From contig NZ_CAMVEE010000018.1 of assembly GCF_947166415.1 (NCBI RefSeq), positions 1 to 40,800 on the forward strand: DNA of 40,800 bases, written 5' to 3'. Source of the stretch: an uncultured Methanobrevibacter sp. (GTDB taxonomy: Archaea; Methanobacteriota; Methanobacteria; Methanobacteriales; Methanobacteriaceae). Position numbers and translations under genes: made by a program. The notes beneath the pieces were generated by a model. That model was not told the origin of the DNA and searched no databases. It saw only the letters and a program-made list of their open reading frames with translations. Shown one piece after another: positions 1 to 40,800 of the stretch; within the stretch, counting starts at the first letter, position 1, and each line of letters starts with the position of its first letter.

Positions 1-10
1 TTAAGCCCCC

Positions 11-1048
11 TTACATTTTAATTTTGCCTTTGAATTTAGCATAAACAGCATAATCAATATAAGTCTTTTTGTCAATGATATCCTGTGTTTTTGGAGCTAA
101 ATCTCTTCTTTCTTCAATTTCATCTTTTACAGTAATTGTGAATCCATCACTTCCTGCACCGGATCCGTATGAAACAACAAATATTTTGTCTCCAGGTTCT
201 GCAACATCCAGGATATTGGACAATGCAAGAGGTACGGCACCGGAATAGGTATTTCCAATATTAGGAGTGAGCAATCCTTGCTTGATTTGCTCTGATGAGA
301 AACCTAATTTTTTACCTGCCCTCAAGTAAAACTTACCGTTAGGCTGATGGAAACAAGCATAATCATAATCTTCAGGTTTTGAGCCGGTTTCTTCAAACAG
401 CATTTTTGCTGCGCTTAAAACATGCTTGAAGTAAGCAGGTTCTCCTGTGAAACGTCCGCCGTGAGACGGATAGTTCTGGCCTTCTCTTCTGTAAAAGTCA
501 GGAGTGTCTGTTGTAAAACTGACGGTTGTATCGATATCAGCTATTGTATTTTCCTTACCGATAATGTAAGCAGCACCACCGGCGGATGCAGTGTATTCAA
601 GCGCATCTCCAGGGGCTCCCTGAGAAGTATCGGCACCTATAGCCAATGCATATTCAACCATTCCAGAATCGACAAGTCCCATAGACATTTGAATGCCCGC
701 AGTTCCTGCCTTACATGCGAATTCCAAATCCGCAGCAGTTAACTTAGGAGTTGCGCAAACTGCTTCAGCTACAATGGAAGCTGTTGGCTTAACTGCATAA
801 GGGTGTGATTCTGAACCTACATAAACAGCACCAATCTTACTTGGGTCAATTTGAGCTCTTGCTAGAGCGTATCTAGCAGCGGTTACTGCAATAGTTGCAG
901 TATCTTCATCAGCAGAAGGAACGGATTTTTCATTAACGATTAATCCTCTTGATAAAGCTACAGGGTTATCCCCCCACACTTTAGCGATTTCCTCTACCTT
1001 TATTCTATATGATGGCACATATGCCCCATATCCTACTATTCCTACCAT
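11..1048 (-). CDS. mvaS: Hydroxymethylglutaryl-CoA synthase (archaeal type)
   Basis: Condenses acetyl-CoA with acetoacetyl-CoA to HMG-CoA, an early step of the mevalonate route to archaeal isoprenoid lipids. The 345-residue protein has a thiolase-like fold. Visible catalytic candidates are Glu80 in GSESHPYA, Cys112 in [10 protein letters not shown] and His234 in CFHQPNGKF, as expected for this family. The start at 1048 is supported by an AGGTGATT ribosome site 2-3 bases upstream. Just past the stop, bases 3-8 read GGGGG on the minus strand and look like the ribosome site of a following co-transcribed gene lying off the left edge; in archaea this is usually an acetyl-CoA acetyltransferase, which is inference here. 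Family assignment is secure. Confidence 0.95.
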
Positions 1049-1050
1049 TA

Positions 1051-1129
1051 AATCACCTTAAATTTAAATATTTAAAGACATTAAAAATTAATTTAATTGC
1101 ATATATTCTATTTTTATTATTATATAAAA
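1051..1129 (-). promoter_or_regulatory. Promoter and ribosome site of HMG-CoA synthase
   Basis: On the minus strand a TATA box (TTTTATATAATAA, about 1116-1129) is followed after about 25 bases by a likely start of transcription near 1093, and an AGGTGATT ribosome site at 1051-1058 before the ATG. Judged by eye. Confidence 0.5.
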
Positions 1130-1171
1130 TTAACTAAAAAATAGCTATTTATTAAACAAAACAAGAATTTT

Positions 1172-1192
1172 AAAAAAAGTATTTTTCAAAAA
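1172..1192 (-). terminator. T-rich terminator after the tRNA-Gly pair
   Basis: Two runs of T on the minus strand (1188-1192 and 1172-1178) follow the tRNA 3' end directly. Archaeal RNA polymerase stops at oligo-T, so this probably ends the tRNA transcript before the HMG-CoA synthase promoter. Confidence 0.5.
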
Positions 1193-1266
1193 TGCAGTCG
1201 CCGGGATTCGAACCCGGGTTGTAGGCTTGGAAGGCCCAAGTAATAACCAGACTATACCACGACTGC
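1193..1266 (-). tRNA. tRNA-Gly (anticodon TCC)
   Basis: A 74-base cloverleaf. The acceptor arm GCAGTCG pairs with CGACTGC, the discriminator base is A, and the T arm contains GGTTCGAATCC. The anticodon stem TGGGC/GCCTA holds the loop CTTCCAA, giving anticodon TCC, which reads GGA/GGG codons. CCA is not encoded; TTT follows. It lies 8 bases from a second tRNA-Gly with anticodon GCC, and both are probably processed from one transcript. Confidence 0.95.
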
Positions 1267-1274
1267 ATAAAAAA

Positions 1275-1348
1275 TGCGGCGTCCGGGATTTGAACCCGGG
1301 TCTCTAACGTGGCAGGCTAGAGTCTTAACCAGGCTGGACTAACACCGC
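1275..1348 (-). tRNA. tRNA-Gly (anticodon GCC)
   Basis: A 74-base cloverleaf. The acceptor arm GCGGTGT pairs with ACGCCGC with one G-U pair, the discriminator is A, and the T arm contains GGTTCAAATCC. The anticodon stem CTAGC/GTTAG holds the loop CTGCCAC, giving anticodon GCC for GGC/GGT codons. CCA is not encoded. It is first in a two-tRNA transcript. Confidence 0.95.
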
Positions 1349-1381
1349 ATGAAAACTAACAACAAATAAACTTATGTTTTA

Positions 1382-1398
1382 ATGATATATAAAGGTTT
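1382..1398 (-). promoter_or_regulatory. TATA promoter of the tRNA-Gly pair
   Basis: On the minus strand AAACCTTTATATATCA lies about 35-50 bases before the first tRNA, in the short gap after the flippase stop codon. A purine-rich element followed by TTTATATA is a typical strong archaeal promoter. Confidence 0.5.
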
Positions 1399-1401
1399 GC
1401 A

Positions 1402-2829
1402 TTATTTACCGATTATTTGTTTTATAATCAATTTATCTTCCTGATCAACCGTTTTAATCAAAAGAATGACTGCAAAGTAAACAATGATTGAAACAGGCAT
1501 TGCAATCCACATGTTTAAGTTAAAGAAGTATAAAACAATACCTAAAACACCTGATGCGAAACAAATTTTTATAAGATCATATATTAAATGCTTATCTGGA
1601 AGCTGACCAATCTTTTTAATCATATACAACTCTAAAACTAAAATCAGAATTTCACTTAATACTGTTGCAATTGAAGCTCCATAAACGGAATATTTTGGAA
1701 TCAATATCAAATTTAAAACAACGTTAAATATAGCAGCCAATGAATAGATTTTAGTTACTGAATACTCTTTATGTGATGCATTAAGAATTAATGTACATGC
1801 CCCATTAATAAATAAGAAACATACAGTCCAAATCAAAATTTTTATTACTCCTCCAGCTTCTATATACTGAGCACCATAGATTCCAATTATATCATAACCA
1901 TATATGCAAGTAAATACAGCTATAGGTATTGTAACTAAAGACAAATATTTTATAGATTTTACAAAACTTAAATTCAATAAATCTTTTTCGTCCTTGAACA
2001 ACTTACTCATAACAGGGAAAATCACTGCTGTATAAATTGTATAAAACAGAGATAACACACTTATTAATTTATATGCAGAGTTATAAAGACCTGTAGCATA
2101 TGTGGTTGAAAACTGAGTAATCATCACAATATCAATAGAATAGTAAATTGTATAGAACAGACTGGATAGTGCAAAAGGAATCCCTGCCTTGAGCAATACT
2201 TTGTAAAATGAAAAGTCAAAAGCCAATTTAGGTTTAATGATATGTCTGCGCAATGCAAATAAAGCATAAGCCAATGCAGCAAGATTTGCTAAAATATAGG
2301 CAAATGTAATTCCTAACAATCCCCAATTTGTATAAATAACTGTTAGAATAAAAACAAAAGTTAATCCATTCAACACAATATTTGTAATAGCTTGAAACTT
2401 GATTTGTTCATGTGCCTGAAATGATGAAAAAATAACATCATGAAATGACTTGATTAAAAATTCAAAAGCATACAAAAGACATATGCCAATAACATACCTA
2501 TTCCATCCAAGTAGTGTCACTACAACAAATACAACGAATAAATAAAAAATCGCTAAAAATATCTTTAGACCCAATGTATTATTCAGATATTTAGCTTCGT
2601 TTTCAACATCCGTTGAAATCGCCCTTACAAGATAATTAAATATACCAAAGCTAGCAAAAACACCTAACAAAGTTGAAATGGACACTGCAGCCCCAAAAAT
2701 ACCGTAATCTGATGGTCCCAAATATCTTGCCATCAATACTGTCCAAATAAATGCAAGTACACTGGTAAGGACTTGAGAAATCATCAACCAGCTCATATTT
2801 GCAAATATCGTTTTAACTTTACTAGCCAT
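1402..2829 (-). CDS. Polysaccharide flippase (MOP superfamily, Wzx-like)
   Basis: A 475-residue integral membrane protein with about 12-14 hydrophobic segments and almost no soluble part. The N-terminal pattern (SWLMISQVLTSVLAFIW, then MARYLGPSDYGIFGAA) is typical of polysaccharide/oligosaccharide transporters, which flip lipid-linked glycans across the membrane. In a pseudomurein-walled methanogen the substrate could be a wall precursor or a surface glycan; the sequence does not say which. It is last in an operon with tgtA and a methyltransferase, 9 bases after the methyltransferase stop, with an AAGGTTT ribosome site. The family is clear and the substrate unknown. Confidence 0.88.
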   Translation of the reverse strand: MASKVKTIFANMSWLMISQVLTSVLAFIWTVLMARYLGPSDYGIFGAAVSISTLLGVFASFGIFNYLVRAISTDVENEAKYLNNTLGLKIFLAIFYLFVVFVVVTLLGWNRYVIGICLLYAFEFLIKSFHDVIFSSFQAHEQIKFQAITNIVLNGLTFVFILTVIYTNWGLLGITFAYILANLAALAYALFALRRHIIKPKLAFDFSFYKVLLKAGIPFALSSLFYTIYYSIDIVMITQFSTTYATGLYNSAYKLISVLSLFYTIYTAVIFPVMSKLFKDEKDLLNLSFVKSIKYLSLVTIPIAVFTCIYGYDIIGIYGAQYIEAGGVIKILIWTVCFLFINGACTLILNASHKEYSVTKIYSLAAIFNVVLNLILIPKYSVYGASIATVLSEILILVLELYMIKKIGQLPDKHLIYDLIKICFASGVLGIVLYFFNLNMWIAMPVSIIVYFAVILLIKTVDQEDKLIIKQIIGK

Positions 2830-2838
2830 AGTTAAACC

Positions 2839-3501
2839 TTAAATCTTAATTGCAGTAACACAAATCCAATCGTTTTCATCATTTATATAAGCTTTGAAAT
2901 CTTTAAAGCCTGTCTTTTCCAATGATTCTTTCAATACCTCTTCGGAGTAGATTTTCATGTCAAGCAGTTCGACCAAATCATCGTATTTTTCCATCTCGCC
3001 TTCCCTATAGACTGCTTCATTACAGAAAAACACCATTCCTCCTTTTTTAAGAACTCTATTTACTTCTTCCAGGTCATTGATAAAGTCAGGCCAGAAATAT
3101 ATTGTTTCAAATCCTGTTACAATATCAAATGTCTCATCATAAAACGGCATGTCTGAAACGGAACCCTGCAAAACATTGACGATTCCCTTATCAATGGCAT
3201 CTTTATTCAGCTCAATTGATTTTTCAACGCTTACTTCTGAGTAATCGATACCGACAACTCTTCCGTTTTCAGATATCTGCTCAACAAATCTTTCAATGTT
3301 TCTTCCTCCGCCACAGCCGATGTCGAGAATCTTAGAGTCTTCATTTATTTCAAAATGACTTACTCCCCATTGAGCCATTGACTCATGGGACTTGTTCATT
3401 CTATCCAGAATCTTGTGGCCAAGCTCGCCAACAGGCTTTCTGGCGTTTTTAATCAGTTCCTTATCTTCCATATTATGGCCAGTATTTACCTTTTCACTCA
3501 T
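2839..3501 (-). CDS. Class I SAM-dependent methyltransferase
   Basis: A 220-residue protein with a class I methyltransferase core. Motif I ILDIGCGGGRN is near residues 58-68, an acidic residue ends the next strand in VVGIDYSE, and a YFWPD/EVNRVLKKGG region follows as in UbiE/MenG-like enzymes. The substrate cannot be read from the sequence. It is 7 bases downstream of tgtA and 9 bases upstream of the flippase, so the three are probably co-transcribed; this could mean an RNA, lipid or glycan substrate. The start at 3501 has a GTGATATT ribosome site just upstream. Confidence 0.85.
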   Translation of the reverse strand: MSEKVNTGHNMEDKELIKNARKPVGELGHKILDRMNKSHESMAQWGVSHFEINEDSKILDIGCGGGRNIERFVEQISENGRVVGIDYSEVSVEKSIELNKDAIDKGIVNVLQGSVSDMPFYDETFDIVTGFETIYFWPDFINDLEEVNRVLKKGGMVFFCNEAVYREGEMEKYDDLVELLDMKIYSEEVLKESLEKTGFKDFKAYINDENDWICVTAIKI

Positions 3502-3508
3502 AATATCA

Positions 3509-5488
3509 CTATTTTTTCATTCCTTTACGTGTCTTAATAGCTTGTCCAGTTTGGAATTCCTTAATTTCACATGCCCCAAGCAATGCCTTACCATAGGCCA
3601 GGAGCTTGTCTTCCTCATTTACTATTAAAACCTCATCATTTGATCTTATATCATCATCACAGTCAACGACAAACTTGCAGAATACGCTTTTTCCATCAAG
3701 AGCAAAAGGCTCTGAATCCTTATTGACGACAACCCTATTTTGAGGATACGGCATTGCATTGTGAAGCCTTTTTGCACCTTCTTTTGATAGAACCAAAAAG
3801 GAATCTGATGCCCTCATATTTACTAAAAGCACTTTGCCGTCATAGATATGTCTTATCTTTCCGGTTTTCTTACTTTTTTCTATATTAATGTTTCCTTTAA
3901 ATAACGCTTCACCGGCTCCAACGCCGAACTGGTAATCCGCAATAGCTTTAACCTTTTTGATGTCATCTTTTTGATATCTGATTTCATCTGAAGAGATGCA
4001 TTTATTGTATAATCCAATTTGCAAGTCTTTAATTACTCTTGAATGAATCAATACCTGTTCATAGTATTCAACAAATTCTGAGATGAAATCCTCCACAAAT
4101 TCAATGCTGTCAACATCACGAGTTTTTGGAGCGTCATTTTGGCTTAATGGGTAAACCTCATCAATTTCCAATGGAATCAAACCGAAAGGAATATCCAAAA
4201 CCATGAAGTCTGTGTTGTCCAAATCGATTTCCTGTTCCGCTCCGTAAATGTAAAATTCCCCAAGCTTTCCTGAAATGAATTTGGAGTACGGCTTTCTTGT
4301 TGGGGGCAAAATAATCAAATCTCGTTTTTTAGGCATTTCACGTAATTTCTGCATGTGCCTTAAGACTTCAGACCTGCACAGGGATTCAGGACCTGTATAG
4401 AAAAACGCTGACTTTTTGCTTCTCGGGTCATATTTTTCCAAAACTTGTGAATAGTTTCCAAGCTGCCTTACTGCTTCAAGAAGTGCAGGATGAGCTCTGC
4501 ATCGCTCTTCGACAAGTTCCATCAAACTTCCTTCATAGATTGCCTGTCTGATTAATCTTAACTCTGCAAATGAAACATGCAGGTTGTGTTGAGCAATCAA
4601 ATCTCTTCTCTGCTCTTTCGGCATTGCCCTTAACTCATCAGGAGTGTATTTGCAGCACACTTCACATGAACACGGCATCTCCTGCAGGTTTTCCAGTTTG
4701 TAGGTTCCTCTTGTTGATAAAAGCCTGTCATCTTCAGCATACAATATGTAAGCTGCAGAATCGAACAAATCACAGCCCATTGCAACACATAACGCAAATA
4801 TCATAGGGTGTCCTGCACCCATCAAATGGCGAGCTGTGCTGTCCGGCAATTCCTTCATGGAATTCATTACAACATCAACCAAATCCTTGTAGTGATATGA
4901 CTCCATCAAAGGAACGACTGCACCAATCGGATACAAATCCGCATCCAGCTTTGAAAGTTCACGTGCACACTCTCTTCTCAAATCGAGAAATGTTGACCCC
5001 TGAACAACTGAATTCAGAAGCATTTCCATATTCTGGTCTTTTTTATATTCAACTGCTTCACGAGCCCTTTCAAGGGTGATTTCCAAATCGCTTTCAGCTT
5101 TCTCACGTTCAACAAAAGGAGCGGTAGGAATGTCAAGGCTTGTTCCGATGTCTGTATTGATTAATTCCTGAAACTCAATGACCTCCTTGTTTGTAATTTC
5201 CACATCACCATAGACTGAAAGCTGAAATGAACCTGAATCCGTCATGATTGGACCATCGAAATGAATCAATTCATGTAAACCCTTTTCAACAGCTTCCTTT
5301 TTTAAATCGTCATCTTTATAAATTAGATATGCATTAGTAATTACAATATCCGCACCATATTTAGCTACGTCGATTGCTTGTTTGCGCGGATGAATAACGG
5401 GCATCAATGCTGGTGTTTTTACATTTCCATGCTTGGTTTTTAAAACGCCAACCCTACCCATATTATCTTTAGCTTTAATTTCAAACAT
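3509..5488 (-). CDS. tgtA: tRNA-guanine(15) transglycosylase (archaeosine)
   Basis: Swaps guanine 15 in the D-loop of archaeal tRNAs for preQ0, the first tRNA-borne step toward archaeosine. At 659 residues it has the long archaeal form: an N-terminal TIM-barrel catalytic domain and C-terminal extensions ending in a PUA RNA-binding domain (roughly the last 80 residues, including VLLVNMRASDSFLVLSKEG). The active-site segment MTDSGSFQLS is near residue 84, and a zinc site CSCEVC with a following His (AQHNLH) is present. An AGGTA ribosome site precedes ATG 5488. First gene of an operon with a methyltransferase and a flippase. Assignment is secure. Confidence 0.96.
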   Translation of the reverse strand: MFEIKAKDNMGRVGVLKTKHGNVKTPALMPVIHPRKQAIDVAKYGADIVITNAYLIYKDDDLKKEAVEKGLHELIHFDGPIMTDSGSFQLSVYGDVEITNKEVIEFQELINTDIGTSLDIPTAPFVEREKAESDLEITLERAREAVEYKKDQNMEMLLNSVVQGSTFLDLRRECARELSKLDADLYPIGAVVPLMESYHYKDLVDVVMNSMKELPDSTARHLMGAGHPMIFALCVAMGCDLFDSAAYILYAEDDRLLSTRGTYKLENLQEMPCSCEVCCKYTPDELRAMPKEQRRDLIAQHNLHVSFAELRLIRQAIYEGSLMELVEERCRAHPALLEAVRQLGNYSQVLEKYDPRSKKSAFFYTGPESLCRSEVLRHMQKLREMPKKRDLIILPPTRKPYSKFISGKLGEFYIYGAEQEIDLDNTDFMVLDIPFGLIPLEIDEVYPLSQNDAPKTRDVDSIEFVEDFISEFVEYYEQVLIHSRVIKDLQIGLYNKCISSDEIRYQKDDIKKVKAIADYQFGVGAGEALFKGNINIEKSKKTGKIRHIYDGKVLLVNMRASDSFLVLSKEGAKRLHNAMPYPQNRVVVNKDSEPFALDGKSVFCKFVVDCDDDIRSNDEVLIVNEEDKLLAYGKALLGACEIKEFQTGQAIKTRKGMKK

Positions 5489-5724
5489 TTATTTTACCTA
5501 CAAACTTTAATTAAATTAACTTTAATTTAAAAATTATATAAATTTTACTTATTTTATAAATAATAATTAAAAAACTTATGAATTAAACTATTTAAAATAT
5601 AAAATTAATTTATTCTTAAAAAATAATATTTTAAACTCATTTAAGTAGAAAATAAACAATTAATTAATTTTTAAATATTTACAATATTTTATAAAATATA
5701 AACCTTATATAATTATTTGATACA
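5489..5724. promoter_or_regulatory. Divergent promoter region, tgtA / MnmC2-like gene
   Basis: A 236-base, very AT-rich gap between divergent genes. For tgtA a minus-strand TATA box lies about 5533-5545. For the plus-strand gene, TTTTATAAAATATAAA at about 5687-5702 puts the transcription start at or next to ATG 5725, and no Shine-Dalgarno site is seen, so that message is probably leaderless. No further gene was seen. Confidence 0.45.
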
Positions 5725-6948
5725 ATGAGTTATGAAAATGATGCAAGAATAATAAATGATGATGTCTTTGACCTAATCAACTCATGTTTCGATGAGGAAA
5801 GAAGTAGTCGAAATAATGAAGGAAGGGTCAATTTTTTTAATACTTATAATGAATACTTTGTTTTAACAGATGACGGATCTTATTCTATTAATTCTAAGGA
5901 AATAAACAATAAAATTGAAACGCTCCATACATCTACAGGAGCAATAAGTGAGTCATTTGAGAAGTTTATCAAACCAATGAAGTTTGACTACACAAAAGAT
6001 ATTGCCATTCTGGACATCTGCGCAGGAATGGGGTACAATTCATCAGCCGCTATTGATGACTTTTTAAAGAAGGAATCCAATTCAAATTTAAAGATAGATA
6101 TGGTGGAAATATCTCATGCCACACTTGCATGTGGTCTTTTGGTTCCATCACCAATCAAGGCTCATGATATAACCAAAAAAGCCATTGAAGAGGAACTTAT
6201 TCGTCAAGACTATGCAACATTAAGTTTGGAGGAATGTGAAATTCCGGAAAACATCGATATCGATGTCTATATCGAGGATGCACGCCAAACCGTACAGAAA
6301 CTGGAAGACAATACATACAATGCGATATTTCTTGATCCGTTTTCACAGAACATGGCTCCAGAACTGTTTTCACTTGATTTCTTCAAGGAGTTCCGGAGAG
6401 TCATAAAGGATGACGGCATCGTTGCAACCTACACTTCAGCAGCTCCAATCAGGGCGGCATTTATCGAAGCAGGATTTTTTATCGGCCAAGGCCCTATTTT
6501 CGGTAGAAAGCAAGGCGGAACACTCGCAAGTCCAAATCCATTGATGCTAGATACTGCCCTTCCGAAAAATGATGAGATACGAATTGCATTGTCCGATGTT
6601 GGAATTCCGTTCAGGGATCCTAATCTAAACAATACAAGCGAATACATCCTTGATGCAAGGACAGAAGAAAGACATGATGCCCGCCACAACACAAAAATAT
6701 CATCAGCCGTTAAAACACCAATATTTTTAGCCAGTGAAATGGATGATGAAAAGCTGAAAAGGCGTGTTGAACGTAATCTGAAAAAAATGAATATACCATC
6801 AACAACATCTCCTGAAGCTTATTATATCGTTGAGTGTGAAAATGACTACACAAAAAAACAGGACGCTGAAAACAACTCAACAAATAGAATTCTGGAAATG
6901 TCTAAAAGATTAAAAAAAGTAAAATCTGGAAATTATGGATGTACATAA
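5725..6948 (+). CDS. MnmC2/DUF752-like SAM-dependent methyltransferase
   Basis: A 407-residue protein with a Rossmann methyltransferase core. The SAM-binding loop is ILDICAGMGYNSS near residue 95, and the hallmark IFLDPFSQNMAPELFS is followed by VATYTSAAPIRAAFIEAGF and GPIFGRKQGGTLAS. These segments resemble the methyltransferase half of MnmC (DUF752), which finishes mnm5s2U in the tRNA wobble position. The FAD-oxidase half of bacterial MnmC is absent, and the first 90 and last 100 residues are not recognised. tRNA methylation is therefore likely but the exact nucleoside is inference. The message seems leaderless. Its 3' end overlaps that of the convergent surface-protein gene by 16 bases. 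Confidence 0.75.
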   Translation: MSYENDARIINDDVFDLINSCFDEERSSRNNEGRVNFFNTYNEYFVLTDDGSYSINSKEINNKIETLHTSTGAISESFEKFIKPMKFDYTKDIAILDICAGMGYNSSAAIDDFLKKESNSNLKIDMVEISHATLACGLLVPSPIKAHDITKKAIEEELIRQDYATLSLEECEIPENIDIDVYIEDARQTVQKLEDNTYNAIFLDPFSQNMAPELFSLDFFKEFRRVIKDDGIVATYTSAAPIRAAFIEAGFFIGQGPIFGRKQGGTLASPNPLMLDTALPKNDEIRIALSDVGIPFRDPNLNNTSEYILDARTEERHDARHNTKISSAVKTPIFLASEMDDEKLKRRVERNLKKMNIPSTTSPEAYYIVECENDYTKKQDAENNSTNRILEMSKRLKKVKSGNYGCT

Positions 6949-8930
6949 TTTCCGCTTTTCAATGTATATGCATCTGCTTTTGTCGAATGGATAGGATCTG
7001 ATACCGGAGTTAAATCTCCTCCACTATCACCACGATTTTGTCCAAATATGGACCAATCACAGTCACAGTCGGCACAGAAAATTCCTCCTTCAGCAGAAGA
7101 ACCTTCATGATGGCCTGTTGCAGGGAAAACACCAACATTAGTATATTCGTTTCCTGCCCAGAAAATGCTCCAGTAAAGATTATGTCCGCCACAGTAAGGA
7201 CATTCCCTTATGAATTCTCTCTGATAGAATGTATATCCATACACATATTCTTCACCCATACCTGAAGGTCTTCCGATAGCCAGTATAGTATACCCATCAC
7301 TGGAAATACCATATTTATTATATCTCATACCTTTACTATCTTTCAAAGTATGGATTTTGGTAGTCTTAGTGAATCCGGTAGTCAAATCTGTGATTACTAC
7401 AGTATGATCACCATATTTCAGGTTTATTGGCACAGATGCTGTACCATATACATTGGTACTGGTTGTGTATGTCTTATCGTCAATCTTGATTTGCACTTTA
7501 GCATGACTTGCACGTTCACCCTCTAAATCTAAAAGGTCAACATAATACCTGCTGGAAATGCCTTGCCTGGTATACATGTCACCTGCCAGGATTGTCTGTG
7601 AGCAGACAATGATTTTTGCAGCACCTGAACATCCAGTATACGGATCAACAACCTTTAATGCATGGGTGCCTTTAGCCAATTTATATTTAAGGGTTGCAAC
7701 ACCTTTATCGTTTGTTTTAATGGTGAATGTTTTCCCATTTAAATGAATTTCAACATTTTGGTCTTTTATTAGATTTTCATTTTTGTAAAGGGTCACCTTA
7801 AAGGAAGATGTTTGGCCGGAAGGTGCATAAGAAGTTTTGGTAAAGTATATTGTGCGGAACACTTTTACAGTTTTTGTCACTTTTTCACCAGTAACCGGAT
7901 TTGCGATATTGACTTTGTAAGTACCCGGATTCAATCCTATGCCCATATATGCTACCCCATTAGCATTGGTCTTTTTAGTATAAGTCTTTCCATTGATTAT
8001 GAAATTGACATTATGATTAGCTAAGAGCTTATTTGACTTATCATAAAAGGTAGCTGGCAAACTTTTACTGCTTTTATAATGTTTGCTTAAGTCCTCAGAC
8101 ACAATAGATGAATGTATATCGATTTTATTCAGGACTTTATAACCTGTAGGATGAACAGAATATACTGAATGAGTCCCAAGGCTTAAATCAGATACGCTGA
8201 AAGATGCGACACCATTACTATTTGTTTTTGCTGAACGTTCCTTTCCGTCAACTATGAATCTGACAGCAGCATTGTTCAATGGTACACTTTTACCAATGAA
8301 TTTTGCTGAAAAAGCAGCGTTTGATTTGTAAGATGCAACAAGATCCTTTGCTATTATTGGAACTAAAACATTGACTTTGTTAGTTGTTTCAACTCCACAG
8401 CAGTAGGCAGAAATAATATAAAAACCAGTGTTTATATTAAGCTGAATAGATGCCTTACCACTAGAATCTGTTACTCTTTTGTAAGTAGCACCATTAATTT
8501 TAATAGCGACAGTTTTACCGCTTAAAGGTTTTGAATCCTTAAGCAAGGTTACCTCATAACCGGAACCGTCCTTGTAATACATTTTTACATCTTTACCACT
8601 GATTGAATAAACAGGAGTGGCAGATAATATTTCATTAACATCTCCGTTATTAACGGATAATACATCATCACTAACGTTATCATCGTTAGTGGCTGATAAC
8701 ACATCACTAGCGTTATCGCTATTGCCGGATGAAACCTCTTGGGAGATTGAATCTTCACTAACTGAAGACAACTCTTCATTTGAAATTACTTCAATTGAAT
8801 TCGAAGGAGGCTCATCCTCCACATCACTAACTGTCAAGTCGTCACTTGAATTTGTTTCAACTGCAGCAACTGCAGAAACGGACAACATGAAAATTAGAGT
8901 TATTAAAAATAAAATTTTCTTATTAAACAT
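6933..8930 (-). CDS. Secreted adhesin-like protein with five Ig-like repeats
   Basis: About 665 residues. A signal peptide (MFNKKILFLITLIFMLSVSAVAA) is followed by a roughly 100-residue Asp/Ser/Asn-rich acidic stretch, then five beta-sandwich-like repeats of about 80-95 residues. Each repeat shows the pattern NGK-T-TNxNGVA followed by GTHxV. The last ~110 residues form a different domain with ECPYCGGHN and FCADCDCDW, two Cys pairs that could bind zinc. No C-terminal membrane anchor is seen. It resembles adhesin-like proteins of gut methanogens, though binding partners are unknown. I prefer ATG 8930, which starts directly at the signal peptide and has GGGGTTA upstream; an in-frame ATG at 8951 with GTGAG upstream is possible. 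Confidence 0.82.
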   Translation of the reverse strand: MFNKKILFLITLIFMLSVSAVAAVETNSSDDLTVSDVEDEPPSNSIEVISNEELSSVSEDSISQEVSSGNSDNASDVLSATNDDNVSDDVLSVNNGDVNEILSATPVYSISGKDVKMYYKDGSGYEVTLLKDSKPLSGKTVAIKINGATYKRVTDSSGKASIQLNINTGFYIISAYCCGVETTNKVNVLVPIIAKDLVASYKSNAAFSAKFIGKSVPLNNAAVRFIVDGKERSAKTNSNGVASFSVSDLSLGTHSVYSVHPTGYKVLNKIDIHSSIVSEDLSKHYKSSKSLPATFYDKSNKLLANHNVNFIINGKTYTKKTNANGVAYMGIGLNPGTYKVNIANPVTGEKVTKTVKVFRTIYFTKTSYAPSGQTSSFKVTLYKNENLIKDQNVEIHLNGKTFTIKTNDKGVATLKYKLAKGTHALKVVDPYTGCSGAAKIIVCSQTILAGDMYTRQGISSRYYVDLLDLEGERASHAKVQIKIDDKTYTTSTNVYGTASVPINLKYGDHTVVITDLTTGFTKTTKIHTLKDSKGMRYNKYGISSDGYTILAIGRPSGMGEEYVYGYTFYQREFIRECPYCGGHNLYWSIFWAGNEYTNVGVFPATGHHEGSSAEGGIFCADCDCDWSIFGQNRGDSGGDLTPVSDPIHSTKADAYTLKSGNYVHP

Positions 8931-8951
8931 AACGTTAACCCCATTTAACAT

Positions 8952-9287
8952 TTTGTTCTCACTTAATCATATTACTCTTTTTCTATAAAAAGCTTTTTAT
9001 TATCTAAAAAAGCATAAATAAGTCCGATTTATAAAAATTAAGCCAAAATATGTTTATAAATAATATAAAAAGATTAAACTAATTGAAATTTAGATTAAAA
9101 GACAATATCCTATTAAAACCCAATTCATAAAAATTAACTAAAATGAATAAATAGCTTAAAGGTCCACAACGATTAAGATTAAAAAATAATTAATAATCAT
9201 GATTAAAATGATAAAATACAAATTATAAAATATTTAATCAAAAAAACAATAAATTTAATATTTATAATTAAAAATTAAAGCTTAAAT
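8952..9287. other. AT-rich intergenic region upstream of adhesin-like gene
   Basis: About 335 bases without a convincing gene. On the minus strand there are possible TATA boxes near 9022-9035 (TTTTTATAAATC) and 8981-8990 (CTTTTTATAG), giving candidate long leaders for the surface protein. A 12-base palindrome AAAAAGCTTTTT lies at 8987-8998. Nothing resembling a stable structured RNA was recognised by eye. Confidence 0.35.
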
Positions 9288-9319
9288 AATAAAAAAAGAG
9301 TAAGGTTTGAAAAAACCCT
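9288..9319 (-). terminator. Hairpin plus T-run terminator after glmS
   Basis: On the minus strand AGGGTTT, loop TTTC, AAACCTT forms a 7-pair stem (9302-9319) beginning inside the glmS stop codon, followed by ACTC and seven T (9291-9297). It probably ends the pur-cobA-glmS operon. Confidence 0.6.
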
Positions 9320-11102
9320 ATTCCACTGTTACACATTTAGCTAAATTCTTAGGCTTGTCAGGGTCATGACCCTTTTCAAGAGTGATGTAATATGCTATCA
9401 GTTGCAGAGGTACAATATATACCAGAGGTGCAATGATTTCCTTAACATCACCGTTGATTGCAATCACATCATTTGCTTTAGCTTTCAATGATTCATCATC
9501 AGCTGATCCTATAGCCAATACATAGGCTCCACGAGATTTGACCTCTTCCAAATTACTCATTGTTTTCTTGTAATTGTCTCCAGGAGGAATTACAACAACA
9601 ACTGGAATTCCTTCATCAATCAAAGCCAAAGGACCATGTTTCAGCTCACCTGCAGCATATCCTTCACCATGGATGTATGTAATTTCCTTGAGTTTGAGCG
9701 CACCTTCAAGTGCTGTCGGATAGGAATATCCTCTTCCAAGATAGAAGAAGTCATCTGCAAAGTTGTATCTTTTTGAAATGTCTTTAATGTATTCAACATC
9801 TTGCAAAGCTTCATCAATGAAATCAGGAACCTTTTCAAGCTCTTTAAGCAATTCCGCATTTTTGGAAATCAATACTGAGAACAGATAAATTGCAGTAAGC
9901 TGTGCAACATAGGTTTTTGTTGCTGCAACCCCAATTTCGGGACCTGCTTGGGTTTGAATTACATACTGGGCCCTTCTTGTTATTGATGAACCAGCCACAT
10001 TAACTATTCCTAAAGTTTTGGAAGTTTCATTAGCCACATCCAATGCCTTAAGTGAATCTGCAGTTTCACCGGATTGTGATATGAATATCACCAAAGTCTT
10101 ATCGTTTAATGTATTTGCGGAATATTTGAACTCTGAAGCAAGAATAACATCTGTTGGAATTCCCGCTAAGGATTCAATTAAGTATTTTCCGGTTAATGAA
10201 GCGTGATAAGATGTTCCGCAGGATACAAAGCATATCCTTTGGATATCCTCAATGTCATCAATGATTTCCTGAATATTTTCTTTTTGGGTTAATGTATTTC
10301 TGACTGCGGTTGCCTGTTCATTTATCTCTTTTATCATGAAATGGTCATATCCTTCCTTTTCAGCCATTTCTGGTGTCCAGGTGATAGTGTCGATTTCCTT
10401 GTTTACAACATTATCGAATTCATCATGAACAACAACTCCATCTTTATCCAAAATAACAATTTCCCCTCTTTCAGGATATATTATATCACGAGCATATTTT
10501 AAGATAGCCGGAGAATCTGATGCTAAGTAATATCCATCTTCTCCAAGCCCTACAATCAATGGAGAATCTTTACGGGTTGCAACAATTTTATCAGGTTCTT
10601 TTTTAGAAATAGCTGCAATTGCATATGCTCCTTCAAGAATATCGATTGTTTTTCTGACTGCATGTTCAAGATCGAATTTTTCATCCATGAATTTCTGAAT
10701 CAAATGAGGAATGACCTCTGTATCAGTATCTGACTTGAAAACATGTCCTTCAAGAATTAGTTTTTCCTTGATTTCCAGATAATTTTCAATGATACCATTG
10801 TGAACAACAGCAATACTGGTATCTTCATCAACATGAGGGTGTGAATTCAATTTTGAAGGATCCCCATGTGTTGCCCAACGCACGTGTGCGATTCCGAAGT
10901 TTCCAGGCATATCCTTGAGGTCCAATTTTTTATCTACCTCTATAATCTTTCCTGCATCCTTTTTAATATGTATCTTATCATTGTCAAATGTGGCCAAACC
11001 AATTGAATCATATCCTCTGTATTCTAATTTAGAAATACAATCGAAAAGGATTGGTGCCACATCATCATCGTTTTTTAAAATGCAACCAACAATTCCACAC
11101 AT
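9318..11102 (-). CDS. glmS: Glutamine--fructose-6-phosphate aminotransferase
   Basis: Makes glucosamine 6-phosphate from fructose 6-phosphate and glutamine, the entry to UDP-GlcNAc for pseudomurein and glycans. The 594 residues match the family. The N-terminal class II amidotransferase domain has nucleophile Cys2 (MCGIVG) with HVRWATHG and HNGIIENY; two SIS sugar-isomerase domains follow (CGTSYHA and SQSGETADS in the first, ELKHGPLALID near the second). The C-terminus KNLAKCVTVE is the typical tail. Last gene of the purC-purS-purQ-cobA-glmS operon, 4 bases after cobA. Confidence 0.97.
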   Translation of the reverse strand: MCGIVGCILKNDDDVAPILFDCISKLEYRGYDSIGLATFDNDKIHIKKDAGKIIEVDKKLDLKDMPGNFGIAHVRWATHGDPSKLNSHPHVDEDTSIAVVHNGIIENYLEIKEKLILEGHVFKSDTDTEVIPHLIQKFMDEKFDLEHAVRKTIDILEGAYAIAAISKKEPDKIVATRKDSPLIVGLGEDGYYLASDSPAILKYARDIIYPERGEIVILDKDGVVVHDEFDNVVNKEIDTITWTPEMAEKEGYDHFMIKEINEQATAVRNTLTQKENIQEIIDDIEDIQRICFVSCGTSYHASLTGKYLIESLAGIPTDVILASEFKYSANTLNDKTLVIFISQSGETADSLKALDVANETSKTLGIVNVAGSSITRRAQYVIQTQAGPEIGVAATKTYVAQLTAIYLFSVLISKNAELLKELEKVPDFIDEALQDVEYIKDISKRYNFADDFFYLGRGYSYPTALEGALKLKEITYIHGEGYAAGELKHGPLALIDEGIPVVVVIPPGDNYKKTMSNLEEVKSRGAYVLAIGSADDESLKAKANDVIAINGDVKEIIAPLVYIVPLQLIAYYITLEKGHDPDKPKNLAKCVTVE

Positions 11103-11106
11103 CTAA

Positions 11107-11823
11107 TCACCTTTGATAATCGTAAATATCTTTATAGAGATTTACAACATCTCCAATTATTAAAATAGCCGGAGTGTTAATTTTCTTATCTGAAATATCA
11201 GCTAATGTTCCAAATACAAGATTTTCATCAGGCAATGTTCCGCTTTCAACGACACAAACAGGGGTGTCGGCCGGACGATATTTCATGATTTCAGTTGTAT
11301 TTTCCTTGATATTTCCTATTCCCATTAAAATAATTAATGTATCAGCAGTATAGTCCCAATGCACTTGACTTTCAGGTTTTGTCGGATCTTCGTGGCCAGT
11401 GACAATAGTAACGGATGTTGCTACTGCCCTGTGGGTTACAGGTAGTCCTAGGGAAGTTGGTGCTCCAATAGCTGAAGTTACACCTGGAATTACTTCAAAT
11501 TTGATATCATGTTCCATTAAAGCCAATATCTCTTCTCCTCCACGACCGAATACAAAAGGGTCTCCTCCTTTCAGTCTAACTACATTTTCATGACATTTGG
11601 CCTGATTGATGATTAACTCATTGATTTCATCTTGAGTTTTATAATGTTCTCCTGCTTTTTTACCGACATATATTCTTTCTGCATCTTCAGGAGCATGTGC
11701 CAATATTTCTTCATTAGCCAAATAATCATATAAAACAACATCAGCTTTATTCAATGCTTTTACTGCCTTAAGAGTTATTAAATCAGCATCTCCAGGTCCT
11801 GCACCAATTAAATAAACTACCAT
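11107..11823 (-). CDS. cobA: Uroporphyrinogen-III C-methyltransferase
   Basis: Methylates uroporphyrinogen III at C2 and C7 with two SAM to give precorrin-2, the branch point to siroheme, cobamides and coenzyme F430, the last essential for methanogenesis. The 238-residue single-domain protein has the SUMT signatures [17 protein letters not shown] at the N-terminus and [13 protein letters not shown] near residue 85, and it lacks the extra CysG domains. It lies between purQ and glmS with gaps of 9 and 4 bases. The partner enzyme hemD is in this window at 30900, but in another transcription unit. Confidence 0.95.
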
Positions 11824-11832
11824 TTTATCACT

Positions 11833-12477
11833 TTATAAAAATCCTTTGAAAAAGTTTAAACCGTCATCTGAACCGAACAATTCTTCACAAGCCCTTTCAG
11901 GGTGAGGCATCATAGCGCAAACAAGGCCAGATTCATCACAAACGCTTGTAATTGCTTCCATAGAACCGTTAGGATTTTTACCTTCAAATTGTAAAACAAT
12001 CTGGTCTTGGTCTTTCAATAAATCAATGTCTTCTGTATAAAACCTTCCTTCAGCATGTGCGATAGGAAGCTTGATTGTTTGATTAGTTTTAAACGCTTTG
12101 GTAAATGGAGTCCTGTTTGTGGCTACTTTCAATTCAACCCATTCGCAGTTGAATTTAGGATATTCATTGGTGATGAAAATTCCTGGAACAAGTCCTATTT
12201 CACCTAAGATTTGAGCTCCATTACAGATACCTAAAACCGGTTTTTCCTCTTTAACCAATTCTTTAATTCCATCAATAACAGGAGTGATTGAAGCCATTGC
12301 TCCTGCCCTTAAGTAATCTCCATAAGAAAATCCACCAGGAATGACAATACCGTCATAGTCAGTTAAGTTTTCTTCGCTCCACCATACGTATTCCGGTTCA
12401 AGACCTGCCAATTCGCAGGCTTTGGCAACATCCCTATCACAGTTAGTTCCCGGAAATCTAATTACACCGATTTTCAT
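11833..12477 (-). CDS. purQ: FGAM synthase, glutaminase subunit PurQ
   Basis: Releases ammonia from glutamine for phosphoribosylformylglycinamidine synthase (step 4 of purine synthesis). At 214 residues it is a class I amidotransferase: the nucleophile Cys lies in [16 protein letters not shown] and the His/Glu pair in [11 protein letters not shown]. In archaea the activity is split into PurQ, PurS and PurL; purS is directly upstream with a 9-base gap, but purL is not in this window. Confidence 0.97.
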
Positions 12478-12486
12478 TTTCTACAC

Positions 12487-12753
12487 CTATTTACCGCATG
12501 CCATATTCTGTGGAATAACATTTATTTTGTAATCATGGATTACAGGATTACAAAGTAATCTTTCGCACATGTCTACAACATTTTCCCTTATGACTTCTCT
12601 GTCTTCACCTTCAATTTGGAATTTGATGATTTCAACAGTTTTTACGTTTTGTACTTCGTAACCGAGCAAATCTAGAGATCTTTCGATTGTTGTAGCTTCA
12701 GGGTTTAACATACCACTTTTAAGGGAGATTTTTACTTCAATATCAAATAACAT
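12487..12753 (-). CDS. purS: FGAM synthase subunit PurS
   Basis: An 88-residue small subunit that bridges PurQ and PurL in the split FGAM synthase. The pattern [20 protein letters not shown] followed by [12 protein letters not shown] and [16 protein letters not shown] is typical of the family. It sits between purC and purQ (gaps of 11 and 9 bases), and this neighbourhood confirms the call. Confidence 0.95.
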
Positions 12754-12764
12754 CTAAAACACAC

Positions 12765-13496
12765 CTAAAAATCAAATTTTTCATCATCTGGAATAACTCT
12801 ATTGTAAACTTCAACATAAGCGTTCATGACTTCATTATCTTTGCCTTTTCTGAACAGTTCCTTATCTAGCATGTCTAAGGTTTCGCTGTCCCATAATCTG
12901 CATCCGTCTGGAGATATTTCATCACCCAAAAGGATTTTTCCGTCTTTATCCTTACCGAATTCGACTTTGAAATCAACCAAGATTATTCCTGCATCAGCGA
13001 AGAACTTGGTTAAAACTTCATTGATTTTCAATGCCTTTTCGATTAAAATGTCGACTTCTTCCTGGGTAGCTATGCCCAATGCTTGGATAAGAGAAAAGTT
13101 AAGCATAGGATCATGATAGTCGTCATCCTTATAATCCATTTCAACAACCGGAGGCTCTAATCTGATACCTTCCTGAATCGGGTATTTTCTAACCAGACTT
13201 CCTGTTGCTATGTTTCTAACAATGACTTCGATTGGAATCATTTCAAGTTTTTTTGCAATCATGACATTAGGTTCCGGTAAATCAACGAATTGGGTTTCAA
13301 TGCCGTTTTCTTCCAATACTTTAAATATTTTTGATGAAATTATGGCATTGTAGGAACCTTTCTTGTCCATTACCTCTTTTCTTGCACCGTCTCCCGCAGT
13401 CATATCGTCCCTAAACTCGATTATGACTTCGTCATCGTTATCTGTAGTGAATACACTTTTTACTTTTCCAGAATTAATTAACTCTTTTTTGTTCAT
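12765..13496 (-). CDS. purC: SAICAR synthase PurC
   Basis: Joins CAIR and aspartate using ATP to give SAICAR in purine synthesis. The 243 residues match the stand-alone form. Visible signatures are KSVFTTDNDDEVIIEFRDD, MIPIEVIVRNIATGSLVRKY and LVDFKVEFGKD with GDEISPDGCRLWD. First gene of the operon; the ribosome site is weak (GTTGATATC just before ATG). Confidence 0.97.
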   Translation of the reverse strand: MNKKELINSGKVKSVFTTDNDDEVIIEFRDDMTAGDGARKEVMDKKGSYNAIISSKIFKVLEENGIETQFVDLPEPNVMIAKKLEMIPIEVIVRNIATGSLVRKYPIQEGIRLEPPVVEMDYKDDDYHDPMLNFSLIQALGIATQEEVDILIEKALKINEVLTKFFADAGIILVDFKVEFGKDKDGKILLGDEISPDGCRLWDSETLDMLDKELFRKGKDNEVMNAYVEVYNRVIPDDEKFDF

Positions 13497-13535
13497 GATA
13501 TCAACAAAACTATTAAATTAGTATATTATAATTTT

Positions 13536-13557
13536 TAGTTTAAATATTATATAAAAG
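13536..13557 (-). promoter_or_regulatory. TATA promoter of the purC-glmS operon
   Basis: On the minus strand ACTTTTATATAATATTTAAACT lies about 40-60 bases before purC ATG 13496 and would start transcription near 13515-13520. No purine-box-like operator was recognised. Confidence 0.45.
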
Positions 13558-13614
13558 TAGTTAATCTTTTAATATGCAGTTAAAATTAATTTAAAAAAAT
13601 AAGAAAAAAAGTAG

Positions 13615-13899
13615 TTATAAACCGTTGATGTATTTGACATCATCGCTGGTTTGGCCGAATTTCATCCCATTCAAAGAACCATTTGGCAGTTCTGACATCA
13701 CTATGAGAGGATATTCTTCATTTGGCTTAATAAACAGCTGATGAACAACATTCTGACGTGTTTTAACCACTATTTCATATGAATCATCATTGACTTTTAA
13801 ATTCCCGTCCAAAAAGACCTTATTGAATGTCTGGTCCAAAAGATATTCAGGAAATTCCTCGTCAATGTTAAAATGATCCAATAACTCGCTAAAAATCAT
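13615..13899 (-). CDS. Small protein of unknown function
   Basis: A 94-residue acidic soluble protein with no signal peptide, membrane segment or motif I recognise. The composition looks like a real globular alpha/beta protein, with hydrophobic strands near YEIVVKTRQNVVHQLFI and YPLIVMSEL. It starts 6 bases after the stop of the upstream membrane-anchored 123-residue protein, so the two are probably one operon and may act together. No function is proposed. Confidence 0.65.
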   Translation of the reverse strand: MIFSELLDHFNIDEEFPEYLLDQTFNKVFLDGNLKVNDDSYEIVVKTRQNVVHQLFIKPNEEYPLIVMSELPNGSLNGMKFGQTSDDVKYINGL

Positions 13900-13905
13900 T
13901 TAATT

Positions 13906-14277
13906 TCATTCCATGCTTGGAAGTTTGCTTTTGTCGGAGTCGAATGTGGAACCTATAAGCTCACCGGTGTCCTTATCATATTGGCGAATGTTTCCATCAT
14001 CATAGGTTACTTCACGATATGTTAGGCCTGGTTCCTGACCGCTTTCTACCATTTTTTCGCTGACAACATTTCCAACTTTTTCAACAACAGATCCTCCGCT
14101 GCTTCCAGAGCCTTCAGAAGAAGATACGCCTGTTATTTTCTCTTTGATTTTGTTGATAACATGACCAAACTGGGAACTGTCATCGACATCCATGTTCATT
14201 ACGGCGAATGCGGCTGCACCCCCTATAACCAATAATGCCACTATTAAGGCAATTATTATTGTTAAAATGCTTTCCAT
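13906..14277 (-). CDS. Membrane-anchored protein of unknown function
   Basis: A 123-residue protein with one N-terminal hydrophobic helix (about residues 4-27, SILTIIIALIVALLVIGGAA), a Ser/Gly-rich linker (SSSEGSGSSGGS) and a hydrophilic C-terminal part with TYREVTYDDGNIRQYDKDTG. It could be a signal anchor with the tail outside the cell. An excellent GAGGTGATAAT ribosome site directly precedes ATG 14277, which makes translation convincing. It heads an operon with the 94-residue protein. Family not recognised. Confidence 0.7.
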   Translation of the reverse strand: MESILTIIIALIVALLVIGGAAAFAVMNMDVDDSSQFGHVINKIKEKITGVSSSEGSGSSGGSVVEKVGNVVSEKMVESGQEPGLTYREVTYDDGNIRQYDKDTGELIGSTFDSDKSKLPSME

Positions 14278-14281
14278 ATTA

Positions 14282-14370
14282 TCACCTCATCTAAGTTTTT
14301 CTAATTAAAATTAATCATTCTCATAAAAATACTTTTCTATATATATGAAAAAAAATAATATATACTATAC
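14282..14370. promoter_or_regulatory. Divergent promoter with shared TATA element
   Basis: The 93-base gap between the 123-residue gene (minus) and the 74-residue gene (plus) contains TATATATA at about 14338-14346. It is nearly symmetrical and could serve both directions. On the plus side transcription would start close to ATG 14371, making that message leaderless; on the minus side there is a leader with a strong ribosome site (GAGGTGAT). Confidence 0.4.
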
Positions 14371-14595
14371 ATGAATATGAAAAATGCCACAATAATACTC
14401 ATATTTTTATTATGCATATTGGGACTGATTATTGGAGTCTACTGCACCGAATCCAGCGAGAGCGTTAACGATGCGAATGAATATGAAAGTACAGTCCATG
14501 TGGAACAGAACGGAACCATAACCATCCATGTTGAAAAAAAAGATAATCCTGGGAATTCTTTAGTGAACTTTTTACATGAAAAAATAAAAAAATAG
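14371..14595 (+). CDS. Small secreted or membrane-anchored protein
   Basis: A 74-residue protein with a hydrophobic N-terminal segment (residues 6-24, TIILIFLLCILGLIIGVYC) that acts as signal peptide or anchor, then a short acidic, Thr/Val-rich tail (ESTVHVEQNGTITIHVEKKD). No Shine-Dalgarno site is seen; ATG 14371 fits a leaderless message, and ATG 14377 (residue 3) is an alternative. It ends 10 bases before the convergent transporter gene. No family recognised. Confidence 0.55.
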   Translation: MNMKNATIILIFLLCILGLIIGVYCTESSESVNDANEYESTVHVEQNGTITIHVEKKDNPGNSLVNFLHEKIKK

Positions 14596-14605
14596 AAAAA
14601 AGAAT

Positions 14606-16093
14606 TTAAACTCTTTCTTCGATATTGTCCCAATCAGGGTTTTTAGCAGGCAATATTGTGAATATCAAAGTTGCAATCAGCAAAATAGCCGCTACAATAA
14701 CAGTGAATATCAACTGATCGGATGTTGAAGTCTTTATAACATCAATCATTCCACCAATCCATACAATTGCAATGAAAATCGGAAGAACGAATTTGACAAT
14801 CACAAGCCACCATTTGCCCAATTTGATTGTTTTACTTCTTGAATTTAAGAAGTCTATTAGTCTTTCTGCCTTGAATATCCAAGCAAATATGATACACTCA
14901 AGAATTACACCTAAAAGCAATGCAATTTGGTTAATGAAAGTATCAACATATCCTAGTACTGCCCCTCCGTATGCAGTCGCATAAATCATTGAGAGAACCG
15001 CACCAACAATAATTAGAATAGTCATTGTTTTGGATCTTGAATGACCAAACTTGTTTTGAATTGAAAATGATAAAGGCTCAATTGTTGATAAGATACTTGT
15101 AAGTCCTGCAAGATAAACTGTCAGGAAGAACAATGGTCCTAAAACGTAAGCCCACTGACCCAATACATTAAATACTGTAGGATATACAACAAATACAAGA
15201 CCTGTTCCCTGAGTTACAAGGTCAGCCACTGCAGTTCCTGACTGAAGTGACATATAACCTAAAATTGAAAATACACCGAGCGCTGCAAAGTTTTCAAAAA
15301 TTGAATTTGCAAGGGCGATTGAAATGGTGTTTGTAATCAAATCCGCATCATCTCTTGTATAGCTGGCATAGGTAAATGCAATTGACATTCCCAAACTCAG
15401 CGAGAACACGATTTGTCCAAAAGCAGCCATCCATATTTCAAAATGTGTTAAAAGTGACCAATCAGGGTTGAATAACTCTGCCAGTCCAATTGAAGCACCA
15501 GGCAAAGTTAAGGAGAACCCTACAATAATAATCATGATAATAAATAATGCTGGCACCAAAATTTTAGATACTTTTCCAAGACCTTCCTCAAGGTCCCTGT
15601 GTGAAATAAACCAAATGATTACCCAACCGATAAGCATTGCAACGGCAATGACTGGAATAAACTGGAGTAAACCTGACATGGATTCTGAAGAGTGTAAAAG
15701 GGTGGTTGCAAAGAATGTGTCCGGATTTGCTCCCCAACCTTTAGTGAAGCTCAAAAACATGTAAATTCCATCCCAGCCCAGAATAGCTGAGTAATAAATC
15801 ATAATCATAAATACAGCAACCGGCAAAAGCCAGCCTAAAAATTCCCAATTGGAGTGAATCTTTCTAATCGCCTTTGGAAAAGAAGATTTAAAATTATATC
15901 CCACACCATACTCCAAAATCAAAAATGGAATTCCCATCAAAAGAATAGCCACGATATATGGGATGTAAAATGCTCCCCCTCCGTTGGAGTAAAGTACGTA
16001 AGGATATCTCCAAATGTTTCCAAGTCCAACAGCAGAACCAATCATTGCAAGGATGAATGAAAGGTTGCTGCCCCATTCGTTTTTATCTGCCAT
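14606..16093 (-). CDS. Sodium-dependent transporter (NSS/SNF family)
   Basis: A 495-residue membrane protein with about 11-12 membrane helices of the LeuT fold. The first helix has the family signature SAVGLGNIWRYPYVLYSNGGG, whose unwound part binds sodium and substrate; helix 6 shows ALGVFSILGY. Members import amino acids or related small molecules with sodium. The substrate is not readable from the sequence. It is transcribed alone, convergent with the 74-residue gene, with a GGAAATTAG ribosome site somewhat far from ATG. Confidence 0.92.
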   Translation of the reverse strand: MADKNEWGSNLSFILAMIGSAVGLGNIWRYPYVLYSNGGGAFYIPYIVAILLMGIPFLILEYGVGYNFKSSFPKAIRKIHSNWEFLGWLLPVAVFMIMIYYSAILGWDGIYMFLSFTKGWGANPDTFFATTLLHSSESMSGLLQFIPVIAVAMLIGWVIIWFISHRDLEEGLGKVSKILVPALFIIMIIIVGFSLTLPGASIGLAELFNPDWSLLTHFEIWMAAFGQIVFSLSLGMSIAFTYASYTRDDADLITNTISIALANSIFENFAALGVFSILGYMSLQSGTAVADLVTQGTGLVFVVYPTVFNVLGQWAYVLGPLFFLTVYLAGLTSILSTIEPLSFSIQNKFGHSRSKTMTILIIVGAVLSMIYATAYGGAVLGYVDTFINQIALLLGVILECIIFAWIFKAERLIDFLNSRSKTIKLGKWWLVIVKFVLPIFIAIVWIGGMIDVIKTSTSDQLIFTVIVAAILLIATLIFTILPAKNPDWDNIEERV

Positions 16094-16163
16094 AATTTCT
16101 AATTTCCTATAATATTATGTCAATTATTTTTGTTAATCACATAATAAATAAGTTTAGATAAAT

Positions 16164-16199
16164 GAAAAAAGATAAAAAAAATATTATTAAAAAAAAAAT
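16164..16199 (-). terminator. Oligo-T terminator of the phosphonate operon
   Basis: On the minus strand two long runs of T lie in the gap after the last LicD gene (about 16189-16198 and 16173-16180), with no clear stem. They fit archaeal T-run termination and would end the 23256-16253 operon before the transporter gene. Confidence 0.45.
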
Positions 16200-16252
16200 G
16201 AAGAAACAATCAAAATATTAAAACAGAACACTTGAAAATATTGTGAATATCC

Positions 16253-17101
16253 TCAATATCTTCCAAAATCGAGGTTTTCTGTGATGTGATTATACCTATC
16301 CTCTTCGGGAGGCAATTGCATATAATCACCATAAAGACTTTTTAGGATATTGTCATAACCTTTAGGAATGTTAACTTCAATATCTTCAAATTTGATTTTA
16401 ATTGTATCCTTAAAATCTTCCTTAAGAAATATTTGAGGATACTCTTCTGCGGTTGCAGATATATCGAATACGCATTTAGCATTTTCGTCCTTAAACTTAT
16501 CTAAAAACTTCAAGCATCTTTTATAGATTGTAAATGGTTTAACCTTAAGTAAATTTAAAATGTAATAACCTGTATAGGTTATCAGCTTTGTAACTAATGG
16601 CAAATCGTCCAGTTTAATTTTAGACATAATTAACAGTTTATTATATAAAAAAGCTCGTTTAAGTTGATAATTCCTTTTAAGATTATTGTCACTCAAATCA
16701 TCCAAAACAAAAATATCCATATTAATTCCCACATGGAAATTGACTTGGCTAACCCAATTTTCTTCAAAACGAGTGTCTTTAATCATTAATTTAGAAAGGG
16801 TGTGAAAATAATCCTCTTCGGTTTCATTAGTCAGTAATTCATATTTTTCATTTGGAGATGAGATGAAAACCTTTTTAAATTTTTCATAATCCTCCCTAAA
16901 CATTATAACATCCAAATCATCATCCCATGGAATAAAACCATTATGTCTAACAGCACCCAATAAAGATCCGGCATACATATAATAAGTTAAGTCATTTTCT
17001 TCACAAATTTTGATAAAATCCTTTAAAATCATCAATTCGAGACTTTGCAAATGTTTTAAAGTTTTTTCATCATATTCAGTGTATTTCAATTTATCACACA
17101 A
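16253..17101 (-). CDS. LicD-family phosphotransferase (first of three)
   Basis: A 282-residue LicD protein. Bacterial LicD moves phosphocholine from CDP-choline to surface glycans; the wider family transfers other phospho-groups from CDP-activated donors. The family core GSLLGAVRHNGFIPWDDDLD is near residues 45-64, and the C-terminal YGDYMQLPPEEDRYNH matches the second LicD (23382). It is last in the operon with PEP mutase and phosphonopyruvate decarboxylase, so a phosphonate group is a plausible cargo (inference). The start is TTG at 17101; a second in-frame TTG at 17089 has GTGAT just upstream and may be the true start. Confidence 0.9.
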   Translation of the reverse strand: MCDKLKYTEYDEKTLKHLQSLELMILKDFIKICEENDLTYYMYAGSLLGAVRHNGFIPWDDDLDVIMFREDYEKFKKVFISSPNEKYELLTNETEEDYFHTLSKLMIKDTRFEENWVSQVNFHVGINMDIFVLDDLSDNNLKRNYQLKRAFLYNKLLIMSKIKLDDLPLVTKLITYTGYYILNLLKVKPFTIYKRCLKFLDKFKDENAKCVFDISATAEEYPQIFLKEDFKDTIKIKFEDIEVNIPKGYDNILKSLYGDYMQLPPEEDRYNHITENLDFGRY

Positions 17102-17102
17102 A

Positions 17103-18221
17103 TTATTGTTTTAAGAATTCCATGAAGTTTTCTTTGTTTTCTAATGCTGTAGTGGTTGGTCTTCCTAAATCTTCACGAGCACCAATGGAACACATTATCT
17201 CAATAAAGCAAAGCTCATTTAAAGATTTGGCCTTTTCAAGTTCAATGTCCAAATCTTTGAAATTATCAACGGAAACCGCATAAGAATAACCGCAGGCATC
17301 AGCTATTTTAATCAAATCCATATTTGTTGCAACGGTAGGCATTCCTCCAACAGTCTCGTGAGCACCATTGTTAATGACAATATGTACCAGATTTTTTGGG
17401 TTATTACTACCTACAACAGCCATGGACCCCATATGCATCAATACGGACCCATCACCATCTATACACCAAACTTTCTTATCAGGCTTGTTTATAGCAACCC
17501 CTAAAGCTATAGAAGAAGTATGACCCATAGAACCAACAGTCAAAAAGTCATATTTATGGCTTTGATTTGAATTGGCCCTAATTTCAAAAAGTTCTCTACT
17601 AGCTTTTCCTGTAGTTGAAATAATTGGGTCTTCACCTGTTACATTAACGATGTGTTCAATGATTTCTTCACGAACCATATCATTATCATTTTCATATTTC
17701 ACTTTAACATCATAAGATAATGCATTTTTACGAATGATGAAAGCGACATTCTTGCCTGCTGCAAGAACCTTTTTATAGTTTTCCATAACTGTTTCAAGCT
17801 CTTCAACAGTGGTGTCTGTGCCTATGACAAAATTTTCAATATCCATTAAATCCAGCAGTTTGCAGGTTATTTCACCCTGATAAATGTGCTGAGGTTCATC
17901 ATGAACTCCAGGCTCTCCACGCCAGCCGATTACAAAAATAGCTGGAATGGCATAAACTTGGTCATTCAAAAGTGATGCGACAGGATTAATGATATTTCCT
18001 TCACCACTGTTTTGCATATAAATGACTGGAACTTTACCGGTTGCTAAATGATATCCTGCAGCAAGAGCTGTACAGCTACCTTCGTTAGCGGCAATTATGT
18101 GGTGATTTTCATCAATCCCATATGTATTCATTAAATAATTACATAATGCTTTCAGTTGTGAATCAGGAACACCTGTATAAAAATCACAACCTAAAACATT
18201 AACAAAATCTTCAACATTCAT
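17103..18221 (-). CDS. aepY: Phosphonopyruvate decarboxylase
   Basis: A thiamine-diphosphate enzyme that decarboxylates phosphonopyruvate to phosphonoacetaldehyde and so pulls the unfavourable PEP mutase equilibrium forward. The 372 residues fit the short family form with a PYR domain (N-terminal GVPDSQLKALC, then AANEGSCTALAAGYHLATGK) and a PP domain with the ThDP/Mg motif beginning IDGDGSVLMHMGS and ending INNGAHETVGG. Sulfopyruvate decarboxylase of coenzyme M synthesis is the close alternative, but a PEP mutase gene in the same operon favours phosphonopyruvate. ATG 18221 has an AAGGA ribosome site. It lies 9 bases after the unknown dehydrogenase. Confidence 0.9.
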   Translation of the reverse strand: MNVEDFVNVLGCDFYTGVPDSQLKALCNYLMNTYGIDENHHIIAANEGSCTALAAGYHLATGKVPVIYMQNSGEGNIINPVASLLNDQVYAIPAIFVIGWRGEPGVHDEPQHIYQGEITCKLLDLMDIENFVIGTDTTVEELETVMENYKKVLAAGKNVAFIIRKNALSYDVKVKYENDNDMVREEIIEHIVNVTGEDPIISTTGKASRELFEIRANSNQSHKYDFLTVGSMGHTSSIALGVAINKPDKKVWCIDGDGSVLMHMGSMAVVGSNNPKNLVHIVINNGAHETVGGMPTVATNMDLIKIADACGYSYAVSVDNFKDLDIELEKAKSLNELCFIEIMCSIGAREDLGRPTTTALENKENFMEFLKQ

Positions 18222-18230
18222 TTTAATTCC

Positions 18231-19412
18231 TTATTTATTTAATTGTGGAGTAATAATTTTTTCAATTAAAAAGTCTGCAGTTTTTTCAATGTCGTCGTAT
18301 TTAACTTCTTTAGGAAGGTCTTCTCCAAAAGCTTCTTTTACTTTTCTGATTAAGTCATCTGTATAAATTAATGTAGCATCTTTAATGTCTTCCACACCAT
18401 CTAAAGCCAATGATTCGCGGTTTGCCTTATCCATTTCCTCAAAGGAGAACACTGATTCATCAATCCATGATGAAATTTCATCATCCTTATATCCGAAAAT
18501 TACAGGATATCCTCCGATGTTGCCGAATACTCCTGGAGAGAATACTTTTTGGTCTTCACCAGTACGGATTGCATCAATGACTGCACTAATAATACGATAA
18601 TTACTTGAAGCATTCATCATGTTTCTTTTTTGGTCAACAGGCATACTGATGGAACATGCTTTGAAAATATCATCATGAGGAAGGTCTTTCTCTTCACCTT
18701 TATAGTAGACTTTAAGAGGTAACTCCACACCTTCAGTTTGACCTTCTTTACTTATGCAAACATCATGGAAATGTGCTGCTGCAAAATTAAAATCGACATT
18801 CCAAAAATCATCAACGCCTAACATATCCGCTACAGCAAATTTCATTCTTGGAATCAAGTGATTCAAGTTTCCGCTTCCGAAATCAGGATATGCTTTTCCT
18901 GCGCTTTTAAGCCAAGGAATGACCGCATCAGAATAGGAAGTGTTAATGACAACTGCGTTAGTGTCTGCTTTGTCACAGGCTTCCATAATATTTTTAGTGA
19001 ATTTGATTGATAATGGAGTCCAGATTCCATATGCTCTAACATTATTCCAGGATATGCTTCCATATTTAAGGCCAGGATAAGCCCTACTGGAATTGACAAT
19101 GAAATCAGGATTATATTTTGATATTGCTTTTTCAATGGAATCAATATCATTTAAATCCACTCCAGATTCAACGATAATCTGTGATTTGTTAACTTCACGG
19201 ATAAGTCCTGCAACTCTTACGATATTTACATCAGATTGCATTTTTTCAGCATTTCTTCCAACAACAACTAATTTTATTGCAGGGTCATTTTTACTGACTA
19301 AAAAATCTAATAAATAGGTACCTACGCTACCTAAACCAATTATCATTATTGTAATTTCATCATCTTTTACATGTTTTTCAACTATTTTTAATCTTTCATC
19401 TAAAGTTTTCAT
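18231..19412 (-). CDS. NAD(P)-binding oxidoreductase-like protein, unrecognised
   Basis: A 393-residue protein with an N-terminal Rossmann fold (IMIIGLGSVGTYLLDFLVS, then KLVVVGRNAEKM), followed by NPDFIVNSSRAYPG and a second domain with GSGNLNHLIPRM and VFGNIGGYPVIFGY. The fold is broadly of the malate-dehydrogenase or saccharopine-dehydrogenase kind, but I know no named family that fits. It lies between the cytidylyltransferase-like gene and aepY, so reduction of phosphonoacetaldehyde to 2-hydroxyethylphosphonate is an attractive guess. ATG 19412 is preferred: it overlaps the upstream stop as TAATG with GGAG upstream, indicating coupled translation; a longer reading from 19427 is less likely. 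Confidence 0.75.
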   Translation of the reverse strand: MKTLDERLKIVEKHVKDDEITIMIIGLGSVGTYLLDFLVSKNDPAIKLVVVGRNAEKMQSDVNIVRVAGLIREVNKSQIIVESGVDLNDIDSIEKAISKYNPDFIVNSSRAYPGLKYGSISWNNVRAYGIWTPLSIKFTKNIMEACDKADTNAVVINTSYSDAVIPWLKSAGKAYPDFGSGNLNHLIPRMKFAVADMLGVDDFWNVDFNFAAAHFHDVCISKEGQTEGVELPLKVYYKGEEKDLPHDDIFKACSISMPVDQKRNMMNASSNYRIISAVIDAIRTGEDQKVFSPGVFGNIGGYPVIFGYKDDEISSWIDESVFSFEEMDKANRESLALDGVEDIKDATLIYTDDLIRKVKEAFGEDLPKEVKYDDIEKTADFLIEKIITPQLNK

Positions 19413-20185
19413 TATTCTCCACTCCAATAATTTTTAATAAGTTTATAATCTTCACGAGTATTGCAGTTTACCCAATGCTTCAATCCAATAATATCAACAT
19501 CAGAGTCATCATCCAACAAATCAAAATATTTTTGTATTATTCCTAAGTTAGTGTCTTCAATGAGATTTTCCTTAAAGTTGTCATTTGCGATTTTGAGTAG
19601 ATTCATGTCTTTAAATTTCCAAACTTGACCTGAATTGAAAATAGCTTTGAATGGTTCACCAATACTTAACATGCCATGGCTGGTGCTGAATAGATAATGG
19701 TACTCATCATTTTCATTTTGATATAAAACAACAGCCTTATTTGAATAAATTGGATTAAAATTATATGTTAAAACATTTTTATTTGAATTTACCACATTTG
19801 AGAATGAGTCATCATCAATATCCAAGTCTCCTTCAACAAAAAGGATTTCATCAATATCGCCGAAACTGTTGAATGACACATTAATTCCAAGATACAAGCT
19901 ATAACCAGAACTCAAATCACTGAAATGATCATTTTCAATGAGTAAAATCTTTTCTTGTAAATTCTGAGGAATATGTTCGTCGATATAGCTGATTAAATCT
20001 TGGTATTTGTATCCGCCAACAATCACGATTCTATCTGCGAAATCGGATTTTTTAACCATCTTGTAAATTAGAGTATCTTCAGGGTTTTCTTCATAATATA
20101 AGCATTTCAAGATTTTTTCTTCTTCGGGGATTCCTTCATTAAACCTGCTAGAAACTCCTGCTACAGTAATGATTACGATTTTCAA
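19412..20185 (-). CDS. LicC/PntC-like nucleotidyltransferase
   Basis: A 257-residue protein of the sugar-nucleotidyltransferase fold. The N-terminal loop TVAGVSSRFNEGIPEEEKIL stands where the usual GxGxR...PK signature is, with Lys25 or nearby for the CTP phosphates; LFVEGDLDIDDDSF supplies the metal-binding acidic residues. The altered loop recalls LicC and PntC enzymes that make CDP-choline and CDP-aminoethylphosphonate. In this operon it may activate a C2 phosphonate for LicD transfer (inference). Translation starts at TTG 20185, decided by an AGGTGA ribosome site 6 bases upstream. It overlaps the next gene as TAATG. Confidence 0.75.
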   Translation of the reverse strand: MKIVIITVAGVSSRFNEGIPEEEKILKCLYYEENPEDTLIYKMVKKSDFADRIVIVGGYKYQDLISYIDEHIPQNLQEKILLIENDHFSDLSSGYSLYLGINVSFNSFGDIDEILFVEGDLDIDDDSFSNVVNSNKNVLTYNFNPIYSNKAVVLYQNENDEYHYLFSTSHGMLSIGEPFKAIFNSGQVWKFKDMNLLKIANDNFKENLIEDTNLGIIQKYFDLLDDDSDVDIIGLKHWVNCNTREDYKLIKNYWSGE

Positions 20186-20187
20186 AT

Positions 20188-21198
20188 TTATTCACCTGAA
20201 TTAGTGTAATTTTCAACACATTCATCTAATCCTTTATCCAAATCCATTATTGGCTTCCAATTAGTTCTTGTTCTAATTTTTTCAGTTGATAATAATCTTC
20301 TCTCAGGATCAGATTCACGATAACCTTCAAATTTGATGACAGGCTCATCAATGCCCATTTTTTTAGCAATCAATTTTGTTAAATCAATGATTGATATCTC
20401 CTCATCGGTTGCAACATTATAAATTGTACCGTCCAATGCTGAATCTGTTTTAGCCAATGCCAATACAGCACTGCAGCTATCATAATTATGTAGGAAAGTC
20501 CTGCAGTTCTTTTTGGAGTTTTCCAATAAAGTCACTTCACCATCATTTATGAAACTGTTAATAATATGTGGAATGATATGTTTCGGCAATTTTTCGTTTT
20601 TACTGTAAACATTAGCAAAACGGATGGAACAGCCTTTGATTTTACCGTTATCCACCGCATCCTTCATGAAAAATTCAGTTAAAAGTTTTCCGGTGGCGTA
20701 ACTTGTTCTTTGGCTATGTTCTGCATCGGCCATAGTAATGTAATCAGATTCTTTTACTCCCCCATCCTCATTCCAGGAATTCATGGAATAGATTTCAGAA
20801 GTGGAACAGTTAATGTATTTTTCAGCTCCAACTTCAATAGCTTGAGTTAAAAAATCATTCATACTGACTACATTGGTTTCATAAGTCTCATAAACATTGT
20901 AAAAGTGTTCTGTGTGAACGACAGCTGCACAATTAATGTAAATGACTTCATCAAAATCCTCTTTAAGGCTTAAAACTAATGATTTGATAGCATCCATTTG
21001 CTCTTTCTTGTTTAAATCATATTCATGGAACTCAAAGCGTTCATCATCCAAACAATCCTTTACTGTATCGATTGATGAAGCATAAAAATTATCAAAACCT
21101 ATTACATATACTTCGTCTTGGTCCTGATTTAAAAGCTGGCGAACCAACTCGTTACCAGTCATTCCTGTTACACCACTAATAATATACAATATTTTCAT
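20188..21198 (-). CDS. NAD-dependent epimerase/dehydratase (extended SDR)
   Basis: A 336-residue extended short-chain dehydrogenase. The cofactor loop GVTGMTG is at residues 9-15, the catalytic Ser region is NCSTSEIYS, and the Tyr-Lys pair lies in YATGK. The C-terminal half resembles nucleotide-sugar epimerases and dehydratases (RTFLHNYDSCSAVLALA, YNVATDEEISI). The substrate is unknown: probably a nucleotide sugar for the glycan that the LicD proteins decorate, although a role on the phosphonate intermediate cannot be excluded. It has an AAGGGGATT ribosome site and lies 11 bases after the phosphoesterase. Confidence 0.85.
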   Translation of the reverse strand: MKILYIISGVTGMTGNELVRQLLNQDQDEVYVIGFDNFYASSIDTVKDCLDDERFEFHEYDLNKKEQMDAIKSLVLSLKEDFDEVIYINCAAVVHTEHFYNVYETYETNVVSMNDFLTQAIEVGAEKYINCSTSEIYSMNSWNEDGGVKESDYITMADAEHSQRTSYATGKLLTEFFMKDAVDNGKIKGCSIRFANVYSKNEKLPKHIIPHIINSFINDGEVTLLENSKKNCRTFLHNYDSCSAVLALAKTDSALDGTIYNVATDEEISIIDLTKLIAKKMGIDEPVIKFEGYRESDPERRLLSTEKIRTRTNWKPIMDLDKGLDECVENYTNSGE

Positions 21199-21209
21199 AT
21201 AAATCCCCT

Positions 21210-21941
21210 TTAAATACCATTTTCTAATCGTTTTCTATAAAAATCATCAACACTGCCATCAAATAAATCCATAGCATCATATTTTGGATATTTGACAGCC
21301 CTCAATTCAACGTTCATCAGATCTGTGTCCAAAATTGCATATTGTGCATTTGGATTATGGTTTCTAGGCTGTCCCACAGAACCTGGATTAATAAATAAAA
21401 CTGATTTTTTGTTTCTCATTTCAGGATTATCAACTTCATAAAACTTTTGAAAAACATGAGGATAATGAGAATGGCCTGATAAAACAATATCATAATCCCT
21501 GTAATCCCCATTGAGATTATCCGGAAAAATCGCCTTCCAATAATTGTCATTCAATGAACCATGTATGGCCAATACCTTTTTTCCGTCCAAATCAAATTCA
21601 TATTTCCCTTCATGATCTAATTCATTATTCAAATAATTCCTAGAATTATCATTCAACTGGGAAAATGTAAATTTTGCAGATTCCACTCCCCTTTCAGAGG
21701 AAAAGAAATTAAAATCTTCGGTTAAAATAGCTCTTTCATGATTCCCCCAGATATTACATATTATTTTAGAAGATAAATTCTTCTCAATGTATTCAACCAC
21801 TTCATTTGATTGCATACCATAATCTATTAAGTCACCTAAAAGAATTAAAGAGGAAATTTCATTATTATCTATATCACCAATTACCTCTTCCAAAGCAAAT
21901 AGATTTCCATGAATATCTGATAAAATCGCATATTTTGACAT
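21210..21941 (-). CDS. Calcineurin-like metallophosphoesterase
   Basis: A 243-residue protein with the full dimetal phosphoesterase motif set: LSDIHGN, LGDLIDYG, WGNHERA, AIHGSLND and SGHSHYPHVF. It belongs to the YfcE/MJ0936-like group, which cleaves phosphodiesters or phosphomonoesters. Within this operon it could hydrolyse a CDP-linked intermediate or release or edit a phosphoryl group on the glycan; this is context only. It sits 7 bases after aepX, with an AGTGGTTAA ribosome site. Confidence 0.9.
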   Translation of the reverse strand: MSKYAILSDIHGNLFALEEVIGDIDNNEISSLILLGDLIDYGMQSNEVVEYIEKNLSSKIICNIWGNHERAILTEDFNFFSSERGVESAKFTFSQLNDNSRNYLNNELDHEGKYEFDLDGKKVLAIHGSLNDNYWKAIFPDNLNGDYRDYDIVLSGHSHYPHVFQKFYEVDNPEMRNKKSVLFINPGSVGQPRNHNPNAQYAILDTDLMNVELRAVKYPKYDAMDLFDGSVDDFYRKRLENGI

Positions 21942-21948
21942 TTAACCA

Positions 21949-23256
21949 CTATAATTCATCGATTAATGTAATAATATCTTTAATGGACAATAATTCTTCA
22001 TCAATTTCATGTGCTCTGTGATATTTCAATATGCTTTTTGCGGCATTTTGCATTGCCGGGAATGCTGCCCTTAACAATTGATTTGCATAAATCACAATAT
22101 TGACGCCATGTTGAATAAGTTCCTCTTCAGTGATAGTATTAAATGAAGATGGCACTACAACAATTGGAGTTTCTTTATCTTCAGCTCTGAACTTATCGCA
22201 GAATTCCAATATTTCATCAGGTTCTTTTCTTCTGCTGTGAATCATTATTCCATCAGCACCTGCATCCCTAAACGCGAATGCCCTTTTAAGTGCATCTTCC
22301 ATACCTTGTTCAAGAATTAAACTTTCAATTCTTGCTATAATCATGAAATCATCAGATAATTGGGCGTTTTTGCCTGCAGCGATTTTTTCACAGAAATGTT
22401 CAATATCATCCTGAGTTTGTTCCACTTCAGTACCGAATAATGAATTTTTCTTTAATCCCACTTTATCTTCGATAATTACTGCTGAAACTCCCATTCTTTC
22501 AAGGGATCTGACAGTGTAAACAAAATGTTCTGCAATACCCCCTGTATCTCCATCAAAAATAATCGGTTTGGTTGTAACTTCCATGATATCGTTGATTGTC
22601 CTGAATCTAGAAGTCATATCAACTAATTCAATATCAGGCTTTCCTTTTTCAGTACTGTCACATAAACTTGATATCCACATTGCATCAAATTGGTCAATAT
22701 GATTTTCATCGGCAACAACAGTTTTTTCAGCGATTAAACCTGTTAATCCGCTGTGAACCTCAATTGTTTTAACAATAGGAATCATATCCAATAACTTTCT
22801 TAACCTTCCCCTCCTAAGTTCCGGCATTGAAAGCTGCTCTTTCATTTGCCTATCAATTTTTTGAATCTTTTCATTGAAAGTATAAGGAACTTCTATTAGC
22901 TCTCCACCGTATTTATCAAGATTGTCAACGATATTTTTCCTGATGACTTTCATAGAATCTTCGGACCAGTTGTTTCCATGAATAATGTAATCTGGTTTAA
23001 GTTCACGAACAACATCATCATACATTATTTTATATTGAACAATGACCTCTTTAACATCAGGGATTTCTTTAACTAAATCCATACGTTCTTTGGTTGTTTT
23101 TAATGGGAATCTATTATATTTTACCATTTCTGAATCACAAAGAACTCCAACGACGACATCACCATATTTTTTAGCTTCATTGATTAAATTAAGATGTCCT
23201 TCATGGATTACATCAGTACAAAAACAAGTATATACAATCGGATTATCAGCTTTCAT
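21949..23256 (-). CDS. aepX: Nucleotidyltransferase-PEP mutase fusion
   Basis: Makes the C-P bond by converting phosphoenolpyruvate to phosphonopyruvate. It has 435 residues from ATG 23256. Residues 1-140 are a TagD/ECT-type cytidylyltransferase domain with HEGH at 18-21 standing for HxGH, and residues 150-435 form the PEP mutase barrel. In the barrel DGDTGG (235-240) is the metal region, and EDKVGLKKNS (263-272) is the mutase signature that separates it from isocitrate lyases. ATG 23256 is decided by an AAAGGTAA ribosome site; the reading frame extends 28 codons further but that part looks untranslated. First gene of the operon. Confidence 0.93.
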   Translation of the reverse strand: MKADNPIVYTCFCTDVIHEGHLNLINEAKKYGDVVVGVLCDSEMVKYNRFPLKTTKERMDLVKEIPDVKEVIVQYKIMYDDVVRELKPDYIIHGNNWSEDSMKVIRKNIVDNLDKYGGELIEVPYTFNEKIQKIDRQMKEQLSMPELRRGRLRKLLDMIPIVKTIEVHSGLTGLIAEKTVVADENHIDQFDAMWISSLCDSTEKGKPDIELVDMTSRFRTINDIMEVTTKPIIFDGDTGGIAEHFVYTVRSLERMGVSAVIIEDKVGLKKNSLFGTEVEQTQDDIEHFCEKIAAGKNAQLSDDFMIIARIESLILEQGMEDALKRAFAFRDAGADGIMIHSRRKEPDEILEFCDKFRAEDKETPIVVVPSSFNTITEEELIQHGVNIVIYANQLLRAAFPAMQNAAKSILKYHRAHEIDEELLSIKDIITLIDEL

Positions 23257-23381
23257 AAAATTACCTTTAATTATTAAAATTACATAATATAGTATATTAT
23301 AAGTTTTAAAAAAAGAAATATTTAAAAATTTCCAACACAAAAATAAAAATAACTTAATAAAATAATTAATGGGAAAAAACT
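23257..23381. promoter_or_regulatory. Divergent promoter of the surface-polymer island
   Basis: 125 AT-rich bases between aepX (minus) and the second LicD gene (plus). For aepX, minus-strand CTTATAATATACTATATTATG at about 23284-23305 would start transcription near 23272, leaving a short leader with the AAAGGTAA site. For the plus side, AAATATTTAAAAATTT near 23317-23332 is a weak TATA candidate, and GGGA precedes ATG 23382. Confidence 0.4.
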
Positions 23382-24215
23382 ATGTTTAAATCAAAAAGAT
23401 ATGATGATGAAACATTGAAACATTTACAACAAGTTCAAATGAAAATCTTCAAATATTTCCTTGAAATTTGTGAAGAAAATGATTTAACTTATTTTATTTA
23501 TGGGGGTAGTTTGCTTGGAACTATCAGACATAAAGGATTCATACCATGGGACGATGACATTGATGTAATCATGTTTAGAAAAGAGTATGATAAGCTAAAT
23601 GAAATTTTAAAGAACAATTTAGATGAAAAATATAATTTTATCAATGTTTTAAATGAAGAAACATATCATTATACCTGGGCAAGATTAACCTTAAAGAACA
23701 CCCTTTTCAAAGAATGGTGGGGCGATCAGGTAGATTACACTCCAAACATATTCATTGACATATTTATTTTAGACAATATTCCCAACAACAGAATTAAAAG
23801 ATTTTTCCATATGAAAACAAGTTTCATCCTTAATCAGTTGACAATGTATGCTTATCTCAAATATGATAATTTTTCTACTTTAAAAAAGATTTTCCAACAA
23901 TCCATATATTATCTATTAAAAATACTACCAACAAAACCGTCAACTATTAAAAGAAAATGTGTGGAAACATATGAAAAATACAAAAATGAAGATTGTGAGC
24001 AGGTTTGTGATTTTCCAGCGATATGTCAAATGCCAGTATACGATAAAAAAGATTGGTTACCTGCTAAAAAAGCAAAATTTGAAGATATTGAAGTGAACAT
24101 CCCAAATAATTATGATAAAGTTCTAACAAGAACATATGGAAACTACATGGAGTTGCCACCTGAAGAATCTAGATTCCGTCCAGCTCCTGATGAAATTGAT
24201 TTTGGAGAGTACTAA
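23382..24215 (+). CDS. LicD-family phosphotransferase (second of three)
   Basis: A 277-residue LicD protein closely similar to the one at 16253: GGSLLGTIRHKGFIPWDDDI near residues 44-63 with the Asp triad, and YGNYMELPPEESR near the C-terminus. Because it is followed by gpsA and an IspD-like cytidylyltransferase (gap 20 bases), it probably uses a CDP-polyol donor made by those enzymes, whereas its relative at 16253 lies with the phosphonate genes. That division is inference from gene order. Confidence 0.9.
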   Translation: MFKSKRYDDETLKHLQQVQMKIFKYFLEICEENDLTYFIYGGSLLGTIRHKGFIPWDDDIDVIMFRKEYDKLNEILKNNLDEKYNFINVLNEETYHYTWARLTLKNTLFKEWWGDQVDYTPNIFIDIFILDNIPNNRIKRFFHMKTSFILNQLTMYAYLKYDNFSTLKKIFQQSIYYLLKILPTKPSTIKRKCVETYEKYKNEDCEQVCDFPAICQMPVYDKKDWLPAKKAKFEDIEVNIPNNYDKVLTRTYGNYMELPPEESRFRPAPDEIDFGEY

Positions 24216-24235
24216 ATAAAATAATAGGTGAAAAA

Positions 24236-25204
24236 ATGACATTAAATATTGGTGTTGTCGGTGCAGGTGCTATGGGAACTGCGATTTCCCAATCAATAGC
24301 TGAAAATGCAAATAAATTATTCTTATATGCTAGGAAAAAAGAAGTTTCTGAAGAAATTAACACTAAACATTACAATTCACAATATTATCCTAATCTAAAA
24401 TTAAAAGAGAATATAATAGGCATAAACGATTTCAGTAAATTAAATGAAGTGGACATTGTTTTTTTATGCATTCCATCCTCTACTGTTCGTGAAGTAACTT
24501 CTGAATTAAAAGAAATAATATCAGAAGAATGTATAGTAGTTACAACTGCAAAAGGAATGGAATCTAAAACAAATAAGCGTATGACTGAAGTGATAGAAGA
24601 AATTATCGAAAGACCCGCTGTTGCATTATCCGGGCCAAACATTGCTTCTGAAATGGCTAAAAATTTATCCACCGCAACAACTATCGCATGTTCTGATGAA
24701 AACTACCTGAAAAAAGTTAAAAAAGCATTAGAAACTAAAAAATTCAAAGTAAACGCCAATACAGATGTTGTTGGAACTGAATATTGTGGAATCCTCAAAA
24801 ATATTCTTGCAATCAGCCAAGGAATATGTGAAGGCTTGGACATTAACGATAATGCGAGATTTGCTTTATTTACCAAAAGTTATTCTGAAACAAAAGAAAT
24901 TATAGAAAAATTGGGTGGAAAAAGAGATACTGTCGATGATTACTGTGGATTCGGAGATATCATCACTGCATCTACCCTATCAGTAAGTAGAAATCATACC
25001 CTAGGAGTATTATACGGACAAGGAATCGTCATCGATGAGCAATCTTCCGGAATATTATTCGAAGGGAAAAATACTGCAGTTATATTGAAAAACCTTTGTG
25101 AAAAGAACAACATTAAAAGTCTAACCGCGGATTTTGTTTATGATGTAATTGTGGAGAAAAATAATCCAAAATTGGCATTTAATAAGTTTTGGGATGGGTT
25201 ATGA
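24236..25204 (+). CDS. gpsA: Glycerol-3-phosphate dehydrogenase GpsA-like
   Basis: A 322-residue NAD(P)-dependent enzyme of the GpsA family, which interconverts DHAP and sn-glycerol 3-phosphate. It shows GVVGAGAMGTAISQSIA at the cofactor site, TTAKGMES, VALSGPNIASEMA, the catalytic Lys in CGILKNILAISQG, and GFGDIITASTLSVSRN. Archaeal lipids use the opposite isomer, sn-glycerol 1-phosphate, so a GpsA here more likely feeds a surface polymer. The stop codon directly abuts the ATG of the next gene, an IspD/TarI-like cytidylyltransferase, suggesting CDP-glycerol or a related product. An AGGTGA ribosome site precedes ATG 24236. Confidence 0.9.
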   Translation: MTLNIGVVGAGAMGTAISQSIAENANKLFLYARKKEVSEEINTKHYNSQYYPNLKLKENIIGINDFSKLNEVDIVFLCIPSSTVREVTSELKEIISEECIVVTTAKGMESKTNKRMTEVIEEIIERPAVALSGPNIASEMAKNLSTATTIACSDENYLKKVKKALETKKFKVNANTDVVGTEYCGILKNILAISQGICEGLDINDNARFALFTKSYSETKEIIEKLGGKRDTVDDYCGFGDIITASTLSVSRNHTLGVLYGQGIVIDEQSSGILFEGKNTAVILKNLCEKNNIKSLTADFVYDVIVEKNNPKLAFNKFWDGL

Positions 25205-25903
25205 ATGATATTTGCAGCAATGCTTGCAGGTGGAATTGGAACTAGAATGGGGTTAAATAAGCCAAAACAGTTTGAAATTGTTGGTGATAAACCAATTCTT
25301 GCTCATTCAATAGGAAACTTTTTAGAAGTTGAAGAAATTGATAAGATTATTGTTTCATCCCCTAAAGAATACATTGATACTACAAAGGAATTAGTTGAAA
25401 AATATTTTGAAAACAATTCCAGAATAGTTGTTATTCAAGGTGGAAAAACCAGAAATGATACTATATTAAATTCCATTGATTACGTCAAATCTAATTTTAA
25501 TGATGAAGATCCGATTTTGATAACCCATGATGCTGCTAGAATATTCGCAAGCCCTGCTTTAATTGAAAAAAGTATTGTAAATGTGATAAATCATGACGCA
25601 GCAAGTCCTGTGATTCCTGCAATTGATGTGATATTTGAAAGCAAAAAAGAAGGAAAATTAACCGATATTCCACTTCGTGAAAATCTAGTGCATTCACAAA
25701 CTCCCCAAAGTTTCAAAATTAATAAATTTCTAGAAATTTATAAAGATTTGACTGAAGATGAGATTGCTAAATTAGATGAAGCGATGATGCTCTTCTTTTT
25801 AAGAGATGGAGATGTGAAATTGTTTGAAGGGGAATCATCAAATTTCAAGATTACCAGAAATATTGATTTAAAAATTGCTGAAGCATATTTAAAAGAGAAT
25901 TAA
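25205..25903 (+). CDS. IspD/TarI-like cytidylyltransferase
   Basis: A 232-residue protein of the IspD/TarI family. It has MLAGGIGTRMGLNKPKQFE for CTP binding, THDAARIFASPALIEKSI, and LVHSQTPQSFKI near residue 158, all standard for polyol-phosphate cytidylyltransferases. Archaea of this group use mevalonate (HMG-CoA synthase is in this window), so an IspD role in the methylerythritol pathway is unlikely. A TarI-like role, making CDP-ribitol, CDP-glycerol or similar for LicD transfer, is the better reading. It is joined directly to gpsA without a gap, and no strong ribosome site is seen, so translation is probably coupled. Confidence 0.85.
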   Translation: MIFAAMLAGGIGTRMGLNKPKQFEIVGDKPILAHSIGNFLEVEEIDKIIVSSPKEYIDTTKELVEKYFENNSRIVVIQGGKTRNDTILNSIDYVKSNFNDEDPILITHDAARIFASPALIEKSIVNVINHDAASPVIPAIDVIFESKKEGKLTDIPLRENLVHSQTPQSFKINKFLEIYKDLTEDEIAKLDEAMMLFFLRDGDVKLFEGESSNFKITRNIDLKIAEAYLKEN

Positions 25904-25913
25904 ATAATTACTC

Positions 25914-26996
25914 TTATTTAAATTCATCATTAATTTTTTTTAATTCATAAATAGCATTTTCAAAAGCATTTTTCATTTCTTCATTAGATTTGAAAAAACT
26001 AGAATTGTATTCTGAATAGCCATGCATTTCAAGATTAATAGGAATATCCATATAATTTTCACCATACCATCTTTTAAGTAATTCTTCAGATTTATTTGGG
26101 CATTTCAAATAGTATCCTTCAAATTTTTGAGTTTTAACCGGGAAAAATATATTTTTATCATATACTCCTAAATCATCATCAGATGCATCAATACCTTCAC
26201 CAATGAAGTTTGTTTCATCTAAAGTTAAACCTAATTTATCAAAACGCACATTAAATTCTTTATCAAAATTAAAATCATTTTCAGCAAAAGAATTTCTGAA
26301 TAAAATTTTACTAGCACTATAATATTTTTTATAATGATTTACAGAATCTTCTTTAATAAAATCATGGGGAAAAATATCTAATCTAACCATAGGTTTTAAC
26401 CAGCCGATTTGTAAAAATAATGATTTACATATTCTAGGTAAAAAAGGATTATCAATATCCGTTAATTTACCCGGTGCCTTATTATAATCATAAAAATAAA
26501 CATCATGCCCCAAATCTTCGTCATAAAGAGTTTTAACACTTTCAAAATAGTTCTCTTTAAAAGTAAGTAATTTTGTCAAACCAATATTTTCTTTTAAAAT
26601 AATGTGATTATTAATTTCATATGGTAATACTTCAATTAATTTATCATAATCTTTTCTCATCATTATAATATCGCAATCATCATCCCATGGAATAAATCCC
26701 TCATGACGAATTGCACCTAATAAAGTCCCATAAGCTAAAAAATATTCCAAGTTATATTTATTACAAATATTATCAATAAACCTCAATAATTCAACATATA
26801 ATAATTGTATATTTCTTAAAGTACCCTCAATTTTTATATCAGATGATTTAAACAAATAATTTACAGTATAACGAGATGTTGATGCTGGTTTTTTTTCCAT
26901 GTGTAATGTTTTAACTAATTTCTTACAAAAAATTATAAAATTTTCTGAATAACGAATTTTTTTTGGTAATTTATAATACAATTCATCAAAATTCAT
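25914..26996 (-). CDS. LicD-family phosphotransferase (third of three)
   Basis: A 360-residue LicD protein, longer than its two neighbours. The core GTLLGAIRHEGFIPWDDDCD lies near residues 95-115 after an N-terminal extension of about 60 residues, and the C-terminus has WYGENYMDIPI. It differs enough from the other two to suggest another donor or acceptor. It is convergent with the cytidylyltransferase gene (10-base gap) and single-gene in its direction. AGGGGAATATT upstream of ATG 26996 supports the start. Base composition is even more AT-rich than its neighbours, which may point to recent transfer. Confidence 0.88.
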   Translation of the reverse strand: MNFDELYYKLPKKIRYSENFIIFCKKLVKTLHMEKKPASTSRYTVNYLFKSSDIKIEGTLRNIQLLYVELLRFIDNICNKYNLEYFLAYGTLLGAIRHEGFIPWDDDCDIIMMRKDYDKLIEVLPYEINNHIILKENIGLTKLLTFKENYFESVKTLYDEDLGHDVYFYDYNKAPGKLTDIDNPFLPRICKSLFLQIGWLKPMVRLDIFPHDFIKEDSVNHYKKYYSASKILFRNSFAENDFNFDKEFNVRFDKLGLTLDETNFIGEGIDASDDDLGVYDKNIFFPVKTQKFEGYYLKCPNKSEELLKRWYGENYMDIPINLEMHGYSEYNSSFFKSNEEMKNAFENAIYELKKINDEFK

Positions 26997-27123
26997 AATA
27001 TTCCCCTATCAAATGAAATATAACTTATTTTTAAAGGCATTAATAATTATTTTCTTTTTAATTGTTAAATTTTCTTATGAAAATCCAATAATATATATTT
27101 AAAGATAAATCAAAATAGTAATA
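26997..27123. promoter_or_regulatory. Divergent promoter, LicD / acyltransferase
   Basis: 127 AT-rich bases. For the plus side, AATATATATTTAAAG at 27088-27102 is 22-36 bases before ATG 27124 and no Shine-Dalgarno site is seen, so the acyltransferase message is probably leaderless. For the minus side AGGGGAAT is the ribosome site; the TATA box is less clear. Confidence 0.4.
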
Positions 27124-28113
27124 ATGAAAACCAAAGAAAGAATATTTTACTACGATTTCCTGAGGGCTTTTGCAATCATTGCAGTTATTATCTGCCATAT
27201 CATGATTTTCTTCGGCCCTGCAACTACACTGGCAGAAAAAATATTCCAACTTACAATACATGATATTGGAAGGATGGGCGTTCCTATCTTTTTAATGATC
27301 AGCGGTGCTCTTCTTTTAACCAAAGACTATGATTTGAAAACATTTCTAAAAAAGAGATTTGCCAGAATCATTTATCCGTTCATATTTTGGATGATTCTGA
27401 TACTTTTAACAATCCATTTATACGGTGGAAACAGCAAATACCTCTGGAACATATTCATAGGTAACCAGTCAGTTACCTGGTACTTCTGGACTTTAATCGG
27501 AATTTATCTCTTCATTCCACTCATCAGGTCATTCATCAAGGACCATGGCGATGAGGGTCTGAAATATTTCCTCGTAATCTGGTTTATAACAATTATCCTG
27601 AACACTTTCCACTCATATCCGCTATGGCCGTTTTTCGATTTAAACCTGTTTGCAGGATATGTCGGCTATCCGATTTTGGGATATTATCTCAACACCAGAG
27701 AATTTTCACTTTCAAATAGGAAAGTCTCACTAATTGCACTTGCAGTTACCGTAATATCCATGATTGCCTATGTCATATTTACATATCATACCAACCTTTC
27801 AACATTGACAATAACTTATCTTAATGTCCCAATGGTATTTTTAGCAAGCGGAATGTTCATGTTCGCTAAACACTTTGACGGCCTGAATTCAATCAATTCA
27901 AAAATCAAAGATGGAATTACCTCAATCAGCGTATGCAGCTACGGAATGTATTTCTCACATGTTATCGTTCTTAAATGGATTACCGCATACAACCCTCATT
28001 CCGATTTGATGGTTCCGGTATTCCTCATATTGACAGTGTTCCTGTCATGGCTGCCTGTTTACGTAATGAGCAAAATCCCATACCTGAAGAAAGTTTCAGG
28101 GGGTCTGATTTGA
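27124..28113 (+). CDS. Acyltransferase-3 family membrane protein
   Basis: A 329-residue membrane protein with about 10 helices. The N-terminal YYDFLRAFAIIAVIICHIMI holds the Arg and His typical of the acyltransferase-3 family, followed by MGVPIFLMISGALLL and KKRFARIIYPFIFW. Such proteins O-acetylate or otherwise acylate sugars at the membrane, using an acyl donor from inside. It stands beside the LicD island and ahead of a secreted repeat protein, so modification of a surface glycan is likely; the acyl group is unknown. A probable single-gene unit. Confidence 0.9.
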   Translation: MKTKERIFYYDFLRAFAIIAVIICHIMIFFGPATTLAEKIFQLTIHDIGRMGVPIFLMISGALLLTKDYDLKTFLKKRFARIIYPFIFWMILILLTIHLYGGNSKYLWNIFIGNQSVTWYFWTLIGIYLFIPLIRSFIKDHGDEGLKYFLVIWFITIILNTFHSYPLWPFFDLNLFAGYVGYPILGYYLNTREFSLSNRKVSLIALAVTVISMIAYVIFTYHTNLSTLTITYLNVPMVFLASGMFMFAKHFDGLNSINSKIKDGITSISVCSYGMYFSHVIVLKWITAYNPHSDLMVPVFLILTVFLSWLPVYVMSKIPYLKKVSGGLI

Positions 28114-28205
28114 AATAAATCCTAATGATTGCAGTCAAATAATTTTTAAAATTTGTATAGTGTATTGTACATAGTTTTAAATATTACTTGCGAGTTATTA
28201 CTTTT
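28114..28205 (+). promoter_or_regulatory. Leader region of the secreted repeat protein
   Basis: 92 bases between two plus-strand genes. TTGTATAGTGTATTGTACATAG (about 28153-28174) has interrupted dyad character and overlaps the place expected for a promoter, so it could be an operator. The ribosome site is weak (GCGAG about 11 bases before ATG 28206). Confidence 0.3.
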
Positions 28206-29711
28206 ATGAAAAAAAAGCTAATACTTGCAATTATTGCAGTCCTTATTATCTTTGCTGCATTGTTTGCATTCACAAATAATGGTTCATCCGGCGCCACAGA
28301 GGTTAGCGTTGACGCCAATGCGCTGGAAGATAGGGGAAACCTTGTTGTTGACTCTAAAAGTTTAGATGAAAATAAAGGATTATATCATACTGCCGCAGCA
28401 GACACCAATGCAATTCTCGTTAAGAATGGTGGTGCATTGAAATTAGCCGATTCCATTTTAAACAAAACAGGTGATACTGCCACAAGCGGCGATGATGCTG
28501 ATTTTTATGGAGTAAATTCCGCTGTTTTAGTTAACACCAACGGAACTTTGGACATTTCAAACGTTGAAATCAATACAAACTCCAAAGGATCAAACGGTAT
28601 CTTTGTAACCAATGCCGAATCTTCAGGAAACAGCTCTTCCGGAGATGCTCAAGGTGGCGAGGGAGGACAACCTCCAGAAGCTACAGGCAACGGCGGAGGA
28701 GAAGGAGGACAGCCTCCTGAAATGCTTGAAGGTTCAGGTGAAGGTGGACAAGCCTCTGGTGGAAACGGCGGAGGACCTGGTGAAACCACCGTTTCAGGAA
28801 CAACCGAAGCAAACATCAAAAACGTGAAAATCACAACCCATTCCGACAAATCAAGAGGATTGGATGCTACCTACAATGGCCTGATCAATGCTGAAAACGT
28901 GATAATCAATACCGACGGTCAAAGCTGTGCTGCACTAGCAACAGACAGGGGAGACGGACAGGTACACGTTAAAAATTCAGATATCAACACTGGAGTAAGC
29001 AAATCAAGCGGAAGAGGCTCACCATTAATTTATTCAACCGGAAACATTACCCTTGAAAACTCAAAAGGTACATCCTACGTATCACAAATAGCCTGTATTG
29101 AAGGTAAAAACTCAATCGAACTTACCAATTGTGACTTGAAAGGTTACGCAGAAGGTAACAGAAAAGACGGTGATGCATACGTTGATTTAGGTGGAGTGTT
29201 CATCTATCAAAGCATGAGTGGAGATGCAGATGTCGGAACATCCCTCTTTACAGCCAAAAACTCAAAGTTAGCTATTCCTGAAGACTCATCAGTCTATTCA
29301 CAGGCTCCAATGTTCCATGTAACCAACACAGCTTGTGTAATCAACTTGGAAAATACCGAAATGAGCTTTGGAAGCGGAACCTTCCTTGAAGTTTCAAGCC
29401 AGAACCAATGGGGAACAAACGGTTCCAACGGTGGAAAAGCTGAATTAAACACAAATAACGAAAAAATAGATGGAAACGTTACTGTTGATTCAATCAGTTC
29501 ACTCAACTGGACAATGAAAAACACCGAATTCAAAGGTGCAATCAATTCTACAGGCAATGCTACAGTAAATGTGGCTGACGATTCAACCTGGACTTTAACC
29601 GGTGACAGTACAGTCTCAAGCCTAAGCGTTTCCGGAAATATTGAATACGGTGACTATTCAATAACAGTGAATGGTCAAAAATACAACAGTTCAAATCCTT
29701 TTAAAGGATAG
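28206..29711 (+). CDS. Secreted beta-helix-like repeat protein
   Basis: About 501 residues from ATG 28206; a TTG at 28188 in frame is less likely because the signal peptide begins at MKKKLILAIIAVLIIFAALF. The mature part is Asn/Thr/Ser/Gly-rich with short repeats such as GTLDISNVEINTNSKGSNGIF, typical of right-handed beta-helix or autotransporter-like surface proteins. A Gly/Pro/Glu-rich insert with two GGEGGQPPE copies interrupts the helix near residues 150-195. No C-terminal anchor is seen; either the N-terminal helix is kept as an anchor or the protein is released. The type resembles proteins of gut bacteria, and transfer is possible. Function unknown. Confidence 0.78.
   Translation: MKKKLILAIIAVLIIFAALFAFTNNGSSGATEVSVDANALEDRGNLVVDSKSLDENKGLYHTAAADTNAILVKNGGALKLADSILNKTGDTATSGDDADFYGVNSAVLVNTNGTLDISNVEINTNSKGSNGIFVTNAESSGNSSSGDAQGGEGGQPPEATGNGGGEGGQPPEMLEGSGEGGQASGGNGGGPGETTVSGTTEANIKNVKITTHSDKSRGLDATYNGLINAENVIINTDGQSCAALATDRGDGQVHVKNSDINTGVSKSSGRGSPLIYSTGNITLENSKGTSYVSQIACIEGKNSIELTNCDLKGYAEGNRKDGDAYVDLGGVFIYQSMSGDADVGTSLFTAKNSKLAIPEDSSVYSQAPMFHVTNTACVINLENTEMSFGSGTFLEVSSQNQWGTNGSNGGKAELNTNNEKIDGNVTVDSISSLNWTMKNTEFKGAINSTGNATVNVADDSTWTLTGDSTVSSLSVSGNIEYGDYSITVNGQKYNSSNPFKG
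28650..28785 (+). repeat. Gly/Glu/Pro-rich imperfect repeats in coding sequence
   Basis: In-frame repeats inside the secreted repeat protein: GGEGGQPPE twice (starting near 28653 and 28696), then GEGGQASGG and GNGGGPGE. At DNA level GGAGGACAACCTCCAGAA and GGAGGACAGCCTCCTGAA are close copies. It is likely a flexible linker that can vary in length by slippage. Confidence 0.7.
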
Positions 29712-29742
29712 GAAAGATTAATTCTTTCCTAATTTTTTATTT

Positions 29743-30258
29743 TTAGCAGTCAAATCCTGCTCCATATACTTCTTTTAACAATTCAGGTTGGGATTTTGCA
29801 TCTCCAATTACTGTAAATACAGCCTTTTCTGTTGGATTTTTTGAAAAGCTAATGAAATCCCTGATTCCTGTCAATGCGTTTCCGTTTGAAGAACCTGCAG
29901 AAGTTATGATATAGTAATCTTTATCTTCTAATTGGTTGAATATCGGATAGCATCTGTCAAAGAATCTTTTTAGGGTTCCACACATGGAATAATAGTAAAT
30001 CGGAGTTGCATATACAATCACGTCAGCTTCCATCATCTTGTCGAGGACCTCTTCAAGCCCGTCTTCCTGGAAACATTTCATTTCAGGAGTTTTGCACTTC
30101 ATGCATGCCTTGCATGAGTGGAATCTGATATTTTCCAGATTGTACTTTACAGCTGCATTGTCAGCATCCAATGCTCCTCTTACAAATTCATCGCATAAAG
30201 TGTCGGAATTTCCACCGATTCTAGGTGAAGAGCTAATTACAATTACCTTTTTTGACAT
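29743..30258 (-). CDS. Iron-sulfur flavoprotein-like NADPH-dependent FMN reductase
   Basis: A 171-residue flavodoxin-fold protein. The FMN phosphate loop SSSPRIGGNSDTLCDEF is near residue 8. CKACMKCKTPEMKC gives the compact CX2CX2CX6C arrangement known from methanogen iron-sulfur flavoproteins (Isf), which carry a [4Fe-4S] cluster beside FMN and pass single electrons. ATPIYYYSMCGTLKRFFDR completes the flavin site. The physiological partner is unknown; oxygen or peroxide defence has been suggested for the family. It lies 5 bases after a flavodoxin gene, so the two probably exchange electrons or share a stimulus. Confidence 0.85.
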   Translation of the reverse strand: MSKKVIVISSSPRIGGNSDTLCDEFVRGALDADNAAVKYNLENIRFHSCKACMKCKTPEMKCFQEDGLEEVLDKMMEADVIVYATPIYYYSMCGTLKRFFDRCYPIFNQLEDKDYYIITSAGSSNGNALTGIRDFISFSKNPTEKAVFTVIGDAKSQPELLKEVYGAGFDC

Positions 30259-30263
30259 ATTAC

Positions 30264-30725
30264 CTATCCCTCAATCCATTCTTTTGCCTTTGAGACATCT
30301 CCTCTGAACCTCATTCCTTTTGCGAAATTGAGTTCAGGGTATGTGTCCTGCAAGTCGCTTACACATTTATCAACACCAGATCCTCCTGATGTGCAGAACA
30401 CCTTGATTGTTTTTCCGCTTAAATCAACGCTTTCAATGAAGGTGTTGATGATTGTAGGTGCTGTATACCACCATACCGGAAAACCGATGACTACAGTATC
30501 ATATGAGCTTACATCACATGATTCGACTATAGGAGGTCTGAATTCCTTGTCGTTCATTTCAATAGTGGACCTGGAGTCTTTGTTGGTATAATCCAAGTCT
30601 TCTGAAGTGTAGATTTCTGTTGGAACTATTTCAAAAATATCATAATCGTTTTCGTCAGCTATTTTTTCGGCCACTCCTTTTGTAACGCCGCTAGCTGAAA
30701 AATATGTAACCAAAACATTACTCAT
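30264..30725 (-). CDS. Flavodoxin
   Basis: A 153-residue flavodoxin-like protein: the phosphate loop variant TYFSASGVTKGVAEKIA, IGFPVWWYTAPTIINTFIES over the flavin ring, and FCTSGGSGVDKCV. It is a small FMN electron carrier or oxidoreductase. The start is ATG 30725: the GGTGAT ribosome site is 4 bases upstream, and the alternative in-frame GTG at 30734 lies within that site and cannot be the real start. First gene of a two-gene unit with the iron-sulfur flavoprotein. Confidence 0.88.
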   Translation of the reverse strand: MSNVLVTYFSASGVTKGVAEKIADENDYDIFEIVPTEIYTSEDLDYTNKDSRSTIEMNDKEFRPPIVESCDVSSYDTVVIGFPVWWYTAPTIINTFIESVDLSGKTIKVFCTSGGSGVDKCVSDLQDTYPELNFAKGMRFRGDVSKAKEWIEG

Positions 30726-30899
30726 TATTATCACCAGTTAAAAATATGGCATTTTTATTATATAATTGTTTATATTCGCAACAATTAATTTGAGAAATTC
30801 CGATTAAAATCAATTTTAAAAAATAAATCAAATTAACAAATAATATAAACCAATGAAAACAAAATATATAACATTATAAATTAATGAAGGTAATATAAA

Positions 30900-31670
30900 A
30901 TGTCAAAACCTGTTGTTGCAATTACAAGGCCAAAAGATAGGGCAAAAAAGGCTTGTGAGATTGTGGAAAACCTGGGAGGAAGTGCAATCCTTGCACCTAC
31001 CCTTGACCTGCAGCCAGTGAACAGCGAATCCCTAAAGGAGCTAGTGTCAAAAAAGGATGAACTTGACTGGATTGTATTTACATCTCCAACCACAATAGTT
31101 TCCCTGAATAAATTCTATCCGGATTTTATTAAAAGCCTCAACTGCAAATTGGCAGTCATTGGAAATAAGACCGGAAAACTAGCTGAAAAAAATGGATTAA
31201 CTGTTGATTTGATGCCTGAAGACTTTACTGCTGAAGGCCTTATCGAAGAGTTTAAAAAACGTGAAATCACTGGAAAAACCATAGGAATTCCTAGAACAGC
31301 TTCTGCAAGACCCGTTTTACCTGAAGAATTGGAAAAGCTTGGAAATACTGTAATATTGGCTGAAGCATACAAATCCCTGTTCCCAATGGATGAAAAGGCA
31401 GTTCAAGACCTGATTCAAAAAATCGAAAACAAGGAAATTGATGCAATCACCTTTACAAGCCCCCTTACAGTTGAAAACTTCTTCAAGATAGCTGACGATA
31501 AAGCCAAACTTGCACAATTGTTAAACGATAACCTCTTGACCGTTTGCATTGGCCCAATCACCGCAAAGGTTTTGGAAAAATATGATATTGCCTACATTTA
31601 TCCTGACACTTACACCGTTCCAGACATGATGGAATTATTATTCAAGACATGGAGAGAAAACAATGGATGA
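30900..31670 (+). CDS. hemD: Uroporphyrinogen-III synthase
   Basis: Cyclises hydroxymethylbilane with ring-D inversion to uroporphyrinogen III, the substrate of CobA (11107) on the way to F430, cobamides and siroheme. At 256 residues it has the two-domain HemD form. Visible segments are VAITRPKDRAKKACEIVENLG at the N-terminus, DWIVFTSPTTIVSL, and AITFTSPLTVENFF followed by CIGPITAKVLEKY, the usual markers of this weakly conserved family. An AAGGTAAT ribosome site precedes ATG 30900. The stop overlaps the start of the glycosyltransferase gene by 8 bases. Confidence 0.92.
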   Translation: MSKPVVAITRPKDRAKKACEIVENLGGSAILAPTLDLQPVNSESLKELVSKKDELDWIVFTSPTTIVSLNKFYPDFIKSLNCKLAVIGNKTGKLAEKNGLTVDLMPEDFTAEGLIEEFKKREITGKTIGIPRTASARPVLPEELEKLGNTVILAEAYKSLFPMDEKAVQDLIQKIENKEIDAITFTSPLTVENFFKIADDKAKLAQLLNDNLLTVCIGPITAKVLEKYDIAYIYPDTYTVPDMMELLFKTWRENNG

Positions 31671-32766
31671 TAAAATAAGCATTATTTTACCAATTTTTAA
31701 TGTTGGACCTCATTTAAGAGGAGGTATAGACTCTCTTATAAACCAGACAATCGGAAATGAAAATCTAGAAATCATTATGGTCAACGACTGTTCTACAGAC
31801 GGATCCGACAAAATCATCGACGAATATGCTGAAAAATATGATTGCTGCCGTGCAATACATCACGAAACCAACAGTGGAGGAGCACATACTCCCCGCAACA
31901 CAGGTATTGAAGCATCGACAGGAGATTACATAATGTTTCTGGATCCTGATGACAGATACACCCCAGATGCATGTGAAACATTATACAACGCTGCCAAAAA
32001 GTATGATGCACAGCTTGCATTCGGCAGATTCAGAAGGATATTCGAATACGGAGGATACGTTCAAAAGTCATACTCCCCTTATATGGATGACTTGGAAAGC
32101 GCATATCCCGATGAAACATTTGAAAGCGCAAACTTCCTGGACATCCCTGACGTAATATGGGACAACGTTGTGGAAAGGGTGGTTTACGGAAAGACCCTTG
32201 AAGTTACCTATCCCCGTGACAAGCCGATAGATGTCATTCATGTCGACAACATCGAACAGGAACCTGACCTATTGAAAATGCAGCCTTCCGTATGGTGTAA
32301 AATCTACAAAAGAGAGTTGATAATGGACAACAATATCCGTTTCCAACCATTCGTTTCCGGAGACGACATGGCATTCACCCTGGAAGGGCTTTTGAATGCT
32401 AAAGGAATCGTATACCTGAATAATTTCATCAGTTATGACTATTACATACGCGACTTGCCTGAAGACAAGTCCATTACAAATACCGTTAACGTAAGGCTTC
32501 TCGATGAACTTATGGAGTCCTACATTTACTGCAGAAAGTGTACAGAAGGATTTTCTAAAGAGGTTCAGATAGTTTCACTAAATCCTCACCTGCTTCACTG
32601 GATGCATACATGGAAAAACTCTCCATTTACAAAGGAAGAAAACAGATTATTGCTTAAAAAAGTCAACAGGCTTAAAAAGATTCACCAGCCTGACATGAAA
32701 ACCAAAATGCTTTTGAGTTCAATGACAACAGCAATCGAATCTTCAATATACACTTCAAAGGAGTAA
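31663..32766 (+). CDS. Family 2 glycosyltransferase
   Basis: A 367-residue GT-A fold glycosyltransferase: ISIILPIFNVGPHLRGGID, IIMVNDCSTDGS for the nucleotide, TPRNTGIEASTGDYIMFLDPDD holding the metal-binding DxD. No membrane helix is seen. It adds a sugar from a nucleotide donor to a growing glycan; donor and acceptor are unknown, but UDP-galactopyranose mutase follows after 5 bases, so a galactofuranose-containing glycan is plausible. A GGAGAG ribosome site lies inside the hemD 3' end, and overlap with hemD implies co-transcription. Confidence 0.92.
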   Translation: MDDKISIILPIFNVGPHLRGGIDSLINQTIGNENLEIIMVNDCSTDGSDKIIDEYAEKYDCCRAIHHETNSGGAHTPRNTGIEASTGDYIMFLDPDDRYTPDACETLYNAAKKYDAQLAFGRFRRIFEYGGYVQKSYSPYMDDLESAYPDETFESANFLDIPDVIWDNVVERVVYGKTLEVTYPRDKPIDVIHVDNIEQEPDLLKMQPSVWCKIYKRELIMDNNIRFQPFVSGDDMAFTLEGLLNAKGIVYLNNFISYDYYIRDLPEDKSITNTVNVRLLDELMESYIYCRKCTEGFSKEVQIVSLNPHLLHWMHTWKNSPFTKEENRLLLKKVNRLKKIHQPDMKTKMLLSSMTTAIESSIYTSKE

Positions 32767-32771
32767 GGATT

Positions 32772-33866
32772 ATGGCTGATTATAAATATGTAATTGTTGG
32801 AGCAGGCCTTTCCGGTTTGACAATAGCTGAAAGGATTGCAACAGAACTTGATGAAGAGGTTCTGATTATCGAAAAGCGTAACCACATCGGAGGAAACGTC
32901 TATGACTTTTATCAGGACGGCATCCTAATTCAAAAATACGGACCTCACATCTACCATACAAATGAAAAGAAGGTCCACGATTACCTGTCACAGTTTACCG
33001 AATGGATTGATTACGAACATAAGGTATTGAGCTGCGTTGACGGCAAGCTAGTGCCTATGCCTATCTGCATCGACACATTAAATGCATTGTACGGCCTTGA
33101 TTTGGATGAAAATTCCATGAAGGAATGGATTGACGAGCATAAGGAAGACATTGATGAGGTGAAATCTTCAGAAGACGTCGTTTTAAAGAATGCTGGCCGT
33201 GACATTTACGAGAAGCTGTTTAAAAATTACACAGAAAAGCAATGGGGAACATCAGCGGCCAACCTGAGCCCAAGCGTAATTTCAAGAATCCCGTTCAGGT
33301 TCAATCATGACACAAGATACTTCGCAGACACCTACCAAGGAATGCCGAAGGAAGGATTTACCAAAATGTGTGAGAACATGATCAAATCCGACAAGATTCA
33401 TGTTGGACTCAATTCCGACTATAAGGATTATATCGACAGGATCAACTATGAGAAATTAATCTACACAGGTCCAATCGATTACTTCTACAATTACAAATAC
33501 GGAGAATTGCTATACAGATGCCTGAATTTCGTATATGAAATTCTGGACCAGGATTCATATCAGGAAGTTGGTGTCGTCAACTATCCGAACCATCCTTACT
33601 TTACAAGGATAACCGAATTCAAAAAGCTGACCCATCAGAAAGTGGATGGAAAAACAGCAATCATGAAGGAATATCCTGGATTCAATGGCGAAAAATGCTA
33701 TCCGTATCCAACTCAAGAGTATTTAGATAAATTCAAACTATACGAAAGTGAAATGAAAAAAGAGGAAAATGTAATCTTTGCAGGCAGACTAGCCAAATAC
33801 AAATACTACAATATGGACCTGGTTGTGAAAGATGCATTGGAAATTTTTGAAAATGAAATCAAATAG
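32772..33866 (+). CDS. glf: UDP-galactopyranose mutase
   Basis: Interconverts UDP-galactopyranose and UDP-galactofuranose using reduced FAD. The 364-residue protein has an N-terminal FAD site YVIVGAGLSGLTIAERIA and EKRNHIGGNVYDFY, then GPHIYHTNEKKVHDYLSQF, FKNYTEKQWG and RIPFRFNHDTRYF, which are strongly conserved in the family. It supplies galactofuranose for cell-surface glycans and is co-transcribed with a family 2 glycosyltransferase. An AAGGA ribosome site lies directly upstream of ATG. Confidence 0.97.
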   Translation: MADYKYVIVGAGLSGLTIAERIATELDEEVLIIEKRNHIGGNVYDFYQDGILIQKYGPHIYHTNEKKVHDYLSQFTEWIDYEHKVLSCVDGKLVPMPICIDTLNALYGLDLDENSMKEWIDEHKEDIDEVKSSEDVVLKNAGRDIYEKLFKNYTEKQWGTSAANLSPSVISRIPFRFNHDTRYFADTYQGMPKEGFTKMCENMIKSDKIHVGLNSDYKDYIDRINYEKLIYTGPIDYFYNYKYGELLYRCLNFVYEILDQDSYQEVGVVNYPNHPYFTRITEFKKLTHQKVDGKTAIMKEYPGFNGEKCYPYPTQEYLDKFKLYESEMKKEENVIFAGRLAKYKYYNMDLVVKDALEIFENEIK

Positions 33867-33874
33867 GTGTTTAT

Positions 33875-34144
33875 ATGATTACAGTCTGGCCACAATATTT
33901 AAACAAAAATCTAAGCCTTTCTCAAGGTCGTAAAATTGCAAAGGAATATGCAGTATCCGACCCTTCAATTAATGACATAGAAAAAGCGCTTAAAAGATTA
34001 AACTTAAAGTATTCCCTTCAAAAAGAAGCCAAATATCCTGGAAAATGGTATGAAAAATCAGGAAGGATTCTCGTTGAATGGGAAGGAACAAAACTCGAAT
34101 TGATTAAAGAAATTAGCTTAAAGATAAAGGAATTTAAAAACTGA
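33875..34144 (+). CDS. srp19: Signal recognition particle subunit SRP19
   Basis: An 89-residue protein that binds helices 6 and 8 of archaeal SRP RNA and prepares it for SRP54. VWPQYLNKNLSLSQGRKIAK, the middle part DIEKALKRLNL and KYPGKWYEKSGRILVEW match SRP19. Present only in archaea and eukaryotes. The AGGTGT ribosome site overlaps the glf stop codon, so it is read in the same transcript as the glycan genes. Confidence 0.95.
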   Translation: MITVWPQYLNKNLSLSQGRKIAKEYAVSDPSINDIEKALKRLNLKYSLQKEAKYPGKWYEKSGRILVEWEGTKLELIKEISLKIKEFKN

Positions 34145-34149
34145 TTACT

Positions 34150-35556
34150 ATGGAAATGCCACAATTAATGCATGAGCAGTACCTCGAAGCCAAAGGGATT
34201 ATAGAAAACTCAAAGGACATCAAAATATATTCCCACATTGACTGCGACGGAATCTGTTCAGGCGCAATACTATCAACCATCTTAGACAGACAAGAAAAAC
34301 CTCATGAAATAGAATTTGTTAACTTGGATGTTCTGGACGACATTGAACTTGACCATGAACTTACAATATTTTCAGATTTAGGTTCAGGCCAAAGAATTGA
34401 TACAAACGCAAAGAAAGGTCAAAAGATAATCATTCTGGACCACCACCCTCCGTTAAGGGACCTCGATTATAAAAACGACAAGGATTACACTTATCTTGAA
34501 ATCAATCCCATGCACCATGGAATTGACGGGTCTTACTATGTCTGCGGTGGAGGATTATGCTATTTTCTAGCAAAGGAATTCGGATACACTGATTTAAGTT
34601 GGATTGGAGTCCTGTCAGCTATTGGAGACATGCAAAATACAAAATCAGGTCATTTTGAAGGCCTGAACGAAATCATCCAGCAGGACGCAATCGACGGAGG
34701 TTATCTGAAACTTACCAAAAGCGACATCAACATTTACGGAAGGAATACACGACCACTGTTTGTAGCCCTTTCCTATTTCAGTGACGTGAAGCTGCCGATT
34801 ACAAACAATACCACAGAAACAATGGCCGTTTTAGAGGAGCTAGGTATTGATGAAAAAAACAACAGAAAAACTTTAAATCAGCTCACAATGGAAGAAAAAG
34901 GAAAGCTATACCAAAAGCTCAACGAAATGATATCAAAAGTAGTGCCTGGAAGATATGTTCAATACATTCCACGATTAATCATTGGAGACTCATATACTTT
35001 CATGAAGGAAGATGAAACAAGCTTTTTAAGGGACGGCTCAGAATTTTCAACAGCAATGAATGCATGTGGAAGAAACCATCAGGAAGAAATTGCAATGGAA
35101 GTTCTCAAGGGCGACAGGATTGAAGCGTTTGATCAACTTGAAGCGGTAAGTCTTGAACATAGACGCAATTTAGCTCAAGCAATATCAAAGGTTACAGAGG
35201 ATGAAAATACAAATATAATTGAATTGGAAAATCTTCAATACTTCGACGGAACTGGAATCAAACCCGAAATAGTTGGAACTGTAACCGGCATGATACTTGG
35301 AAGCTGCAATTGGAAAAAACCAATTATTGGATTTACACAAACTGATGACAAAGGTCTTAAAATATCCCTTAGATGTTCTAGATTGCTTTCATATGATGGA
35401 ATTCATTTTGGAAATATAATACGCGAGATTGCCTCTAAAGTTGGAGGTACTGGCGGAGGACACGCAATGGCATGCGGTGCTTATATACCTATAGACAAAA
35501 AGAATGAATTTCTTGAACTGTTCAATAACAAATTGAATAATAAACTTACAAATTAA
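34150..35556 (+). CDS. RecJ-like DHH phosphoesterase
   Basis: A 468-residue protein with a DHH domain (SHIDCDGICSGAI at residues 28-40, Asp76 in FSDLGSG, DHH at 97-99) and a DHHA1 domain ending in GGTGGGHAMACGAY. This is the archaeal RecJ-like family, single-stranded exonucleases of which some associate with the GINS replication complex. Whether it acts in replication, repair or RNA decay is not decided by the sequence. Five bases after srp19; no strong ribosome site is seen, and ATG 34156 is an alternative start. Confidence 0.9.
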   Translation: MEMPQLMHEQYLEAKGIIENSKDIKIYSHIDCDGICSGAILSTILDRQEKPHEIEFVNLDVLDDIELDHELTIFSDLGSGQRIDTNAKKGQKIIILDHHPPLRDLDYKNDKDYTYLEINPMHHGIDGSYYVCGGGLCYFLAKEFGYTDLSWIGVLSAIGDMQNTKSGHFEGLNEIIQQDAIDGGYLKLTKSDINIYGRNTRPLFVALSYFSDVKLPITNNTTETMAVLEELGIDEKNNRKTLNQLTMEEKGKLYQKLNEMISKVVPGRYVQYIPRLIIGDSYTFMKEDETSFLRDGSEFSTAMNACGRNHQEEIAMEVLKGDRIEAFDQLEAVSLEHRRNLAQAISKVTEDENTNIIELENLQYFDGTGIKPEIVGTVTGMILGSCNWKKPIIGFTQTDDKGLKISLRCSRLLSYDGIHFGNIIREIASKVGGTGGGHAMACGAYIPIDKKNEFLELFNNKLNNKLTN

Positions 35557-35606
35557 GTATATATACTATAAAGATAATAATACTAATTAATCAAGTATAA
35601 TTGAGG
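35557..35606 (+). promoter_or_regulatory. Promoter with palindromic TATA element
   Basis: AGTATATATACT (about 35557-35568) is a perfect 12-base palindrome in the position of the TATA box, ahead of the winged-helix regulator gene. GAGG at 35603-35606 is the ribosome site. A dyad on the TATA box could let the regulator repress its own gene. Confidence 0.4.
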
Positions 35607-35613
35607 AATGAAT

Positions 35614-36417
35614 ATGAAGGCATTTAAAAAGAGAGGGGCACTTACACATTTTCAAATTCTTAGTGAAATTTCAAAACAAGACCCTCATCTCAAACAAAAA
35701 GATTTGGCTAAAAAATTAGGAATTACTATTCAGGCTGTTTCTGAAAACATCAAAACCTTAATCGAGTTAGGTTATATAACCTCTAAAGATGGAAGATCAC
35801 CTTATAAAATTACCCAAGCAGGTATCGATAAAGTAAAAAGGGATGCAATCAGTTTAAGAAAATACAGCGATTCTGTTTTGGAAACCATGAACCATTACAA
35901 AACCATCTGGCCTGCAATAGCTAAAGAAGACTTAGAAAAAGAAGACATCGTTGGTCTTTTTATGGATAATGGAGTATTATATGCTCATAAAAAAGAAGAG
36001 GCCGCAACAGGTGTCGTTCTTGATTCAGCAAAAGCAGGAACTGACGTGTCATTGACTAATCTTACCGGAATTATTGATATGAGTGTTGGTGAAGTTACAG
36101 TCATTAACGTTCCGACCATTAAAGACGGAGGATCCAAAGCCTGTGATTTAGACTTAATCAAGCATATCTTTGAAAATGGGACAAACAGCGGTGAAAAAAT
36201 AGATAAAGTCGCTGTTGCCGGAACTGTCGCACGTGCCGTAACAAGCATCCTTGACATTCCAATCGACATTGAATTTGCAGCTCCACAAGCAACCGCTAAT
36301 GCTGCACGTAAAGGATTGAATGTTATTGCAATCTGCGTTGGTGACATGAGCAAAGCATTCATCCGTGAACTTGAAAACGAAAAAATCAAATTTAATATCA
36401 TTGACGGGGCAAAATAA
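35614..36417 (+). CDS. Winged-helix transcriptional regulator
   Basis: About 267 residues. Residues 1-75 form a winged helix-turn-helix with recognition part KDLAKKLGITIQAVSENIKT and a wing KDGRSPYKIT, like MarR- or Lrp-type domains. The remaining ~190 residues look like a ligand-binding or enzymatic domain (GVVLDSAKAGTDVSLTNLTG, VAVAGTVARAVTSI) of a conserved archaeal regulator family (COG1497-like by memory). The ligand is unknown. The start at 35614 is preferred over 35608 because GAGG lies 7 bases before it and only 1 base before the other. It is convergent with the helicase gene without any gap. Confidence 0.82.
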   Translation: MKAFKKRGALTHFQILSEISKQDPHLKQKDLAKKLGITIQAVSENIKTLIELGYITSKDGRSPYKITQAGIDKVKRDAISLRKYSDSVLETMNHYKTIWPAIAKEDLEKEDIVGLFMDNGVLYAHKKEEAATGVVLDSAKAGTDVSLTNLTGIIDMSVGEVTVINVPTIKDGGSKACDLDLIKHIFENGTNSGEKIDKVAVAGTVARAVTSILDIPIDIEFAAPQATANAARKGLNVIAICVGDMSKAFIRELENEKIKFNIIDGAK

Positions 36418-37698
36418 CTAATTTTGCCTTACCATCTTTAATAACGCCGCAGCCATTTCCACACAATCCTCACCGGAAGATGAATTTTTCCTGATTACCT
36501 TAATATAATCATCCAAATCCTCATTTCTGATTATGCTTTTAACCTCATCCAAAACAAGCTTATTCTTAATGTCTTCAACTTCCCTTAGCGTGGGAATGCT
36601 TTTTTGAGTAATCTTAACTTTATAGTTCTTTTTGATGTTGACCAGATAAGGTGCATCATAGCTGGACACTAAAGTAAATGCATAACCTTTGTTTCCAGCC
36701 CTCGCTGTTCTTCCAATCCTGTGAATATAATATTCGGGGTTTTGCGGAACATCGAAATTGATTACAACACTTATATTATCCACATCGATTCCACGGGCCG
36801 CCACATCAGTTGCAACCAGAATGCTGATGTTGCCGTTTCGAAACTTGTTCATCACCTTGTAACGGACCTTCTGAGTCATGTCCCCATGAAGCGCATCTGC
36901 CTTATATCCTCTGCTCTTCAATTGCCTTACAACATAATCAACCCTCTTTTTGGTATTGCAGAAAATTAATGACAGCTTCACATCATACGCATCAATCAAA
37001 CGAGCCATGTCTTCGACCTTATGCTTTTCATCTGTTTTAAAGGAATATTGAGTTATTTTCGGAATGGTTTTCTTTGTGGAAGCTATTTTTATGAACTTAG
37101 GTTTCTTCTGATACATTTTAGCAATTCTTTTAATTTCATCAGGCATTGTGGCAGAGAAAAGCAAAGTCTGCCTTTGGTGGGGAGTGTTCCTTAAAATCCG
37201 TTCTATATCTTCCCTGAAGCCCATGTCCAACATTTCATCAGCTTCATCCAAAACAACGCTTTCGATACCAATCAAATCAAGGGATCCCCTTTCAATGTGA
37301 TCAATGACACGGCCAGGTGTTCCAACAACAATGTGGACACCCTTATTCAGAACCCGTAGCTGTTTTCCAATAGGTTGGCCCCCATAAACCGCCAATACCT
37401 TCAGTTTCTTTATATTGGAACCTACCTTTTCTATTTCACCGGCTACCTGAATGCATAGCTCCCTTGTAGGGCATAAAATGATAGCCTGAGGGGACCTGTC
37501 GGGAATGAAAACCTTTTCAAGTATCGGAATTACAAATGCGACTGTTTTGCCGGAACCTGTTTGAGCCTGGCCAATGATGTCCTGGCCTTTCAATGCGGCA
37601 GGTATCGCCATTTCCTGAATAGGTGTTGTCTTTTCAAAGCCCATCTCCTTTATGGCCTTTTTAATATTATCTGAAATGTTAAAATCATCAAAATTCAT
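36418..37698 (-). CDS. DEAD-box RNA helicase
   Basis: A 426-residue ATP-dependent RNA helicase with two RecA-like domains and every family motif: AQTGSGKT (residues 45-52), PTRELC, GTPGRVID, DEAD, SAT, VATDVAARGIDV and HRIGRTAR. It probably remodels RNA in ribosome assembly or mRNA decay, or helps in cold conditions. A short C-terminal tail of about 60 residues lacks a known extra domain. No Shine-Dalgarno site precedes ATG 37698, and the A/T-only upstream bases fit a leaderless message. Confidence 0.95.
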   Translation of the reverse strand: MNFDDFNISDNIKKAIKEMGFEKTTPIQEMAIPAALKGQDIIGQAQTGSGKTVAFVIPILEKVFIPDRSPQAIILCPTRELCIQVAGEIEKVGSNIKKLKVLAVYGGQPIGKQLRVLNKGVHIVVGTPGRVIDHIERGSLDLIGIESVVLDEADEMLDMGFREDIERILRNTPHQRQTLLFSATMPDEIKRIAKMYQKKPKFIKIASTKKTIPKITQYSFKTDEKHKVEDMARLIDAYDVKLSLIFCNTKKRVDYVVRQLKSRGYKADALHGDMTQKVRYKVMNKFRNGNISILVATDVAARGIDVDNISVVINFDVPQNPEYYIHRIGRTARAGNKGYAFTLVSSYDAPYLVNIKKNYKVKITQKSIPTLREVEDIKNKLVLDEVKSIIRNEDLDDYIKVIRKNSSSGEDCVEMAAALLKMVRQN

Positions 37699-37738
37699 TA
37701 TTTAAATATATAAAAAACAAGATATTTAAGAATATTCA

Positions 37739-38608
37739 TTAAAATAAGGTGCTCTGTTGGGTATTATCCTTAACCGGAAAATCGTTGAGATATTCAAAAA
37801 TGTCCTCGACTCCATTCAGGATATTGTTTGAATTGGTCTTTTTGTAGAATACCTCCATTAATCTGTCATTGTTCGGACTTGGAATTGAATAGCTGTTCCC
37901 ATACTTTTTAATGTATTTGTCCTTCAAACCCGGAAAATGCTCATCTAACTTTTTATAGAAATACTGCCTGTTGCCATCCCTAAGCGTAAGGCCCATTCCA
38001 AAGCACAATATGCCTTTAACATCTGCATCAATGCACATGTCAAGGATGCTTGTGATGTTTTCCTCCGTATCATTGATGTATGGCAAAATTGGGCACAGCC
38101 AGACAACTGTGGGGATTCCTTCCTCTTTTAGGATATTCAGGACTTCAACACGCCTTTTTGTGGTGCAGACATTAGGCTCCAGAATGCGGCACAAATCATC
38201 ATCTGCAGTTGTCAAGGTCATCTGAACAACAACTTTTGTCTTTTCATTTATCTTTTTGAGCAAATCAAGGTCCCTTAAAATCAAATCTGACTTGGTGATG
38301 CAGGTAAATCCAAAACCGTATTTGCATATCAGTTCCAAAGACTTGTGAAGATACTTCAAGTCCTTTTCCAAAGGAATATAAGGGTCGCACATCGCTCCGG
38401 TTCCTATCATTGCCTTTTTGCGCCGGGATTTCAATGCCTTTTTAAGCAGTTCCAGGCTGTTGGCCTTGACTTCTATGTCTTCAAACTTGTGATTCATGTT
38501 ATATACATCGCTTCTTGAATCGCAGTATATGCAGCCATGGGTACAGCCCCTATAGAGATTCATCCCGTTTTTGGCGGACAGGATGCTTTTGGAATTAACA
38601 TAGTGCAT
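37739..38608 (-). CDS. Radical SAM protein of the spore photoproduct lyase-like type
   Basis: A 289-residue protein with the radical SAM cluster motif CX3CX2C (Cys22, Cys26, Cys29 in RGCTHGCIYCDSR), followed by MIGTGAMCDPYIPLEKDL and VVQMTLTTADDDLCRILEPN. These belong to the SPL/Rv2578c-like family found in many prokaryotes, where most members have no assigned substrate. True spore photoproduct lyase is unlikely in a non-sporing archaeon. It lies 40 bases upstream of the helicase gene on the same strand. No ribosome site is seen. Confidence 0.85.
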   Translation of the reverse strand: MHYVNSKSILSAKNGMNLYRGCTHGCIYCDSRSDVYNMNHKFEDIEVKANSLELLKKALKSRRKKAMIGTGAMCDPYIPLEKDLKYLHKSLELICKYGFGFTCITKSDLILRDLDLLKKINEKTKVVVQMTLTTADDDLCRILEPNVCTTKRRVEVLNILKEEGIPTVVWLCPILPYINDTEENITSILDMCIDADVKGILCFGMGLTLRDGNRQYFYKKLDEHFPGLKDKYIKKYGNSYSIPSPNNDRLMEVFYKKTNSNNILNGVEDIFEYLNDFPVKDNTQQSTLF

Positions 38609-38908
38609 GCATTAAAGTTGGCTCTGAAGTCTTTTAAAGATTTCTAAAATACATTGAAAACAAAGCTCAAATGAGAAAATGTGGCATGCCATACCCATCC
38701 ACTTATTAAAACATTCCCTATAACATTAGCCATTCAAATAGAATAGAGTTATGCACAATATTTGATATGGCAGATGAAGTTAGTATCGAATATATTGACC
38801 GCAAAATTGATTTAAGCATGATCTGTAACTTTCCCCCACATGAGAATGAATCCGTCTAGACAATATCCGAAGATAAATAATTATACTAAAAATAACAGAC
38901 AATAGATT
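38609..38908. other. Intergenic region with one possible micro-gene
   Basis: 300 bases between divergent genes. It contains a plus-strand 30-codon frame (see 38767) and a TATA-like TAAATAATTATACTAAAAA at 38875-38893, which would start the message of the nuclease gene next to ATG 38909 without a leader. Nothing else was recognised. Confidence 0.4.
38767..38859 (+). CDS. Possible 30-residue micro-protein
   Basis: An ATG-to-TAG frame coding 30 residues, beginning MADEVSIEYIDRKIDLSM and ending HENESV. It is richer in G and C than the surrounding gap, but there is no Shine-Dalgarno site and no homology that I recognise. It may be a small gene, the remnant of a longer one, or chance. Confidence 0.2.
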   Translation: MADEVSIEYIDRKIDLSMICNFPPHENESV

Positions 38909-39598
38909 ATGCAGCAAAAGAACATTACTGGATTTGAAAAGGAATATGAAACTAAAGACCACCCAAACATAAAGGGCGTTCAGATTATTGATGGGAAAAA
39001 CAATTTCCAGATAAGCTGGCTGAATCAACAGGGATACTGCGAATACCAGATATATCTCGAGTATATGAAAGGCATAGAAACACCAGCCACACCGGAAATG
39101 ACCCATGGAAGCGACATCCACAACCAGCTTGAAACCATCTTCAAGCAGGATGCCACACCCTCAACATTTGAAGAGGCCGTTGAAGTATCAAAAAGCGAAG
39201 CAAGCATGTCCAGGGAATGCTTTGTAATCTCTCCCAAATACGGAATAAGAGGATACATTGACGAAATCTGGATGACACCTGAAGAAATCGTGATTATCGA
39301 TGACAAGCCAGGACGCACCCCCTACTTTTCAACAATGAACCAGGTTAGGGCATATTGCCTTGCATTCAAGGACATGACAAATGATGAAAGGCCAATCAAA
39401 GCGGCATTGAGAGAAAGAGGAACTAACAATCTGTTCTGGATTGAAATATTTACAGAAGACGTTGAAAAACAAATCGAATTCACTATAAACAGGATGCACG
39501 GTTTGCTTGAAGGGTCCAGGCCGTTTGTTCCAACCAAAAACCCAAACAAATGCAGATCATGCAGATACAAACGCTACTGTGATCATTATAAAAATTAA
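38909..39598 (+). CDS. Stand-alone Cas4-like PD-(D/E)XK nuclease
   Basis: A 229-residue protein of the Cas4/RecB nuclease type. The active-site order is complete: His71 (GSDIHNQLE), Asp118 (GYIDEIW), Asp132-Asp-Lys region (VIIDDKPGR) and Gln145 (MNQVRAYC). Four Cys for an iron-sulfur cluster are present: Cys44 (GYCEY) and CX2CX5C at 215-224 (CRSCRYKRYC). Family members cut or resect single-stranded DNA ends. There is no CRISPR array or other cas gene here, so a role in repair or defence outside CRISPR is more likely. The message appears leaderless. Its 3' end overlaps the SNase gene. Confidence 0.88.
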   Translation: MQQKNITGFEKEYETKDHPNIKGVQIIDGKNNFQISWLNQQGYCEYQIYLEYMKGIETPATPEMTHGSDIHNQLETIFKQDATPSTFEEAVEVSKSEASMSRECFVISPKYGIRGYIDEIWMTPEEIVIIDDKPGRTPYFSTMNQVRAYCLAFKDMTNDERPIKAALRERGTNNLFWIEIFTEDVEKQIEFTINRMHGLLEGSRPFVPTKNPNKCRSCRYKRYCDHYKN

Positions 39599-40079
39599 TA
39601 GGAAAAAAATATCAATAATATTACTTGCAATCATTGTCGTGAGTGCAGGCCTCGGCCTAATCAACTCACTTACAGGCAGCTCCGAGAGCATATCAAATGA
39701 TTCCGGAACATTGGAAATCAAAGATTCAAAAACAAACCTGACAGAAACGGTCAAATACGAATCATCAGGCGAATGCCTGAGGGTTATTGACGGAGATACA
39801 ATTTGGGTGTACGGTATTGGAGACGTCCGTCTGGTTCAAGTCGACACTCCAGAAAAAGGCGAATCAGGATATGATGATGCAAAGAAGTTTGTTGAAGACC
39901 ACTGCCGTGGAAAAACCGTTTATCTTGATATTGATGATAAGGAACCTGCCGACAAATACGGACGGACATTGGCCATTGTCTACACTGACAGCGAAGACAT
40001 TAACAGAGAACTTTTAAACAACGGACTTGCAAAGGAGCTGTACATACCACCAAGCGAATTTGAAAAAGGAGAAATCTGA
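39579..40079 (+). CDS. Staphylococcal-nuclease-like protein with N-terminal anchor
   Basis: About 166 residues from GTG 39579. A membrane segment (ISIILLAIIVVSAGLGLI) is followed by a short Ser/Asn-rich linker and an SNase domain with CLRVIDGDTIWV, VRLVQVDTPEKGE and DKYGRTLAIVY, which supply the Asp, Arg and Arg residues of the Ca-dependent active site. It probably cuts DNA or RNA outside the membrane. A longer reading from TTG 39507 would put the membrane segment 30 residues inside and overlaps the nuclease gene by 92 bases; GTG 39579 overlaps only by 20 and is preferred, though it has no clear ribosome site. Confidence 0.8.
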   Translation: MIIIKINRKKISIILLAIIVVSAGLGLINSLTGSSESISNDSGTLEIKDSKTNLTETVKYESSGECLRVIDGDTIWVYGIGDVRLVQVDTPEKGESGYDDAKKFVEDHCRGKTVYLDIDDKEPADKYGRTLAIVYTDSEDINRELLNNGLAKELYIPPSEFEKGEI

Positions 40080-40718
40080 TTAAACAACTCTGTTCAATCC
40101 AAGATATATCTTATTTTTCTTATAAACCTTATCAAGTATATCATTCCATTCTTCTGGAGTGATTCTGCCTTTATTTGGAATAAGATTATCCAGTGATGAT
40201 TCGTTCAGATTTAAAATATCCGCTAAAATGAATGACAGTGTCTTTCCTGTCAGGGACAGGTCATAAGGGTCATAGCCTGTTACTGCCAAAACCCAAAGAT
40301 TATTCTTGGTTGCTGTTTTATATTCCTTTTTAAGAGCATCAAACCAGCTTGCAACCTTATTATCCTCGCATCCGATTCCTGAACCTATTGAAATATAATA
40401 ATCTTCACCATCAAATTCTATGGATTCTATTGCATTGTCGATTTTAGCCTTGAGTTCGGGGGAATCCAGACTAAGCTCATATTCATTGTTTGTAATGAAA
40501 TCAGTGATGTGATTTTCAATTTCCTTTTTGTTTTTAAAATAGCCGACAGACTCTATCCTGTCGCAGTCAACATCACACAAATCAAAAATAAGGTCTTCAT
40601 CGACGTCACAAATTTCATATCCTTCAAGCTTATGTGATTTGTATTCCTTAAAGTCGATGCAATAGTTTTCCAAATCTTCCTTATTCAAATACCACAAAAC
40701 CTGAACCTTTTTAATCAT
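40080..40718 (-). CDS. Protein of unknown function, acidic, 212 residues
   Basis: A soluble, Asp/Glu-rich 212-residue protein that I do not recognise. The N-terminal third has VLWYLNKEDLENYC and a Cys/Asp-rich part (CDVDEDLIFDLCDVDCDRIE); the middle has DYYISIGSGIGCEDNKVASW; the C-terminal part LTGKTLSFILADILNLNESS may be helical. No signal peptide or membrane segment. Its stop codon abuts that of the SNase gene (convergent, no gap). Only 32 bases separate it from an upstream gene on the same strand. Confidence 0.65.
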   Translation of the reverse strand: MIKKVQVLWYLNKEDLENYCIDFKEYKSHKLEGYEICDVDEDLIFDLCDVDCDRIESVGYFKNKKEIENHITDFITNNEYELSLDSPELKAKIDNAIESIEFDGEDYYISIGSGIGCEDNKVASWFDALKKEYKTATKNNLWVLAVTGYDPYDLSLTGKTLSFILADILNLNESSLDNLIPNKGRITPEEWNDILDKVYKKNKIYLGLNRVV

Positions 40719-40726
40719 AATATCTT

Positions 40727-40741
40727 AAAAAAATAAAAAAA
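40727..40741 (-). terminator. T-run between the last two minus-strand genes
   Basis: On the minus strand two runs of seven T (40741-40735 and 40733-40727) lie between the end of the partial gene and ATG 40718. They may end the upstream transcript, although they lie close to where the next gene must begin transcription. Confidence 0.35.
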
Positions 40742-40750
40742 GAAGAGAGC

Positions 40751-40800
40751 TTATCTAAGCTCATCGATAACAACTGTTCTAGTGAAATCTGAAAAAATCC
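40751..40800 (-). CDS. C-terminal end of a gene entering from the right
   Basis: The minus strand from 40798 reads IFSDFTRTVVIDELR and then TAA at 40753-40751, followed by T-runs. This is a plausible protein end, with the other two frames interrupted or less protein-like. Too little is visible to name it. Confidence 0.4.
   Translation of the reverse strand, partial: IFSDFTRTVVIDELR

Follow-up and report, generated by a model that had tools for sequence, protein, structure and literature searches.

The window, the whole stretch of 40,800 nucleotides analysed here, from an uncultured Methanobrevibacter sp., carries on its minus strand a cluster of genes for phosphonates, molecules with a carbon-phosphorus bond. 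The first gene encodes a cytidylyltransferase-PEP mutase fusion (CyT-Ppm; 21949..23340), which scores 412 against TIGR02320 (cut-off 319.6) and has an intact EDKxxxxxNS motif (EDKVGLKKNS). It is followed by a calcineurin-like metallophosphoesterase (21210..21941) and an extended SDR of the epimerase/dehydratase type with the motif SYATGK (20188..21198), both conserved partners in the module described below, then by a DUF6564 (PF20202) protein (19412..20185) and by a dehydrogenase of 393 residues, hereafter DH (18234..19412, with the stop codon extending to 18231). Downstream of DH lie the phosphonopyruvate decarboxylase gene (AepY/Ppd; 17103..18221; 474 bits with TIGR03297, whose cut-off is 312.5) and a LicD-family transferase gene (16253..17101), whose product presumably moves the phosphonate from a CMP ester to a glycan. 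The metallophosphoesterase, SDR, DUF6564 and DH genes constitute a four-gene cassette (18235..21938) that is swapped in another Methanobrevibacter.

DH starts at an ATG (19412-19410) giving 393 residues; a start at the TTG five codons before it would lengthen the protein to 398. The first-pass annotation had located this reading frame correctly and left its strand unmentioned; the plus strand across the same coordinates is full of stops. A chance open reading frame was considered and ruled out by 80 relatives conserved at the protein level. At the DUF6564/DH junction, ...GGAGTGGAGAATAATGAAAACT, the two genes overlap by one base in TAATG, the last base of the TAA being the first of the DH ATG. 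Because of this overlap and a GGAG motif upstream of the ATG, the translational coupling to the nucleotidyltransferase gene proposed earlier is credible, and aepY is indeed the next gene, with a gap of 9 bp between the DH stop and its ATG.

The cluster had also been described as devoid of an AepZ-type aminotransferase and of an iron-type alcohol dehydrogenase (Fe-ADH). This is borne out across the window, where tblastn returned no match to AEP transaminase (AEPT) or Fe-ADH. Throughout the genome, which is 91.7 % complete, nothing scored above the cut-off of the AepZ model, and the sole Fe-ADH-family match is the sn-glycerol-1-phosphate dehydrogenase (488.6 bits against 413).

The model of the DUF6564 protein (pLDDT 94) finds its best structural match in PntC-AEPT (6pd2), with LicC among the others, and its profile matches that of LicC with an E value of 2.7e-5. 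The protein is predicted to have a LicC/PntC-like nucleotidyltransferase fold with an AGxxxRF...K signature, and we presume it to be a CMP-phosphonate synthase.

A six-gene module in archaea and bacteria

An initial deep alignment was too variable throughout to serve as the basis of a collection scan. The scan reported here found 80 DH loci at 49-92 % identity which, taking MAG names as deposited, belong to Methanobrevibacter, Lachnospiraceae, Ruminococcus, Acidaminococcaceae, Fibrobacter, Treponema and other spirochaetes, Bacteroidales and Gastranaerophilales. One MAG titled Muribaculum (L063) groups with Lachnospirales in a genome search and its record name is probably wrong; a Bacteroidales survey centred on a 'Muribaculum' MAG gave the Lachnospirales set again.

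These loci define a module of PEP mutase, phosphonopyruvate decarboxylase, metallophosphoesterase, SDR epimerase, DUF6564 and DH. Within 10 kb of the 80 DH genes, DUF6564 and the SDR are each found 75 times, the phosphoesterase 71 times and Ppd 69 times. LicD-family genes are near 48-50 of the 80, and no other family reaches more than about a quarter. Three gene orders dominate, with phosphoesterase, SDR, DUF6564 and DH nearly always together. The first-pass annotation had held that homologues lying mostly away from PEP mutase would speak against its reading; at 49-92 % identity, 69 of the 80 lie beside Ppm, and most of the 11 lacking an adjacent one are cut by contig ends.

Within the genus Methanobrevibacter, DH occurs in 15 of 67 genomes, all of them among the 21 that have Ppm (hypergeometric p 1.6e-10). 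Ppd scores above its cut-off in all 14 DH genomes tested, even where it is not adjacent to DH, and AepZ scores above its cut-off nowhere in 25 of 29 DH genomes. In the tree, the Methanobrevibacter DH sequences form one clade inside Bacillota (100/100), and the archaeon therefore probably acquired the genes from rumen Bacillota.

Exclusivity with the known enzymes

A sample of Ppm loci was also drawn regardless of DH (40 from Lachnospirales, 60 from Spirochaetia), and the exclusivity count was limited to the 78 loci of at least 12 kb that hold both Ppm and Ppd. Of these, 48 carry AEPT, 22 Fe-ADH and 6 DH, with one more carrying both AEPT and Fe-ADH and one carrying none of the three. Among Ppm loci of at least 12 kb without Ppd, five of six have no AEPT, Fe-ADH or DH; thus each of the three goes with the production of phosphonoacetaldehyde (PnAA).

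The 80 DH loci include none with Fe-ADH, the motif of which is absent from all their 1258 open reading frames, and a single one with AEPT. In that locus DUF6564 is cut to 112 residues and the SDR and phosphoesterase are missing. Homologues of the phosphoesterase, SDR and DUF6564 (above 90 bits) never occur in the surveyed non-DH loci. Fisher's test gives p 9e-33 for the DH loci against the survey and 4.6e-5 inside the survey, both on loci that are related to one another. The idea that DH occupies the slot of phosphonoacetaldehyde reductase or transaminase is strongly supported by the module and its exclusivity. DH does not, however, simply substitute for the known reductase, since it travels with three extra partners, the metallophosphoesterase, SDR and DUF6564, that Fe-ADH loci lack. 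One Methanobrevibacter genome (G067) combines the two types, with a cluster of the DH module and, apart from it, a phosphonate cluster with Fe-ADH, on contigs C10 and C20.

A natural cassette swap in Methanobrevibacter

In another Methanobrevibacter (genome G084, locus L254), the CyT-Ppm is 93 % identical to that of the window in the mutase domain and the decarboxylase is 76 % identical. The flanks align with the window as DNA, at 83 % for CyT-Ppm and 76 % for the decarboxylase. Exactly in place of window positions 18235-21938, L254 carries a methyltransferase and one 613-residue protein of the PntC-AEPT type, which matches the characterised Treponema denticola PntC-AEPT (6pd1/6pd2) over its whole length (855 bits). 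A close relative of a characterised enzyme thus fills the interval between CyT-Ppm and Ppd; where PntC-AEPT carries a PLP transaminase, the window has DH, SDR and phosphoesterase. Given this swap, and since the PntC domain is the structure closest to the DUF6564 model, it is plausible that DUF6564 stands in for PntC and that DH, SDR and phosphoesterase stand in for the phosphonoacetaldehyde step. The cluster offers a clean test, since one Methanobrevibacter has the same cluster with a transaminase cassette. The methyltransferase of L254 (6378-7079), a SAM enzyme encoded between PntC-AEPT and the decarboxylase, suggests N-methyl-AEP as a product there.

Four other Methanobrevibacter loci (L249-L252) are of the Fe-ADH type, as is the cluster of Methanocorpusculum vombati, reported to contain a predicted phosphonoacetaldehyde reductase (PMC10035134). 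In M. millerae ZA-10, four genes including Ppm and Ppd were found to have no methanogen matches, and modification of a wall polysaccharide was proposed (PMC4987999).

Family, fold and conserved residues of DH

The first-pass annotation could name no family for DH, which is nearly right: among curated families only the PF03435 NADP-binding domain passes, weakly (30.6 against 25.1 bits) and confined to residues 27-114. No NCBIfam or PDB sequence family passes, and by sequence DH has no convincing relative in the PDB. Neither the PF00465 iron alcohol dehydrogenase domain nor the class V PLP aminotransferase TIGR03301 was found in DH, nor were matches to the PF00056/PF02866 profiles of lactate and malate dehydrogenases (LDH/MDH).

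An AlphaFold2 model of DH built from 52 sequences (pLDDT 90.8, pTM 0.92) points to an LDH/MDH-like fold. Every one of the 50 best fold matches in the PDB is a lactate or malate dehydrogenase, the top one with an E value of 3.7e-10 and a TM-score of about 0.65 by target and 0.54 by query. A structural comparison with malate and saccharopine dehydrogenases had been recommended; the former kind is what the comparison returned, and the latter is not. Identity as a saccharopine dehydrogenase was rejected, the likeness being limited to the N-terminal domain and the whole fold disagreeing; family profiles and fold comparison both find the saccharopine-type catalytic domain absent.

LDH/MDH enzymes rely on an Asp-His pair and a substrate-binding Arg for catalysis. 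Profile-profile alignment of DH with malate dehydrogenases of archaea falls short of significance (E 0.053), so the mapping of residues stays tentative. When forced, this non-significant alignment pairs H214 of DH with the catalytic His, R189 with the substrate Arg and GSGN with GIGN, and a GSGN...R...LGV stretch resembles that of MDH (GIGNHLDSLRLK). DH shares the fold with LDH/MDH and has an invariant His that may stand at the place of the catalytic one, but it differs in lacking the catalytic Asp, in its N- and C-terminal additions and in an Arg of the NADPH type. The Asp is not conserved, with His185 at the best-fitting place in the non-significant alignment, and catalysis by DH is thus a guess from the fold and one invariant His.

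H214, D162, N182, GGY 300-302 and DG 338-339 are kept across all aligned homologues, except for one Phe in place of Tyr302. All 54 PEP-mutase-linked sequences, and the phage homologue described below, retain R110, K116, Y117, G118, H185 and R189, a set that five homologues away from PEP mutase do not retain as a whole. DH has a GxGxxG motif at residues 26-31 and R53 at the end of beta-2, the latter suggesting use of NADPH and hence a reductase.

Proposed pathway and alternatives

The known phosphonoacetaldehyde reductase PhpC is an iron alcohol dehydrogenase (PMC9381506). Like this Fe-type reductase (PhpC/FomC/DhpG; PF00465, TIGR03405-like), DH would act in the pathway after PEP mutase and decarboxylase; unlike it, DH is of unrelated fold and sequence and without the Fe-ADH motif. 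Earlier work describes PntC, nucleotidyl activation within clusters of PEP mutase genes, and the activation of hydroxyethylphosphonate (HEP) by the fused CyTase of Fom1 type (PMC6697681). The window resembles the Fom1-type clusters of fosfomycin synthesis in its N-terminal CyTase fused to PEP mutase. However a fused CyTase is also present in two AEPT clusters (L027 and L254) and is therefore not, taken alone, diagnostic of HEP. A literature search that covered few subscription papers or preprints returned nothing on DH, DUF6564 or the six-gene module.

The comparison supports the place of DH in the module, its mutual exclusion with the two known enzymes, the cassette swap, the fold and the cofactor motif. 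As the best explanation, with a probability of roughly 0.5, we propose that DH is an NADPH-dependent carbonyl reductase in a four-gene cassette that handles PnAA in place of AEPT or the Fe-type reductase. The comparative data assign the cassette as a whole, rather than DH singly, to PnAA: that the cassette acts on PnAA is highly probable, and that DH is the reductase of PnAA has about an even chance, with PnAA to hydroxyethylphosphonate as the leading reaction. What exactly DH acts on, how the steps are ordered, what the SDR and phosphoesterase do and what is finally made are inferred, as follows. CyT-Ppm would convert PEP to phosphonopyruvate and AepY would convert phosphonopyruvate to PnAA, which DH, acting on the free compound or its CMP ester, would reduce to the level of 2-hydroxyethylphosphonate. 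The SDR and phosphoesterase may tailor or release the phosphonate, a cytidylyltransferase (DUF6564, the CyT domain or both) would activate the product as a CMP-phosphonate, and LicD would move it onto a surface glycan.

Plain formation of hydroxyethylphosphonate fails to explain the partners of DH, since Fe-ADH loci do without all three. DH may therefore act on another, possibly CMP-linked, intermediate, and with the extra SDR and phosphoesterase the end product may exceed plain HEP. One such scheme, possible and in our judgement somewhat unlikely, has DH act later, on a nucleotide-linked intermediate: DUF6564 would make CMP-phosphonoacetaldehyde or another CMP-phosphonate, the SDR and DH would modify it while it is attached to CMP and the phosphoesterase would free it, giving a final phosphonate that is neither plain AEP nor plain HEP. 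CMP serves as a carrier in fosfomycin and FR-900098 synthesis, and SDRs of the epimerase/dehydratase type usually use nucleotide-linked substrates. DH, SDR, DUF6564 and phosphoesterase form one package absent from Fe-ADH and AEPT loci, two cytidylyltransferases and a phosphoesterase fit a sequence of binding, modification, release and reactivation, and the PntC/LicC-like model of DUF6564 agrees with it. Enzymes with an LDH/MDH-like fold, however, more often act on small carbonyl compounds.

The replacement of AEPT by DH in an otherwise nearly identical cluster could alternatively mean that DH reductively aminates PnAA with ammonia or an amino acid, yielding AEP or N-substituted AEP without a PLP transaminase. 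Saccharopine and carboxyspermidine dehydrogenases reduce imines, and the N-terminal domain of DH scores weakly with them; the whole fold is nevertheless of the LDH/MDH and not the saccharopine type, and no conserved imine-reductase feature was found in DH, which makes this improbable. Phosphonopyruvate is an analogue of oxaloacetate, and the MDH-like fold, with R189 on the substrate-binding Arg of MDH in the forced alignment, would suit a phosphonopyruvate reductase forming phosphonolactate in parallel to Ppd. This is still less probable, since Ppd always accompanies DH: all 14 DH genomes tested have it and DH in the survey occurs only alongside it. Moreover, DH swaps with PnAA-using genes, and the MDH alignment is not significant. 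That DH serves neighbouring nucleotide-sugar or glycan chemistry and sits beside Ppm incidentally, as distant homologues away from Ppm (22-29 % identity) and the location of the clusters in polysaccharide regions might suggest, is the least credible reading given the co-occurrence of DH and Ppm within the genus and a module kept over at least five phyla, two domains and one phage with clade-specific residues.

As a member of a four-gene set that, in gut methanogens and many gut bacteria, stands in for the enzymes known from the later half of the synthesis, DH marks a third, undescribed way of making phosphonates. Nearly all surveyed clusters with Ppm and Ppd belong to the transaminase (AEP) or the iron alcohol dehydrogenase (HEP) branch. 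The DH cassette adds a third that spans rumen and gut Methanobrevibacter, Lachnospiraceae, Ruminococcus, Fibrobacter and Treponema. From this branch one would expect a surface phosphonate, so far unrecognised, in major organisms of the gut and rumen, and DUF6564 gains a likely function.

Phage and plasmid homologues and the surroundings of the cluster

Homologues of all six module genes are found in Vibrio phage Va2 (MW073017.1), scattered over about 42 kb (80916-122525 of the record). The Va2 DH is 32 % identical to that of the window along 90 % of its length (E 2e-47), and its partners are a PEP mutase, a decarboxylase, an SDR (29 %), a phosphoesterase (39 %) and a DUF6564-like protein. The activity of the Va2 PEP mutase is uncertain because of one extra residue in its EDKxxxxxNS motif. 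Va2 is a tailed phage, and its PEP mutase gene adjoins that of ribonucleotide reductase. Scans of IMG/VR for more viral copies found none, and the literature search found no paper on Va2. Two faecal contigs named 'Bacteriophage sp.' that carry Ppm (L027 and L028) look like bacterial DNA. The presence of these six genes in a phage prompts the question what purpose phosphonate synthesis would serve in a virus, whether modification of DNA or of the host surface. We would advance only tentatively, at less than even odds, that the product of the cassette is a phosphonate other than AEP and HEP, carried on CMP and formed via an LDH-fold dehydrogenase and an SDR, and that gut methanogens and bacteria use it for surface glycans and a Vibrio phage does so independently.

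The distant relatives of DH at 22-29 % identity lie on rhizobial, Planktothrix (cyanobacterial) and Rhodobacteraceae plasmids, among other neighbours. On three rhizobial plasmids (L021, L022 and L025), the homologue, at about 12000, has as neighbours an alanine-racemase-like gene and one for a HAD hydrolase of TIGR01459; two of the three have a DMT transporter, and C45 peptidases are nearby.

On the plus strand of the window (24236-25903), a bacterial-type glycerol-3-phosphate dehydrogenase gene adjoins one for an IspD-like D-ribitol-5-phosphate cytidylyltransferase (NF001183, 274 bits against 166). Three LicD genes lie close by, and the region resembles a pathway for a teichoic-acid-like polymer, here in an archaeon.
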